DNA from: Nitrospirota bacterium
Lineage (GTDB): Bacteria; Nitrospirota; Thermodesulfovibrionia; Thermodesulfovibrionales; UBA1546
Length of the DNA stretch: 64,000 bases
Direction of reading: 5' to 3'
Assembly: GCA_016212165.1 (NCBI GenBank)
Contig: JACRGY010000104.1
Location: forward strand, 1-64,000
In this document: positions 1 to 64,000 of the stretch, in pieces
How the letters are laid out: every line of letters begins with the position of its first letter
Position numbering within the stretch: position 1 is the stretch's first letter
Made by a program: the position numbers and the translations under genes
The notes under the pieces: generated by a model
Databases searched by the model: none
Told to the model about the DNA's origin: nothing
Seen by the model: the letters and a program-made list of their open reading frames with translations, nothing else

Positions 1-2
1 AC

Positions 3-77
3 ATGGGTATGGCAGCAGATATCAAACAATGCCGGGAACTCTATAATGCCTGCATTGGCAAAGTAGATTGGTATTGA
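3..77 (+). CDS. C-terminal fragment of an upstream ORF (partial, hypothetical)
   Basis: Open frame from window start ending MGMAADIKQCRELYNACIGKVDWY*; stop TGA at 75-77. Confidence 0.35.
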   Translation: MGMAADIKQCRELYNACIGKVDWY

Positions 78-93
78 AATAAGCTGTGTTTTT

Positions 94-125
94 CAGGGAG
101 GCGCGATTCTTATCGTGCCTCCCTG
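94..125. terminator. Strong 14-bp hairpin, terminator- or attenuator-like
   Basis: cagggaggcgcgat-tctt-atcgtgcctccctg; no clear T-tract on either strand. Confidence 0.45.
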
Positions 126-203
126 TTAAAAGTGTATTAAGTAGTTGTATCATATTTAGCAGAATTTTTTAACCTGATAGAACGAAAGCTGTGTTGTTTG
201 TAG

Positions 204-842
204 ATGTGTAGAAATATTTATCTGCCTTTATTGGTTTTAGCTGTTTTTTTATTTCCTGCAGACAATCTGGCAGCAGATACGGCAGCTGGCAAGCTTACCG
301 TTGTTCAGGGCACTGTTACAGTAAAGAAACCGGGTGTTGAAAAAACTGTTGCTGTTGGCGAGGGGGATAGTGTTTTGGTTGGAGATGTTTTGCAGACAGG
401 GAAAGACTCAAGGGCGCAGATGGTATTCACAGACGATTCGCTTTTGAATTTATCATCAGATACAGCCTTAAGAGTGAATCAGTATATATATGACCCTGAA
501 AAAAACAGAAGAAAGGCTATTGTTAAGCTTCTGGGAGGCAAGACAAGGTTTGTCATCTATAGGGAGAGGAGCGCTGACTCGGCATTTTATATAGCAACTG
601 ATAAGGCTTCGGTAACAGCCGGTATTGCAGATTTTGCGGTAATAGCTTTGCCTGAAGAAACTGATGTGGTTGTTTTTGGGGGCGGGGCCAGCGTGAAGAA
701 TATATTTTCCCTGGCAGTGGGCGAGGTTTATATATGGACAAATCAAATGACTGCTGTAAAAAAGAAAATGCCTCCTTCCAGGCCTTCTGGAATTACATCA
801 AAGCAAAGAAAGGATTACATAAGAGATGTCAGCGGGTTTTAA
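204..842 (+). CDS. FecR-domain secreted protein
   Basis: Signal peptide; FecR-like pattern (GKLTVVQGTVTVKKPG...VGDVLQTGKDSRAQMVFTDDSLLNLSSDT). Confidence 0.75.
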   Translation: MCRNIYLPLLVLAVFLFPADNLAADTAAGKLTVVQGTVTVKKPGVEKTVAVGEGDSVLVGDVLQTGKDSRAQMVFTDDSLLNLSSDTALRVNQYIYDPEKNRRKAIVKLLGGKTRFVIYRERSADSAFYIATDKASVTAGIADFAVIALPEETDVVVFGGGASVKNIFSLAVGEVYIWTNQMTAVKKKMPPSRPSGITSKQRKDYIRDVSGF

Positions 843-1665
843 CAGGATGTCGTTGTCATATGGAATGAAAATTGTATTCTTGACAGGCGTTTTTCTGCTT
901 TCATATTTTATTCCACTAACCGGCTATGCGCAGGAATATATGATAGGCGAGGGAGATCTGCTTAAGATAAAAGTATATGACAATCCCGACCTTACTACCG
1001 AGACAAGGGTAAGCGGCGAGGGCAAGATTACATTTCCATTGATTGGTGAGGTTGAAGTAAACGGGCTGACTGCGATGGAAATCGAAAAGAAAATAGCAGT
1101 CTCTCTTGAGAACGGCTATATAAAAAAACCTCAGGTTGCTGTTTTTATAGTGGAATACAAGAGCAAGAAAGTGACTGTCCTTGGAGAGTTTACCAAGCCT
1201 GGGCTTGTCGAACTGAGGGGTAACGCCACATTAATGGAAGTCATATCAAGCGCGGGCGGCATTACGGCAAATGCAGGCGACATGCTTTATATACAGAGGA
1301 AAATTCTGAAGACAGGCAATGAAAAGAAAGAAGACATTACGCTTACTGTTTATCTCACAAAACTTCTCGAACAGGGGGATGTAACAGCAAATATTGTTGT
1401 GCTGGACGGGGACAGCATCTACGTGCCGAGGGCGGCCTTTGTGTTTGTAAATGGCGAGGTAAAGACCCCTGGCGCGTATAAGATAACAAAGGGGCTTACT
1501 GTGCTCAGGGCCATAACTCTGGCAGGCGGGTTCACGCAGAAGGCATGGAAGGGAAAGACAAAGATTATACGCAAGTCGGATAAGGGCGAGGTCACTATCA
1601 GCGGCAATATGGAAGACCTTGTAATGCCGGATGACATTGTATTTGTGCCGGAGAGTTTTTTTTAA
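826..1665 (+). CDS. Polysaccharide export protein (Wza-like, SLBB)
   Basis: YMIGEGDLLKIKVYDNPDLTTETRVSGEGKITFPLIGEV; repeated SLBB-like segments. Confidence 0.88.
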   Translation: MSAGFNRMSLSYGMKIVFLTGVFLLSYFIPLTGYAQEYMIGEGDLLKIKVYDNPDLTTETRVSGEGKITFPLIGEVEVNGLTAMEIEKKIAVSLENGYIKKPQVAVFIVEYKSKKVTVLGEFTKPGLVELRGNATLMEVISSAGGITANAGDMLYIQRKILKTGNEKKEDITLTVYLTKLLEQGDVTANIVVLDGDSIYVPRAAFVFVNGEVKTPGAYKITKGLTVLRAITLAGGFTQKAWKGKTKIIRKSDKGEVTISGNMEDLVMPDDIVFVPESFF

Positions 1666-1675
1666 GGAGGAATAG

Positions 1676-3889
1676 ATGCAGTCAAAAGACGAAGATATAC
1701 ATCTGCTGGATTACTGGCGGGTGCTCTTAAAAAGAAGGAATATTGCATTGACGTTTTTTGCTGTTGTGGCAGGCCTGGTTGCTGTATATTCCTTTCTGGC
1801 AACCCCTGTATATCAGGGCACCGCACAGGTATTATTTGAACTTGAGAATAATCAGACCATGACATTTGGTGAAGGCGGAGCAGCCTATATCCAGATGAAA
1901 AATCCTGCTGAATACTATCAGACGCAGAAGGAGATACTCGGGAGCAGGGCCTTTGCAGACAGGGTTGTCAGGAAGATGCAGCTCGATAAAAATCCATATT
2001 ATCTTGAAAAGAAGGAGAAGGCCAAAAACAGTTTCCCTGGTGTTATAATCCGGAAGGTTAAAGAGGCTGTTATCAGCCTGTTCCCTGCGAAAAAAACGTC
2101 CGACCCTTTTCCTGGTGTAGCGCTGTTGCAGGAGGTTGACCCTGCTCTTACTGACATAGTGCTTAACGAAATAGATGTTGAACTTGGCAAGGCCAACAAT
2201 ATTATGAAGATTCACTATAATTCTGAAAACCCGACTGTTGCAGCTGTTATGGCAACCGGCACTGCAAGCTCATATATAGAGCATAACCTTGATATACGCG
2301 TTAAACCTTTCAAGGATGCCGTGGAGTGGCTGTCAGCGAGGGTGACTGAATCAAAGTCAAAGGTAGAGGAGACCGAAAAGGAACTCCAGCAGTACAGGGA
2401 GGGCAAAGGCATAGTATCGTTTGAGACAAAGGAAAATGTTATTACCCAGAAACTTCAGGAACTGGTTTCTCAGCTGGTGCAGACAGAGGGAAAACGTCAG
2501 GAAGCAGAGATAAAATACAGACAGATACAGTCTGTTATTGACAGGTCTGAACTCCTTACGACTGTTCCCGATATTATGAACAACCTTGTGATTCAGGGTC
2601 TGCGAAATGATGAGCTTACAATTAAAAAACAGCTGTCGGACCTATCTGATAAATACGGGGCAAAACACCCGCAGATAGTGAAGGCAAATTCCCAGCTGGA
2701 GATGGTGCAGAAGAATATTATTGCAGAAGCCAGGAAAATGTTGAATGCAGCCAAGACAGATTATGAGATTGCGCTGAGCAGAGAGACTTCCCTGAGGAGG
2801 ACTATTGATGGCCAGAAGCAGGAGGTCTTTGACCTGAGCAGGAAGGCCATTGATTTCAATGTGATTGCAGGAGAGTCCGGCAGCAATAAGCAATTTTATG
2901 AACTGCTTCTTAAAAAACTGCAGGAGGCGTCTCTCTCAAGCGGCATCAATATATCAAATGCCCAGATTGTTGACAGCGCTGTTATCCCCAAGTCTCCTGT
3001 AAAACCCAACAGAGGATTGAATATGCTTCTTGCAACAATGGCGGGGCTTTTGGGAGGTATTTTTGCAGCCTTTTTTGTTGAATACATGGACGATTCAATA
3101 AAAACTACAGAGGATGTAGATAAGGCTCTGGGCCTGCCGTTTCTGGGTTTGATTCCATCAGAAAAGGGGAAAGGCCCTTTATACATATCATCAGATTCAA
3201 AATCTATAATTGCCGAGGCTTACAGGACAGTACGCACCGGCATTATACTTTCCGCTGCCGGGGAACCGCCCAGGGTTCTTCTTGTTACAAGCACAGTTCC
3301 GGAAGAAGGCAAGACAACAACTTCTGCCAATCTTGCAATTGCAATGGCGCAGATGGGAGAGAAGGTGCTTGTTATAGACGGAGATATGAGGAGGCACAAT
3401 CTCCATGAGGTATTTAATCTGGATAACACAATCGGCATCAGCGACATAATTGTCGGGCGTGAGACTCTTGCAAGCGCAGTTAAATACATAGAAGGGATGC
3501 CCAACATGAACGTAATTACCGGCGGCACCCTTGCGCCAAACCCGTCAGAACTCCTGGGTTCCAACCGCATGAAGGAATTGCTGGCAGCGATGAGAGAAAA
3601 GTATGACCGGGTTATAATTGATTCACCGCCCCTGATGGCTTGTTCCGATTCACTTGTATTATCAAAACTTTCAGATGGTGTAATTATAGTTATATGGGGA
3701 GGGGTGACAAGCAGAGGCATAATAAAAAAGGCCGGCCAGTCCCTGCTGGGTGTTAATGCAAAAATACTTGGTGTTGTGCTTAACAAAATTGTCATTACAA
3801 AGAGAAATTCATATTATTATCCCCACTATAATTACAGCAATTATTATTCAGGAGAGAGAGACAGGAAGAAGAAAAAGAAAAAGGCATGA
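1676..3889 (+). CDS. Polysaccharide biosynthesis tyrosine autokinase (Wzz + BY-kinase)
   Basis: N-terminal Wzz; Walker A STVPEEGKTTTSANLA; DGDMRR; Tyr-rich tail SYYYPHYNYSNYYSG. Confidence 0.92.
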   Translation: MQSKDEDIHLLDYWRVLLKRRNIALTFFAVVAGLVAVYSFLATPVYQGTAQVLFELENNQTMTFGEGGAAYIQMKNPAEYYQTQKEILGSRAFADRVVRKMQLDKNPYYLEKKEKAKNSFPGVIIRKVKEAVISLFPAKKTSDPFPGVALLQEVDPALTDIVLNEIDVELGKANNIMKIHYNSENPTVAAVMATGTASSYIEHNLDIRVKPFKDAVEWLSARVTESKSKVEETEKELQQYREGKGIVSFETKENVITQKLQELVSQLVQTEGKRQEAEIKYRQIQSVIDRSELLTTVPDIMNNLVIQGLRNDELTIKKQLSDLSDKYGAKHPQIVKANSQLEMVQKNIIAEARKMLNAAKTDYEIALSRETSLRRTIDGQKQEVFDLSRKAIDFNVIAGESGSNKQFYELLLKKLQEASLSSGINISNAQIVDSAVIPKSPVKPNRGLNMLLATMAGLLGGIFAAFFVEYMDDSIKTTEDVDKALGLPFLGLIPSEKGKGPLYISSDSKSIIAEAYRTVRTGIILSAAGEPPRVLLVTSTVPEEGKTTTSANLAIAMAQMGEKVLVIDGDMRRHNLHEVFNLDNTIGISDIIVGRETLASAVKYIEGMPNMNVITGGTLAPNPSELLGSNRMKELLAAMREKYDRVIIDSPPLMACSDSLVLSKLSDGVIIVIWGGVTSRGIIKKAGQSLLGVNAKILGVVLNKIVITKRNSYYYPHYNYSNYYSGERDRKKKKKKA

Positions 3890-4671
3890 TAGATATCCAC
3901 TGTCATATACTTCCGGGTATAGATGACGGTCCTGAAACAATAGATGAAGCTGTTGAAATGTGCCGCATGGCGCATGCCGACGGCGTAAAAACAATAGTTG
4001 CCACCCCGCATTTCAATCCCGGTGTTTATGAACCCGCCTCTGCAAAGGTTTTTGGACTGGCAGCTGAACTTGAGACAAGGGCAAAAGAAAAAGGGATTGA
4101 TATAAGGATATTGCCCGGCGCTGATGTTGCTGTTACCCCGGAATTGCCCGGACATTTAAAAAAGGAAGAATATCTGACAATCAACAGTACCGGCAGATAC
4201 TTCCTTGCAGAATTTCCGCCTGCGTCGGTCCCGCCTAAATGGGATGCATTCCTGCTTTCATTATTGAGTTCAGGCATGGTTCCGATAATTACCCATCCTG
4301 AGAGGAATGCATGGTTTATGGAGCATCCTGACGCCTTATATTCTATTGTAAGCAGAGGCGTTATGGTACAGATAACTGCAATGAGCATAACAGGCGCTTT
4401 TGGCGAAGATATACAGAGATACAGTATTTTTCTCCTTCAAAATAATCTTGTGCATGTGATTGCCACTGATGCCCACTCTGCTGCTTACAGGCCGCCGCTG
4501 CTGTCAGAGGCTGTAAAAATGTCTTCGGATATGATAGGGGAAGATAAAGCCAAAGCACTGGTAACAACCATTCCTGTCGCAATCATAGAAGGGAAATCTG
4601 TTTCACTGCCTGAGCCTGTTCGGCCTCGCGGGAAGAAAAAAGGATGGCTTCAGAAAGTATTTCTCCACTAA
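3886..4671 (+). CDS. CpsB/YwqE-type PHP tyrosine-protein phosphatase
   Basis: MIDIHCHILPGIDDGPET; adjacent to BY-kinase with 4-nt overlap. Confidence 0.9.
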   Translation: MIDIHCHILPGIDDGPETIDEAVEMCRMAHADGVKTIVATPHFNPGVYEPASAKVFGLAAELETRAKEKGIDIRILPGADVAVTPELPGHLKKEEYLTINSTGRYFLAEFPPASVPPKWDAFLLSLLSSGMVPIITHPERNAWFMEHPDALYSIVSRGVMVQITAMSITGAFGEDIQRYSIFLLQNNLVHVIATDAHSAAYRPPLLSEAVKMSSDMIGEDKAKALVTTIPVAIIEGKSVSLPEPVRPRGKKKGWLQKVFLH

Positions 4672-6122
4672 AAGGCAACAAGGGAGGATTACTCGATGCC
4701 GTAATAGAAAGAGGCATTATCCTTCTTTTGATATTTACTCCATTAGCTATCGGGACCGTGCAGCAATGGTCTATAGCCATTATGGAGATAGTTGCTTTTA
4801 TTGTATTTGGCGCATGGCTGATGAAAGCGCAGGGCGCAAAGCGCATAGAGCAGGGAGCAGAGGGCAGAGAGCAAGGAGCAAAACCCCTGTTGCTGATTTT
4901 TATTGGCAGCCTCATACTTATTACAATCCTTCAGATTATTCCTTTGTCCGAACAGCTTCTGTCATTAATTTCACCTTCCAGCAGCAGCGTATATAAAACA
5001 TTCACAAACGATGCTGCCGGCAGTTGGCGGACCATAAGTATTTATCCGGATGCTACGAGAGGGGAACTCTTCAAGCTTCTCTCGTATGCAGCTATTTTCC
5101 TTGTAATAATTAATCATTACAGGACAAGGGCGCAGGTATACGGCATCATCCATACCGTAATTTATATTGGATGCTTTCTGGTAATATTTGCAATAATCCA
5201 GAAAATGACATGGAACGGAAGGCTTTTCTGGTTTTATCCCTTAAGGCAGAACCTGAATTCTGACATGGCTTATATCTGGGGCCCCTATATAAATCACAAT
5301 CATTTTGCAGGATATTTAGAGATGGCAATACCTCTGGCTATGGGGTTTCTGCTTTATAAGGCATCAAATATAAAGAGCCTGCCCGGAATTCCATTGAGTA
5401 AAAAAATTGCCAATTTTTCAGACAGCGGCAGCATTGTGCCAATGGTTTTTTTGTCCCTGAGTGTCTTAATTATGTCCGGCGGCCTTTTTATAAGTTTATC
5501 AAGAGGAGGCATAATAGGTTTTACAGTATCAATGGTTTTTTTTACAGGCATAACACGCACAAGAAGGTCCTTAAGGAAAAAGGCAGGGGTTTTTGCATTG
5601 TTGGGGATTTTAATATTTTTCGGGGTTGTGATGACAAGCTGGAGCCGCATAGAAGACAGATTTCAGGAGATAGGAAAAGAAGGCAGGATAATGAGGATAT
5701 ATGTATGGCGCGACACAGCAAATATTATCAAAGACTTTCCTGCCTTTGGAACAGGGCTGGGTACATTCAGAAGCATTTATCCGCAATACCAGACAAAATA
5801 CTCGCAATTCTTATTTGAACATGCAGAGAATGATTATATCGAGATATTGACTGATACGGGTTTTGCTGGATTTACGGTTGTAATAAGTATGGTTATTGTA
5901 TTTTTCTGCGCTGTTATTAAGGCATGGCGCCGGAGGCACAATATATTTGTAAAGTGTATGGTTGCAGGCGGGCTTTCTTCCTGCGTTGCCATAGCAGCTC
6001 ACAGTTTTACGGATTTTAACATGCGCATTCCGGCAAACGCCCTGCTGCTGACAGTAATAGCAGCGCTCACCTATGCAGCCGTCTACAATGTGAGGGAGAA
6101 GAAAGCACATGAAAGTAATTAA
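4644..6122 (+). CDS. O-antigen ligase/polymerase-like membrane protein (Wzy_C family)
   Basis: Multi-TM; SLSRGGIIGF and HAENDYIEILTDTGFAGF motifs. Confidence 0.82.
   Translation: MASESISPLKGNKGGLLDAVIERGIILLLIFTPLAIGTVQQWSIAIMEIVAFIVFGAWLMKAQGAKRIEQGAEGREQGAKPLLLIFIGSLILITILQIIPLSEQLLSLISPSSSSVYKTFTNDAAGSWRTISIYPDATRGELFKLLSYAAIFLVIINHYRTRAQVYGIIHTVIYIGCFLVIFAIIQKMTWNGRLFWFYPLRQNLNSDMAYIWGPYINHNHFAGYLEMAIPLAMGFLLYKASNIKSLPGIPLSKKIANFSDSGSIVPMVFLSLSVLIMSGGLFISLSRGGIIGFTVSMVFFTGITRTRRSLRKKAGVFALLGILIFFGVVMTSWSRIEDRFQEIGKEGRIMRIYVWRDTANIIKDFPAFGTGLGTFRSIYPQYQTKYSQFLFEHAENDYIEILTDTGFAGFTVVISMVIVFFCAVIKAWRRRHNIFVKCMVAGGLSSCVAIAAHSFTDFNMRIPANALLLTVIAALTYAAVYNVREKKAHESN
4827..4882 (+). repeat. Phased heptamer array (8 x 7 nt) inside the Wzy-like ORF
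   Basis: gcgcagg gcgcaaa gcgcata gagcagg gagcaga gggcaga gagcaag gagcaaa. Confidence 0.85.
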
Positions 6123-6873
6123 ACCACTGGTTATTTTCTTGGTTATTGGTATTTTTCTGTCTTTTCCCGCGCGGGCTCTTATGGCGGATTATTATTACAA
6201 CAGGGTATCCCGCATCCTTGACGACAGGTCAACAGAGCACAGAGATTTTAAAGCCATTTCAGGCGATACAATGGCAAGTTACAATGATGCGATAAAATCT
6301 TTGAATAAGGCAGCAGCTATTGTTCCGTCAAGGCCTGTTTATTACAAAGCCCTGTCAGATATCTACGCAAAGCTGGGAAGATGGGCCGAGAACATGGATG
6401 CCGTGAATGCCCCATTGCCGGCTGATGCCCCATCAAGCCAGGAAGCCTTCAGGACTGCAATCAAGCACCTTAATAAGGCAATCTCACTTGAACCTACAAA
6501 TCCGGATTATCACCTTGCGCTTGGCAGGTTATATGATGCAACAGCAGGCGACAGGCCATATTCCGATAATGAATTTCAAAGAGCGCTTAAGGCATATCCT
6601 GTAAATGCTCCCTTAAGGTCTGCGGTTGCAAAGCACTATCTCCTTACAGGTAAAAACGGAGACGCCCTTGAACAGGCGAGGATACTTGCAAGGATTGATG
6701 AGAGTTACAGGGCCTCTGCTCCTGCAAGGCTGGCCAGCTATCTCTTTGGAGCGTTCGAGATAGCATGGAGGGTTTCAGGAGATACAGAGGTGGTAAAGGG
6801 CATGGCCCCTGATAACCCTGATGCAAAAGAGGTGCTTAGATTGTTTCTGGAGTGGAAGGGGATAGAGGAATAG
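6109..6873 (+). CDS. Tetratricopeptide-repeat protein of EPS locus
   Basis: TPR-like repeats (AIKSLNKAAAIVPSRPVYYKALSDIYAKLG; AIKHLNKAISLEPTNPDYHLALGRLY). Confidence 0.75.
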   Translation: MKVIKPLVIFLVIGIFLSFPARALMADYYYNRVSRILDDRSTEHRDFKAISGDTMASYNDAIKSLNKAAAIVPSRPVYYKALSDIYAKLGRWAENMDAVNAPLPADAPSSQEAFRTAIKHLNKAISLEPTNPDYHLALGRLYDATAGDRPYSDNEFQRALKAYPVNAPLRSAVAKHYLLTGKNGDALEQARILARIDESYRASAPARLASYLFGAFEIAWRVSGDTEVVKGMAPDNPDAKEVLRLFLEWKGIEE

Positions 6874-6883
6874 AGACGTGAAA

Positions 6884-6972
6884 GTAGTTATTAAGAGTTA
6901 TTAGGCATTGTTATTAAATTGTTATTAAGTAGTTAGTCGTAGTTATTAATAGGTAGTTATTGTTATTGTGGA
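6884..6972. repeat. GTTATTA-rich tract upstream of four-helix-bundle gene
   Basis: Repeated gttatta/agttatt words. Confidence 0.7.
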
Positions 6973-6981
6973 GGGGATTAA

Positions 6982-7350
6982 TTGGAGCTTGAAAAACTAA
7001 ACGTTTACCAGATTGCAAGGGAACTCAGTTTAATTGGATGGGATATTTACAAAGGCATGAAAAATGAGCATAGGTTTTCTATCGGCCAACAGTTCTTAAG
7101 GTCCATTGACTCAATAGGCGCAAACATTGCCGAGGGATACGGAAGATATCATTACTTGGACTCAGCAAAATTTTATTATAATGCAAGAGGATCTCTATGG
7201 GAAGCAAAACACTGGACATCACTGCTTCAGGAGAGGAAGTTAATTGATAAGGGAACATACGCAGATCTAAACGGGAGATTGGAAGTCCTTGGGGTAAAAC
7301 TTAATAACTTCATCTCTGCAATCAAGGCAAAAGCAAATACCCATAAATGA
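6982..7350 (+). CDS. Four-helix-bundle protein (S23 rRNA intervening-sequence/bAvd-like family); TTG start
   Basis: LNVYQIARELSLIGWDIYKGM...SIGQQFLRSIDSIGANIAEGYGR typical of the S23/IVP family; GGAGGGG upstream. Confidence 0.85.
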   Translation: MELEKLNVYQIARELSLIGWDIYKGMKNEHRFSIGQQFLRSIDSIGANIAEGYGRYHYLDSAKFYYNARGSLWEAKHWTSLLQERKLIDKGTYADLNGRLEVLGVKLNNFISAIKAKANTHK

Positions 7351-7364
7351 TTTTTGGAAGTAAA

Positions 7365-7442
7365 GGTTATTATTAAGTTATTAGGAGTTATTGGGTTATT
7401 GGTAGTTAATAACAATGAATAACTTAATAACCCTTAATAACC
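7365..7442. repeat. GTTATTA followed by TAATAAC tract, hairpin-capable
   Basis: ggttattattaagttattaggagttattgggttatt...aataacttaataacccttaataacc. Confidence 0.7.
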
Positions 7443-7462
7443 ATGACTCTCGGAGTTAAATC

Positions 7463-8059
7463 ATGAAGAAAAACCACGTAGTCTGGCATAAAGTTAATGT
7501 GAACAGGCAAGACCGAAATCACCTTAATAACCATAAGAGCGGGCTTCTCTGGTTCACCGGCCTGTCTGCTTCAGGGAAGTCAACAATTGCGCACAGCGTT
7601 GAAAAGCAACTTTTTAAACGCGGATTCCGCACGTATGTGCTTGACGGCGATAATGTAAGGCACGGCATAAACAGCAATCTCGGTTTCAGCCGTGAAGATA
7701 GGAAGGAAAACCTTCGAAGGATTGCAGAGGTCTCAATGCTTTTTGTTGATGCAGGCATTCTTGTGCTCGCAGCATTTATCTCTCCGTACAAGGCAGACAG
7801 GGAATATATCAGGAAACAATTTGAAGGTGATAATTTCCTTGAGATATACGTGAAATGTCCTGTAGAAGAATGTGAAAAGCGCGATCCAAAAGGCCAGTAC
7901 AAAAAGGCAAGGGCAGGGATAATAAAAAATTATACAGGTGTTTCTGCTCCGTATGAAGAACCTGAAAATCCTGACCTGATATTAGATACAGAAAAAAAGC
8001 CACTCAAAGAATCTGTGGATGCGGTTATTGATTTGTTGGCTGAGAGAGGTTATTTGTAG
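7463..8059 (+). CDS. cysC: Adenylyl-sulfate kinase
   Basis: WFTGLSASGKSTIA; LDGDNVRHGINSNLGFSREDRKENLRR; CPVEECEKRDPKGQYKKARAG. Confidence 0.93.
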   Translation: MKKNHVVWHKVNVNRQDRNHLNNHKSGLLWFTGLSASGKSTIAHSVEKQLFKRGFRTYVLDGDNVRHGINSNLGFSREDRKENLRRIAEVSMLFVDAGILVLAAFISPYKADREYIRKQFEGDNFLEIYVKCPVEECEKRDPKGQYKKARAGIIKNYTGVSAPYEEPENPDLILDTEKKPLKESVDAVIDLLAERGYL

Positions 8060-8178
8060 TTATTAAAAGGTAGTAAGGTAATTTATTGTAAGTTGTAGTT
8101 ATTAATTAGTTAGTTATTGGTATTAATAAAAATAACCACAAATAACAATTAATGACGTAATAACCCTTAATAACTAAT
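8058..8178. repeat. Second GTTATTA then TAATAAC tract
   Basis: Shares exact taataacccttaataac (8158-8174) with 7425-7441. Confidence 0.7.
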
Positions 8179-8261
8179 TCAGGCAATGCTCTGCGCTCTG
8201 CTCTTAAACCGTGTCCCTCTTAGGTTATAATGCTGAGAAACAACATCCCCAATTCTGGATT

Positions 8262-9428
8262 ATGAAAAAGCTTTTAATCGTATTCGGCACACGCCCTGAG
8301 GCCATTAAGATGGCCCCGGTGATAAAAGAACTGCAAAAGCATCCTAATCTGTTTAAAACATTGGTTTGCGTTACCGCGCAGCACCGGGAGATGCTCGACC
8401 AGGTTTTGGACCTCTTCGAGATACGCCCTGATTTTGATCTCGACATCATGGCCCCTGGTCAGGGCCTGCATGAGGTTGCCGCAAACGTCCTCATGCAGAT
8501 GAAAGGCGTTCTCGACGAGGTAAGGCCGGACATTGTGTTAGTACATGGCGATACGACTACGACTATGATGGCAAGCCTCGCCTCTTTTTATTCCGGTATA
8601 CCGGTCGGGCATGTGGAGGCAGGATTGAGAACAGGGAACAAGCGCGCACCGTTCCCGGAGGAGATCAACAGGAGGGTAGCCGGTTGCATTGCCGACCTGC
8701 ACTTTGCACCTACCGCGAAGGCGAAGGAAAACCTGCTGTACGAGGGGACTGCGGAAGAAACAATATTCGTCACGGGGAATACAGTCATTGACGCCCTCTT
8801 TATGGTAGCAGACGAAATCAATCGCAATAATCTGACTCTTGGTATAATCGAACGCCTGACGAGTCAGTATCCCGCTTTCAAAAGGATTCTGGCGGATACA
8901 GGACAGGAGCGCGCGAAGCGGCTGATACTGGTGACCGGCCATCGCAGGGAAAATTTCGGCCCCGGATTCGAGAATATCTGTCGGGCGTTAAAGGAGATTG
9001 CAAACACCCGCCCGGATGTGGAGATACTATACCCGGTCCATTTAAATCCAAACGTGCAGGAACCCGTGATGCGCATTTTGGCTGGAGTGGACAATATTCA
9101 TTTGATCGCGCCTGTTGATTATCTTCTTTTCGTGTATCTCATGGGCAGGGCACACTTCATCATTACGGATTCCGGCGGGGTGCAGGAAGAAGCGCCCTCT
9201 TTGGGCAAGCCTGTTCTGGTGATGCGGGAGACCACTGAGCGCCCTGAGGCGGTGGAAGCCGGGACAGTGAAACTCGTAGGTACCGATAAGGAAAGAATCG
9301 TTAAAGAAGCGCTTGAATTGCTGAATAATGAGTCGGCCTACACAACGATGTCGCAGGCCCATAATCCGTATGGAGATGGAAAAGCAGCGAAACGTATTGT
9401 CGAAGTAATTATAGGGAATTGCAGGTAA
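8262..9428 (+). CDS. wecB: UDP-N-acetylglucosamine 2-epimerase (non-hydrolysing)
   Basis: [75 protein letters not shown]. Confidence 0.93.
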
Positions 9429-10957
9429 TGATATCTTATTTGGTTAACCGTTTTTCTATCGTAAAGCAATTAAAGGGCCGCTTAGCCGAAACTCCGCTTG
9501 CCTATAGATTGGCAAAGGGGGCTTTTTGGTCTTTAGCGGGCGGTATCGGTTTACGTGCGCTGACTTTTGCCGTATCAATCATAGTCGCAAGAACTATAGG
9601 TAAAGAAGGCTACGGGGAATTAGGTATCGTGCAAAGCACATTGGGGATGTTCGGTACTTTGGCAGGGTTTGGCCTGGGAACTGCGGCGACAAAATATATT
9701 GCGGAGTACCGGCTAAAAGACCCAGCGAAAGCCGACAGAATAGCGAGCTTCAGTATGTTGTTCGCGTTTTTTTGCAGCGGCGTAATGTCGGTTGCATGCG
9801 CTTTGATGTCTCCATGGCTGGCTTCAACTACTTTAAATCGTTCGGAAATAGCACCCCTGTTATTAGCAGGCGCTCTCCTTCTATTTATTTCGACAATGGG
9901 AGGGGTATTTTCAGCGATACTGGCTGGTTTCGAGGCATTCAAACCCATAGCTAAGATAAATATCTGGTATGGCATTACCGCCCTATTGATTACCTACCCT
10001 CTGGTCTATTTTTATAAAGTGGAAGGGGCCATTGCTTCTCTCACAATAAGCGCCGCAGTCAGCCTGATATTAAGCGCAATTGCAACACGCAAAGAATATC
10101 GGAAATATAACATTTCCAGCAAGTTTGATAAAGCCGCGTTTCAAGAGTGGCCGGTTATATGGAAATATGCTCTGCCCGCCACAATTATCGGCTTACTGGG
10201 TGCGCCGGTTGCCTGGGTGACCAATGCAATCCTTGTAAATCAACCGGGAGGCTATGGGGAGATGGGGCTGTTTACTGCTGCCAATCAATGGCGTATGGCA
10301 GTTATTTATTTGCTGCCCATGCTGATGTCAGCCATGTTGCCGGTTATGTCCGAAACCCATGGCCGTTCTGACAAAACGGATTTTAAAAGAATCGTATCAT
10401 TAAATTTCAGGATAGCATGGCTTGTTGCACTGCCGATAACAGTTATTATCATCTCATTAGGTGTTCCGGCTGCGGCGCTCTTCGGCAAACAATATTTGGA
10501 CGCTGCGCCGATTATTACCATACTTATGATATCGGTTTTTTTGCATATCATAAACCTTTCGGTTGCAAGTGCCATAGCCGGGTCTGGAAGAATATGGATA
10601 GGTACGCTCATGAATCTTGGATGGGCTGTAGTCATGATAATATCTTCTCTTATTTTTATCCCGCGTCTTGGAGGACAAGGGCTGGCAATATCTTATGCGC
10701 TTTCCTATACTGTTCATGGCATATGTACAATGGCGTATGCGGAGCGCAAAATAGCGAAATCGTCAGTGTCGAGTCAATGGCAATTAATGGCCTATTCAAT
10801 AATTGTGTTACTTGCAAGTATGTTTATCAGTGTGAGGGTTGCAAATAAGCATATTTACCAGGTAGCGCTTATTTTTCTCTCTCTTGTTCCACTGTTTAAA
10901 AATGTCCGATCCGCTTTTTCACAACGTGTAATGGTTAATATCGGCAGTGAGAGGTGA
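9419..10957 (+). CDS. Polysaccharide flippase (Wzx-like, MATE/MVF superfamily)
   Basis: Multi-[43 protein letters not shown]. Confidence 0.85.
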
Positions 10958-11030
10958 TGAAACATTTGATGTTGCAGGACTACATAATAACAGACGTATA
11001 ATATTGATAATCAAGTTAGCTGGAGGGTTT

Positions 11031-11693
11031 ATGTTGTCAAAAAGCATTCGACAAGGGTGGGTATTATTAGCATCGTCATTTAAAAAGATAAGGCATGTCT
11101 TATATCTGTGGAATCTCGAAAAGGAGAGAATAAAGATAGGGAAAGGTGTTTATCTTGCGTATGGCTCACAAATATTATCAAGGACGGTCATAGGCGACCA
11201 CACGAGAATAAACGGAATAATCGTGATAAGAGGTGCTCAAGCAGTTACAATCGGGAAATATTGTGTAATCGGCACTAATGTGAAAATAATCACCGCAAAC
11301 CGTATTGTCGAGCGGCCGGCATTGCAAATGATGGTATATGAGACATATTTTGGCGAGATTTTGTATGATCCTAATGCCAGTAAAGGCCCGGTCATAATCG
11401 GCAATGATGTGTGGATTGGCGATTCCGTGATAATATTGCCGGGAGTTCAGGTCGGAGATGGAGCGATTATTGGTGCAGGGTCTGTGGTTACAAAAAATGT
11501 GCCTCCATATACAATCGTTGGCGGTGTCCCTGCAAAAAAGATTAGGGATAGATTTTCAGACAAGATAAAGGAGCAGCTTCTTCAGATAAAATGGTGGGAC
11601 TGGCCTGAAGAAAAGATAAAGGCAAACCGGGAATTTTTTATGACTGATTTGGGCAAGTTAAATGAAGTCCAAATAGCGGACATAATTCAATGA
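11031..11693 (+). CDS. Acyltransferase, left-handed beta-helix (hexapeptide) family
   Basis: VIIGNDVWIGDSVIILPGVQVGDGAIIGAGSVVTKNVPPYTIVGGVPAKKI; ORF track extends to 10947 but 11031 ATG has SD-like tggaggg. Confidence 0.85.
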   Translation: MLSKSIRQGWVLLASSFKKIRHVLYLWNLEKERIKIGKGVYLAYGSQILSRTVIGDHTRINGIIVIRGAQAVTIGKYCVIGTNVKIITANRIVERPALQMMVYETYFGEILYDPNASKGPVIIGNDVWIGDSVIILPGVQVGDGAIIGAGSVVTKNVPPYTIVGGVPAKKIRDRFSDKIKEQLLQIKWWDWPEEKIKANREFFMTDLGKLNEVQIADIIQ

Positions 11694-12622
11694 AAGACAA
11701 AATTGCGAATAAACCCGATTTTTTTATCGTAGGCGCTCCGAAATGCGGAACAACCGCCCTGTATGAATATCTTCGACAACATCCTGAAATATTCATGCCT
11801 GAAGGCTTGAAGGAGCCCAACTACTTTAATACGGACCTCCATTCAGCCGTCTGGCGGCGTCCGACACTTGATGAGTATCTTGCGTTATTTGCACCAGCAT
11901 CAAACCAAAAAAGAATCGGCGAGGCCTCTGTTTGGTATCTCTATTCAAAAGTGGCAGCGTGGGAAATACGGCAATTCAGTCAGGCAGCGAGAATTATCAT
12001 TATGCTGCGGAACCCTGTAGACATGATTTACTCGCTTCACAGTGAACTTCTGTTCGGTCTTGATGAAAGCATTGCAGATTTTAGACAAGCCCTGGAAGCA
12101 GAAGAGGAGCGGAAACTGAAACGAATAAAACCGACCGGCACCCTTCCGGTAGAATGCCTTTTCTATCGTGATATTGGAAAATACAGCAAGCAGGTTCAAC
12201 AATATTATGAGATGTTTGGTCGCGATCGCGTTCATATCATAATATTCGATGATTTAAGAAAGGACCCTAAGACCGTTTATCAAAACGTTCTTGATTTTCT
12301 TAATGTAGCGAAAGATTTCCAACCGGCTTTTACAATCGTTAATCCTAATAAAATGATTCGAAGCGAAAGGTTGAATAGGCTTCTGTTTTATTCTCCCCAA
12401 TATGCTAGAAGAATCGTGAGGATATTCTTGCCGGAAAAAGTTCGGTGGAAAATCGGGTCATTAATGAGACAACTCAATGTCAAACGCGAAAAACGCAGCC
12501 CAATGGATCGCGACTTGCACAAAATGCTTCAGCTTGAATTTGCAGATGATATAAAAATACTGAGTTCGCTAGTCGGGCGAGATTTGTCACATTGGACGCA
12601 GGATAGCTTTGCTGAAAAATAG
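11690..12622 (+). CDS. Sulfotransferase (PAPS-dependent)
   Basis: 5'-PSB FIVGAPKCGTTALYEYLRQHPEIFMP; 3'-PSB IIMLRNPVDMIYS. Confidence 0.88.
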   Translation: MKDKIANKPDFFIVGAPKCGTTALYEYLRQHPEIFMPEGLKEPNYFNTDLHSAVWRRPTLDEYLALFAPASNQKRIGEASVWYLYSKVAAWEIRQFSQAARIIIMLRNPVDMIYSLHSELLFGLDESIADFRQALEAEEERKLKRIKPTGTLPVECLFYRDIGKYSKQVQQYYEMFGRDRVHIIIFDDLRKDPKTVYQNVLDFLNVAKDFQPAFTIVNPNKMIRSERLNRLLFYSPQYARRIVRIFLPEKVRWKIGSLMRQLNVKREKRSPMDRDLHKMLQLEFADDIKILSSLVGRDLSHWTQDSFAEK

Positions 12623-12649
12623 GCTGAGAATGCTATTGTTGAGGGCGCA

Positions 12650-13771
12650 TTGCTGAATAATAAATTGAAAATTGCATGGATTGGCCACGGATGGGACGGT
12701 GTGTTCCAACGACCTCATCATTGGCAAAAACAGGCCCTGCTGAGAGGACATGAATTTCATGTATATACCATGCCGGCACGGCTTTCTCAAATCGTGACGA
12801 ACTTTTTTCATGATAGTTCTTCTATTCACAGACTTAGATACAGCTTTTATGAATACTTTCTTTTTCGGGCAAAAAGATTTGATGAGTTGCAGCAACGAAA
12901 AATTAGCCGCTTTGAGAAATATATTCATAAAGAAGTAATTAAACAATGCGGCAACAAGTATGATGTTGTTATTTATGGGACGATACCTACAAAACATTTT
13001 AACAGGGAAGGCAGCTCCGGAATAATCATTTATGATTGCATGGATGAATGGTCCGGATTTTCTTATAGCCAGCCGGAAGTCGCGGAATGGGAGTTGACTC
13101 TGGCTTCGCAGTCAGACATCATACTGGCAGTATCACTGCCTCTTTTTCGGAAATTTGCAGATTGCTACGGAGAAGATAAAGTTTTACTTGTTCCGAACGG
13201 GTGCGATTATGATTTTTTTGCATCGAGCATTAATGATAGGTCAAAACGTAAAGAAATGATTATAGGTTATACAGGGGCTATTGATAACCACAACTGGTTT
13301 GACTGGAATACGGTGAAGGTAATCGCGAATGCGTTTCCAAAAGCGAGTGTATACCTTATCGGGCCTGCAGTACGTACACCTGTGCCGCTGCCTAAAAATA
13401 TAATATTGGGGGGGCGTCAGCCTTATGAACGAATGCCAATATATAATTCTACATTTGATGTGGGCATCATCCCGTTTTTCGTTAATTCACCTCTGATAGC
13501 GGCAGCATCGCCCATTAAACTATATGAATACCTTGCTACGGGAATACCAGTTGTTTCGTCCCCTATGCCAGACAGTCTTGAACTGGCTGAAAGAGGAATT
13601 GTTCATATAGCTGATTCACCAGAGGCTTTTGCCAGAGAAATATCCGAAGCCTACAAGTTATCTAAACAACCCGAACTTGTTAAACGCAGGCTGGAAATTG
13701 CTCGAAAGCATTCCTGGGCAACCCGGTGGCAAATGATTGAAAAGGCCGTAATGGACATAAGAAATAATTAA
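12650..13771 (+). CDS. Glycosyltransferase (GT4-like)
   Basis: IGYTGAIDNHNWFDW; PIKLYEYLATGIPVVSSPMP. Confidence 0.8.
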   Translation: MLNNKLKIAWIGHGWDGVFQRPHHWQKQALLRGHEFHVYTMPARLSQIVTNFFHDSSSIHRLRYSFYEYFLFRAKRFDELQQRKISRFEKYIHKEVIKQCGNKYDVVIYGTIPTKHFNREGSSGIIIYDCMDEWSGFSYSQPEVAEWELTLASQSDIILAVSLPLFRKFADCYGEDKVLLVPNGCDYDFFASSINDRSKRKEMIIGYTGAIDNHNWFDWNTVKVIANAFPKASVYLIGPAVRTPVPLPKNIILGGRQPYERMPIYNSTFDVGIIPFFVNSPLIAAASPIKLYEYLATGIPVVSSPMPDSLELAERGIVHIADSPEAFAREISEAYKLSKQPELVKRRLEIARKHSWATRWQMIEKAVMDIRNN

Positions 13772-13837
13772 CTTTTATCGTGTAAGATGGTTTTTAACTA
13801 TAGACTATACTAGCAGCTAAATGCGGCTAAAGCTGAT

Positions 13838-14614
13838 ATGCAGAATACTCAATTGAACCAAATAGAGAATTATCTGATTGCTTACTTCGAGCAACATGGT
13901 CCTTTTGTCGATTCATGGGGAGTTGCCATCGATGCCGCGCATGTACGGCAATACCTCGAACACAGCAGGTCGCGGTTCTTGCTGCTGTACGATAGGGTCA
14001 AAAAGCTGAGCACGCCAGGCGCGTGCATTCTTGATATTGGAACGGCGTACGGCGCGCTTCCCTTGATGCTTCAGGCTGATGGATACGATGTGAGCGGAAC
14101 AGAAATCGAAGCATGCTACGATGTGTATACCAGGCCTTTGCGGGAGCGGGGAGTGCCTGTTCATACCTGTAGCTTGTATGAAAAAACTTGTCAGATTTCC
14201 GAAAACCACTACGATGTGGTCGTAGCATCCGAAGTTTTCGAACATATATTTATCAACATCGAAGCTGCAGTACGGATGTGCAGCCGGTTCATAGCGCCAG
14301 GCGGTGTGTTGATCGTCACGACCCCCAATCTCTATGCGCTGCCCAATCTGTTTCGCATTACGAAGGGTGAAAATATTTGCGAACCTTTTCCCGAGAGCCC
14401 GGTCTATCAGGGAACGGTTGTTGTGGACAACCGGTGCCATCCGCGGGAACCGACGATGCCTGAATTGCGCCATGCAATGATTGCCAATCATTTGCAGATC
14501 GCGGAAACCGGATATTTCAACCGGGTAGCGGGACGCTTACTGAAGCGCATGGCCTATGCAGTATTGCCCGATAAAGTTTGCGAGCACATTCTGATTGTCG
14601 GCAGGAAGAAATGA
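13838..14614 (+). CDS. Class I SAM-dependent methyltransferase
   Basis: ILDIGTAYGALPLMLQADGYDVSGTEIE; VVVASEVFEHI; PGGVLIVTTPN. Confidence 0.82.
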   Translation: MQNTQLNQIENYLIAYFEQHGPFVDSWGVAIDAAHVRQYLEHSRSRFLLLYDRVKKLSTPGACILDIGTAYGALPLMLQADGYDVSGTEIEACYDVYTRPLRERGVPVHTCSLYEKTCQISENHYDVVVASEVFEHIFINIEAAVRMCSRFIAPGGVLIVTTPNLYALPNLFRITKGENICEPFPESPVYQGTVVVDNRCHPREPTMPELRHAMIANHLQIAETGYFNRVAGRLLKRMAYAVLPDKVCEHILIVGRKK

Positions 14615-14705
14615 ACGAAAAGCAGGCTGCAAGAGCCGCCTGGCAAACCTGTGTACAGTGCTGCACGTCGGTGCCGTCAGCGGGAAAGCGCAGCGATTCC
14701 TGATA

Positions 14706-15950
14706 ATGAATATATTAGCCATATCATACTATTTACCGCCATACGATAGTCCTCAATCATTTCAAATCGGTAGGCTGCTTTATCATCTCTCTCCCCGATT
14801 TAGGGCGCATGTGGTTACAGCAGATGACGCATATTGCCTAAAGAACAATGACAATCTGTATCCGGATTTATTCGATAAATTTGAAGATGGCATGAGGCTC
14901 GACAATACAGGAATGACAAGACTTGCCGGGATGAGATTGCCTGGTTATTACTCCCGCTGGCATCTTAAAGCATACTGGAATATTACACGATCGTGGAGGG
15001 GCCGAAAGTTTGATCGTATCCTGACCTTTGCCGAACCCATGATTTCCCATGTATTGGGTTTATGGCTGAAAAAAAAATATAAATGCCCGTGGATCGCTTT
15101 TTTCAGCGACCCCTGGGTGGACAACCCGTTCAAACGCTTGAGTAGGTTTAAAAGAACATTAAATGAATACTGTGAAAAGAAAGTTATGGAGCAGGTCGAT
15201 ATGGCGGTGTTTACCTGCCCGGAAGCGCTGCAATTTTATGTAAGAAAGTACCCTTTTCTTCAGAGCAAAGCGACCTTTATTGAACATGCGTTCGATGAGT
15301 CGCTTTACGAAGATGTTGTCGCAAAAAACCCTGATGAAATAGTCATAAGGCACATCGGCGCATTATACGGCGAACGGGATCCGTCCCTGTTTCTTGAGGC
15401 AATACAAAAGGAATTGCGATCGCGGGAAGCTTCCGGGATTCGGGTGACTTTTGAAACGATCGGGTTTGTGGAGGAGGATATTGAAAAGAAGATTGCACGC
15501 ATTCTGACTGATGCATGTTCAACTCTGAAAGTAGTCATGCGGAAGACCGTTAGCTATAGGGAAAGCCTGAGACTCATGAAACAGGCTGATTTGCTCGTCG
15601 CAGTCGATATGCAGCATGAAGATAATATCTTTTTGATGTCTAAACTAATAGATTATCTCGGAGCCGGACGACCGGTTCTTGCCATAGCGCCGAAATCGGG
15701 AGCAACGATCAGGATTATGCGCAAAGTCGGCGGATGGGTAATTGCACCTCATGACATCGAGTCAATGAAAAAATGTGTTAAGGAAATACTGGACAGTGCG
15801 CTTGATGGCACCTTGGTATCGTGCAGGCCGTCCGCGAACGAGGTGCACGAGTATTCGATCACGAAGCAAATCGGGAAACTTGAACAAATTATCGAGAAAG
15901 AGTATGCACCGCTGCAAAACCTGAAGGCGGTTGTCAACAGAGCATTATAG
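14706..15950 (+). CDS. Glycosyltransferase
   Basis: MNILAISYYLPPYDSPQSFQIGRL; SKLIDYLGAGRPVLAIAP. Confidence 0.78.
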   Translation: MNILAISYYLPPYDSPQSFQIGRLLYHLSPRFRAHVVTADDAYCLKNNDNLYPDLFDKFEDGMRLDNTGMTRLAGMRLPGYYSRWHLKAYWNITRSWRGRKFDRILTFAEPMISHVLGLWLKKKYKCPWIAFFSDPWVDNPFKRLSRFKRTLNEYCEKKVMEQVDMAVFTCPEALQFYVRKYPFLQSKATFIEHAFDESLYEDVVAKNPDEIVIRHIGALYGERDPSLFLEAIQKELRSREASGIRVTFETIGFVEEDIEKKIARILTDACSTLKVVMRKTVSYRESLRLMKQADLLVAVDMQHEDNIFLMSKLIDYLGAGRPVLAIAPKSGATIRIMRKVGGWVIAPHDIESMKKCVKEILDSALDGTLVSCRPSANEVHEYSITKQIGKLEQIIEKEYAPLQNLKAVVNRAL

Positions 15951-15995
15951 CGGTCTCATCGCGCATGCAATCTGCACATGAACGCTTTTGGATAA

Positions 15996-17093
15996 ATGCG
16001 AATGAAAATCACGTTTATATTGCCAGGCTGGACAACATCTCCTGTCGGCGGATTTAAAGTTGTCTATGAATATTCAAGCAAGCTTGCCGAGCGAGGTCAT
16101 TTTGTGAGTATAGTGCACCCTCTCGACCTTGATAACAGTCATGGGTTGATATGGCGGAGTTGTATTCACATCAGGCGTTACGCGGCGTCCTTATTGAGGG
16201 GAAAATGGTTTAATTTTCATTCATCAGTCAATTTTCTTGTTACTCCGAGCCTAGAGGAAAAATATGTTCCCGATGCCGATTATGTCGTCGCAACCGCATG
16301 GCGGACAGCGGAATGGGTTGATGATTACTCCATAAAAAAAGGCAGTAAATATTATTTTGTTCAACATTACGAAACCTGGAGTGGAGATAAACATAATATT
16401 GATAGGACGTTGAAACTAAAACTTCGTAAAATCGTAATATCGCAATGGTTGCGTTCTGTGGTGGAAGAATTGGGAGAAATGGCTGAATGGGTGCCTAACG
16501 GCATAGATTCAAATACATTTACAATCCAAACGCCCATTGAAGATAGAGACATGTATTCTCTCGGAATGCTTTATCATGAATCGGCATGGAAAGGCTTTGA
16601 TGATGGACTCAAAGCGCTGACGCTTGTAAAAGCAAAATATCCAAAGGTGTCCTTAAAACTATTCGGTGTCTTTCCAAAACGACGCAACCTGCCCGATTGG
16701 GTGACCTATACACGAAATCCTTCGTTAGTAAATCTTGTCGCGCTTTACAACAGTATGAGTATTTTCGTTCATACGAGTCTGGTTGAAGGATGGGGTCTCA
16801 CACCCGCCGAGGCCATGGCGTGTGGGTGTGCGGTGGTCGCGACGGACAGTCAGGGCATCTTGGATTATGCAGAGCATGAGAAAAATGCACTCATATCCCC
16901 GCCGCGCTCTCCTGAGAAGTTGGCTGAAAATATTATATCCTTGATCGAAAACAGGGACAGAAGAGTGGCGCTTGCAAAAGCCGGGCACGAGCGAATAAGG
17001 CAATTTACCTGGGACAAGTCAGTCAACAGGTTTGAAGAAGCACTGGCAGGAGCTCAAGACCAAATCAGACAAAATTGTCTGAGGAAATGTTAA
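15996..17093 (+). CDS. Glycosyltransferase family 4
   Basis: GGFKVVYEYSSKLAERGHFVSIVHP; VHTSLVEGWGLTPAEAMACGCAVVATDSQG. Confidence 0.85.
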   Translation: MRMKITFILPGWTTSPVGGFKVVYEYSSKLAERGHFVSIVHPLDLDNSHGLIWRSCIHIRRYAASLLRGKWFNFHSSVNFLVTPSLEEKYVPDADYVVATAWRTAEWVDDYSIKKGSKYYFVQHYETWSGDKHNIDRTLKLKLRKIVISQWLRSVVEELGEMAEWVPNGIDSNTFTIQTPIEDRDMYSLGMLYHESAWKGFDDGLKALTLVKAKYPKVSLKLFGVFPKRRNLPDWVTYTRNPSLVNLVALYNSMSIFVHTSLVEGWGLTPAEAMACGCAVVATDSQGILDYAEHEKNALISPPRSPEKLAENIISLIENRDRRVALAKAGHERIRQFTWDKSVNRFEEALAGAQDQIRQNCLRKC

Positions 17094-17099
17094 GGACAA

Positions 17100-18026
17100 A
17101 TGGCTCATTTGCTCTCTATTATCATTGTTAATTACAACGGCCTGAAATTTCTTCGCGAGTGTCTGCTGTCAATTGCGGAACACGCAGCATGCCCGCATGA
17201 AGTGATTATCGTTGACAATGCGTCCACGGATGGCAGTCGCGAATATCTCCGAGAACATTTTCCTGAAGTTACTCTGGTGACCAGTGAGAAGAATTTGGGC
17301 TTTGCAGGAGGCAATAACCTTGGTGCTGCCCATGCCAAAGGCGACCTGTTGCTTTTGCTGAATAACGACGCCCGGTTGATGTCTTCACTCATGCCTGCAA
17401 TAAGAGCATTCGAGACTGATGAGCAGCTCGGAGTGTTGGGTTGCAGGATGTCGTATAGTGACGACAGACTCCAGCCCTCTATCGGTTTTGAGGCTACGCC
17501 CCTGCGGCTCGTCCTCTCTTGGGTTGGCATAGGCAGATTTAAATTTGCGCCCGCAATTTTTAAACGCGTTGACAACGATGCTTGTCATTATTTGTCCACT
17601 AGGGAAGCGGCATGGGTTTCCGGCGCATTTCTGATGACGCGCCAGGAATTGTGGGGACGCTTGGGCGGCTTGGATGAACGGTATTTCATGTACATAGAAG
17701 ATGTTGATTACTGCAAACGGACGCGAATGGCAGGATACCGTGTTGCCTATACTCCGAACGTCAAGATAATTCACTATGAAGGTGGCGGCAAGTTATGGGT
17801 CGGGGAGCGTGCACTGACGGATTCAATGAAATCATATATCATTTATCTTAAGAAATATCATAATAAATATGCAGAACTGTTCGTGCGGTTTATATTAGGA
17901 TCAGTCATGGCGGCGCGAGCTCTGATTTATGGAATTGAATCGCTTATCATCTCTTCCGCATTGTATAAAGAGAAGAAAGAGGGCTACTTACGAGCTTCAC
18001 TATTCCTCATGAGGATCGGAGAATGA
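17100..18026 (+). CDS. Glycosyltransferase family 2 (rhamnosyltransferase-like)
   Basis: LSIIIVNYNGLKFLRECLLSI; VDNASTDGS; NNDARL; GLDERYFMYIEDVDYCKRTRMAGY. Confidence 0.88.
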   Translation: MAHLLSIIIVNYNGLKFLRECLLSIAEHAACPHEVIIVDNASTDGSREYLREHFPEVTLVTSEKNLGFAGGNNLGAAHAKGDLLLLLNNDARLMSSLMPAIRAFETDEQLGVLGCRMSYSDDRLQPSIGFEATPLRLVLSWVGIGRFKFAPAIFKRVDNDACHYLSTREAAWVSGAFLMTRQELWGRLGGLDERYFMYIEDVDYCKRTRMAGYRVAYTPNVKIIHYEGGGKLWVGERALTDSMKSYIIYLKKYHNKYAELFVRFILGSVMAARALIYGIESLIISSALYKEKKEGYLRASLFLMRIGE

Positions 18027-19171
18027 TTAACATACTGTTTATTCATCAGTCTTCCGATCTCTATGGTTCTGATAATGCCCTATTGTACCTGGTTAGGGGG
18101 ATTGATAAACAGAAATTCAGGCCGATCGTATTGCTGCCATCAAAAGGACCTCTGGAAGAAGCGCTATTGTCCTCTGGTATTGAAGTGCATATAGTCCCAC
18201 TTGTCACGATTGCCCGTGGCACTCTCCGTCTCCTGGGTCTGCTGCGGCTGCCGTTCCTAGCGATTCGCTCTCTTCGAACTATCAACAAGATCGTGGCCGG
18301 CATCCCCATAGACGCTGTTCATTCAAATACGCTTGCGGTGATATCAGGGGCCTTGTGGGCTCGGTATAAGAATGTCTACCATATTTGGCATGTCCACGAA
18401 ATAATAGAACATCCTGTTTTGTTCAAACGCTTATTTCCCAAAATCGTAAGATTCCTGTCCGATCGCGTAGTAACAAATTCCAGGGCAACGCAGAACTGGC
18501 TTGTAACGACCGATCCGAAGATTTCTTCCAGGACGAGTTGCATATGGAACGGCATTGAGAGGCCGCCAACAGTCTCTCCTGCGGCTGCCTTCCGTCAGGA
18601 ATTGGGTATTGCCGATGACGATGTCCTCGTCGCTCTTGTCGGCAGAATCAATAGATGGAAAGGACAGTTCCTGCTGGTGAATGCCGCAGAAGCATTGCTC
18701 AGAAAAGGTCATGACAATATCCAGTATGTTTTAGCAGGCAGTGCGCCGCCCGGGCAGGACCATTTTAAAAATGCACTGCTCGAACGCGTTGCAGGTTCTC
18801 CTGCCAAAGATCGCATACACGTACTGGATTTCAGGCAGGATATATGGCCTGTCTGGGACGCTTGCGACATAGCCGTAGTCCCATCAACCGAACCTGAGCC
18901 ATTCGGGCTTACCGCATTAGAGGCCATGGCTGCCGGAAAGCCAGTAATCGCTGCCGGTCACGGCGGGCTAAAGGAGATCGTTGTTGACGGAGAAACGGGT
19001 TTTTTGTTCGAACCGCGGAATATAAGCGATCTTGAAGAAAAGATTATCAGACTGGCGGCCCACCCGACACTCAGAAGGGAAATGGGAGAACGGGGCAAGA
19101 TTAGACAGGAAGAGCTGTTCTCTCTGCGGCAGTACGTCTCATCGTTTGAAACCGTTTATCAACGTGTTTAA
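18023..19171 (+). CDS. Glycosyltransferase (GT4)
   Basis: VALVGRINRWKGQ; EPEPFGLTALEAMAAGKPVIAAGHGGLKEIV. Confidence 0.88.
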   Translation: MINILFIHQSSDLYGSDNALLYLVRGIDKQKFRPIVLLPSKGPLEEALLSSGIEVHIVPLVTIARGTLRLLGLLRLPFLAIRSLRTINKIVAGIPIDAVHSNTLAVISGALWARYKNVYHIWHVHEIIEHPVLFKRLFPKIVRFLSDRVVTNSRATQNWLVTTDPKISSRTSCIWNGIERPPTVSPAAAFRQELGIADDDVLVALVGRINRWKGQFLLVNAAEALLRKGHDNIQYVLAGSAPPGQDHFKNALLERVAGSPAKDRIHVLDFRQDIWPVWDACDIAVVPSTEPEPFGLTALEAMAAGKPVIAAGHGGLKEIVVDGETGFLFEPRNISDLEEKIIRLAAHPTLRREMGERGKIRQEELFSLRQYVSSFETVYQRV

Positions 19172-19186
19172 AGGCAAAAACCTACT

Positions 19187-20485
19187 ATGAATCAAAATAT
19201 CGATCTCCTCATGCAGGAAAGATTAGAACCGGTTTCCAGGATATCTATTGGATTCATTATATTTGCGCTTCTCGCTAATGCCTTTCTTCCTGTATTTGCC
19301 CTTACCCTCCTGTCAGGGATCTATATAATGTATTTTCTTTTCGCGAACCGTTTTGTGGTGCCTCGCGACCTGGCAAAGTACCTGCCAATACCACTACTTC
19401 TTCTGCTGATAGGAATAGCAGGAAGCGCGGGCCATGATATTTATGATGTTCTCAAGGACGTATGGTATTTTTTTAATCCGGTCATAACGCTGTGCGCAGG
19501 CTATCTGGCCATGAACAGGATTAAAAGAATTGAACCAGTGCTCAAGGCGTTTGTTGTTGGGGGTACCTTACTATCTCTGCTTCATCTTGTGCTTGTCCTG
19601 TCCGACATCTCATTTCTTGTCAGTGCATCAGTTGACGAGTTGCATCACAAGAATGTTACAGGTTTTTTGTTGTCTGCTATAAGCCTTTCTCTTGTTTTAA
19701 TCGCAAAAAAAGGGGGGATTGAATTATTTCAAAACCGCTATAAAAAAGCATTCATAAACTTAATCATCCTCGTAAATGCTGCTGCTGTGTTTCTATCCTT
19801 TGTCAGGACATTCTGGCTTTCCTTTATCATTCTCTTCCTGTTTGGCACCGGTTTGTTTTTGAGGAAGAAACTGAGATGGCTCCTCATCTTGGGTGGCATT
19901 ATCGCAGCATTTCAAGTTTTCATTCTAATAGCTCCGAAGGATCAACTAAATTCGGCAACAATGCTTGGGAAAATAGTGAATTCATTCGATGAAGTGGTTA
20001 TAACCGACTATTATGCAAAAGCCGATATCCAACGCCATTGGAGGGGGTACGAGTCATACATGGCAATCCAGACCTATTTAAGCGGCAGTGTCTTGAATCT
20101 CATTTTCGGTCATGGTTTTGGAAAACTTGTGGATCTGAAAATAACCATGCTGCTGGGCAGTGAAAAAATGCAGTATATTCCCATATTACACAATGGGTAT
20201 ATGTACCTGCTCGTGAAGACCGGTCTTGCAGGGCTGATGCTCTATATTTTGTATCTCGCGAAATTTGCTTCGGTTGGCCTGTATTATGCTAAAAGAGCTG
20301 ATAATTATCGTATCTTATCGGGGAATATGATAGTTGCGCTGTCAGCGGTGCTGATAGTAAACACTTTTGGTGCTGCAGGAATGTTTAATAAGTCCATGTT
20401 CTTCCCTCTGATGTTGCTGCTCGGATGCTTGTTGTCTTATGCCAGGATCAGGATCGTCGAGCTTGACGAAGGAGGCATAATTTGA
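19187..20485 (+). CDS. O-antigen ligase/polymerase-like membrane protein
   Basis: Multi-TM; FGHGFGKLV...ILHNGYMYLLVKTGLAGLMLYI. Confidence 0.72.
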   Translation: MNQNIDLLMQERLEPVSRISIGFIIFALLANAFLPVFALTLLSGIYIMYFLFANRFVVPRDLAKYLPIPLLLLLIGIAGSAGHDIYDVLKDVWYFFNPVITLCAGYLAMNRIKRIEPVLKAFVVGGTLLSLLHLVLVLSDISFLVSASVDELHHKNVTGFLLSAISLSLVLIAKKGGIELFQNRYKKAFINLIILVNAAAVFLSFVRTFWLSFIILFLFGTGLFLRKKLRWLLILGGIIAAFQVFILIAPKDQLNSATMLGKIVNSFDEVVITDYYAKADIQRHWRGYESYMAIQTYLSGSVLNLIFGHGFGKLVDLKITMLLGSEKMQYIPILHNGYMYLLVKTGLAGLMLYILYLAKFASVGLYYAKRADNYRILSGNMIVALSAVLIVNTFGAAGMFNKSMFFPLMLLLGCLLSYARIRIVELDEGGII

Positions 20486-21588
20486 GCAGGCCGATAAAAT
20501 GGATGTTGCTGGTGTGCTCTTTTTTCGGGCTTGGTACAGCAATCGTCACACCGACGCCTGCTGCAGACCTCCCTCCGAACTGGCCGTGGCGGGGTATCGT
20601 AATGACTTCCGCGGCTTCGCCGAACGAGAAGGACATAGAATATCTATCATCGATAAATGTCAATGCTGTGGAACTTCAATTGGAAGCTCGATTTTCGGCA
20701 CAACGGGATAAACTGACGCCGGAGGAATCATTATCGCGCGCTTTGATAACAGCGGATAGAATTTTAGATGCTTGCAAGAAATATCAAATGACCGTGATTA
20801 TATCGATTAGTCAAATACCTGTAAACCCGCGTTCCGGCCTGACACAGGAATCGCCCGAGTTTTGGGAAAATCCCGAGAAACGTGAGGAGGCGGTTGTCAT
20901 CGCAAAAATGTTGGCTGACCATTTTAAAAACAGAGGAGCAGAGCTTGGTGCTTATGAAATCCTTAACGAACCGTTGATCAGAAGCCGCAATAGGCTTGAG
21001 AGACCAGCTGCATGGCCAAGTCTTTTCGCATCAATTGTAAAAGAAATCCGAAAACACGATCCGAAACGATATATCGTCGTTACGCCGGGTCCCGGCGGAC
21101 TTGCAATTGGATATCGAAATTTCAAACCTATTGACGATCAGCGAATAATTTATGGGATGCATATGTATGAGCCAATGCAGTTCACGCATCAAGGGATTTA
21201 CGAGTTTCCGCTTGGAATTTTCTACCCAGGGGTTGCATCGCTTCAATACTGGGATCAAAAAGCGCTTGAAAGAGTTATGTGGCCACTTATTGAATTTCAA
21301 AATAAATATAATGTTCTTGTTTGGGTGGGTGAGTTCAGCGCAGCTCGCTGGGCAAAGGGTTCAGATCAGTATTTGAAAGACCTCATAGGTCTATTTGACA
21401 AACATGGGTGGGGCTGGACGTATTTCATGTATAAAGGATGGCACGGATGGAGCCCGGACTTCGATTCTGAATATAGCTCGAATGAGGACGCACGTAAACA
21501 TTACATTGGAAACAACAGCGAGCGGTGGAACTTGTTACGAGATATTTTTACGAAAAATACAATTTCTGGTACGGCTAAACAAAAATGA
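20482..21588 (+). CDS. Secreted glycoside hydrolase, GH5/cellulase-like
   Basis: Signal peptide; GAYEILNEPL (acid/base) and VWVGEFSAARW (nucleophile) motifs; YFMYKGWHGWS. Confidence 0.8.
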   Translation: MSRPIKWMLLVCSFFGLGTAIVTPTPAADLPPNWPWRGIVMTSAASPNEKDIEYLSSINVNAVELQLEARFSAQRDKLTPEESLSRALITADRILDACKKYQMTVIISISQIPVNPRSGLTQESPEFWENPEKREEAVVIAKMLADHFKNRGAELGAYEILNEPLIRSRNRLERPAAWPSLFASIVKEIRKHDPKRYIVVTPGPGGLAIGYRNFKPIDDQRIIYGMHMYEPMQFTHQGIYEFPLGIFYPGVASLQYWDQKALERVMWPLIEFQNKYNVLVWVGEFSAARWAKGSDQYLKDLIGLFDKHGWGWTYFMYKGWHGWSPDFDSEYSSNEDARKHYIGNNSERWNLLRDIFTKNTISGTAKQK

Positions 21589-22691
21589 AAATTGCGCTTA
21601 TCGGAACAAGGGGAGTCCCTGCCAGTTATGGCGGGTTTGAAACCTGTGCAGAAGAGGTAGGCAAACGGCTTGTCAAGCGAGGCCATGATGTGACTGTTTA
21701 TTGCCGCAAGGGCTATTATGCAGAGAGGCTTCCTGCTTATATGGGAATGAATCTGGTTTATCTCCCAAACCTGAGATTTAAATCCCTGGATACCATCTCG
21801 CACACTTTTCTCTCTGTGCTTCATGCCCTTGGATGCGGCTATGATGTTTTGATGGTCTTTAATGCTGCAAATAGCCCTATTTTACTTTTACCCCGCATAT
21901 TAGGAAATAAGATTGCCATCAACACCGACGGGCTGGAATGGAAACGCGGCAAATGGGGCGCAGTTGCGCGGCGTTATTATAAATTTTCAGAATGGTTTTC
22001 TACGAAAGTTGCCAGCCGTATCATTGCCGATTCCCCGGGCATCCGGCAATATTACCGTGAGAATTATGGCGCTGAGAGCAGTTATATTGCTTACGGAGCA
22101 TATATCAGTGAAAGCCGCAGGCCTGAACTTTTGAAGCCTCTGGGGCTGGAACCCGGAGGATATTTTCTTCAAATCACCCGTTTCGAGCCTGAGAATAATC
22201 CCTTGCTGACGATTCGGGCATTCAAAAAACTCACGACAGATAAAAAGTTGGTTCTGGTAGGAGGCGTGCCGTACAGGAGTGATTATTCGATGCAGATAGC
22301 TTCAGCGGCAGGTGGTGATGTTATTCTTCCGGGATTTATTTATGAAAAGGAAGTCTTAAATGAATTGTGGTGTAATTGTTACGCATATATTCACGGCAAT
22401 GAGGTTGGGGGTACAAATCCTGCACTTCTCCAATCAATGGCCAGCAGTTGTTTTACGATAGCAATAGATGTTGCCTTCAGCCGGGATGTACTGAGAAATA
22501 GTGGTGTATACTACAGCAAGTCTGTTGATTCTCTGGCAGAAAAAATGAAGTGGGCATTGGAGCATCCTGCTGAATTGAGCGGATATAAAAAAAGTGCGAT
22601 GGAACTGATAAGAAAATATTATTCCTGGGATACAATTACTGAACAATATGAAACATTATTCAGGGAATTGCGGGATGGGCAGGGTATATAG
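21585..22691 (+). CDS. DUF1972-type glycosyltransferase
   Basis: MKIALIGTRGVPASYGGFETCAEEVGKRL; HGNEVGGTNPALLQSMA. Confidence 0.86.
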   Translation: MKIALIGTRGVPASYGGFETCAEEVGKRLVKRGHDVTVYCRKGYYAERLPAYMGMNLVYLPNLRFKSLDTISHTFLSVLHALGCGYDVLMVFNAANSPILLLPRILGNKIAINTDGLEWKRGKWGAVARRYYKFSEWFSTKVASRIIADSPGIRQYYRENYGAESSYIAYGAYISESRRPELLKPLGLEPGGYFLQITRFEPENNPLLTIRAFKKLTTDKKLVLVGGVPYRSDYSMQIASAAGGDVILPGFIYEKEVLNELWCNCYAYIHGNEVGGTNPALLQSMASSCFTIAIDVAFSRDVLRNSGVYYSKSVDSLAEKMKWALEHPAELSGYKKSAMELIRKYYSWDTITEQYETLFRELRDGQGI

Positions 22692-22693
22692 AT

Positions 22694-24118
22694 ATGCTTA
22701 AGCAGCACGCAAGGCTTGTTGCAAGATTTTTATATCTTGCTGATATGGCTGTAACCGGCCTTTCGTTTTTCATTGCCTATTGGATACGCTCTTATTACTT
22801 CACTCGATTGGAATTTCGCAGCCTTTATCCTGCAGAACAATATCTCTGGCTTTTTCTTGTCATTATCCCTGTCTGGTCCTTTCTCTTTTTCTATTATAAG
22901 TCATACAAGTCATACCGCACAGTGTCTTTTATGAAGGAACTGCAGATACTGTGGAAGGTCGTATTGGTTGGCGGCCTTGTCATCGGCGCTATAGCCTTTG
23001 CCTTACAGTCCTATTATCTCCGCAGGACGCTTATTGTTATGTTCGTGGCTGTTAATCTGGCTTTACTGATAACAGAAAGGTTTTCCATAAGGGCCTTGAG
23101 CAGGCTTGTGCGCAAAAGGGGTTATAACTACAGGAATATAATTATTGTCGGAACTGATAACAGGGCGAAAGATATAGCAGCAGCCATAGAAAAATATAAA
23201 CACTGGGGGCTGAGGATATTGGGTTTTGTGACGGATAATCCTGTTAATTCCGAAAACCGATTTGGAGGATACAAAGTTATCGGGGATATCAGTGAAATGC
23301 AGAAGATAATCAACAGGGAGGTTGTTGACGAGGTGATATTTGCAGTGCCGAGGGGCAGATTAGAACAGATGGAAGATATATTCCTGATGCTCGAGGAACA
23401 TGGCATAAATGCCGCGGTAGTGGCTAATTTTTTTCCGCATGTTGTTGCAAAGGCACATCTTGAGGAACTGGAGAACATACCCCTGCTTACCTTTACTACA
23501 ACTCCAACCAATACCTTTGCATTGGATTTCAAGAGGTTTTTTGATATAGCAATTTCCGTTTTACTGCTGATTCTGTCATTGCCAGGTATAGTAATCACAG
23601 CCTTGCTGATTAAGGCAACATCTCCCGGTTATATTTTTTTCAAGCAGAAAAGGTGCGGCCTGAACGGCCGGGTTTTCACCTTATATAAATTCCGTTCCAT
23701 GGTTTTGGATGCAGAGGCAAGAAGAGGAGATATTGAGACGCTTAATGAAATGAAGGGGCCTGTGTTTAAGGTTAAAGATGACCCGAGGGTAACAAAGATA
23801 GGGCGCTTCATACGCGAGGCCAGCATTGATGAGCTTCCCCAGTTGTGGAACGTGCTGAAGGGCGATATGAGCATTGTGGGACCAAGGCCGCCTCTGCCCG
23901 AAGAGGTGGCAACGTATAAAAGATGGCAGAGGCGCAGGTTGAGCATGAGGCCCGGGCTTACATGCCTGTGGCAGATTAGCGGCAGAAACGAGATTAAAGA
24001 TTTTAATGAATGGGCAAAGCTGGACCTTCAGTATATAGACAGCTGGTCCTTAGGTCTTGATATCAGGATATTCCTTAAAACCATTCCCGTTGTGCTCTTA
24101 CGCAGGGGCGCAGCGTAA
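22694..24118 (+). CDS. Undecaprenyl-phosphate glycosyl-1-phosphate transferase (WcaJ-like)
   Basis: CoA-binding-like domain plus FKQKRCGLNGRVFTLYKFRSM; DELPQLWNVLKGDMSIVGPRPPLP. Confidence 0.92.
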   Translation: MLKQHARLVARFLYLADMAVTGLSFFIAYWIRSYYFTRLEFRSLYPAEQYLWLFLVIIPVWSFLFFYYKSYKSYRTVSFMKELQILWKVVLVGGLVIGAIAFALQSYYLRRTLIVMFVAVNLALLITERFSIRALSRLVRKRGYNYRNIIIVGTDNRAKDIAAAIEKYKHWGLRILGFVTDNPVNSENRFGGYKVIGDISEMQKIINREVVDEVIFAVPRGRLEQMEDIFLMLEEHGINAAVVANFFPHVVAKAHLEELENIPLLTFTTTPTNTFALDFKRFFDIAISVLLLILSLPGIVITALLIKATSPGYIFFKQKRCGLNGRVFTLYKFRSMVLDAEARRGDIETLNEMKGPVFKVKDDPRVTKIGRFIREASIDELPQLWNVLKGDMSIVGPRPPLPEEVATYKRWQRRRLSMRPGLTCLWQISGRNEIKDFNEWAKLDLQYIDSWSLGLDIRIFLKTIPVVLLRRGAA

Positions 24119-24210
24119 AAAAGCATAGCGCTGAGGGCTGAGAGTAAATAGCAATGGCAAGAAAGGTTGGTAAGCCCTGAAGCCTGACAACTTCGCTTAA
24201 TAGCAATTTT

Positions 24211-24262
24211 ATTTATGTAATTTGATAAAAGCTTTGACAATTTACATAAAATAATGTAATCT
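24211..24262 (+). promoter_or_regulatory. Promoter TTGACA-N17-TAATCT overlapping ATGTAA/TTACAT inverted repeats
   Basis: TTGACA 24234-24239, TAATCT 24257-24262; half-sites at 24215, 24242, 24254; -10 ends 6 nt before the ATG. Confidence 0.65.
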
Positions 24263-24268
24263 TCAGGT

Positions 24269-25432
24269 ATGATTATACGTGCGGCAGAAGGCACCATTCG
24301 CTCCTTGTTGAGGGGCTTCCCTGTAGTAACCATAACCGGGCCCCGGCAGTCCGGCAAAACTACCCTTGCCAAGACAATCTTCTCTGGCAAGCCGTATGCA
24401 TCATTGGAAGATCCCGATGTCAGGCTTATTGCCCGGGATGATCCAAGGGCTTTTCTGGAGCGTTTTCCCGACGGCGCTGTGCTTGACGAGGTGCAACGCT
24501 GCCCTGACATCCTGTCGTACCTCCAGACAGCTGTTGATGCGGATGGACGCATGGGGTTGTTTATTCTGACTGGCTCTCAGCAATTCGGGCTGTTGTCCGG
24601 TGTAACCCAGTCCCTTGCTGGCAGAACCGCCTTTGTGGAACTGCTTCCGTTTTCGCTCGACGAGTTGGAGAAGGTGGACAAACTGCCAAAGAGGCTCGAC
24701 GATATGTTGATAAAGGGTGGCTATCCGCCGCTCTATGCTCGTCATGTTTCGCTCCGCGCATGGTTCGGGTCATATGTGACAGCTTACATTGAGCGGGACG
24801 TGCGGCAGGTACTGAAAGTGCAGGAACTTGAAACGTTCCAACGTTTTGTGCGACTCTGCGCAGGCCGCACAGGGCAGCTGCTGAACCTAAACTCCCTTGC
24901 TGCTGACTGCGGCATTACCCATAACACAGCCAAGTCCTGGATATCGGTACTTGAGGCAAGCTATATCATCTTCCTGCTCCGTCCGCATCACGCTAATTTC
25001 AACAAACGGCTCATAAAAGCGCCGAAACTCTATTTTTACGATGCCGGACTTGTGTCATGGTTATTAGGTATTCAGACGCCTCAGCAACTGGAGACACATC
25101 CGCTCAGGGGAAACATTTTTGAGACTTTTATCGTGGCTGAGCTTATGAAATCCCGGCTCAACAGAGGCGAACGCCCAAATCTTTATTTCTGGCGCGACAG
25201 CAACGGAAATGAAGTGGATGTCGTTATTGAACACGGACAAAAGCTTATGCCGGTCGAGATAAAATCAGGCAGGACAGTTGCCAGTGATTTTTTCTCCGGG
25301 CTGGGAAAGTGGGTGGCGATGGCCGGAGACCTGTCATCAGGCCCGACCCTGATTTATGGAGGAACGGACACCTACCGGCACAAAGGGATTAGTGTCGCAG
25401 GGTGGAGAGATGTAAAAAAACTGGAATTATAG
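24269..25432 (+). CDS. AAA ATPase with DUF4143-like C-terminus
   Basis: VTITGPRQSGKTTLAKTIF; DEVQRCPDILSYLQ; FILTGSQQF; NEVDVVIEHGQKLMPVEIKSGRT. Confidence 0.9.
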   Translation: MIIRAAEGTIRSLLRGFPVVTITGPRQSGKTTLAKTIFSGKPYASLEDPDVRLIARDDPRAFLERFPDGAVLDEVQRCPDILSYLQTAVDADGRMGLFILTGSQQFGLLSGVTQSLAGRTAFVELLPFSLDELEKVDKLPKRLDDMLIKGGYPPLYARHVSLRAWFGSYVTAYIERDVRQVLKVQELETFQRFVRLCAGRTGQLLNLNSLAADCGITHNTAKSWISVLEASYIIFLLRPHHANFNKRLIKAPKLYFYDAGLVSWLLGIQTPQQLETHPLRGNIFETFIVAELMKSRLNRGERPNLYFWRDSNGNEVDVVIEHGQKLMPVEIKSGRTVASDFFSGLGKWVAMAGDLSSGPTLIYGGTDTYRHKGISVAGWRDVKKLEL

Positions 25433-25483
25433 TCAACAAGACCGTGACACATAAGAGAGGCAGCAATGAGTATAAAAACAGCA

Positions 25484-25518
25484 TAGCTCATTGCTATTAG
25501 TCCTTAGCTCTCTGCTCT
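25484..25518. repeat. Phased heptamer array (5 x 7 nt)
   Basis: tagctca ttgctat tagtcct tagctct ctgctct. Confidence 0.65.
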
Positions 25519-26099
25519 TATTGTTCCCACAGGTGTTTGTCAACGTACTGAGCAAGAATCTCCTGCATCCTTCCGGGCGGAGGCGTGCCGAAATAGAAGT
25601 TAATCACTGCATGGGATATTTCATGCGCAAGTATCCTGTCAGTTATATTTTCGAGGGAGACGTAAATAGCCTTGGTCCTGTGGGAATAAAATGCAATCGG
25701 CGCTTTACCTAAGCCGCCCATGGACTTATACAGGCTCTCGATTTCCCTGCGGTTTTGATAAAGTTTTATGGTGAAATAAAGGTCGGGCGGATGCATATCC
25801 AGTATCTCGGATATCTTCTCAACTATCCTGTCTACCCTGTTTTTTGCCAGCGTGGGATTGCTTTCAGGGCTTTCAAAAAAACTGAAACCGCTCCCTATGT
25901 TTCTGGTAAATCTGTACAGGTCTTTTTCAGTTGAATAATGTATTGAGGAGTATTGTGTTTTATAGGTATTTGCCAGTTCCTGCGCTGCAAGGCTTCCCGG
26001 CAGGCAGATAAGAAAAAGAAGCCATAGGAAGAGTAACAGGCATGGTTTCCCTGAATCAGGGTTTTCCGATTTGCTGGTCTTGGGAGGTTTTAAAGTAAT
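25518..26099 (-). CDS. Secreted HExxH (putative metallopeptidase) protein; non-canonical or uncertain start
   Basis: Frame stays open upstream of the listed ATG (25796), encoding ...CLLLFLWLLFLICLPGSLAAQELANTYKTQYSS...; ILAHEISHAVINFYFG. Start could be ATT at 26099 (6 nt after AGGAGG) or CTG at 26039. Confidence 0.6.
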   Translation of the reverse strand: MTLKPPKTSKSENPDSGKPCLLLFLWLLFLICLPGSLAAQELANTYKTQYSSIHYSTEKDLYRFTRNIGSGFSFFESPESNPTLAKNRVDRIVEKISEILDMHPPDLYFTIKLYQNRREIESLYKSMGGLGKAPIAFYSHRTKAIYVSLENITDRILAHEISHAVINFYFGTPPPGRMQEILAQYVDKHLWEQ

Positions 26100-26682
26100 T
26101 TGCAGCCTCCTGTAATTCTGTTATTTTTTTGGATATATCCTGTAAGAGGCGCTCAAAATCTTTATCCGTGGAATGTGCTGATGCCAGGGTTTTAAGCCGG
26201 GAAAGCATTTTTGAAATTTCAGTTACCCCTGACTTTAGGTTCCCTGCTTTGCTGTCCAGAATGTCTGTCAGTTCATTGATGCGTTTTTCCAATTCCTTAA
26301 ACTGGTCTCCCTGCCTGAGTTTAAATTTGTAGGTCAGGTCGCCTTTGCTTATCTCATCAAGTACCTTTTCGAATCTGAACATGGGGCCGGCTATCCTGTG
26401 GGACATAAATATGAGAACCGCTATGCCTATTATGCCTGTTACTCCCACTATTATGATATTTGAGAGAAGAAGCATTGGCAGGAAGAAATCATAAGTCCGG
26501 CTTATTTTAAGCTCTGAGCCGATGTAACCTGTTGTCAGAGTTCCCTTTGAGAGGTAGAGAAAAAGGCCCACTGCCATTATTGCCTCTATGACTATGATTA
26601 CGAGAAACTTGATGGAAAAATCCGTCTGGAATTTTTTATTGATAAAATAATATCTTCGTCTGAATGGAGGTTTATTTGCCAT
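26056..26682 (-). CDS. HAMP-domain membrane protein
   Basis: TM segments then FMSHRIAGPMFRFEKVLDEISKGDLTYKFKLRQGDQFKELEKRINEL. Confidence 0.75.
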   Translation of the reverse strand: MANKPPFRRRYYFINKKFQTDFSIKFLVIIVIEAIMAVGLFLYLSKGTLTTGYIGSELKISRTYDFFLPMLLLSNIIIVGVTGIIGIAVLIFMSHRIAGPMFRFEKVLDEISKGDLTYKFKLRQGDQFKELEKRINELTDILDSKAGNLKSGVTEISKMLSRLKTLASAHSTDKDFERLLQDISKKITELQEAANYFKTSQDQQIGKP

Positions 26683-27487
26683 TGCCAGCTGCCTTCAAAA
26701 GTTCGGTGTTGATATTAATCCTGGATGATTTTTTAAGCTCTTCCATCCAATCTGTCATGGCCTTCTGTTTTTTCTGTCCGAGGAGAGATTCTTTTATCTG
26801 GTCATGTAAATCTTTAAGCGGCCGAAGCGCAGTCTTTTCATTTTTTACAACATAGATGACAATGTATTCACCATCACTCTCAAAGGACTTTGCCTCTCCG
26901 CTGTTCATGTCAAAGGCGTTCTGGAGCGCTGAGAGTTTCACATCTTCATAGAAGCAGGAGTCTACGGTCTCTTCACCCTCGGCATGTTCGCCTCTCAGCA
27001 TCTTTTGCCTTATCCCTTCCGCCAGTTCTCTGGTTTTTGCCTTTGCCACTCTTGCCGTGACCGCGCACTGCATCCTTTGATATTGCTTCTGTATCTCGTC
27101 CTCTGTTACATAAATCCTCTCAGCCCATTCTTTGTTTTTTGCGTTTATGAGTTCTCTTATAAGTGTTTGTTCCCAGAATTTCTTGATTGTTTCCACGAAT
27201 CTTTCATCCTCAGCAAGCCCTTTTTTCATGGCTTCCTGTATCATGATTTTTTTCTCTATCATGGTTTTGAGATGTTCTTCCAGTGATTGAGAGGTTACCT
27301 TGGATGCAGGCTGCAGTTTTGAATATGAGGAGACCTCTTTTTGAAGTTCTACTAATGAAATTGGCGAGTCGTTTACTGTTGCAACGGCTTTCTGCTCCGG
27401 TTCTTTTCCCTTGCAGGAGGCCAGTAATAATGCAGCGGCAAAAAACACATGCAGAAGGTAACCATTTATTTTTATAAACCGCCTCAT
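26672..27487 (-). CDS. SurA N-terminal-like/peptidylprolyl isomerase-type lipoprotein
   Basis: Lipobox LLLASC; AVATVNDSPISLVELQKEVSSY; parvulin-like C-terminal half. Confidence 0.68.
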   Translation of the reverse strand: MRRFIKINGYLLHVFFAAALLLASCKGKEPEQKAVATVNDSPISLVELQKEVSSYSKLQPASKVTSQSLEEHLKTMIEKKIMIQEAMKKGLAEDERFVETIKKFWEQTLIRELINAKNKEWAERIYVTEDEIQKQYQRMQCAVTARVAKAKTRELAEGIRQKMLRGEHAEGEETVDSCFYEDVKLSALQNAFDMNSGEAKSFESDGEYIVIYVVKNEKTALRPLKDLHDQIKESLLGQKKQKAMTDWMEELKKSSRININTELLKAAGNGK

Positions 27488-27632
27488 TAGCACTGTATTT
27501 ATAATAGCAGGATATTTAAAAAAAACAACAGTAAAAAACAAAATAGGAACAAGTATTTGGCAGAATTTGTGTTATCATATTTCAGACAATTACTGAGGAT
27601 TTAGTTTAAAAACCTTTGATGGAGATTATTGC

Positions 27633-28979
27633 ATGAGACTGTTCGGGACAGACGGTATAAGGGGAAGGGTGAATAGATATCCCATGACCCCCGAGAATGT
27701 GCTTAAGATAGGGATGGCAGCGGCGAAGGTCCTGAAAAAAGAACACAGCAGGAATATGGTGCTGATAGGAAAAGACACAAGGCTTTCAGGCTACATGATA
27801 GAGAGCGCGCTTACATCAGGTATCTGTTCGATGGGCATGAATGTAATATTGGTCGGCCCTATACCAACGCCGGGAGTTGCCTTTCTTACAAGGGCCTTAA
27901 GGCTTGATGCAGGGATTGTGATATCGGCGTCGCATAACCCGTATGAAGATAACGGCATAAAGTTTTTTTCTTCTGATGGATTCAAACTTCCTGATGAGCT
28001 TGAAAAAAGGATTGAGGAGCTTGTTATTGACGACGGCCTTGGCGCAAAAAGGCCTTCGGGTTCAGATATAGGCAAGGCCCATCGGCTTGATGATGCAACA
28101 GGAAGGTATATCGAATATGTTAAGGCCGCAATCCCGAAGGGAATGACCCTTGAAGGGGTCAAGGTTGTTGTTGACTGCGCAAACGGAGCTGCATATAAGA
28201 CAACGCCGTGGGTCTTGCGCGAACTTGGCGCAGAGGTCGTTGTGATAAATGACAAGCCAAATGGCGTAAATATAAATGACGGCTGCGGAGCCCTGTATTG
28301 TGAGGCGCTTCAAAAGGCTGTAAAAGAGCACAGGGCCCATGCCGGCATAGCGCATGACGGTGATGCGGACAGGACGATATTCTGCGATGAAAAAGGGGAT
28401 ATTGTTGACGGGGACCAGATCCTCGGCATATGCGCCCTTGAATTCAAAGAGGACGGGAGACTCAGAGGCGATACCGTTGTTTCTACGGTCATGAGCAACC
28501 TTGGCTTTGAACACTATCTTTTAAAACATGGGATAAAACTTTTAAGGACAAAGGTCGGCGACAGGTTTGTCGCTGAAAAGATGCGCTCAGGCGGGTACAA
28601 TCTCGGCGGGGAGCAGTCAGGGCATATAATTTTTTCTGATTATAATACGACAGGCGATGGCCCTATAACAGCCCTTCAGGTCCTCTATCTCATGAAGAAA
28701 AAGGGCAAGTCTTTATCAAGGCTTGCATCAGGCATAAAGCTTTATCCTCAGGTTCTTATGAATGTAGAGGTGGAGAAGAAAAGAGATATAAAATCAGTTC
28801 CTGAGATAGAGGCAGCCATAAAAAAGGCAGAGGAGATGCTTGCTGAAAAAGGCAGGATACTTGTCAGGCCCTCGGGCACGGAGTCCAAGATAAGGGTTAT
28901 GGTCGAAGGCGAGGACCCTCATCTCATAGAGAAACTTGCAAGAAATATTTCGAAGGTTGTGAAAGAGAAAATGTCATAA
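27633..28979 (+). CDS. glmM: Phosphoglucosamine mutase
   Basis: MRLFGTDGIRGRVN; ISASHNPYEDNGIKFF; HDGDADRTIFCD; VRPSGTESKIRVMVEG. Confidence 0.96.
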   Translation: MRLFGTDGIRGRVNRYPMTPENVLKIGMAAAKVLKKEHSRNMVLIGKDTRLSGYMIESALTSGICSMGMNVILVGPIPTPGVAFLTRALRLDAGIVISASHNPYEDNGIKFFSSDGFKLPDELEKRIEELVIDDGLGAKRPSGSDIGKAHRLDDATGRYIEYVKAAIPKGMTLEGVKVVVDCANGAAYKTTPWVLRELGAEVVVINDKPNGVNINDGCGALYCEALQKAVKEHRAHAGIAHDGDADRTIFCDEKGDIVDGDQILGICALEFKEDGRLRGDTVVSTVMSNLGFEHYLLKHGIKLLRTKVGDRFVAEKMRSGGYNLGGEQSGHIIFSDYNTTGDGPITALQVLYLMKKKGKSLSRLASGIKLYPQVLMNVEVEKKRDIKSVPEIEAAIKKAEEMLAEKGRILVRPSGTESKIRVMVEGEDPHLIEKLARNISKVVKEKMS

Positions 28980-29007
28980 TTGCAGGACTGAAATTGTTAA
29001 GGCAGGC

Positions 29008-29068
29008 TATAATATTCTCGCTTTCGCCCCGGCGAATCCGCCTGAGGCGGACATTCTCTCCGGTATAG
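29008..29068. repeat. Palindromic/MITE-like repeat copy C
   Basis: taatattctcgctttcgccccggcgaatccgcctgaggcggacattctct, near-identical to 48669-48719. Confidence 0.75.
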
Positions 29069-29097
29069 GTTTTATCATGAATAATATGGATTAAATA

Positions 29098-31569
29098 ATG
29101 ACATTTTTCATATCATTCCTTTCAGGCGTTGTCTTTTTTTATTCATTCAGTTATTTTCCTTACATAACCGGCATTCTCTTTGTTTTGTCTGCGGCAGTTC
29201 TTATCTTTAAGAAAAAGTATCTGTTAATCCCTGTACTAGCTGTTGGTATTCTCTATGCATTTTTCAGGTATGCGCCTGAACATGATATTTCCCGGCTCAG
29301 GGGGAAAGATGTGGTTGCATCAGGCACATTTGTTTCCGGGGCAATAGCAGCATCCTCAGGGAAATTTATTCAGGCGTTTTATACAGATTCAGCATCTTCC
29401 GGATTAACTGAAAAAGAAATTAACATAATCTCTGATACTGAATTTGAGATCGGAGCCAGGCATGAATTATTGATAAAACTGTCAAGGGATTTAACAAGAT
29501 TAAGCCCGGGTGTAATGAAGAACGACAATATCTATGCGAATCTCGTTGGGGTTATGGATAGTGATAAAGGCAGCAAAACTGCATTGTCAGTTTTGGAAAA
29601 GGCAAGGGCAGGGCTTAACAGGCATATAACAAAAAGTTTCGATGCTGATCCTGGTGCGCTTATCTCCTCGATAACTACAGGGCAGAGGGTTTATATGAGT
29701 GAAGAATTAAGGGATGCCTTTAATGTGACAGGCCTTGCCCATATCCTGAGCATCTCAGGAACTCATTTCGGGCTTTTCTCTGTTTTACTTTTTGGATTAT
29801 TCAGGTTTTTGATAAAATATCTGCCATACAGGATTTTGCAGAGGGTTACTGTTTATCTTACTCCTCCTCAGGGCGCAGCAGTCCTTTGTCTTCCGTTCAT
29901 GGTTGCATATCTTGGCCTTTCCGGATGGGGTATTCCTGCGGTAAGGTCTTTCATAATGGTGAGTCTTTTTCTTGCAGGTCTCCTAATCGGTAGGAAAGGG
30001 TTCTGGCTCAATTCACTTTTGTTCGCTGCATTTGTGATTGTTTTATGGAACCCCGATGCCATATTCAGCCTCTCGTTTCAGCTCTCGTTCCTTGCAGTGT
30101 TGTTCATCGGATTTTCTGTAGGATATATGGAAGATAGAAAAAGCGGGGAAGTTGGCAAGCGGGCAAGCGGGGAAGATGGTAAGCCAGAAAGTGCTGAAAG
30201 TAAAAAATCCCTGCTACACTTACTTGTTCCCGTGCTTAAGGTTTTGCGCTCTTCCCTTCTGCTTAGTCTTGCTGCATCCCTTGGCACGGCGCCGCTGGTT
30301 GCATATTACTTTCATTATTTTTCTGTAATTTCTCCTCTGTCAAATCTTATTGTTACTCCTTTGATAGGGTTTATTCTTTTGCCATTATCATTATTGTCGT
30401 CATTTGTTTTTATGGCCACAGGTTATTATCCCTTTATTCCGTTGATAAAAATAGTTGCAGGACTTTCGATTTATCTTGTGAAGTTCATGTCAGCAATCCC
30501 GTTTTCAGACATAAAGATACCTGCATTCCCTGTATCTTTAGTCGTCTTTTTTTATGCAGGAGTTGCGGTTTATTTTATGAGCGCTCATTTGTCATTGCGA
30601 GGCAAAGCCGCGGCAATCTCAGAGGATGAGATTCCTTCCACCTTGGCGGATAAACTCCGCAACCGGAATGACAGGTTAAAGGAGATATACATAGCAACTC
30701 TCGTCTCTGTGATAATAGCGGGATATCTGTCTTTTTCTTTTCTCGTCACAAAACACGGCATCAGCATTACGTATCTTGACGTCGGGCAGGGAGACGCAGC
30801 AATAGTTGAATTACCTGACAAGAGGGCCATTGCGATAGACACAGGCAGGACAGGAAAAGAAGCAGCGGCATTTCTGAAATACAGAGGTAAAAAAACAATA
30901 GATGCGCTTGTGCTTTCGCATTCGCACCCTGACCATACAAGAGGCGCTGATTATCTTGCAAAACATTTTCTTGTTGAAGAAATATGGGACAACGGAAGGC
31001 TTATCTATCCGGATAATTTATTAGGCGGAATTACGCGAAGATCATTCGAAAGGGGAGATGTGATAGAAGGAAAAGGATACCGCATGTATATGCTCCATCC
31101 GTATAAAGAGTTCTATATAATGGAAGACAACAAGTATGATGAAGCCAATAACAGCTCGCTTGTTCTAAAGATTGAGGGGAAAAGCAAATCATTCCTGTTT
31201 ACAGGGGATGTGGAGGAAGAGGCAGAAGAGAATATTGCGCATCTTGGCAAGTGGCTTAAGAGCGACGCGATCAAGGTCCCCCACCATGGGGGAAAGACAT
31301 CAGCGTCAGCATGGTTTTTCAGCACTGTTTCCCCTGAGGTTGCAGTGATAAGCGCGGGCAGGGAAAATTCCTTTGGCCATCCGCATAAAGAGATGCTTGA
31401 TATGCTTGCTGATGCAAAGGTATACAGGACAGATATTCATGGCGCGGTTAAGATTACGGAAAAAGACGGCAGGCTTGAGACCAAGACTTATAAGGATTTT
31501 CAATTTGCAAAGGCAAAGGATTTTAAGGATGAGATGAGGAATTTAAAGAGGCTGTTTGAGGTGTGGTAG
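29098..31569 (+). CDS. comEC: ComEC/Rec2 DNA-internalisation protein
   Basis: GLAHILSISGTHFGLFS competence domain; beta-lactamase-like YLDVGQGDAAIVELP...LSHSHPDHTRG...VPHHGGKTS. Confidence 0.93.
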   Translation: MTFFISFLSGVVFFYSFSYFPYITGILFVLSAAVLIFKKKYLLIPVLAVGILYAFFRYAPEHDISRLRGKDVVASGTFVSGAIAASSGKFIQAFYTDSASSGLTEKEINIISDTEFEIGARHELLIKLSRDLTRLSPGVMKNDNIYANLVGVMDSDKGSKTALSVLEKARAGLNRHITKSFDADPGALISSITTGQRVYMSEELRDAFNVTGLAHILSISGTHFGLFSVLLFGLFRFLIKYLPYRILQRVTVYLTPPQGAAVLCLPFMVAYLGLSGWGIPAVRSFIMVSLFLAGLLIGRKGFWLNSLLFAAFVIVLWNPDAIFSLSFQLSFLAVLFIGFSVGYMEDRKSGEVGKRASGEDGKPESAESKKSLLHLLVPVLKVLRSSLLLSLAASLGTAPLVAYYFHYFSVISPLSNLIVTPLIGFILLPLSLLSSFVFMATGYYPFIPLIKIVAGLSIYLVKFMSAIPFSDIKIPAFPVSLVVFFYAGVAVYFMSAHLSLRGKAAAISEDEIPSTLADKLRNRNDRLKEIYIATLVSVIIAGYLSFSFLVTKHGISITYLDVGQGDAAIVELPDKRAIAIDTGRTGKEAAAFLKYRGKKTIDALVLSHSHPDHTRGADYLAKHFLVEEIWDNGRLIYPDNLLGGITRRSFERGDVIEGKGYRMYMLHPYKEFYIMEDNKYDEANNSSLVLKIEGKSKSFLFTGDVEEEAEENIAHLGKWLKSDAIKVPHHGGKTSASAWFFSTVSPEVAVISAGRENSFGHPHKEMLDMLADAKVYRTDIHGAVKITEKDGRLETKTYKDFQFAKAKDFKDEMRNLKRLFEVW
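30141..30196 (+). repeat. Phased octamer array (7 x 8 nt) inside comEC
   Basis: aagcgggg aagttggc aagcgggc aagcgggg aagatggt aagccaga aagtgctg. Confidence 0.85.
30590..30673 (+). repeat. Dispersed TGTCATTGCGAGG...GGAATGACA element embedded in-frame in comEC
   Basis: tgtcattgcgaggcaaagccgcggcaatctc matches the reverse complement of 58383-58415; ends inverted (tgtcattgcg/ccggaatgaca). Confidence 0.75.
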
Positions 31570-31595
31570 GGCGTACTTTAAACAGTATTATCCCC

Positions 31596-31624
31596 TTGAC
31601 TTAGTCCATGCCTTAGTCTACTAT
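31596..31624 (+). promoter_or_regulatory. Promoter TTGACT-N17-TACTAT with direct TTAGTC repeats
   Basis: Upstream of TA operon; TTAGTC at 31601 and 31613. Confidence 0.6.
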
Positions 31625-31640
31625 ATAACTGGAGGTATAT

Positions 31641-31874
31641 ATGGCAACAGTAAATGTTCATGAGGCAAAGACGCATTTCTCAAAGCTTTTGAACCGGGTT
31701 GGCAGTGGCGAAGAAATTATAATCGCAAAGGCAGGAAAACCTGTAGCCCGTATTCTTCCCATTACAAAAAAAATTAAAAAACGAATATCTGGAACTGCAA
31801 AAGGGCTTATTATTATAAAGAACAGTTTTTTTGAGCCATTGCCAGATGATCTGCTGGATGAATTTGAAAAATGA
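31641..31874 (+). CDS. Phd/YefM-family antitoxin
   Basis: MATVNVHEAKTHFSKLLNRVGSGEEIIIAKAGKPVARILPI. Confidence 0.9.
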   Translation: MATVNVHEAKTHFSKLLNRVGSGEEIIIAKAGKPVARILPITKKIKKRISGTAKGLIIIKNSFFEPLPDDLLDEFEK

Positions 31875-32269
31875 AAGTTTTGTTAGATACTCATATTTTT
31901 CTCTGGTGGATTACTGACGATTCTAAGCTTCCAGTGCATGTCCGTAAAATTGTGGCTGATGGAGAAAATGAATTGTTTCTAAGCTCAGCAAGTTGCTGGG
32001 AAATTGCAATTAAAGCTCATATAGGGAGTCTTAAATTGCCTGCCAAACCTGATGTCTTTGTGTCTGAACAAATGGTTTTGAATTCGATTCAATCACTTCC
32101 GATACAGGTGAGTCACGCGCTGCATGTTTTCAATCTGCCGCACCATCACAGGGACCCGTTTGACCGGATGCTCGTTGCACAGGCGCAATTAGAGGAATTG
32201 CCTATCTTAACTTCAGACCCCTTGATTGCAAAGTATAAGGTTAGGACTATCTGGAAGGGAGATAAATAA
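31871..32269 (+). CDS. PIN-domain toxin (VapC-like)
   Basis: MKVLLDTHIFLWWITDD; ISSASCWEIAIK-type motif; HHRDPFDRMLVAQA. Confidence 0.9.
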   Translation: MKVLLDTHIFLWWITDDSKLPVHVRKIVADGENELFLSSASCWEIAIKAHIGSLKLPAKPDVFVSEQMVLNSIQSLPIQVSHALHVFNLPHHHRDPFDRMLVAQAQLEELPILTSDPLIAKYKVRTIWKGDK

Positions 32270-32273
32270 TAAT

Positions 32274-33041
32274 ATGGCATTTGTAATAGCAGTGGCAGGG
32301 AAGGGCGGGACAGGGAAGACGAGTATCGCTGCCCTGACAGTTAAATATATCGTTGACAAAAAGAAAAAACCTGTTCTTGCTGTTGATGCTGACAGCAATT
32401 CATGCCTGGGCGAGGCGCTTGGCATTGAGGTGCATGCAACAATCGGGCATCTGAGGGAAGAGTCCCTGCAGACAATAAGAGGCGGCGGGGAAAGGCCCGG
32501 CGGCATGTCAATGGAACAGCTCTTTGATTATCAGGTACAGCAGTCAATTATGGAGGCAAAAGGGTTTGACCTGATGGTGATGGGAAGGCCGGAAGGCCCC
32601 GGCTGTTACTGCGCAGCAAATAATATAATCAGGAAATATACAGACAAACTTTCAGAGACATATTCCTATGTTGTGATTGACAACGAGGCAGGCATGGAAC
32701 ATCTCTCAAGAAGGACTACTCACAAGGTTGACCTTCTTTTAATAATAAGCGACCCTACTGTGAGAGGCATTAAAACTGCACAGAGGATTGACGGCCTTGT
32801 GAAAGAGCTTGCCCTTGACGTTGAAAAACATGTTCTCATAATCAACCGTGTGACAGGAAGCGAAGGAGAAGAACTTAAAAAACTCGCTGAGTCATTCGGG
32901 CTTGAGGTCGCAGGCCTGGTTCCTCAGGACGAGGGAGTTTTTGAATATGACCTGCAGGGCAAGGCTATTGTAGACCTGCCGGATGATTCCTCTGCTGTTA
33001 AGACTGTTTACAGTATTCTCGATACATTAAATATCAACTAA
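32274..33041 (+). CDS. CooC-like CODH nickel-insertion/maturation ATPase
   Basis: MAFVIAVAGKGGTGKTSIAAL; DADSNSCLGEALG; GPGCYCAANNIIR; VIDNEAGMEHLSRRT. Confidence 0.85.
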   Translation: MAFVIAVAGKGGTGKTSIAALTVKYIVDKKKKPVLAVDADSNSCLGEALGIEVHATIGHLREESLQTIRGGGERPGGMSMEQLFDYQVQQSIMEAKGFDLMVMGRPEGPGCYCAANNIIRKYTDKLSETYSYVVIDNEAGMEHLSRRTTHKVDLLLIISDPTVRGIKTAQRIDGLVKELALDVEKHVLIINRVTGSEGEELKKLAESFGLEVAGLVPQDEGVFEYDLQGKAIVDLPDDSSAVKTVYSILDTLNIN

Positions 33042-33075
33042 CTTACTTTATTTATCCATGAATTTCCTATAGCAT

Positions 33076-33251
33076 AGACAGGACATGGTATTCGAGCGGT
33101 TTTATTTTGCCGATATTCAGACAACCCCCTTAATCCCCCTTTGCTAAGGGGGAATTCAAAAGTCATAAAGAGGCAAAATACCTCTTCGCCTCAGGCGAAT
33201 CCGCCGGGGCGGAGGAGTCACTTCTCGAAACGAGAATGTTATGTCCTGTCT
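33076..33251. repeat. Palindromic/MITE-like repeat copy B, with an inserted CCCCCTTAATCCCCCTTTGCTAAGGGGGAA-type segment
   Basis: Perfect 11-bp ends agacaggacat/atgtcctgtct; core gtattcgagcggttttattttgccgatattcag shared with copy A. Confidence 0.78.
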
Positions 33252-33265
33252 GCTTGGCGTAGTGG

Positions 33266-34375
33266 TTATTTTTTCTCAAAAAGCTTTTTGTACTTGCCGT
33301 ACCCTTCTTTTTCCAAATCCTCTTTCGGTATGAACCTGAGGGATGCCGAATTTATGCAGTAACGCAGACCTGTAGGTGAAGGCCCGTCATTAAAGAGATG
33401 ACCGAGATGAGAGTCGCCATGTTTGCTTTTTACCTCAGTCCTTGTCATGGAAAAACTTTTATCTTCTTTTTCAATGATGTTTCCTTGCTCTAATGTCCGC
33501 TTAAAACTAGGCCAGCCAGTTCCTGAATCAAACTTATCAAGTGAACTGAACAATGGCTCGCCTGAAACAATGTCAACATAAATGCCTTCTCTTTTATTAT
33601 TCCAGTATTCGTTGTCAAATGCTCTTTCAGTTCCGCACTGCTGGGTGACCTGGTACTGCAATGGGTTCAGTTTTTTCTTCAAATCTTCATTTGCCGGTTT
33701 GGCGTATTTTTTAGGTTTATTCTCATGGTTTTTCATCTCAGGGTTATCTCCCCAGATTTTCTTTAAATACTGTTCCCTTCCGGAACCTGAATGATAAGCC
33801 TTATACCTCAGGGAATTTTTCTCATAATATTTCTGGTGGTATTCCTCAGCCTTGTAAAAGGTACAGGCAGGCACAATCTCTGTGACAATGGGCTTATTGA
33901 ACTTCCCTGATTTTGCGAGTTTCTCCTTTGAGGCTATGGCAAGCTTTTTCTGTTCTTCGCTGTGAAAGAAAATTGCGGTCCTGTACTGGGTTCCCTCATC
34001 AGCAAACTGTCTGTTCGGGGTTGTAGGGTCAACATTTTTCCAGAAAACATCCAATATCTCCGAATATGTAATCTGTGATGGGTCGAATACTATCTCGATT
34101 CCTTCAGCGTGGCCTGTTTTTCCTGTTGATACTTCTTCATAAGCCGGGTTTTTCTTGCTTCCGCCGGTATATCCAACGGTTGTTGATACAACTCCCTTTA
34201 CTTTATCAAAGGCATACTGCATGCACCAGAAACACCCGCCTCCGAAAGTGGCTTTTTCAATTTTTTTATTTTTTGTAGCTGTATTTTTATTCATATTCCC
34301 TGCCTCTGCTATGCCAAAAAGACATAGCACTGCAACTAGTATTGTTATAAAGATTGATTTTTTCATACTTTTCAC
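33266..34375 (-). CDS. msrAB: Exported bifunctional methionine sulfoxide reductase MsrA-MsrB
   Basis: Signal peptide; Msr[19 protein letters not shown]; Msr[13 protein letters not shown] and [15 protein letters not shown]. Confidence 0.92.
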
Positions 34376-34424
34376 CCCGATATAAGCTTAACACGGGTTT
34401 GTGAAGAATTTATGAAGGGAGGCC

Positions 34425-35417
34425 TTAAACCTTTACCTTCCTTAAAAACTCTGCACTTTCTTCCGGAAGGGCTGAGTTGATGTACATCCCTGAACCGAGT
34501 TCAAATCCTGCTGTCTGGACAACCTTGGGGACAATGCTCAGATACCAGTGGAAATATTCTGAGCCGCACTCCTTGGGGCTTTCTGAACGGATGACGTAGT
34601 TATAATCAGGATTGTCCAGGCCATGATATAACTTGGCAAGAACTGTCTTTAAGTTATATGCAAGGTCAGCTGTCTCGTCATCCTGCATAGCGGCTAATGT
34701 TGAAGTATGCCTCTTGGGGAAAATCCATATATGAAAGGGTGAAAGGGCTGCATAAGGTATGAATGTAACAAAATGCTCTGTATCCAGAATTATCCTCCTG
34801 CCTTCGGCAAGTTCGGCCCTAACTGTAGAGCACATCAGGCACTCGCCTGTATTATCAAAATATCTTCTGGCCTCATCTATTCTTTCTCTGACCTGCATTG
34901 GCATTACAGGCGTGCCTACAATCTGGGAATGCGGGTGCTCGAGGGATGTGCCTGCCTTTTCACCATGGTTTTTGAAGATTATCACATGCTCAATTCTCGG
35001 GTCATTGTAAATATCAATGAAGCGTTTTTTATAAACGTTTATTATTTCAGCGACATCCTCGTTTGGCATCAGTGCTGGAGTTGTATTATGCAGAGAAGAT
35101 TCGATTATTACCTCGTGCCTTCCAACTCCTGTCACAAGATGTTTCAGGCCTTCATTTATTCTTGTTCTTTCCCCGTCAATATTCAGGGCGGCAAATTTAT
35201 TGGGAGTGACCCTTATCTTCCAGCTTCCGTCAGATGCTATCGTCATGATTTCACTGGGAGTTTTGGTTTCATTCCCTGTGCAGAACGGGCATGTGTTTAA
35301 ATGCTCCGGGAGAAACTTGTGGTCTTTTTTCTGACGGAAGTCGTCAGGCCTTTTAGCCCTTTCAGTGGCTATGATTACCCATTCTCTTGTGATGAGGTTC
35401 AATCTTAGTTCTGACAT
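34425..35417 (-). CDS. galT: Galactose-1-phosphate uridylyltransferase
   Basis: NHGEKAGTSLEHPHSQIVGTPVMP; CPFC; FHIWIFPKRH. Confidence 0.9.
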   Translation of the reverse strand: MSELRLNLITREWVIIATERAKRPDDFRQKKDHKFLPEHLNTCPFCTGNETKTPSEIMTIASDGSWKIRVTPNKFAALNIDGERTRINEGLKHLVTGVGRHEVIIESSLHNTTPALMPNEDVAEIINVYKKRFIDIYNDPRIEHVIIFKNHGEKAGTSLEHPHSQIVGTPVMPMQVRERIDEARRYFDNTGECLMCSTVRAELAEGRRIILDTEHFVTFIPYAALSPFHIWIFPKRHTSTLAAMQDDETADLAYNLKTVLAKLYHGLDNPDYNYVIRSESPKECGSEYFHWYLSIVPKVVQTAGFELGSGMYINSALPEESAEFLRKVKV

Positions 35418-35528
35418 ATTATAAGCATATCATAAATTTTCGTCTTAAAATACCATTTCAGGAGGCTGCGGCTGTCTTTCGGCAATATTAAACTGCCGAT
35501 GCAATGGCGCAAGTGTTAGTGCGATATA

Positions 35529-35652
35529 TCAGCCTCTTATAAGTTCTAATGCGGGGCTTCCGCTCCATTTTATGAAGACTTCAGCCCCTATTCTGACAGA
35601 CCCGTGAATCTTACCTCAATCCAGTCTCAGCCTCCTATAAGCTGCCTAATGC
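35529..35652. repeat. Direct repeat pair, one copy spanning the bioF stop codon
   Basis: tcagcctcttataagttctaatgc (35529-35552) and tcagcctcctataagctgcctaatgc (35627-35652). Confidence 0.55.
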
Positions 35653-36786
35653 CTTTATCAGCTTTTCAATATCTTCATCCGTATGGGCAGCTGTTACGGT
35701 TATCCGTAACCTAGGCTCTTTCACAGCCGGCGGCCTTATTGCAGGCGCAAAGATTCCCTTTTTCAGAAGGTAGCGGGATGCTTTCAATGTGCTTTCGATA
35801 GAGCCTGTTTTAACCGGGATGATAGGGGTTTCGCTTCCCATGATATCATAGCCGAGCTTTGTTAACCCCTTTGCAGTCTTGTCCCTGTTTGCCAGGAGCT
35901 TTTTTATAAGTACAGGTTTTTTTTCGATTAGTTCCAATGCAGCGATTGATGCGGCAATAATACAGGGAGGCAGGGCTGTGGAGAATATAAAACTCCGTGC
36001 AATATTTACGGTCCAATCTATGACATCTTTGCTTCCCGCAGCAAATGCGCCAAATGAGCCTAATGCCTTTGAGAAAGTTCCCATCTGGATAATCCATGGC
36101 TCGGGCTTAATCCCAAAATGTTCAAGGCTTCCCTTCCCTTTCCCTATGACGCCTGTTGCATGGGCGTCATCTGTGTAAAGAAGCGTGTCAGGCGTGCAGC
36201 GTGTAGCGTTTAGTGCAAGACAAATATCATATATTTCCTTTAATGGCGCGATGTCGCCGTCCATGCTGAAGACAGAATCTGTGACAACTATCTTTCTTCT
36301 TGACTTTGTTTTTCTAATGAGGTTTTCAAGGTTAGCGGTGTCTTTATGTCTATAGATATATGTCTTTGCCCTGCTCAGCCTGCAGCCGTCAACTATGCTT
36401 GCATGGTTCAGTTGGTCGCTGAATATGGCGTCTCCTTCTTCGGCAATTGCCGGGATTATCCCGGTGTTGGCTGCATAACCTGAATTAAAAACAAGGGCCG
36501 ACTCTGTTTCCTTGAATTTCGCAATTTTTTCCTCGAGTTCTGCATGCAGGATGCTTCCGCCGCACAGAAGCCTCGATGCGCCTGAACCAAAACCGAATTT
36601 CTTCATTGCCTGCTGAGCTGCCCTTATCAAAGCAGGATGATTTGCAAGGCCGAGATAATCATTTGAGGAAAAGTTTATGTATTCTTTCCCGCCTATAATT
36701 ATCCTTGAGCCCTGTGAAGAGTCCCTGTTTTTTATATCCCTGAAAAGGTTATTTTTTTTCAAAAAAACAAGAGATTTTGAGAGCAT
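35635..36786 (-). CDS. bioF: 8-amino-7-oxononanoate synthase
   Basis: NFSSNDYLGLANHP; DDAHATGVIGKGKGSLEHFG; MGTFSKALGSFGAF. Confidence 0.92.
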   Translation of the reverse strand: MLSKSLVFLKKNNLFRDIKNRDSSQGSRIIIGGKEYINFSSNDYLGLANHPALIRAAQQAMKKFGFGSGASRLLCGGSILHAELEEKIAKFKETESALVFNSGYAANTGIIPAIAEEGDAIFSDQLNHASIVDGCRLSRAKTYIYRHKDTANLENLIRKTKSRRKIVVTDSVFSMDGDIAPLKEIYDICLALNATRCTPDTLLYTDDAHATGVIGKGKGSLEHFGIKPEPWIIQMGTFSKALGSFGAFAAGSKDVIDWTVNIARSFIFSTALPPCIIAASIAALELIEKKPVLIKKLLANRDKTAKGLTKLGYDIMGSETPIIPVKTGSIESTLKASRYLLKKGIFAPAIRPPAVKEPRLRITVTAAHTDEDIEKLIKALGSL

Positions 36787-36863
36787 AATCGCTATTATAC
36801 CTCACAAATTAATAAAACTTATAGTCAGATTAAAAAATTCTTTTTATTTTTTAAGCCTTTTCC

Positions 36864-36893
36864 TTGACAAAACAAAAAAGTATGTGATAAATT
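36864..36893 (+). promoter_or_regulatory. Putative atp operon promoter
   Basis: ttgaca followed by tgtgataaatt with about 17-18 nt spacing. Confidence 0.5.
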
Positions 36894-36956
36894 GCAGCGT
36901 TTTCATTTTTAATTATCAAGTCGTTTAGTTATCAAAAATATAATTAAGGTGGAGCA

Positions 36957-37379
36957 ATGTTAGAACTTCAGGTTAAATGGTTTTTAGTGCTGCTTGTGAA
37001 TTTTCTTGTCCTGATTTATGTGTTGAACATTTTGCTTTTTAAACCCCTTCTCAGGCTTTTTAAAGAAAGGGAAGACAATGTCAACGGCGCCCTTGGCGCT
37101 GCAAAAGACATGAATCAAAAGAAGGACGAAACGATTGCAAAGCTGGGCAGGGAGTTGACTGACGCAAGGAATAAGGCAAAAGGGACATTTGAGGCCTTGA
37201 GGGCAGAAGGCGCTAACACACAGAGGGAAGTATTCTCAAAGGCAGAGGCTGAGGCAGCCGATATCCTTCAGAAGGCAAGGCAGGAACTTAAGGCAGAGGC
37301 TGAGAAGGCAAGGCAGGCCTTAAAGTCCGATGTTGATAAATTCTCAGATGAAATAGTAAGGAAACTTATAAAGGCATGA
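36957..37379 (+). CDS. ATP synthase F0 subunit b'
   Basis: Single N-terminal TM plus charged coiled coil; first gene of atp operon. Confidence 0.82.
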   Translation: MLELQVKWFLVLLVNFLVLIYVLNILLFKPLLRLFKEREDNVNGALGAAKDMNQKKDETIAKLGRELTDARNKAKGTFEALRAEGANTQREVFSKAEAEAADILQKARQELKAEAEKARQALKSDVDKFSDEIVRKLIKA

Positions 37380-37978
37380 AAAAAAATCAAGGTTCAAAAA
37401 TTAATTTTTCAGTTTTGTTCTATGCTCTGTGCTCTTTGCTGCTTGTTGTTTCAGTTGCTTACGCGAGCGGAGGAGGGGAAGAGGCTGCACATCATACTCC
37501 TTTGTGGAAGGAATACCTCTGGAAGATAATAAACTTCGGAGTCCTGTTTTTTGTCCTTTTTAAATTCGGGAAAAAGCCATTGCAGGATTTTCTGAAGACC
37601 AGAACCGAGCTTATAGAAAAAACCCTAAAGGAAGCTCAGGAAGCAAAGACACTTGCACAAAAAGCCCTTGCCGAGGTTGAGGAGAGACTTAAAGTGAAGG
37701 ATAAAGAGCTTGAGGAGATTCTTTCTTCTGCAAGGCAGTCAGGAGAAAGTGAGAAGTCTAGGCTTATAGAAGAAGGCAATAAGATGAAGGCAAAGATACT
37801 CGAACAGGCCAAGACTAACATAGATTATGAACTCAGGGAAGCAAAGGCAGCCATTAAAGCAGAGGCTGTGGAGATAGCTATGGAACTTGCAGAGAAAAAG
37901 ATCAGGGATAAAATCGGGAAGTCAGAGCAGGATATGCTTCTTGAAGAATCGCTTATGAAAATAGAGGGTAAGAAGTGA
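37376..37978 (+). CDS. atpF: ATP synthase F0 subunit b
   Basis: LWKEYLWKIINFGVLFFVLFKFGKKPLQDFLKTR plus coiled coil. Confidence 0.88.
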   Translation: MKKNQGSKINFSVLFYALCSLLLVVSVAYASGGGEEAAHHTPLWKEYLWKIINFGVLFFVLFKFGKKPLQDFLKTRTELIEKTLKEAQEAKTLAQKALAEVEERLKVKDKELEEILSSARQSGESEKSRLIEEGNKMKAKILEQAKTNIDYELREAKAAIKAEAVEIAMELAEKKIRDKIGKSEQDMLLEESLMKIEGKK

Positions 37979-38514
37979 AACAGGTAAAAGAAGGCAAGAG
38001 ATACGCAAAGATGTTTCTTAATATAGTCGGCTTTGACAATGCGCCGGCTGCGATTAATGAATTAAACATGGTCAGTTCCCTGATGGGCAGGAGCAGGGAA
38101 TTCAGGGGGCTCCTGGTAGGGCCGCAATTTAAGGCAGGAGAAAGGGATAAGGTAATAAGGGAGGTTGCAGGGAAGGCAGGGCTTTCAGACAATACAATAA
38201 AATTCATAAAACATCTCTCTGATTTAAGAGTTATCAACGCCCTTTCCGATATTATAAGAATGGCTACCAATCTGTATCTCGAAAAGAAACGCAGGGCAAA
38301 GGCCGTTGTCATGACTTCAACCGAGATAACAAAGGAGTATGAGAACAGGCTCAAGGCAGCATTGGAAAAGGTTATAAAAAAGGATATAGACATAGAGGTT
38401 GTTAAGGATTCCTCGCTTCTCGGGGGGATTCTCGTAAAGGTCGGCAGCACGATGTATGACAGCAGCATAAAAGGCCAGCTAAGGCTTTTAAAAGATGAGC
38501 TTATAAAGGGGTGA
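37975..38514 (+). CDS. atpH: ATP synthase F1 subunit delta
   Basis: Position; C-terminal [33 protein letters not shown]. Confidence 0.9.
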
Positions 38515-40028
38515 TGAAGATGGAGATTAAGGTTGACGAGATAAGTGAACTTTTAAGAAAACAGATAACAGACTTCGAAAAGAAGGTTGATGTCAGCGAG
38601 GTCGGAACAATTGTTTCGGTCGGCGACGGTATTGCGAGAATTTACGGATTGGACAAGTGTATGGCATCAGAACTTCTGGAATTCCCCAATGGCGTTATGG
38701 GCATGGCCCTTAACCTTGAAGAGGATACAGTAGGCGCGGTTCTGTTTGGTGAAGACTCACTTATCCACGAAGGCGATGTTGTAAAGCGTACAGGCAGGAT
38801 TATGTCGGTGCCTGTGGGCGATGCAATGAGAGGAAGGGTTGTCAATGCAATAGGCCAGCCCATTGACGGGAAAGGCCCTATCAATACAAAAGACTTCAGA
38901 ATCGTTGACGTTGTCGCCCCCGGCATAGTTGACAGGCAGCCTGTTACAGAGCCTATGCAGACAGGCCTTAAGGCAATAGACGCCATGATACCTGTTGGAA
39001 GAGGACAGAGAGAGCTTATTATCGGCGACCGCCAGGTTGGAAAGACAGCGGTTGGTATTGATGCAATTATAAATCAGAAGGGCGGGGATGTTACCTGCAT
39101 ATATGTGGCAATCGGGCAGAAACGTTCGAATGTCGCACGTGTTATGAAGACCCTTGAAGAAAACGGCGCAATGGAGCATACAATCATAGTCTCTTCAACT
39201 GCGAGTGAGCCTGCGCCGCTTCAGTATATAGCTCCATACACAGGCTGCGCCATGGGAGAATATTTCAGGGACAAAGGCCAGCATGCATTGATAATATATG
39301 ATGACTTGAGCAAACAGGCTACTGCATACAGGCAGCTTTCACTTCTCCTGAGGCGTCCGCCCGGACGTGAGGCCTTCCCGGGCGATGTTTTCTATCTCCA
39401 TTCAAGATTGCTTGAAAGGGCTGCAAAACTTTCAAAAGAACTCGGCGGAGGCTCCTTAACAGCGCTCCCCATAATCGAGACACAGGCAGGCGACGTTTCA
39501 GGTTATATCCCTACAAACGTCATATCTATTACAGACGGACAGATATATCTTGAACCCGAACTTTTCTATGCCGGTGTCAGGCCTGCTGTTAACGTCGGCC
39601 TTTCAGTCAGCCGTGTTGGCGGCGCTGCACAGACAAAGGCCATGAAACAGGTTGCAGGCACACTAAGACTTGACCTTGCCCAGTTCAGGGAACTTGCTGC
39701 ATTTGCCCAGTTCGGAAGCGACCTTGATAAATCAACCCTTTCTCAGATAGAGAGAGGGAAAAGAATGGTCGAACTGCTTAAGCAGGACCAGTTTGTTCCA
39801 ATGACTATGGTAGATCAGGTCATGGTACTGTTTGCTGCGACACAGGGATTTATAGATGATATTCCTGTTGAATCAGTCAAAAAGTTCGAGCAGGAATTCC
39901 TGCGTTATATGAACGACCGTAAGGCAGACGTAAAAAAGGAACTCGGAGAAAAGAAGGCGGTTGATGATACGTTAAAGCCGAAACTGACACAGGCAGTTGA
40001 AGAGTTCAAAAAAGGGTTTCAGGCATAA
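38511..40028 (+). CDS. atpA: ATP synthase F1 subunit alpha
   Basis: [18 protein letters not shown]; highly conserved alpha sequence. Confidence 0.98.
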
Positions 40029-40050
40029 AAACTAAAAACCAGAGGAAAAG

Positions 40051-40917
40051 ATGCCGACATTAAGAGATATAAAAAGAAGAATAAAGGCGGTTCAGAGCAC
40101 CAGCAAGATCACAAAGGCCATGAAGATGGTGGCTGCTGCAAAGTTCAGGAAGGCGCAGCAGCGCATGTTTGAGATGAGGCCTTATGCAGACAGGATGAAC
40201 TCTATTCTTTCAAGCCTTGCAGCAGGGGCCGAGGGCGAGGCACATCCGCTTCTTGCAGTCAGGCCGCGTAAAAAAGTTGAGGTGCTCGTCCTTACGAGCG
40301 ACAGAGGGCTCTGCGGCGCTTTCAATACCAATATTCTTAAGGCGGCAGCAAACCATACATCCAAACTGCAAAAAGAAGGATTCGAATTAAATATCAGCTC
40401 TGTTGGAAGAAAGGCGCGGGATTATTATAAGAGAAGAAACATTCCCCTGCATAAAGCATGGACAGGCATTTCGGGCAGGATTGCATATACGAATGTCCAG
40501 GAGATCGCAGCCGAGATTATCGAGAACTATACAAACGAAACCGTGGATGAAGTTGTATTGATATATAATGAATTAAAGTCTGTTGTAGCACAAAAAATAG
40601 TTGTTACAAGGCTGCTTCCGCTTGCGCCTATTGAAGCCAGTGAAACACTTCCTGTGTTTAATTTTATATACGAGCCGTCCAAAGAGGAAATATTCAGCAG
40701 TCTGTTGCCAAAGAATGTAGAGATACAGATATACAGGGCATTGCTTGAATCACAGGCGTCTGAAGAGGCAGCAAGGATGTCATCTATGGAGAATGCGACA
40801 AAGGCTGCCAATGACATGATAGACAGCCTCACGTTGCAGTTCAACAAGGCAAGACAGGCCGCAATCACAAAAGAGCTTATGGATATCGTCGGCGGCGTTG
40901 AGGCATTGAAGGGTTAA
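40051..40917 (+). CDS. atpG: ATP synthase F1 subunit gamma
   Basis: LRDIKRRIKAVQSTSKITKAMKMVAAAKFRKAQ; SDRGLCGAFN. Confidence 0.96.
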   Translation: MPTLRDIKRRIKAVQSTSKITKAMKMVAAAKFRKAQQRMFEMRPYADRMNSILSSLAAGAEGEAHPLLAVRPRKKVEVLVLTSDRGLCGAFNTNILKAAANHTSKLQKEGFELNISSVGRKARDYYKRRNIPLHKAWTGISGRIAYTNVQEIAAEIIENYTNETVDEVVLIYNELKSVVAQKIVVTRLLPLAPIEASETLPVFNFIYEPSKEEIFSSLLPKNVEIQIYRALLESQASEEAARMSSMENATKAANDMIDSLTLQFNKARQAAITKELMDIVGGVEALKG

Positions 40918-40920
40918 TAT

Positions 40921-42390
<1,470 letters not shown>

Positions 42391-42451
42391 AAAGTTATAA
42401 GCCTGGAAGTTTGGAAGTTAAAAGTTTAAAATGCAACATAGAGGATAAAAA

Positions 42452-42862
42452 GTGGAAAACAAAATTTTGCTTGAAATAGTCACACCTTACGGCCTGATAT
42501 TCAGTGAAGAGGTGGACGAGGTCACAGGAACAGGGAGCGAGGGGGAATTTGGCATCCTGCCCGGGCATGTGCCTTTTGTAACTACCCTTAAGGTTGGTAT
42601 GCTCATAGCAAAGACAGGGAAGGAATCAAAGTACTTTTTTGTCAACTGGGGGTATGCCGAGATCGGGGCTGATAAGGTCATGGTGCTTGCTGACAGCGCT
42701 GAAAGGTCTGAAGAAATTGATGTCGAAAGAGCTAAAGAGGCAATGAAGAGAGCTGAGGAACGCCTCAAAAAATGCGAGGACTGCGATTTCCACAGGGCAG
42801 AGGCGTCTCTGGAGAGGGCAGCCACAAGGATTCAGGTAGCGCAGATAAGACTGCCGAGATAA
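42452..42862 (+). CDS. atpC: ATP synthase F1 subunit epsilon
   Basis: LEIVTPYGLIFSEEVDEVTGTGSEGEFGILPGHVPFVTTLKVG. Confidence 0.93.
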   Translation: MENKILLEIVTPYGLIFSEEVDEVTGTGSEGEFGILPGHVPFVTTLKVGMLIAKTGKESKYFFVNWGYAEIGADKVMVLADSAERSEEIDVERAKEAMKRAEERLKKCEDCDFHRAEASLERAATRIQVAQIRLPR

Positions 42863-42880
42863 ATTTACAGATAAAATCTA

Positions 42881-42911
42881 AAGGCGTGGCTTTAAAGCCA
42901 TGCCTTTTTTG
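42881..42911 (+). terminator. Rho-independent terminator after atpC
   Basis: aaggcgtggctttaaagccatgccttttttg. Confidence 0.8.
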
Positions 42912-42914
42912 TTT

Positions 42915-43724
42915 TTAAACTTTGATGTTCCTTTGCCTCACCGCTTCATAAAGGCATACCGCAGCAGAGGCTGAAACATTTAGGCTTTCGGCTTTTCCGA
43001 AAATCGGAATCTTCAGGATTAAATCAGAGTTTTTTTGCATGTGAGTGGTTATTCCGTGAGCTTCGTTTCCGAATACAAACGCAATCGGTTTCTTAAGGTC
43101 TGTATTAAATATGGATTTGTTTGCATCAAGTGATGTTGCAGCAAGGCTTATCTTTTTTGCTTTTAGCCATTCAAGCAACTTGTCTGTTTCCGCATAAACA
43201 ACAGGAATATTAAAGATGCTTCCTGCTGTTGCCCTTATTGCCTTCTGAGAAAAGGCATCGCATGTGCCTTTAAGGATGATAACTGCATCTGCACCGGCTG
43301 CATCGGATGTCCTTATTATCGCACCGAGGTTCCCGGGTTCCTGAACGCTGTCAGCAATGGCTATAAGTGGAATTGATTTAAATGCTATATCGTCAGGAGT
43401 TATCGGGTTGTAAGATGCTATTGCAATAATGCCCTGTGGAGTTTCTGTGCCTGTGAGCTTATGAAGTATGTGGTCTGTGACCTCGAATATTTCGCCTGTA
43501 TGTTTTGGAAGCTGGCCCAGAAGTTTTTGAACATCTTTCTTGGCAGAAAATGTACTGGTAAAAAAGGCTTCTTTTATCTGATGCCCTGAGGTAAGCGCCA
43601 TCTCAATCAGATGCGGGCCTTCGATGATGAATGCAGCGCCTTTGTATTTAGCCCTTTTGTTTTTTATGGCAAGAGCCTGTTTGATTTTCGCGTTAGATGC
43701 GCTTGTGATTTTAGTGCAGTTCAT
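42915..43724 (-). CDS. TrmH-family (SpoU) RNA methyltransferase
   Basis: SVQEPGNLGAIIRTSDAAGADAVII; FVFGNEAHGI; KIPIFGKAESLNVSASAAVCLYEA. Confidence 0.9.
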   Translation of the reverse strand: MNCTKITSASNAKIKQALAIKNKRAKYKGAAFIIEGPHLIEMALTSGHQIKEAFFTSTFSAKKDVQKLLGQLPKHTGEIFEVTDHILHKLTGTETPQGIIAIASYNPITPDDIAFKSIPLIAIADSVQEPGNLGAIIRTSDAAGADAVIILKGTCDAFSQKAIRATAGSIFNIPVVYAETDKLLEWLKAKKISLAATSLDANKSIFNTDLKKPIAFVFGNEAHGITTHMQKNSDLILKIPIFGKAESLNVSASAAVCLYEAVRQRNIKV

Positions 43725-43740
43725 AATGCGCTCAGGAAAA

Positions 43741-44853
43741 TTATGGTTTCCAGAATTCCTCGAATTTTCCGTTCTTCGTAATCCAGATAATATAAGGCGC
43801 AACAGTAACGTCGCCCTTAGCGTCAAGCTTGATCTTGCCCAGAGCTCCATCAAATTCCACGGAATGAAGCTTTTCGGTTATTGCCCTGCCTTCTGTAGAA
43901 TTGGCCTCTTTTATTCCAGAAAGCATAATGTTGGCCGCGTCATAAGCATATATTGAATACGGGCCAAGCTCCCCGAATTTCTTTTCATAGTCTTCAACAA
44001 ATTTTTTTGCTGTTGGAATTTTTTTTGCATCGGGGCTGAATGTAAGATATGTCCCTTCTGCTGCCTTTGCGCCTGCAATCTCTATGAACTTAGGGTCTAT
44101 GGTGCCGTCGCCGCTCATGAGCGGCACGTTGAGCCCCAGTTCTTTGGCCTGTTTTACCAGCAGTCCAGCCTCAGGATATATTCCTCCAAAGTAGATGAGT
44201 TCCGGTTTTTTTTCTTTTATTGAGATAAGTACTGTCTTGAAATCCTTGTCTCCCTGTATGACGCCGCCGTAATAGACAACCTCAACATCCTTCTCGACAA
44301 ATTTTTTAAACTCATCGGCAAGTCCCTGGCCGTATGTTGTCTTGTCATGTATTACAGCTATCTTTTTAAGTTTTAATTTATTTATTACGAATTCAGCTCC
44401 TACTTTTCCCTGCTGGTCGTCTCTTCCGCATACCCTGAAAACGCCCTTGTGTCCTTTTTCTGTAAGCTGGGGGTTTGTTGAGCCGGGAGATATCATCGGA
44501 ATGCCTGCGCGGTTATATACATCTGATGCAGGGATAGAACAACTCGAGTTAAAATGCCCGATTACACCTGCAATACCTGCATTCACAAGCTTATTTGCAA
44601 CAGAGACTGCCTGCTTGGGGTCGTGCTGGTCGTCTTCGATGAGCGCGACAATTTTTTTGTTGAGCACGCCTCCTCTTGTATTCCATTCCTCAACCGCGAG
44701 TGCAACCCCGTTCTTAAAATCAGTCCCCATCTTTGCCTGGTCGCCTGTCATCGGCCCAACGACGCCTATTTTGATCACATCCTCTTTTTTACCGCATCCT
44801 GAAAATATCAGGACAGAAGACATTAGTAAAATGAGCAGAAATGATTTTTTCAT
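43741..44853 (-). CDS. Branched-chain amino acid ABC transporter substrate-binding lipoprotein (LivK-like)
   Basis: Lipobox FSGCG; IKIGVVGPMTGDQAKMGTDFKNGVALAVEEWN. Confidence 0.9.
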   Translation of the reverse strand: MKKSFLLILLMSSVLIFSGCGKKEDVIKIGVVGPMTGDQAKMGTDFKNGVALAVEEWNTRGGVLNKKIVALIEDDQHDPKQAVSVANKLVNAGIAGVIGHFNSSCSIPASDVYNRAGIPMISPGSTNPQLTEKGHKGVFRVCGRDDQQGKVGAEFVINKLKLKKIAVIHDKTTYGQGLADEFKKFVEKDVEVVYYGGVIQGDKDFKTVLISIKEKKPELIYFGGIYPEAGLLVKQAKELGLNVPLMSGDGTIDPKFIEIAGAKAAEGTYLTFSPDAKKIPTAKKFVEDYEKKFGELGPYSIYAYDAANIMLSGIKEANSTEGRAITEKLHSVEFDGALGKIKLDAKGDVTVAPYIIWITKNGKFEEFWKP

Positions 44854-44936
44854 GGTACCTCCCGCGTTAAGTGTAGTTTCGTTTGTTAATTATCTTATAC
44901 AATTAAATAGCCCGTGTAAAGTATTGTGCCTTTATC

Positions 44937-46190
44937 TCATTCAATGTAATTCAAATCCTTAGAGAAGGTCTCTTCAAGCCTGTATAGAGCATAGAGTGAT
45001 ATGAGCAGGCATATTACGCCAACGATTGCGCCTCCGTACAGGATGCCGAAATATTTTTTTGCGAACTGAAACGAGAATGTGATAGGTATCACTGTGCCGC
45101 GGATAAAATTAGGCACTGTTGAGGCCACTGTGGCCCTGAGATTGGTGCCGAACTGTTCTGCGGCTATTGTAACAAATACCGCCCAGTAGCCGATTGAAAA
45201 ACCAAGGGCTGTGCACACCGCATAAAATATTGAGGCGCTGACATTATGGAGCATGAAGTATAATGCTGCGACAATACAGAAAAGTATCAGAAACAAAAAG
45301 ACTATCTTTTTCCTGCTTCTGAAGCGCTGGCTCAAAAAACCGCTCGTAAAATCTCCAAACACTAAACCGATATAACAGAACATAACAGCCTCTCCGGCAT
45401 TGATTGGTTCTGAAATAGACAATGCCTTTGCAAATTCAGGGGAAAACGTGATAAGTATCCCCACGCTAAACCACGCCGGCAGGCCTATTAAGATGGATTT
45501 CATGTATTTCATAAATCTTTGACGGTTTGTGAAAAGGTGTAAAAAATTACCTTTGCTGATATTCATTCCCTCTATCCCCTTAAACATCCCTGACTCAAAG
45601 ACGCTGATTCTCAGTATAAGCAGCAGCATCCCCAGCCCGCCGCCGATGAAATAGGCAATTCTCCACGCAAAATACTTTGCAATGAAATTTGCGAGCACTG
45701 CGCCTGCAACACCTACAGAGGCCACAACCATAGTTCCGTATCCGCGCGTTTCCTTTGGCAGGGTCTCCAGCACCAGTGTAATGCCTGCGCCGAGTTCACC
45801 GGCAAGCCCGATCCCTGCTATAAACCGCCATACTGCATAGCCTTCAACAGAATTGACAAAGCCATTGGCAATATTGGCAATAGAATAGAGGAATATGGAA
45901 CCAAACAGAATTTTTACTCTCCCTTTTTTATCTCCGAGCACTCCCCATAGGATACCTCCGAGGAGCATCCCTGCCATCTGCGTGTTCAACAGGAAAACAC
46001 CCTGGTCAAGAAGCTCCTGTCCCTGCAGTCCCAGGGATTTTAAACTCGGAATCCTTACAATGCTGAAAAGCAACAGGTCATAAATATCAACAAAATATCC
46101 CAGCGAAGAGACGATAACAGGTATGGTAAGGATACCCATAATACCAACTCTTTCCTGTGGTACATCAACCTTGGTATTCTTCATGTCCAT
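44937..46190 (-). CDS. MFS transporter
   Basis: 12-TM pattern; GGILWGVLGDKKGRVKILFGSI motif. Confidence 0.85.
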   Translation of the reverse strand: MDMKNTKVDVPQERVGIMGILTIPVIVSSLGYFVDIYDLLLFSIVRIPSLKSLGLQGQELLDQGVFLLNTQMAGMLLGGILWGVLGDKKGRVKILFGSIFLYSIANIANGFVNSVEGYAVWRFIAGIGLAGELGAGITLVLETLPKETRGYGTMVVASVGVAGAVLANFIAKYFAWRIAYFIGGGLGMLLLILRISVFESGMFKGIEGMNISKGNFLHLFTNRQRFMKYMKSILIGLPAWFSVGILITFSPEFAKALSISEPINAGEAVMFCYIGLVFGDFTSGFLSQRFRSRKKIVFLFLILFCIVAALYFMLHNVSASIFYAVCTALGFSIGYWAVFVTIAAEQFGTNLRATVASTVPNFIRGTVIPITFSFQFAKKYFGILYGGAIVGVICLLISLYALYRLEETFSKDLNYIE

Positions 46191-46196
46191 AGCCTT

Positions 46197-46814
46197 TTAT
46201 TGCTTCCCGTAAAGTATTTTCAGGAAACCGGAAATGTTATCAGAAATATTACCCATCAGTATTGCCGAGGCAACCGCAACAGCATCAGCGCCTGAATCAA
46301 GAACAGACTGGAGATTTTCAGAAGTTATACCGCCGATGGCAATAACAGGGATATTTACATGTCTCTTTACTTCTTTTAGCATTTGGATGCCTTTGGGTTT
46401 GCCTGCATCTTTTGTCTTTGTATGAAATACCGGGCCAAAGCCTACATAGTCAGCCCCTCCTGCTTCAGCTTCTATTGCCTGCTCAATGCTGTGTGTGGAT
46501 ATGCCTATTATTTTTGTTTTCCCGAGAATCTTCCTTGCTTCTTTCAAAGGGAGGTCTTCCTGCCCAAGATGGACTCCCTCTGCATTTACTGCAAGGGCTA
46601 TGTCGGCATGGTCGTTTACTATAAAGGAAGCCTTGAATTCTGCTGTCAGTTTCCTTAACAGCGCTGCTTCATTGTAAATATCCCTGCGGGGTTTGTTTTT
46701 CTCCCTGTATTGAATCCATTTAATGCCTGCCCTGAGAACTAAGGAAGACATTTCCTTAGATGTGAGGCCGCATATATTTCTGTCAGTAATAAAACAAAGA
46801 CCGTCGAGATACAT
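46197..46814 (-). CDS. thiE: Thiamine phosphate synthase
   Basis: IQYREKNKPRR; FIVNDHADIALAVNAEGVHLGQEDLP; GFGPVFHTKTKDAG; IAIGGITSEN. Confidence 0.93.
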   Translation of the reverse strand: MYLDGLCFITDRNICGLTSKEMSSLVLRAGIKWIQYREKNKPRRDIYNEAALLRKLTAEFKASFIVNDHADIALAVNAEGVHLGQEDLPLKEARKILGKTKIIGISTHSIEQAIEAEAGGADYVGFGPVFHTKTKDAGKPKGIQMLKEVKRHVNIPVIAIGGITSENLQSVLDSGADAVAVASAILMGNISDNISGFLKILYGKQ

Positions 46815-46819
46815 ATGTG

Positions 46820-47791
46820 TCAGCCAAGTTCTGCCCTGTTGCGGCCATTCTTTTTTGCCTCATATAAGGCCATATCAGATGCATGGATAAGTTTTTCTTC
46901 GGTATCTATGGAAGGGTCAGGCACGCTGGCAATCCCGATGCTTATGGTAATCTGTTCGTTAGATATTTCTGGAAACTTATGCTCCGAAACTTTCTTTATA
47001 ATCCTTACCGCAGACCGCAAGGCATCCTCTTTTTTTGTCTGGGGGAATAAGGCAATGAATTCCTCCCCTCCCCATCTTGCCACAGTATCTATCTCTCTGG
47101 CACACTCTGTTATTATTTGGGCCGTTTCTTTAATGACCATGTCTCCTGTATGGTGACTGAATTTGTCATTAATCCTTTTAAAATGGTCTATATCTATCAT
47201 TAGGCAGGTAAGCGGACTTTTGTATCTCACGGTTCTTCTGAATTCTTTTTCAAGAATAGTTATAAGACGTCTTCTGTTATAAATCCCTGTGAGCTGATCT
47301 GTAATTGCCATAATCTCAACCTGCTTTAAGAGGTTTTCCAACTGGCGGTTTTTTTGTCTTAATTCATCCTGCAAGGCCTTTGTCCTTAAAGATGCGTATA
47401 TCCTTGCATTAAGTTCAATCTCATTATAGGGTTTGGGAAGGTAATCATCAGCGCCAGCCTCTAATCCGGCTACCTTGTCAGTTATGGCGTCCTTTGCCGT
47501 GAGCATTATTATAGGGATTCCCCTGGTATTTTCATTGAGTTTCAGCCAGCGGCATACTTCATTACCGCTTATATCCGGCAGCATGAGGTCCAGGAGTATG
47601 ATGTCTACACTCATGGTCTTGGCTGTTTTGATTGCAGATTTGCCGTTTTCGGCCCAGATTACTTCATATCCGATTTTTTCGAGGAAATCCCTTACGAGTC
47701 CTGCCTGGGCTTTACTGTCTTCAACAAGGAGAATCTTTGCCTTTGCCATAACCTCTATGGTAACATTTTTCCCCTGCAAATTTGGCTTCAA
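46820..47791 (-). CDS. Response regulator with GGDEF diguanylate cyclase domain
   Basis: REC (ILLLDLMLPDISG); RWGGEEF with I-site REID. Confidence 0.93.
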   Translation of the reverse strand: MKPNLQGKNVTIEVMAKAKILLVEDSKAQAGLVRDFLEKIGYEVIWAENGKSAIKTAKTMSVDIILLDLMLPDISGNEVCRWLKLNENTRGIPIIMLTAKDAITDKVAGLEAGADDYLPKPYNEIELNARIYASLRTKALQDELRQKNRQLENLLKQVEIMAITDQLTGIYNRRRLITILEKEFRRTVRYKSPLTCLMIDIDHFKRINDKFSHHTGDMVIKETAQIITECAREIDTVARWGGEEFIALFPQTKKEDALRSAVRIIKKVSEHKFPEISNEQITISIGIASVPDPSIDTEEKLIHASDMALYEAKKNGRNRAELG

Positions 47792-47812
47792 TTTTTAATT
47801 ATCTGACGGGGT

Positions 47813-48613
47813 TTACTTGAAGCTCTGTTCTTCTGAAGGGAATGTGCCTTTTTCAACATCATCCTTGTAAGACTTTATTGCCTTTAATGCCTCGGCCTTT
47901 AAATTTGCATATCTTTTTACGAATTTTGGCGCGAATCTTTCGAAAAGGCCGAGTACATCATGCAGCACAAGTATCTGCCCGTCACAGAACGGGCCTGCGC
48001 CGATTCCCATTGTCGGGATGGAGAGTTCTTCTGTAATTTTTTTTGCAAGCTCCATTGGTATTGCCTCAAGCAGCAGTGAAAATGCGCCTGCGTCTTCTGC
48101 AATATGGGCTTCTTCGATTAATCTTTTTTGAGCCTCTTCTGTCTTCCCCTGGACCTTATATCCGCCCATCCTGTGGATTGACTGTGGCGTAAGGCCGATA
48201 TGTGCCATAACAGGGATGTCCGACCTTGTCATTGCCTTTATATGTTCTGCGACCTCTGCGCCGCCTTCAAGTTTTATGGCTGAGGCGCCTGCCTCTTTGA
48301 TAAACCTGCCTGCATTCCTCACAGCGTCTTCTATGCTTGCCTGATAGGACATGAAAGGCATGTCACCAATAACCATTGCATTTTTTACTGCCCTTGATAC
48401 CATCTTTGTGTGGTAAATCATCTCATCCATTGTGACAGGCAGGGTATTTTCAAGCCCCTGCACAACCATCCCAAGCGAGTCGCCGACAAGTATTCCGTCA
48501 AGCCCTGCCTCATCTACTATCTGCGCGAACGGGTAGTCATATGCAGTGAGCATTGTGATTTTGTTTTTCTCTGTTTTTTTCTTTAAAAAATCCTGAATGG
48601 TTATTTTTGGCAT
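47813..48613 (-). CDS. panB: 3-methyl-2-oxobutanoate hydroxymethyltransferase
   Basis: [54 protein letters not shown]. Confidence 0.95.
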
Positions 48614-48659
48614 ATATTGCTTCTCCTTGGATGCTTCGTATTATCTATTAATATATTAT

Positions 48660-48760
48660 ATGCAAGGCATAATATTTTCGCTTTCGCCTTGGCGAATCCG
48701 CTGGGGCGGACATTCTCTGACTATCGTCAAAATAAACCGCTCAAATACAATGCCTTGCAT
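48660..48760. repeat. Palindromic/MITE-like repeat copy A (101 bp)
   Basis: Perfect 11-bp ends atgcaaggcat/atgccttgcat; internal cgctttcgccttggcgaatccgctggggcgg. Confidence 0.82.
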
Positions 48761-48789
48761 GTTGGTCTATAGTTTGTATTTGTATAAAA

Positions 48790-49794
48790 TTAAAAATCAA
48801 CTGCAACTTCCCTTGAAAATTCGCTTTCTTTTGACGGCCCGACGGCAGTTATTTTATAGACATGCTTTGTGCCTGTTTTTTCTCTGTCGGTGAATGCAGG
48901 GGTTACGGGTTCTCCGGCAAGTTTGAACCCTTCTTCTTCATTTGTCTTGCGGTAAACCCTGTATTTTTTTACCCATGCCTCCGGATTTTCCTTCCATGAT
49001 ATAACGGCCTTATCACCCGCAAAGATTGCCTGAAGCCCCTCCGGCCTTGAGGGTATAAAGTCTACAGGGTTAACTCCTATTTCATCTGATGCAGGGCCTT
49101 CATTCCGGTATTCATTATTAAGCGCACCCCTGACCGTGTAATAGACAGTCTTGTCCATATCAAAATTATCAGAGTATGATGTTGTTTTTGTTGGCTCAGC
49201 GTTTACAGGATTAATGCCGTATTTCCCTTTCTCATCGGTTCTGTAAATATTGTAAAGCACATTTTCGCCCGTGCTATCCCATGAAACGTTCAGGGCATCA
49301 TTGCCAACCTTGAATGATATATTCTTCGGGGCAGGGGGGACGACTTCAGGCTTTATTATGATTATATTAGAATCATCGCTGAGGACTTTTTTCAGGCTTC
49401 CGGCAACGACTTTGTATTTGTAAAAAGCGCCTGTCTTAAAGTTAACGTCTGTGTAGGAACTTTCCTCCCTGGTTACAGACGCTATTTTCTGAAAACTGCT
49501 GTCTTCTGCCCTGAGAATATAAAATTCTTTAAGATTTTCTTTTTTGTTATATGCCCAGGACAGGATAATATTGCTTTCTCTGTGGATTGCCTTAAGGCCC
49601 GACGGAGCATCGGGTTTTTCATAGGCCTTAAGCGTCGGAGGTTCTTTTTTGCCGCAGGCAACCGAAAGAACACAGAATACGCAAATAATAAAGAATAGAC
49701 GAATGGGTGAATAGGTGAATGGGCGAATAGGTGAATCGGATGACGGCTGATAGTCGTTGCGACTCAAAACCGAGCTGATAGCCGATAACCTCAT
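48790..49794 (-). CDS. Fibronectin type III domain lipoprotein
   Basis: Lipobox LSVACG; repeated [23 protein letters not shown] / [23 protein letters not shown]-type modules. Confidence 0.78.
49693..49740. repeat. Phased octamer array (6 x 8 nt) in 5' end of FnIII lipoprotein ORF
   Basis: gaatagac gaatgggt gaataggt gaatgggc gaataggt gaatcgga. Confidence 0.85.
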
Positions 49795-51164
49795 TTTATT
49801 ACTTGCTTCAGTCTCTTTATTTGCTTTTTTACTTCTGAAGGGGCTGTGCCGCCTCTCGATGTCTTTGCCTTTATGGAATCCCCGGCCCTGATGCGGGAGT
49901 AAATATCTTTATCAATAGCTGAAGAGAATTTTTTAAACTCATCGATGGAAAGCCCTTTAAGCTCTTTTTTATTTTTGATACAGTAAAGAACTATCTTCCC
50001 TGTTACCTCATGCGCCTCTCTGAAAGGGATTCTTTTCTTTGCCAGGTATTCAGCTATATCTGTTGCCGTGGAATATGCCTTTTCCGCAGCCCCATGCATC
50101 TTTTCCTTGTTAAATTTTATCTCAGGAAGCATCTGCGCGAGAACAGTGAGGCATGCCTTAACCGTATCTGTTGTATCGAAGACAGGCACCTTGTCCTCCT
50201 GCATATCCCTGTTATATGACAGAGGCAGGCCTTTCATTATTGTCAGTAGAGATAACAGGTTCCCGTAAACCCTTCCGGTTTTTCCTCTTATAAGTTCTGC
50301 AACGTCAGGATTCTTTTTCTGCGGCATTATGCTCGATCCTGTTGTAAATGCGTCAGGCAGTTCAATAAAAGAGAACTCTTCTGTTGACCATAGTATGAGT
50401 TCCTCTGCCAGTCGTGACAGGTGCATTATGAGTATGGCCGCATCTGCTAAAAATTCTATTGCAAAGTCTCTGTCAGATACTGCATCCATGCTGTTTTCAG
50501 AGATGCCTTCAAACCCGAGCAGTTTAGCGGTATAAGCCCTGTCAATCGGAAGCGTTGTCCCGCTCAGGGCACACGAGCCGAGTGGAAGAATATTAATTCT
50601 TTTTAATGCATCTTCAAAGCGGTTTCTGTCTCTCTGAAGCATCTCGATGTATGCAAGGAGGTAATGTGACAAGAGCACCGGCTGAGCCCTCTGCAGATGT
50701 GTATATCCCGGCATGATAACACTGCTGTGTTTTTCTGCCATGCTGAGAATGGTCTTCTGAAGATTTTTAATAAGGGATATTATCCCTTTGGTTTCATCTC
50801 TCAGATAAAGTCTCAGGTCAAGCGCAACCTGGTCATTCCTTGAACGGGCTGTATGAAGTTTCTTGCCCGCAGCCCCTGTTTTTTTTACGAGGGCCGCCTC
50901 TATGTTCATGTGAATATCCTCAAGTTCTTCGCTGAATTTAAATTTCCCTGCCTCTATCCCTTTTGCTATGGATTTAAGCCCGGTGATTATCTTTGCGGAA
51001 TCCTTATGCGGGATGATGCCCTGCCTGCCGAGCATCATTGCATGCGCAATGCTTCCTTCGATGTCATATCTCCAGAGCCTTTTGTCAAAGGAAATAGATT
51101 CTGTGAAAGCCTCTGCTATCTTTGATGTTTTCCCGGCAAATCTTCCTGCCCATGGTTTTTTCAT
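49791..51164 (-). CDS. argH: Argininosuccinate lyase
   Basis: [53 protein letters not shown]. Confidence 0.96.
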
Positions 51165-51347
51165 GATGATGTAAGAATAAAATTTTAATCATGAAGTGTC
51201 AAGGGTTTTTATAAATCTCCTGCTCCGATAAAAAGGAATTATAGAGTAAAACAGCGAAACGCGGAAGTTTCTGCGGGGTTTACAGAATCAGAGACAGTAT
51301 GTTATCCTTATTAACTATAAAACAAAGTATAGGAAGGTGGTGATTCA

Positions 51348-51617
51348 ATGCCTCTCAGCAAGGAAAAGAAAGGTACAATTATAAGCGGCTTTAAGGTTCA
51401 CGAAAAAGATACCGGCTCTCCAGAGGTGCAGCTGGCTATTTTAAGTGAGAGGATAAATTATCTTACAGAGCATTTTAGAGCCCATAGCGGTGACCACCAT
51501 TCACGCCGCGGACTGCTGAAACTTGTTGGACAGAGAAGGAAATTGCTTGACTATCTCAAGGCCTCGAGCAAAGAACGCTATGCAAAGGTGATTGAGCGGT
51601 TAGGACTTAGAAAATAG
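51348..51617 (+). CDS. rpsO: 30S ribosomal protein S15
   Basis: [50 protein letters not shown]. Confidence 0.97.
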
Positions 51618-51630
51618 AGAGAGAGGATTA

Positions 51631-53721
51631 ATGACTACAGTAGAAGTTGAGATTAAAGGCAAGAGGCTGATTATTGAGACAGGCGAGATGGCTAAACAAT
51701 CAGATGGATCAGTTGTTTTAAGGTATGGAGACACAGTTGTACTGGCTACGGCAGTTGCAGCAAAGAAACCCAGAGAAGGGCTTGATTTTTTCCCGCTGAC
51801 AGTTGATTACCAGGAGAAGACCTATTCTGCCGGCAAGATCCCCGGCGGATTCTTTAAGAGGGAAGGCAGGCCGACTGAAAAAGAAGTCCTGACATCCCGC
51901 CTGATAGACCGCCCGATTCGTCCGCTTTTCCCGAAAGGATTTTATTGTGAAACACAGGGTATAGTACAGGTTCTTTCATACGGCGACGAGAATGTATCCG
52001 ACATCCTTGGAATAATCGGCATATCTGCTGCGCTGATGATTTCCGATATCCCGTTTAAGGGGCCGATTGCAGCTGTTAAGGTGGGAAGGGTTAACGGAGA
52101 GTTTATTGTTAATCCGGACCTGTCTGAAGCAGGAAGTGTTGATATAAACCTTGTTGTTGCCGGGACAGAAAGTTCTGTTCTTATGGTGGAAGGCGAGGCG
52201 ATGGAAGTTCAGGAGGAGGCGCTCCTTAAGGCTATAGATTATGCACATGCAGAGATAAAGCGTATTATTGCAGTGCAGAAAGACCTGAGGGAAAAGGTCG
52301 GCAGGGCAAAACGTACGTTAACCCCGCCTGTATTTGATGAGGAACTCAGAAAGAATGTAGAGGCGCATGTCCTTGGAAAAATGAAAGACGCGGTCAAGAT
52401 CCCCGGCAAACAGAGGAGACAGGAGGTGCTTGATATTATGCTGGCTGAAACAATCAAGCATTTTAATACACCTGAGAAGGATATGACCAAGGAAATAGCT
52501 GATGCATTTTTTGAACTTGAAAAGAACCTTGTTAGAAGGATGATTATAGAGGAAGGAATCAGGGCTGACGGCAGAAGGCCTGATGAGATAAGACATATAA
52601 CCTCAAGGGTAGGAATACTGCCGAGGACTCATGGCTCAGCGCTTTTCGTAAGGGGCGAGACACAGGCGCTTGCCGTAGCAACCCTCGGCACTGCGGATGA
52701 TGAACAGAGAATAGACTCGCTCGATGGAGAAAGCCATAAGTCATTTATGCTTCATTATAATTTCCCGCCGTTCAGCGTTGGAGAGGTCAAACCTTTGCGC
52801 TCTCCGGGCAGGCGCGAGATTGGGCATGGAGCGCTTGCTGAAAGGGCCTTAAGGGCTGTAATTCCGCCTAAAGAGGCATTCCCTTACACTATCAGGATTG
52901 TTTCGGACATACTTGAATCCAATGGCTCGTCTTCGATGGCAACCGTATGCGGCGGAACACTGGCGCTTATGGATGCAGGTGTTCCAATAAAGGCGCCTGT
53001 GGCAGGTATTGCGATGGGATTGATACAGGAAGGCGACAAGAATATTGTTCTTACAGATATACTTGGATTGGAAGACCATCTTGGCGACATGGATTTTAAG
53101 GTTACAGGAACAGAGAAGGGTGTGACAGCATTCCAGCTTGATGTAAAGACAGGCGGTATAAACGCTGATATTATGGAGAAGGCGCTTGAACAGGCAAGAC
53201 AGGGAAGGCTTTTCATCCTTAATAAGATAAAAGAGGTGATTACATCACCGAGGGAAAAGTTGTCTCCGTACGCACCGCGGATATATACAATGCAGATTAA
53301 ACAGGAAAAGATAAGGGATGTCATAGGAACAGGCGGCAAGGTTATAAGGGGAATAATAGAGAAGACAGGGGTTAAGATAAACATTGATGATGCAGGCGTG
53401 ATAAACATTGCATCTATTGATGAAACATCAGCCCAGAAGGCAATAGATATAATAAACGGAATCATTGAAGAGGCGGAAGTCGGGAGGATATATCTCGGGA
53501 CGGTGAAGCGTATTGTCGATTTTGGAGCATTTGTAGAGATAATACCAGGCACCGAAGGCCTTCTTCATATATCCCAGATAGATGAGAAGAGGATAGCAAA
53601 GGTAACTGATGTGCTCCACGAAGGAGAGGAAGTCCTTGTCAAAGTAATTGAGATGGACAGGACCGGCAAGATACGTTTAAGCAGAAAAGATGCACTGAGA
53701 GAAAAGGCAGCAAAAGAATAG
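51631..53721 (+). CDS. pnp: Polyribonucleotide nucleotidyltransferase
   Basis: Two RNase PH domains, KH (IGTGGKVIRGIIEKTGVKINID) and S1 (GRIYLGTVKRIVDFGAFVEIIPGTEGLLHISQI). Confidence 0.97.
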   Translation: MTTVEVEIKGKRLIIETGEMAKQSDGSVVLRYGDTVVLATAVAAKKPREGLDFFPLTVDYQEKTYSAGKIPGGFFKREGRPTEKEVLTSRLIDRPIRPLFPKGFYCETQGIVQVLSYGDENVSDILGIIGISAALMISDIPFKGPIAAVKVGRVNGEFIVNPDLSEAGSVDINLVVAGTESSVLMVEGEAMEVQEEALLKAIDYAHAEIKRIIAVQKDLREKVGRAKRTLTPPVFDEELRKNVEAHVLGKMKDAVKIPGKQRRQEVLDIMLAETIKHFNTPEKDMTKEIADAFFELEKNLVRRMIIEEGIRADGRRPDEIRHITSRVGILPRTHGSALFVRGETQALAVATLGTADDEQRIDSLDGESHKSFMLHYNFPPFSVGEVKPLRSPGRREIGHGALAERALRAVIPPKEAFPYTIRIVSDILESNGSSSMATVCGGTLALMDAGVPIKAPVAGIAMGLIQEGDKNIVLTDILGLEDHLGDMDFKVTGTEKGVTAFQLDVKTGGINADIMEKALEQARQGRLFILNKIKEVITSPREKLSPYAPRIYTMQIKQEKIRDVIGTGGKVIRGIIEKTGVKINIDDAGVINIASIDETSAQKAIDIINGIIEEAEVGRIYLGTVKRIVDFGAFVEIIPGTEGLLHISQIDEKRIAKVTDVLHEGEEVLVKVIEMDRTGKIRLSRKDALREKAAKE

Positions 53722-53758
53722 GTTCTAATTTTAGCTGAAGGTTGTCTTGTGCAGTAAA

Positions 53759-53925
53759 AAGTAGTGCTGTCTTTCGCTTTTTGTGATATTTTTCGACAGT
53801 GCTAAGTTCATTCCGCTACATCCTCGCAACTCGCCATTCGGCTCAGACAGTCGAGGCTGTAGCCGCTTCATTTCACTAAGAACTGTTACCGAAAAATATC
53901 AATGTCGCTCTAGCCAACACTACTT
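53759..53925. repeat. 167-bp imperfect palindrome between pnp and the M16 peptidase
   Basis: Outer aagtagtg/cactactt; internal perfect gatatttttcg (53785)/cgaaaaatatc (53890); cctcg/cgagg near apex. Confidence 0.85.
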
Positions 53926-53955
53926 ATTGGCGATTTGTGCCTAAGAAAGGACATT

Positions 53956-55203
53956 ATGTTCAAAAAAACATATCTTGAAAACGGCATACCTGTGGTTATG
54001 GAGCAGATTAAGAATGTCCGCTCTGTTGCTTTAGGCATATGGGTCAGGGTCGGTTCGAGAAATGAGCCGGCTGAAAAGAACGGCATATCTCATTTCCTCG
54101 AACATATGTTCTTCAAAGGAACCCAGAAGCGTTCTGCAAAGGATATAGCTATTGACACTGATTCTATCGGCGGAGACCTCAATGCGTTCACATCAAGGGA
54201 GATCACGACATTCTATATTAAGGTGCTGGACGAGTACTTTGAAAAAGGCAATGAGCTTCTGGCCGATATATTCCTGCATTCTGCATTTCCTGAAAACGAC
54301 GTGGAGAAGGAAAAGGGGATAATCAAGGAAGAGATAAAAATGGTCGAGGATACTCCTGACGATTATATCCATGACCTCTTCAACCTCGATATATGGGGTG
54401 ATGAAGGCATAGGCCAGGGTGTTCTCGGGAAAAGGAGTACGATTAAAACATTCAAAAGAGAAGACCTCTTAAGCCATATAAAGAAATATTACGGCACAAA
54501 AGATACGGTAATCGCCTGCGCTGGAAATTTCGAGTTCGATAAGCTTATTGATATGCTGAACCATAGCTTCGGCTCTCTGCGGAGAGGTTCGGAGCCCGAG
54601 AAAGGGAAGTCACCTGTATTTAGCAATAGGGTAACAGTCCACAACAAGGAGCTTTCAGAGGCTCATCTGTGCATCGGGGTAGAGGGATTGCCACAGGCAA
54701 GCGACGAAAGGTATGTGCTTTTTCTCCTTAATACAATCCTGGGCGCCGGCGTAAGCTCAAGGCTCTTTCAGGAGATAAGAGAGAAAAGAGGGCTTGCATA
54801 TTCCATCTATTCATACATATCTGCATATCTCGACACAGGCCTCTGGGCTGTCTATGCAGGCACAGGCAGGAAGAGGGTTGCGCAGGTGATGGAACTCATA
54901 GTCAAGGAGATGAGGGAACTGGCTGATAATGTGACAGAGGCCGAGCTTGAACGGGCCAAGGCACAGCTTAAGGGCAATCTTATCCTCGGCCTTGAATCAA
55001 CGTCCAGCAGGATGCAGAATATAGCAAGGCAGGAAATATACTACGGAAAATATTTTTCGCCTTCTGAGTTAATAAAGGATATCAATGCAGTAGATTTAAA
55101 GCGCGTGAAGGAACTCTCGAAAAGGCTTATGTCCAAAAACGCCTTTGCTGTCACAGTCTTCGGCCCTGTGAACGAGGGGGATATTAAGGGGATAACCGGG
55201 TAG
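53956..55203 (+). CDS. M16 family metallopeptidase (processing-peptidase-like)
   Basis: HFLEHMFFKGTQKR (HxxEH); AKERYV-type C-terminal half; ATG with aaagga SD. Confidence 0.93.
   Translation: MFKKTYLENGIPVVMEQIKNVRSVALGIWVRVGSRNEPAEKNGISHFLEHMFFKGTQKRSAKDIAIDTDSIGGDLNAFTSREITTFYIKVLDEYFEKGNELLADIFLHSAFPENDVEKEKGIIKEEIKMVEDTPDDYIHDLFNLDIWGDEGIGQGVLGKRSTIKTFKREDLLSHIKKYYGTKDTVIACAGNFEFDKLIDMLNHSFGSLRRGSEPEKGKSPVFSNRVTVHNKELSEAHLCIGVEGLPQASDERYVLFLLNTILGAGVSSRLFQEIREKRGLAYSIYSYISAYLDTGLWAVYAGTGRKRVAQVMELIVKEMRELADNVTEAELERAKAQLKGNLILGLESTSSRMQNIARQEIYYGKYFSPSELIKDINAVDLKRVKELSKRLMSKNAFAVTVFGPVNEGDIKGITG
55152..55194. repeat. Flanking duplication, copy 1 (3' end of M16 gene)
   Basis: cacagtcttcggccctgtgaacgagggggatattaaggggata; 41/43 identical to 56607-56649. 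Confidence 0.9.
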
Positions 55204-55243
55204 ACCCAATATTTTAAATAAGCAGGATCGTTGAACACTTTCC

Positions 55244-56539
55244 TTATTGCTGCCCATCGCTCAACAACCAAAGATAAAGAGGAACAGCGCGAATCTTTAT
55301 CTTTTCGACTTCGATATCCTCACGGGTTTCGCTTGTTATGATTGTGGCTTGCCTCAAGCCGAACTCCTTGCAGGCGTCGACAATACCTCTTAGCTCACGC
55401 CTCTTCGTCTTTTCATCCGCGAGCGTGTGAGACACCTGTATAACTTCTGAAACCCTGTTGCCATCTCTTGTAATGAAGTCGCATTCGTATCGTTCCCTGT
55501 AAAAATAGATTTCCCTTCCTTTTTTTCTCAGTTCAAGAAATACGATTTGCTCTATTGCCTTGCCTCTGTCATCTGAAAATCTGAAATTTACCGCGTTCAG
55601 AAGCCCGTTATCTACGCAATAGACCTTCCGCTCGCCCAGTTCCCGGCTCACGAATTTATGGGCATGCTTTTTCAGGATAAATGCCAGATAAATGCTCTGG
55701 CATGCGTCCAGATATTCATAAAGCAGGTTTTTCCCCATTTTCAGGCCGGAAGATTTCAGCTCGTTATAAATGGTGTTGACCGACAATTGTTTCGTAGAAG
55801 ATGCAAGCACCCGTTTTATGAAGAACTTCAATACGGCGGCATTCCTTATATCATATCGCTCCACAAGATCTCTGTAGATCATGACATTGAAATATTCCTG
55901 AAGCGTCTTTTCCCTTAGCTTTTCATCATAATTGACGACTTCGGGAAATCCGCCGCTGTCGAGATACTTGTGAAGACTGTTGTTGATCTTTGCCACCGAC
56001 CTTGAGCTGCGGAGGTCTACGACGATATTATTGAAACGCAAGTATTCCCCGAAAGACAGCGGAAAGACCTCGTAGCTCAGTGTCCTTCCCCTGAGACTTG
56101 TCGCAATATCGCTGCTTAAGAACCTCGAGTTGGAACCGGTGATAAAGATATTCTTTGTCGTCGAGTCATAAACCCTTCTGATAAACTTCTCCCAGTTTTC
56201 GATGTTCTGGATCTCGTCGAAAAAAAAGTGACATTCCTTCAGGTTCAGATCAGGATAAAGCTCCCTGTATGCCTGAAGGATCAGGTCGAGTTCGCCGGTT
56301 TTCAGATCCAGCCTTTCGTCTTCAAAATTCAGGTAGAGCACCTTTCTTATATCAACGCCGCTCTTTTTCAGTTTTCCGACAAGATTGAAAAGGACCGAGG
56401 TCTTGCCGCTCCGTCTGACACCTACAAGGGAGATAATCTTGCCGGAAGTCAGAGGGACTTCAACGTCCCTGTCGAAAAGCTCCGGCAAAGGCTCAACGTG
56501 AAAATCCCTTATAATGCTCTTAAGTAAATCTTTCTTCAT
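55244..56539 (-). CDS. AAA ATPase with DUF4143-like C-terminus (second, divergent copy)
   Basis: ISLVGVRRSGKTSVLFNL; FFDEIQNIENWEKFIRRVYD; IFITGSNSRFL; ERYECDFITRDGNRVSEVIQVS. Confidence 0.9.
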   Translation of the reverse strand: MKKDLLKSIIRDFHVEPLPELFDRDVEVPLTSGKIISLVGVRRSGKTSVLFNLVGKLKKSGVDIRKVLYLNFEDERLDLKTGELDLILQAYRELYPDLNLKECHFFFDEIQNIENWEKFIRRVYDSTTKNIFITGSNSRFLSSDIATSLRGRTLSYEVFPLSFGEYLRFNNIVVDLRSSRSVAKINNSLHKYLDSGGFPEVVNYDEKLREKTLQEYFNVMIYRDLVERYDIRNAAVLKFFIKRVLASSTKQLSVNTIYNELKSSGLKMGKNLLYEYLDACQSIYLAFILKKHAHKFVSRELGERKVYCVDNGLLNAVNFRFSDDRGKAIEQIVFLELRKKGREIYFYRERYECDFITRDGNRVSEVIQVSHTLADEKTKRRELRGIVDACKEFGLRQATIITSETREDIEVEKIKIRAVPLYLWLLSDGQQ

Positions 56540-56548
56540 AATAAGGAA

Positions 56549-56577
56549 ATTATACACATAATCTTCTTTATTGTAAA
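56549..56577 (-). promoter_or_regulatory. Promoter TTTACA-N17-TATAAT; -10 ends 9 nt before ATG
   Basis: Minus strand tttaca (56577-56572), tataat (56554-56549), ATG at 56539. Confidence 0.65.
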
Positions 56578-56606
56578 GAAAACATTCAAAGACCTCTCAG
56601 CGCCCT

Positions 56607-56649
56607 CACAGTCCTCGGCCCTGTGAATGAGGGGGATATTAAGGGGATA
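56607..56649. repeat. Flanking duplication, copy 2 (orphan M16 3' end)
   Basis: cacagtcctcggccctgtgaatgagggggatattaaggggata; frame reads ALTVLGPVNEGDIKGIVD*. Confidence 0.9.
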
Positions 56650-56683
56650 GTGGATTAACGCATTTGCATTTCAATTGGATAGC

Positions 56684-56835
56684 CTTCTAACTCCCCTCTT
56701 TGGTTTCCGCCTCAGCGGATTCGCCGAGGAGAAAAGGAGGGGAACAAGGGGTGGTTTGGTTAGAATGAATCTCCTTTTTCCGCTTACCACCCTGTCCTTC
56801 GGACACCCCTCCTAAAATATGAGGGGAGCTATAAG
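56684..56835. repeat. CTCCCCTC/GAGGGG-ended palindromic repeat carrying the ccgcctcagcggattcgccg core
   Basis: actcccctctttgg...aaaggagggg...atgaggggagct; core similar to copies A-C. Confidence 0.6.
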
Positions 56836-56840
56836 CGCCC

Positions 56841-56876
56841 TTGATTTTATCATGTAAAGTAGCTACAATAGCTACA
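56841..56876 (+). promoter_or_regulatory. Promoter TTGATT-N17-TACAAT with tandem TAGCTACA operator-like repeats
   Basis: tagctacaatagctacat directly over the -10. Confidence 0.6.
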
Positions 56877-56898
56877 TAGTAATCAGGGAGGTGAAAGT

Positions 56899-57183
56899 AT
56901 GCATCAGGTAGGAATAAAAGAGCTAAAAAACAGGCTGACGTATTATCTTGGTCTCACCAAAAAAGGCGACAGCATAGTGGTTACGGACAGGGGAATGCCT
57001 GTGGCGGTGCTGCACAACCTTGATGCAGTTGAAGAAAACGCCGGCATAGAAGAAAGGCTCGCGAGCCTGGCAAAGCAGGGAAAGATAAGGCTGCCCTTAA
57101 TAAACGCCAGATTGAAGCCGTTTAAGCCGATAAAAGTTAAGGGGAAGCCAATGTCTGAGACCATCATCGAGGAAAGAAGATGA
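56899..57183 (+). CDS. Phd/YefM-family antitoxin
   Basis: MHQVGIKELKNRLTYYLGLTKKGDSIVVTDRGMPVAVL. Confidence 0.88.
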   Translation: MHQVGIKELKNRLTYYLGLTKKGDSIVVTDRGMPVAVLHNLDAVEENAGIEERLASLAKQGKIRLPLINARLKPFKPIKVKGKPMSETIIEERR

Positions 57184-57614
57184 TCTATTTTGACACGAGC
57201 GCATTAGCCAAGAAATATGTCATTGAGACCGGCTCCGAAGGAATCGCCCGGCTTATGACTGAAAAATCCATTATGGCAACGTCCAAATTAACCTACCCCG
57301 AAATGCTGTCTGCGCTTACAAGGCGCAGCAGGGAAGGTGATATACCGCATTTGAAATTAAAAGAGCTGCTGACTGAATTTGAGGCTGACTGGAAGTGTCT
57401 TCTCATTATTGATTTTCAGGATGAACTTCTTGTCAGTATAAAGAGACTGATAGAAAAATATTATCTCAGGGCCGCAGACAGCATCCATCTTGCCTCTGCA
57501 TTGTGGCTGAAACACTCTACGAAGGAAAACATTACTTTTGCAGCATCTGATACAAATCTCCTGAACGCAGCAAGGTCTGAAAAATTGTCCGTATTTAATC
57601 CGCAGGACTCCTAA
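57180..57614 (+). CDS. PIN-domain toxin (VapC-like)
   Basis: MIYFDTSALAKKYVIETGSE; LRAADSIHLASALWL; FAASDTNLLNAA. Confidence 0.9.
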   Translation: MIYFDTSALAKKYVIETGSEGIARLMTEKSIMATSKLTYPEMLSALTRRSREGDIPHLKLKELLTEFEADWKCLLIIDFQDELLVSIKRLIEKYYLRAADSIHLASALWLKHSTKENITFAASDTNLLNAARSEKLSVFNPQDS

Positions 57615-57752
57615 GCAGATTGAGAGCGAAGGCTACCCCATTGTTCCATTATTTTAATCCTTCTTCGTTAGTCAAGATTAAAGACCTGACCCCCTAATTT
57701 TCTACGTTTATCCCTTTATTTATCCCTTCCGCTGGTTGGCGGTTTTGAGCCG

Positions 57753-58181
57753 CTACGAATTATCTTTTTTTGTATCCTTATTTGTGAAGCAAGGTAAGGA
57801 TTTCAACAATTCGATGGTTTTCTCCGAAATAGCACCACCTTGTTCAATCAGAATAAGATTTTTTTGAGAGATTTTAATGAGGCGCTGAAATATATAGAAA
57901 ACTCCGGCTTGAAATAGACAGAAACTACCCAGGAGGATGGTCATGAGAGATGATCGAGTCAATGGTTCTGATGATGTAAACTCTCTTATCAAAATCAAGG
58001 TGACGAACAAAAGGGAAATTCCATATATAATTTTCCAGAAAATGAGAGCGACAGAGCGCTTAGCGTGGGCTTCGCTTTGTGCATACTTTATCTTTATATT
58101 AATGATTGCGACTATAGCAGCTACAATTAAGCCTGTCAAAACGCCAATCACTATTGTAGTAAGTATATTGGAAATAATCAT
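57753..58181 (-). CDS. Hypothetical membrane protein
   Basis: Two or three TM segments; aaaggagc SD upstream of ATG on the minus strand. Confidence 0.55.
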   Translation of the reverse strand: MIISNILTTIVIGVLTGLIVAAIVAIINIKIKYAQSEAHAKRSVALIFWKIIYGISLLFVTLILIREFTSSEPLTRSSLMTILLGSFCLFQAGVFYIFQRLIKISQKNLILIEQGGAISEKTIELLKSLPCFTNKDTKKDNS

Positions 58182-58314
58182 AGCGCTCCTTTGTTTGCGG
58201 AGAGTGAATAAGCTCCTTCGATTTTTGAAACGTTATAGGAACGGTAGCATAACTTTAAATGGGTCGTCAATAAAAAAATAGCTTGACGTTATCTACTGAA
58301 GCTTACATTTATTT

Positions 58315-58336
58315 AAGGGGACAGTCGTCCCCTTTT
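58315..58336. terminator. Hairpin aaggggac-agtc-gtcccctt followed by Ts
   Basis: 8-bp perfect stem. Confidence 0.45.
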
Positions 58337-58382
58337 CTGCTCTTTAATGTTTCACATTTATCATTAGCTGGGCGTCAACTTT

Positions 58383-58415
58383 GAGATTGCCACGGACTTT
58401 GTCCTCGCAATGACA
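58383..58415 (-). repeat. Dispersed GAGATTGCC...TCGCAATGACA repeat
   Basis: Reverse complement matches 30590-30620 inside comEC. Confidence 0.75.
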
Positions 58416-58474
58416 TCAAAAGAAATACTTTTCAATGGTAATCCCCACTAAACCTGACCAATCCGCTCAACTAA

Positions 58475-58507
58475 ATACTTGACAAGGTTAGTAGGGTATT
58501 TTAAAAT
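58475..58507 (+). promoter_or_regulatory. IscR-type (Rrf2) operator overlapping promoter TTGACA-N17-TAAAAT
   Basis: atacttgacaaggttagtagggtat resembles type-1 Isc box; -10 ends 6 nt before the ATG. Confidence 0.7.
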
Positions 58508-58513
58508 TATCCT

Positions 58514-58963
58514 ATGCTCAGGTTATCTACAAAAGGACAGTATGGCGTGCGGGCCATGTTCGAAATAGCCAATGGCTATCCTGATAAGCCGGTTACTATA
58601 AAAGAGATATCGGAAAAACAGGCTGTTTCCGTTGCCTATCTCGAACAGATACTCAATAAGCTCAGGAATGGAGGGCTTATAAAAAGCATTAAGGGGCCGG
58701 GCGGCGGCTACCTGCTGAATAAAAAACCCGAGAAAATAAGTATCAGTGCAATCCTTAAGGAACTCGAAGGGCCTGTTGCCATCACATCCTGTCTGGATCC
58801 GAAGGAGGGATGTGTCAGGGTGGACGGGTGTGTTACTTATATGCTCTGGAAATCTCTCGGAGAAAAGATAGAGGGGTTTCTGGATACGGTCTCTCTGAAG
58901 GACTTGATTACAGGCGCGCTTTTAGAAAGAACGGCCGGGAAAATTAAGAAAAAGGCCTGCTAA
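58514..58963 (+). CDS. iscR: Rrf2-family regulator, IscR-like
   Basis: MLRLSTKGQYGVRAMFEIA; CLDPKEGCVRVDGC cysteine cluster. Confidence 0.9.
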   Translation: MLRLSTKGQYGVRAMFEIANGYPDKPVTIKEISEKQAVSVAYLEQILNKLRNGGLIKSIKGPGGGYLLNKKPEKISISAILKELEGPVAITSCLDPKEGCVRVDGCVTYMLWKSLGEKIEGFLDTVSLKDLITGALLERTAGKIKKKAC

Positions 58964-58970
58964 TTTAAAA

Positions 58971-59228
58971 ATGAAATTCGTAGAAGATTTGAAGGCAGAT
59001 GTAACAACTGATATAGTTTATATGATGTGCCCGATGCACCTGCTGAAGCTGGAAGAGAAGATACACGAACTTGACGATGGACAGATACTGGAAATCATGA
59101 CAGACTATGACGGAGCGCTTGAAGATATTCCGGGCTGGTGTGAAAAGACAGGCAATGAATTTTTAGGGATTAAGGAAACGGAAGATTTTTATAAATTTTA
59201 TATAAGAAAGAAGGTGCGTAAGCAATGA
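58971..59228 (+). CDS. TusA-like sulfur-carrier protein
   Basis: VYMMCPMHLLKLEEKIHELDDGQILEIMTDYDGALEDIPGWCEKTGNEFLGIKETEDFYKFYIRK. Confidence 0.78.
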   Translation: MKFVEDLKADVTTDIVYMMCPMHLLKLEEKIHELDDGQILEIMTDYDGALEDIPGWCEKTGNEFLGIKETEDFYKFYIRKKVRKQ

Positions 59229-60424
59229 GGAAGTGTTATTTCGACCATGTAGCAACGAATCCTCTGGATTCCCGCGTACTTGACGAAATGATGCCTTATT
59301 TCAAAGAGGAATTCGGCAATCCTTTGAGCATGTATGAACTAGGTTCCAAGGCAAAGGAGGCAATAGATAATGCAAGAGTACAGGTTGCATCATTAATTGG
59401 TTCAAAGGCTTCAGAGATAGTTTTTACTGCAAGCGGCGCTGAGGCAAATAATTTTGCATTGCGGGGCATTGCGCTTGCAAGGCAGAATGAAGGAAAACAT
59501 GTAATCGTGTCAAAGATGGAGCACCATTCAATATTGAATTCCGCAAGGTTTCTTGAGAAGATGGGATTCGTGGTCACTTACCTTCCGGTTGATAAACACG
59601 GTGTTGTTGACCCTGATACTGTGAAAAGGGCGATTATAAAAGATACAACACTGATATCTGTAACCCATGCAAGCAGCGAAGTCGGCACAATAGAGCCGAT
59701 AAAAGAAATAGCAGCCATTGCCAGAGAGAAAAAGATAATCTTTCATACAGATGCAGTAGCAACAGCAGGAAACATACCCATTAATATAAAAGACCTAGGG
59801 GTAGACCTTCTGAGCATGGCAGCACATCAGTTCTACGGTCCGAAGGGCGCCGGAGCGCTCTATGTAAGGGAAGGGCTGAGAATAGTCCCTCTGATATATG
59901 GCGGAATACAGGAAAATGGAAGAAGGGCCGGCACCGAGAACGTACCTGCTATTGCCGGTATGGGCAAGGCAGCTGAATTTGCCGTGAATGAGATGAATTC
60001 CCGGATAGAGCACGGCAGAAGATTAAGAGACAAACTTTTGAAAATTAAATCAAGCGCTGAAAATGTTCATCTTACAGGCCATCCTGAAAACAGGCTTCCG
60101 GGCCATGCAAGTTTTTGTGTTGAATTTATAGAGGGCGAGGCAATGCTTCTGTTGCTGTCAGCCAAGGGTGTGTATGCCGCCAGCGGTTCTGCATGTTCAT
60201 CAAAGGCATTGAAGGCATCGCCTGTCCTGCTGTCAATGGGCATACCTTCTGGCCTTGCGCAGGGTTCGATAGTCTTTACGCTCGGCAAAGATAACACGGA
60301 CGATGATATAGAATACCTGCTTGCCGAATTCCCGCAGGTGATAAAAAGGCTGAGAGAAATCTCCCCCTACGGAAAGGGCTGGGGGATAGAAGGAGAAGGT
60401 GGACAATGTATAGTGCAAAAGTAA
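59225..60424 (+). CDS. Cysteine-desulfurase-family (IscS/NifS-like) protein with altered PLP site
   Basis: MRKCYFDHVATNPLDSRV; SMAAHQFYGPKGAGALYV (Q at Schiff-base Lys position); GSACSSKALKAS. Confidence 0.9.
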   Translation: MRKCYFDHVATNPLDSRVLDEMMPYFKEEFGNPLSMYELGSKAKEAIDNARVQVASLIGSKASEIVFTASGAEANNFALRGIALARQNEGKHVIVSKMEHHSILNSARFLEKMGFVVTYLPVDKHGVVDPDTVKRAIIKDTTLISVTHASSEVGTIEPIKEIAAIAREKKIIFHTDAVATAGNIPINIKDLGVDLLSMAAHQFYGPKGAGALYVREGLRIVPLIYGGIQENGRRAGTENVPAIAGMGKAAEFAVNEMNSRIEHGRRLRDKLLKIKSSAENVHLTGHPENRLPGHASFCVEFIEGEAMLLLLSAKGVYAASGSACSSKALKASPVLLSMGIPSGLAQGSIVFTLGKDNTDDDIEYLLAEFPQVIKRLREISPYGKGWGIEGEGGQCIVQK

Positions 60425-60777
60425 TGGACCATTTTTCAAACCCGAGGAATGTGGGTGATATGCCTGATGCCGATGGTGTGGGCACAGAGGGGAATCCTAC
60501 CTGCGGGGATGTGATGCAGATTTTTATAAAGGTCAAGGACGGGAAGATAGTTGATGCAAAGTTTAAGACATTCGGGTGTGGCGCAGCTATTGCCGTAAGC
60601 AGCATGATTACAGAGCTGGTTAAGGGCAAGACTCTCGAAGAGGCATTGGCTATATCAAAGGAAACAGTGGCAAATGAATTGGGGGGGCTGCCCGCCCAGA
60701 AGATGCATTGCTCAAACCTTGGCGCAGATGCACTCAAAAAGGCTATTGAAGATTATAGAAGCAAGAACAAAACATAG
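60406..60777 (+). CDS. iscU: Fe-S cluster scaffold protein
   Basis: DHFSNPRNVGDM; GNPTCGD; FGCGAAIAVSS; KMHCSNLG. Confidence 0.93.
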   Translation: MYSAKVMDHFSNPRNVGDMPDADGVGTEGNPTCGDVMQIFIKVKDGKIVDAKFKTFGCGAAIAVSSMITELVKGKTLEEALAISKETVANELGGLPAQKMHCSNLGADALKKAIEDYRSKNKT

Positions 60778-61162
60778 ACTGAACTGCGTAAGCGGTGCAG
60801 GAATTGTTGAGACACTGATAGTTATCATAGTCATCAGTATTTTGGCAGTTGTGGTCATTGACAGGTATAATAGTATTGTCTGGGAGGCAAAAAAGGTTGC
60901 GCTCAGGGCAGAACTGAATAACCTCAGGCAGGCTATCCAGCTTTTTAAAATAACAAAAGGCAGATACCCTGAAAGTCTTAAAGAGCTTATTACAGAACAT
61001 ATTGTTGCGCCATATAAAGATACACTGATCAGCGCCAGGTATCTGGAGCCTTATTCTGTTGATAAGGATTTGAATGTGCTGGACCCCTTTGATTTGCCTA
61101 TTGCCTACGACCATTTGACCGGCAAGGTCCGGTCTCAGAAAAAAGGTTTTGAGGACTGGTGA
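60728..61162 (+). CDS. Type II secretion pseudopilin/prepilin-like protein
   Basis: VSG|AGIVETLIVIIVISILAVVVIDRY prepilin-type signal with Glu+5; GRYPESLKELI. Confidence 0.72.
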   Translation: MHSKRLLKIIEARTKHRLNCVSGAGIVETLIVIIVISILAVVVIDRYNSIVWEAKKVALRAELNNLRQAIQLFKITKGRYPESLKELITEHIVAPYKDTLISARYLEPYSVDKDLNVLDPFDLPIAYDHLTGKVRSQKKGFEDW

Positions 61163-61248
61163 AGCTCCACTCCGTTAAAAAACTCCAATCGGGCTTTCCG
61201 GCGGGGTTTACAAATCTAATTTTAGACTGTTAATATATCAGGGTTTTA

Positions 61249-61341
61249 GGAGAGGTGGCCGAGTAGGTCGAAGGCAGCCGCCTGCTAAGCGGTTGTGGGG
61301 GTAAAACTTCACCCAGGGTTCGAATCCCTGCCTCTCCGCCA
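61249..61341 (+). tRNA. tRNA-Ser (anticodon GCT)
   Basis: ggagagg...cctgctaagcgg...ggttcgaatcc...cctctccgcca, encoded CCA, long variable arm. Confidence 0.95.
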
Positions 61342-61397
61342 GTGAACAGAAGTGAGAAGTTAGAAGTAAATTGTAACTTTTAACTTATAACTATATA
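61342..61397. repeat. Phased heptamer array (8 x 7 nt) directly abutting tRNA-Ser
   Basis: gtgaaca gaagtga gaagtta gaagtaa attgtaa cttttaa cttataa ctatata. Confidence 0.75.
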
Positions 61398-61420
61398 ATT
61401 TTTTTTAAAGGAGGTTCTAA

Positions 61421-61957
61421 ATGAACAAAAAGCTTATGGCAGTAGCGCTCAGTGTTTTGCTTGTGGGTTCTTTTGCCTGCAAGAAAAAAGAACAGCAGCC
61501 TCTTCCGCAGACACCGGGTACACCTGGGATGGGGGCACTTCCTCCGGGACATCCTCAGCAAGGACAGGGAAACCAGGGCATAACCATGCCCAAGGGCGAT
61601 CTCCAGGTTATTGTCCCTGCTAATGTAAAGGGTAAATGGGGCGCTGTTAAGATTGTTGTTGAGGACAAGGCAACGAAAAAAGCGCAGGAATTCACTGTTA
61701 AACTTAACAGCGATCTGCAGATTCCAAATTCTAACCTGAAAGTAGTTGTAGGAGAGTTTCTGCCTGATTTCAAGATGGATGTCGGCACAATAACTTCGAT
61801 ATCAAATGAGCCAAATAATCCGGCAGTTAGCATTAAGGTATTTGAAGGCGGCAAGGAAGTATTTAAGGGATGGCTCTACGCAAAGTTCCCTGCGATTCAT
61901 CCGTTTGAGCATCCTAAAGTCGGCCTGGGCCTTAAAGAAGGAATTAAGAAGGGATAG
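61421..61957 (+). CDS. DUF2155-like lipoprotein
   Basis: Lipobox GSFAC; FEGGKEVFKGWLYAKFPAIHPFEHPKVGLGL. Confidence 0.72.
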   Translation: MNKKLMAVALSVLLVGSFACKKKEQQPLPQTPGTPGMGALPPGHPQQGQGNQGITMPKGDLQVIVPANVKGKWGAVKIVVEDKATKKAQEFTVKLNSDLQIPNSNLKVVVGEFLPDFKMDVGTITSISNEPNNPAVSIKVFEGGKEVFKGWLYAKFPAIHPFEHPKVGLGLKEGIKKG

Positions 61958-61958
61958 C

Positions 61959-62035
61959 GCGCCCTTAGCTCAGCTGGATAGAGCGTCGGACTACGAATCC
62001 GCAGGCCGGGGGTTCGAATCCCTCAGGGCGCGCCA
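61959..62035 (+). tRNA. tRNA-Arg (anticodon ACG)
   Basis: gcgcccttagctcagctggatagagcgtcggactacgaatccgcaggccgggggttcgaatccctcagggcgcgcca. Confidence 0.96.
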
Positions 62036-62104
62036 GTATAAGGCGCTTGGAGGATTAGCTGAATGCTCCTGAAGGATTGGGCTATTTATTCTAGGATTGG
62101 TTTT

Positions 62105-62149
62105 GAAAAAGGGTTTGTCCCGAAAGCCTTCGGGATGAACCCTTTTTTG
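62105..62149 (+). terminator. Rho-independent terminator
   Basis: aaaaagggtttgtcccgaaagccttcgggatgaacccttttttg. Confidence 0.9.
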
Positions 62150-62228
62150 TTTGTTTTTGATGGCAGCCCGTGACCTGACAATTGCTTTTTCAGGGATTAA
62201 TATTTAAAATTGAACCAGGAGATTTTAA

Positions 62229-62543
62229 ATGAAGAAGAATTGCTGGGAAGTTAAGAAGTGCGGGAGGGAACCGGGGGGAGTTAATGTAAAAGAGCTGGGG
62301 GTGTGTCCTGCAGCCACTGAGGACAGGCTTGATGGCGTTCACGAAGGTAAAAACGCAGGGAGGGCATGCTGGGTAGTAGCCGGCACATTCTGTAAAGGTG
62401 AAGTTCAGGGATTTTTTGCCAGGAAGTATAAGGATTGCGAGAAGTGTGATTTTTATCAAATGGTCAGGAAAGAGGAAGGCGCAAAGTTTACATTCTCATA
62501 TGTTCTTTTAAATATGATAGGCTGGAAAGAAAAAGGCTCTTAA
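62229..62543 (+). CDS. Two-CW domain protein
   Basis: NCWEVKKCGREPGG...ACWVVAGTFC...YKDCEKCDFYQ. Confidence 0.75.
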   Translation: MKKNCWEVKKCGREPGGVNVKELGVCPAATEDRLDGVHEGKNAGRACWVVAGTFCKGEVQGFFARKYKDCEKCDFYQMVRKEEGAKFTFSYVLLNMIGWKEKGS

Positions 62544-62573
62544 ATGACCGGGCTATAGGTTTGGGTTGATTTT

Positions 62574-62617
62574 TAAAAGGGGTTTATCCCGAAAGCCTTT
62601 GGGATAAACCTCTTTTT
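62574..62617 (+). terminator. Rho-independent terminator, homologous to 62105-62149
   Basis: aaaaggggtttatcccgaaagcctttgggataaacctctttttt. Confidence 0.9.
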
Positions 62618-62659
62618 TGTCAGGCTTGATATGCTGTTATCAGTCTGTGGAGGAGAAGA

Positions 62660-62905
62660 ATGGTCAGTGTGACTTTTTATCTTAAGGAAGGGTGCTGGAT
62701 TTGCGATGCTACGCAGGAGATGCTAAACGGGCTTACGGTAAAGTATGACCTTAAGGTTACAAAGGTTCATATTGACTCAAGCGATGAATTGTATGAGATG
62801 TACAGGTTTGATATCCCTGTGTTTGAATTCAGGGACGGGTCAACACTTCACGGGCATATCAGGAAGAAAGATTTACTGAAGAAATTTGAAGAAAATAAGG
62901 AATAA
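62660..62905 (+). CDS. Glutaredoxin-like family protein
   Basis: VTFYLKEGCWICDATQEML; FDIPVFEFRDG. Confidence 0.75.
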   Translation: MVSVTFYLKEGCWICDATQEMLNGLTVKYDLKVTKVHIDSSDELYEMYRFDIPVFEFRDGSTLHGHIRKKDLLKKFEENKE

Positions 62906-62921
62906 AAAAGCTGGTTATAAT

Positions 62922-63380
62922 ATGGACATGAAAGAACAGGATATATATTTTATGAAACTGGCGCTTGAGGAGGCCGGCATTGCTTTTTCAGAGGGAGAGG
63001 TTCCCGTAGGAGCTGTATTGGTGAGCGAAGGCGATATTATTTCAAAGGCCCATAACACGCGTGAGGCATCAAAAGACCCGACTGCACACGCAGAGATACT
63101 TGCAATACGAAAAGGAGTAGAAAAGAGCGACAGCTGGCGGTTAAGCAATGCCATGCTTTATGTAACAAAAGAACCCTGCATCATGTGTGCAGGTGCGATG
63201 GTTAATGCAAGAATTAAGAGGCTTATTTACGGTTGTAAAGATGAAAAAGGCGGCGCAGCCAGGAGCCTGTATCATCTTCTTTCGGATAAGAGGCTTAATC
63301 ATCAGGTGGAGATAGTCTCAGGTTTTCTTGAGGATGAATGCGCAGGGATATTGAAAAGGTTTTTTCAGGAGAAAAGATAG
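62922..63380 (+). CDS. tadA: tRNA adenosine(34) deaminase
   Basis: PTAHAEILAIRKG; KEPCIMCAGAMVNARIKRLIYG. Confidence 0.93.
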   Translation: MDMKEQDIYFMKLALEEAGIAFSEGEVPVGAVLVSEGDIISKAHNTREASKDPTAHAEILAIRKGVEKSDSWRLSNAMLYVTKEPCIMCAGAMVNARIKRLIYGCKDEKGGAARSLYHLLSDKRLNHQVEIVSGFLEDECAGILKRFFQEKR

Positions 63381-63392
63381 TTTCAGAAGAGA

Positions 63393-63418
63393 TGCATATA
63401 GTATTCTCGCTCTATGCC
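63393..63418. repeat. Short relative of the A/B/C palindromic family
   Basis: tgcatatagtattctcgctctatgcc, cf. gctataatattctcgct at 29006. Confidence 0.45.
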
Positions 63419-63480
63419 TGTATTTTATCTGTATTCCTTAATTTATTGTCTTGTTGTAAACTAAAAACTGTTCACTATCC

Positions 63481-63515
63481 GCTTTAAGCTGACTGCTGAA
63501 CGCTGATAGCTTTGA
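63481..63515. repeat. Phased heptamer array (5 x 7 nt) just upstream of tRNA-Ser
   Basis: gctttaa gctgact gctgaac gctgata gctttga. Confidence 0.8.
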
Positions 63516-63518
63516 TTT

Positions 63519-63608
63519 GGAGGGGTGCCAGAGCGGTTGAATGGGACGGTCTCGAAAATCGTTGTGGGGGCAACTCCACCCAGGGTTCGAATCCCTGCCC
63601 CTCCGCCA
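63519..63608 (+). tRNA. tRNA-Ser (anticodon CGA)
   Basis: ggaggggtgccagagcggttgaatgggacggtctcgaaaatcg...ggttcgaatccctgcccctccgcca. Confidence 0.94.
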
Positions 63609-63610
63609 GA

Positions 63611-63666
63611 AAAGTTAGAAGGGTAAAGTGAAAAGTTAAATGAAGAAAAGTTTTAAAACTCTTAAC
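63611..63666. repeat. Phased heptamer array directly downstream of tRNA-Ser
   Basis: aaagtta gaagggt aaagtga aaagtta aatgaag aaaagtt ttaaaac tcttaac. Confidence 0.6.
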
Positions 63667-63683
63667 TTCATAGAGGAGGGAAG

Positions 63684-64000
63684 ATGGACATTAATATAAA
63701 GAAGATACTTATCCCTGCAATTATAGCCCTGTCGTCCATATCCGTATTACTCATAATCAGGGGGATTAGCTTCAGATTGCTCCACAGATGGGCTGAAAAG
63801 ACGGCGACGAAGCTTGACGACATAATAATCATGGTACTTAAAACGCCGTCTGTTTACTGGTGCGTTGCCATAGGGCTTTATACAGGGATTGCAATTTCGG
63901 AACTTCCTGAAAGATACGTCTTTTATCTAAGCAGGACGATTAATGTGATTGTAATATTATCCATTACCATTGCAGCGGCAAACCTTGCGGGTAAGATATT
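63684..64000 (+). CDS. MscS-like mechanosensitive channel, N-terminal part (truncated by window end)
   Basis: MDINIKKILIPAIIALSSISVLLIIRGISFRLLHRWAEKTATKLDDIIIMVLKTP; gaggaggg SD. Confidence 0.7.
   Translation, partial: MDINIKKILIPAIIALSSISVLLIIRGISFRLLHRWAEKTATKLDDIIIMVLKTPSVYWCVAIGLYTGIAISELPERYVFYLSRTINVIVILSITIAAANLAGKI

Follow-up and report, generated by a model that had tools for sequence, protein, structure and literature searches.

The window, as we call the whole stretch of 64,000 nucleotides of Nitrospirota DNA analysed here, carries a small gene of the S23/IVP family that lies between the protein genes TPR and cysC, and not within an rRNA gene. An earlier note on this DNA had described a TTG-start gene of this family lying among GTTATTA/TAATAAC tracts, and the features of the locus bear out that description:

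6884–6972, forward strand: upstream arm of GTTATT cores with variable spacers (cores at 6887, 6897, 6910, 6921, 6942, 6956 and 6962)
6970–6976, forward strand: GGAGGGG, which by sequence reading probably serves the S23 gene as ribosome-binding site
6982–7350, forward strand: S23/IVP four-helix-bundle gene, TTG start, 122 amino acids (PF05635, TIGR02436, AF2 model, fold match)
7365–7442, no strand assigned: downstream tract, first GTTATT and then AATAAC cores; forms a hairpin with itself and is also a partner of the upstream arm (RNA fold, shuffles)
7425–7441, forward strand: TAATAACCCTTAATAAC, copy 1
7463–8059, forward strand: cysC, adenylylsulfate kinase, separating the S23 element from the gene-less array
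8049–8178, no strand assigned: third tract, a gene-less satellite, GTTATT cores followed by AATAAC cores (pattern, shuffles)
8158–8174, forward strand: TAATAACCCTTAATAAC, copy 2

The tracts lie where the earlier note had placed them, except that the third begins at 8049, within the final codons of cysC, rather than at 8058; the exact sequence that the last two tracts were said to have in common is TAATAACCCTTAATAAC. Profile searches assign the ORF to PF05635 (87.5 bits, cut-off 33.8) and TIGR02436 (85 bits, cut-off 24), and its AF2 monomer model consists of four helices with a pLDDT of 95.8. The folds closest to this model are those of the solved S23 proteins 2gsc (TM 0.84–0.95) and 2rld (TM 0.75–0.90), after which ranks Avd (4dwl; TM 0.76–0.89, 11–12% identity), a protein of diversity-generating retroelements (DGRs).

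The ends around the S23 ORF are complementary, with arms at 6882–6903 and 8158–8179 that match at 91%. Measured against 1,000 dinucleotide shuffles, the upstream tract scored 42 with the reverse complement of the downstream tract (shuffle maximum 30) and 47 with that of the third tract (maximum 35), and direct comparison of the downstream and third tracts gave 53 (maximum 38). Folded as RNA, the downstream tract reached z=−4.8 and the third tract only z=−1.6. Core starts in the upstream arm are 6–21 nt apart, a spacing that suggests an array of separate sites with spacers of variable length and not simple slippage of a fixed unit. A GTTATT-array pattern of three cores has nine matches in the whole of its own genome, all of them within the three tracts, and zero matches in 56 of 60 relatives. 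Short repeats arise easily in AT-rich intergenic sequence, and the tracts could have been chance low-complexity sequence of this sort; this explanation is refuted, its probability being close to nil, by the shuffles, by the confinement of the pattern to the window locus within the genome, and by the control genes and AT matching reported below. An Rfam search returned as its sole match a weak miRNA, far under the cut-off, and the PADLOC defence models gave no match.

The closest S23 relatives of the window gene, at L035 (Deltaproteobacteria), L036 (Nitrospirae) and L164, are accompanied by GTTATT-type arrays too. A search for an empty site found the export genes of the window in one distant relative only (G056), in which a sugar nucleotidyltransferase-like ORF follows the TPR part, with no S23 gene there. 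This single comparison does not establish the recombination boundary suggested in the earlier note. In that relative, O-antigen ligase and TPR are fused as one ORF (L176, 1492–3711), where the window has two overlapping genes (4644–6122 and 6109–6873).

We then read the flanks of S23 genes from 60 related genomes, mostly drafts and in some cases incomplete, and from unrelated phyla, using a profile built for the purpose; the window's own genome (G000) is itself a draft of 202 contigs with an estimated 8% contamination. An S23 match above the cut-off is present in 37 of 61 genomes. Taking 160 bp on each side of a gene, we scored the local match between the upstream flank and the reverse complement of the downstream flank, with 583 other genes of the same loci, called simply as longest ORFs, as controls. 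The median score was 31 for 157 distinct S23 genes and 16 for the controls (p=8e-47). The S23 genes lay above the 95th percentile of the controls in 70% of cases and above the 99th in 44%; for about 30% the inverted flank did not rise above controls. The excess survives when one gene per cluster is kept and AT content is matched. The test proposed by the earlier note, whether S23 genes are flanked by their own repeat more often than other genes, thus has a strongly positive outcome, which lends support to its suggestion of a minimal mobile or repeat-spreading unit.

When flanks were paired across different elements the score returned to 16, which means that every S23 element has its own unit. 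The excess is more marked outside the window's own order (84% in other taxa, 58% within the order). The units are degenerate, and a strict period, where visible, is most often 7 or 8 nt; tandem-repeat coverage alone places 25% of S23 genes above the control 95th percentile, compared with the 70% obtained by inverted similarity. Among 12 plasmid-borne S23 genes, 11 of them cyanobacterial, eight exceed the same percentile, with units that include GGGAGTA and GGGAACA. The proteins themselves are under purifying selection (median dN/dS 0.09 in 40 pairs). Nowhere in the open-access literature that we searched were S23 genes outside rRNA described as flanked by repeats.

The repeat unit follows the S23 protein and not the host genome. 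Pairs of S23 proteins that reside in different genomes and are at least 60% identical have a unit in common in 63% of cases, whereas for pairs within one genome that fall below 60% identity the figure is 1.3%. Across phyla, the unit is common to 43% of pairs with at least 60% identity and to 0.4% of those below 35%. Similarity of the tracts in 6-mers correlates with protein identity with a Mantel r of 0.50, and of 0.41 once pairs with any shared neighbour protein are dropped (permutations reached at most 0.05), values to be read with the pairs not being independent.

Arrays of the same unit also occur without a gene. They were found elsewhere in the locus in 29 of 116 cases, as against 16 of 2,320 scans with foreign units (0.7%); examples are the third tract of the window and the junctions of a CODH/ACS operon (L151). 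In a pilin operon (L158), three junctions bear arrays, the first of which holds an S23 gene in its loop. The window's own genome has one gene-less GTTATT copy only, adjoining the S23 gene. Four near-identical gene-less copies in G005 were considered as independent insertions and rejected, as their flanking sequence is common too and they look like duplicated genes.

Genome-wide counts, made by pattern searches for three further units over the 61 genomes, were for each unit highest among genomes with an S23 of that unit, the holders of a unit being those known among the S23 loci read. For GTTCACN, the highest count (42 matches, with 21 in the next genome) belongs to G004, the only genome read with an S23 of this unit. 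The prediction of holder ranks for GATGCAN and GTTTGANNC was fixed before counting. The GATGCAN holders G005 and G009 took ranks 1 and 2 with 604 and 263 matches, and a third holder, G001, which has a GATGCA-type S23, came only seventh (p=8e-4, or 0.02 within the family); rank 3 went to G014, a 74% complete genome without known holder status. For GTTTGANNC, the holders G020 and G021 ranked first and third, and second came G044, in which a truncated S23 match adjoins the array (p=7e-5). Reversed-pattern controls gave zero or near-zero counts.

These data bear on the possibility that the arrays are spread by some other machine (a RAYT-type Y1 transposase, replication slippage or recombination) and that S23 is a passenger favouring such hairpins. 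Y1 genes are indeed commoner in genomes with S23 (32 of 37) than in the others (14 of 24, p=0.017), and they too are flanked by inverted repeats, in some cases with tandem arrays alongside. A passenger, however, would adopt the unit of its host, and the unit instead follows the protein; moreover, five S23 genomes (G009, G010, G014, G050 and G060) have no match to either Y1_Tnp or RVT_1, and G009, with its 263 GATGCA matches, is one of them. We regard a passenger role as unlikely. A Y1 transposase as necessary driver was rejected on the same five genomes, despite the weak association.

RAYT-like genes of the same genomes have a median inverted-flank score of 30 (38 genes), with a repeat that is different and palindromic. 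Such Y1 genes lie between inverted copies, for example AGGGACACATCCCAT/ATGGGATGTGTCCCT, at L274 (G000:C110:11400-15800) and elsewhere among L237–L276, and some have tandem arrays just beyond the inverted copies.

A further alternative would make the window gene a remnant of Avd type or a component of a DGR. The kinship with Avd that the earlier note had raised stands as far as the fold is concerned (4dwl, 8ub7; sequence identity 11–14%) and is accompanied by a weak match to the PHROG Avd family (PHROG 3206). The accompanying reverse-transcriptase route is unsupported: RVT_1 has no match in the 202 contigs of the draft host genome, nor in the five S23 genomes named above, a lack that the earlier note had listed, in combination with missing repeat expansion, as counting against its idea. 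Reverse transcriptases show no association with S23 (14 of 37 genomes with it, 7 of 24 without, p=0.59), and what marks the family are inverted arrays rather than template and variable repeats. We consider a DGR origin highly improbable.

The positions of the elements are informative in their own right. In G011, an S23 element lies within a histidine kinase gene; this gene also occurs in six relatives, whose inserts at the same spot are short or gene-less, with units that differ between genomes. The junction at an endonuclease III-like gene contains S23 and arrays in G014 and is clean in G009 and G012, and a junction in an efflux operon has different inserts in congeners. Gene-less GATGCA hairpins are found in frame inside YbeY and a NuoC-type ORF. 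CRISPR arrays, too, have S23 elements within them or at their edges, and on cyanobacterial plasmids such elements occur inside cas operons (L327, L329, L330); a simple reading of the 18 IVP genes reported earlier in cas loci (PMC3936711) would be that they are insertions at operon junctions. Inspection by eye revealed no clear target-site duplication at site A. GTCGCAATCCCTTC flanks gene-less copies in a CRISPR array on both sides, although it may stem from the array's own repeats. At the edge of CRISPR arrays in G026 there are two near-identical broken S23 elements (L115, 8780–9900; L116, 8750–9300), next to which gene-less or remnant elements (GTGAAAGATAAAGTGAAAG...CTTTCACTTTATCTTTGG) lie inside the CRISPR repeats.

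The main rival explanation holds that S23 is an RNA- or DNA-binding regulator serving the host, with the array hairpins as its sites, making up a regulon of operon-internal mRNA structures that the host has recruited. It would account for S23 elements being co-directional between their neighbours more often than other genes (100 of 127 versus 273 of 428, p=0.0017), for the purifying selection on the protein and for operons in which several junctions carry the same unit. It sits poorly with inserts that are in frame inside YbeY and kinase genes, or lie in CRISPR arrays, and with a unit that differs between congeners at one and the same junction. We judge that a regulatory role of this kind is improbable, though not more so than a passenger role.

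Our preferred reading, to which we assign a probability of roughly 0.6, is that the window contains a member of a widespread class of small dispersing elements, in which a matched S23 protein and unit travel together and the protein probably helps the host to copy hairpins. In the full form, a short degenerate unit (in the window, GTTATT and a variable spacer) would make up inverted arrays, with the S23 gene in the loop that they enclose; the reduced form would be the array hairpin alone (here 8049–8178). Judging from its homologues, the protein is expected to form a pentameric ring, and it most probably binds multiple copies of its own unit, in DNA or RNA that is single-stranded. No catalytic activity is known for S23 homologues, and the copying itself must therefore fall to a different machine; most probably host replication or repair, helped by S23, copies the hairpin to new sites, for the most part operon junctions or tolerated loops inside genes. 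We infer the binding to the own unit, the role of S23 as driver and the copying step.

Such an element can be read, by analogy, as resembling REPIN/RAYT but with a protein that is not a transposase. In both, a gene lies between its own inverted repeats and gene-less inverted hairpin copies occur (PMC3116915), of which the window's own genome has the single one noted above, with many matches to cognate units in relatives; RAYT, however, is a transposase with a palindromic REP, whereas S23 is a four-helix protein with a degenerate short-unit array, and the partner gene in the window matches PF05635 only and no Y1 tyrosine transposase. The intervening sequence (IVS) of Coxiella 23S rRNA has an S23 ORF that is preceded by tandem heptamers and enclosed by complementary ends, which form a stem (PMC4990558). 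The rRNA IVSs differ in lying in rRNA genes and in being cut out by RNase III, whereas the neighbours of the window element are protein genes, gene-less copies of it exist, and its unit is paired with its protein. Because the Coxiella IVS has the same plan, rRNA IVSs look like special cases of the S23 element. Rickettsia palindromic elements are palindromic inserts in frame within protein genes and in this resemble the in-frame hairpins described here, but they are not short-unit arrays, and we know of no partner gene for them.

Dispersed degenerate 7-nt arrays, mostly intergenic, have been described in Xanthomonas and Nostoc (PMC4692102) and in Beggiatoaceae (PMC4679880), with about 70–75 convergent pairs per Xanthomonas genome at positions that differ between related species. 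No gene is linked to these arrays there, and a link to S23 is a prediction of our reading. More tentatively, and with somewhat less than even probability, S23 proteins may be non-catalytic drivers of widespread miniature elements, each lineage with a private unit whose hairpins are multiplied via host replication or repair; many unexplained heptamer arrays (in cyanobacteria, GGGAATC in Xanthomonas, TAACTGA in Beggiatoaceae), together with rRNA IVSs, would be their products. The S23 structure 2gsc comes from X. campestris. S23/IVP proteins are known from many bacterial phyla, and structures of them have been available since 2006, yet to our knowledge no function has been assigned, and we likewise know of no origin for dispersed bacterial heptamer arrays. 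Since the pairing of protein and repeat can be read from sequence, both questions become directly testable, and the pairing may reveal an overlooked kind of dispersing element that itself encodes neither a transposase nor a reverse transcriptase that can be recognised.

Several other repeats were seen. A regular 12-nt array, GTTATTAGAGAC, occurs at G048:C22:45584-45685 and on G057:C3 and C142, partly at contig ends; G048 and G057 have no S23 match, and this array appears unrelated to the S23 arrays. In the window, a GCAGAGN heptamer array at 4826–4882 is in frame in the O-antigen ligase ORF, where it encodes QGAKRIEQGAEGREQGAK, and a related array lies before wecB on the other strand (8189–8207); the GCAGAGN array looks like a gene-less array of another unit. 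A degenerate octamer array, GAATAGGT/GAATGGGC, lies without S23 at 49693–49736, and a hairpin-like sequence, AGTGAACAGAAGTGAGAAGTTAG.../...TAACTTTTAACTTATAACT, at 61341–61398 directly follows tRNA-Ser(gct) (61249–61341).
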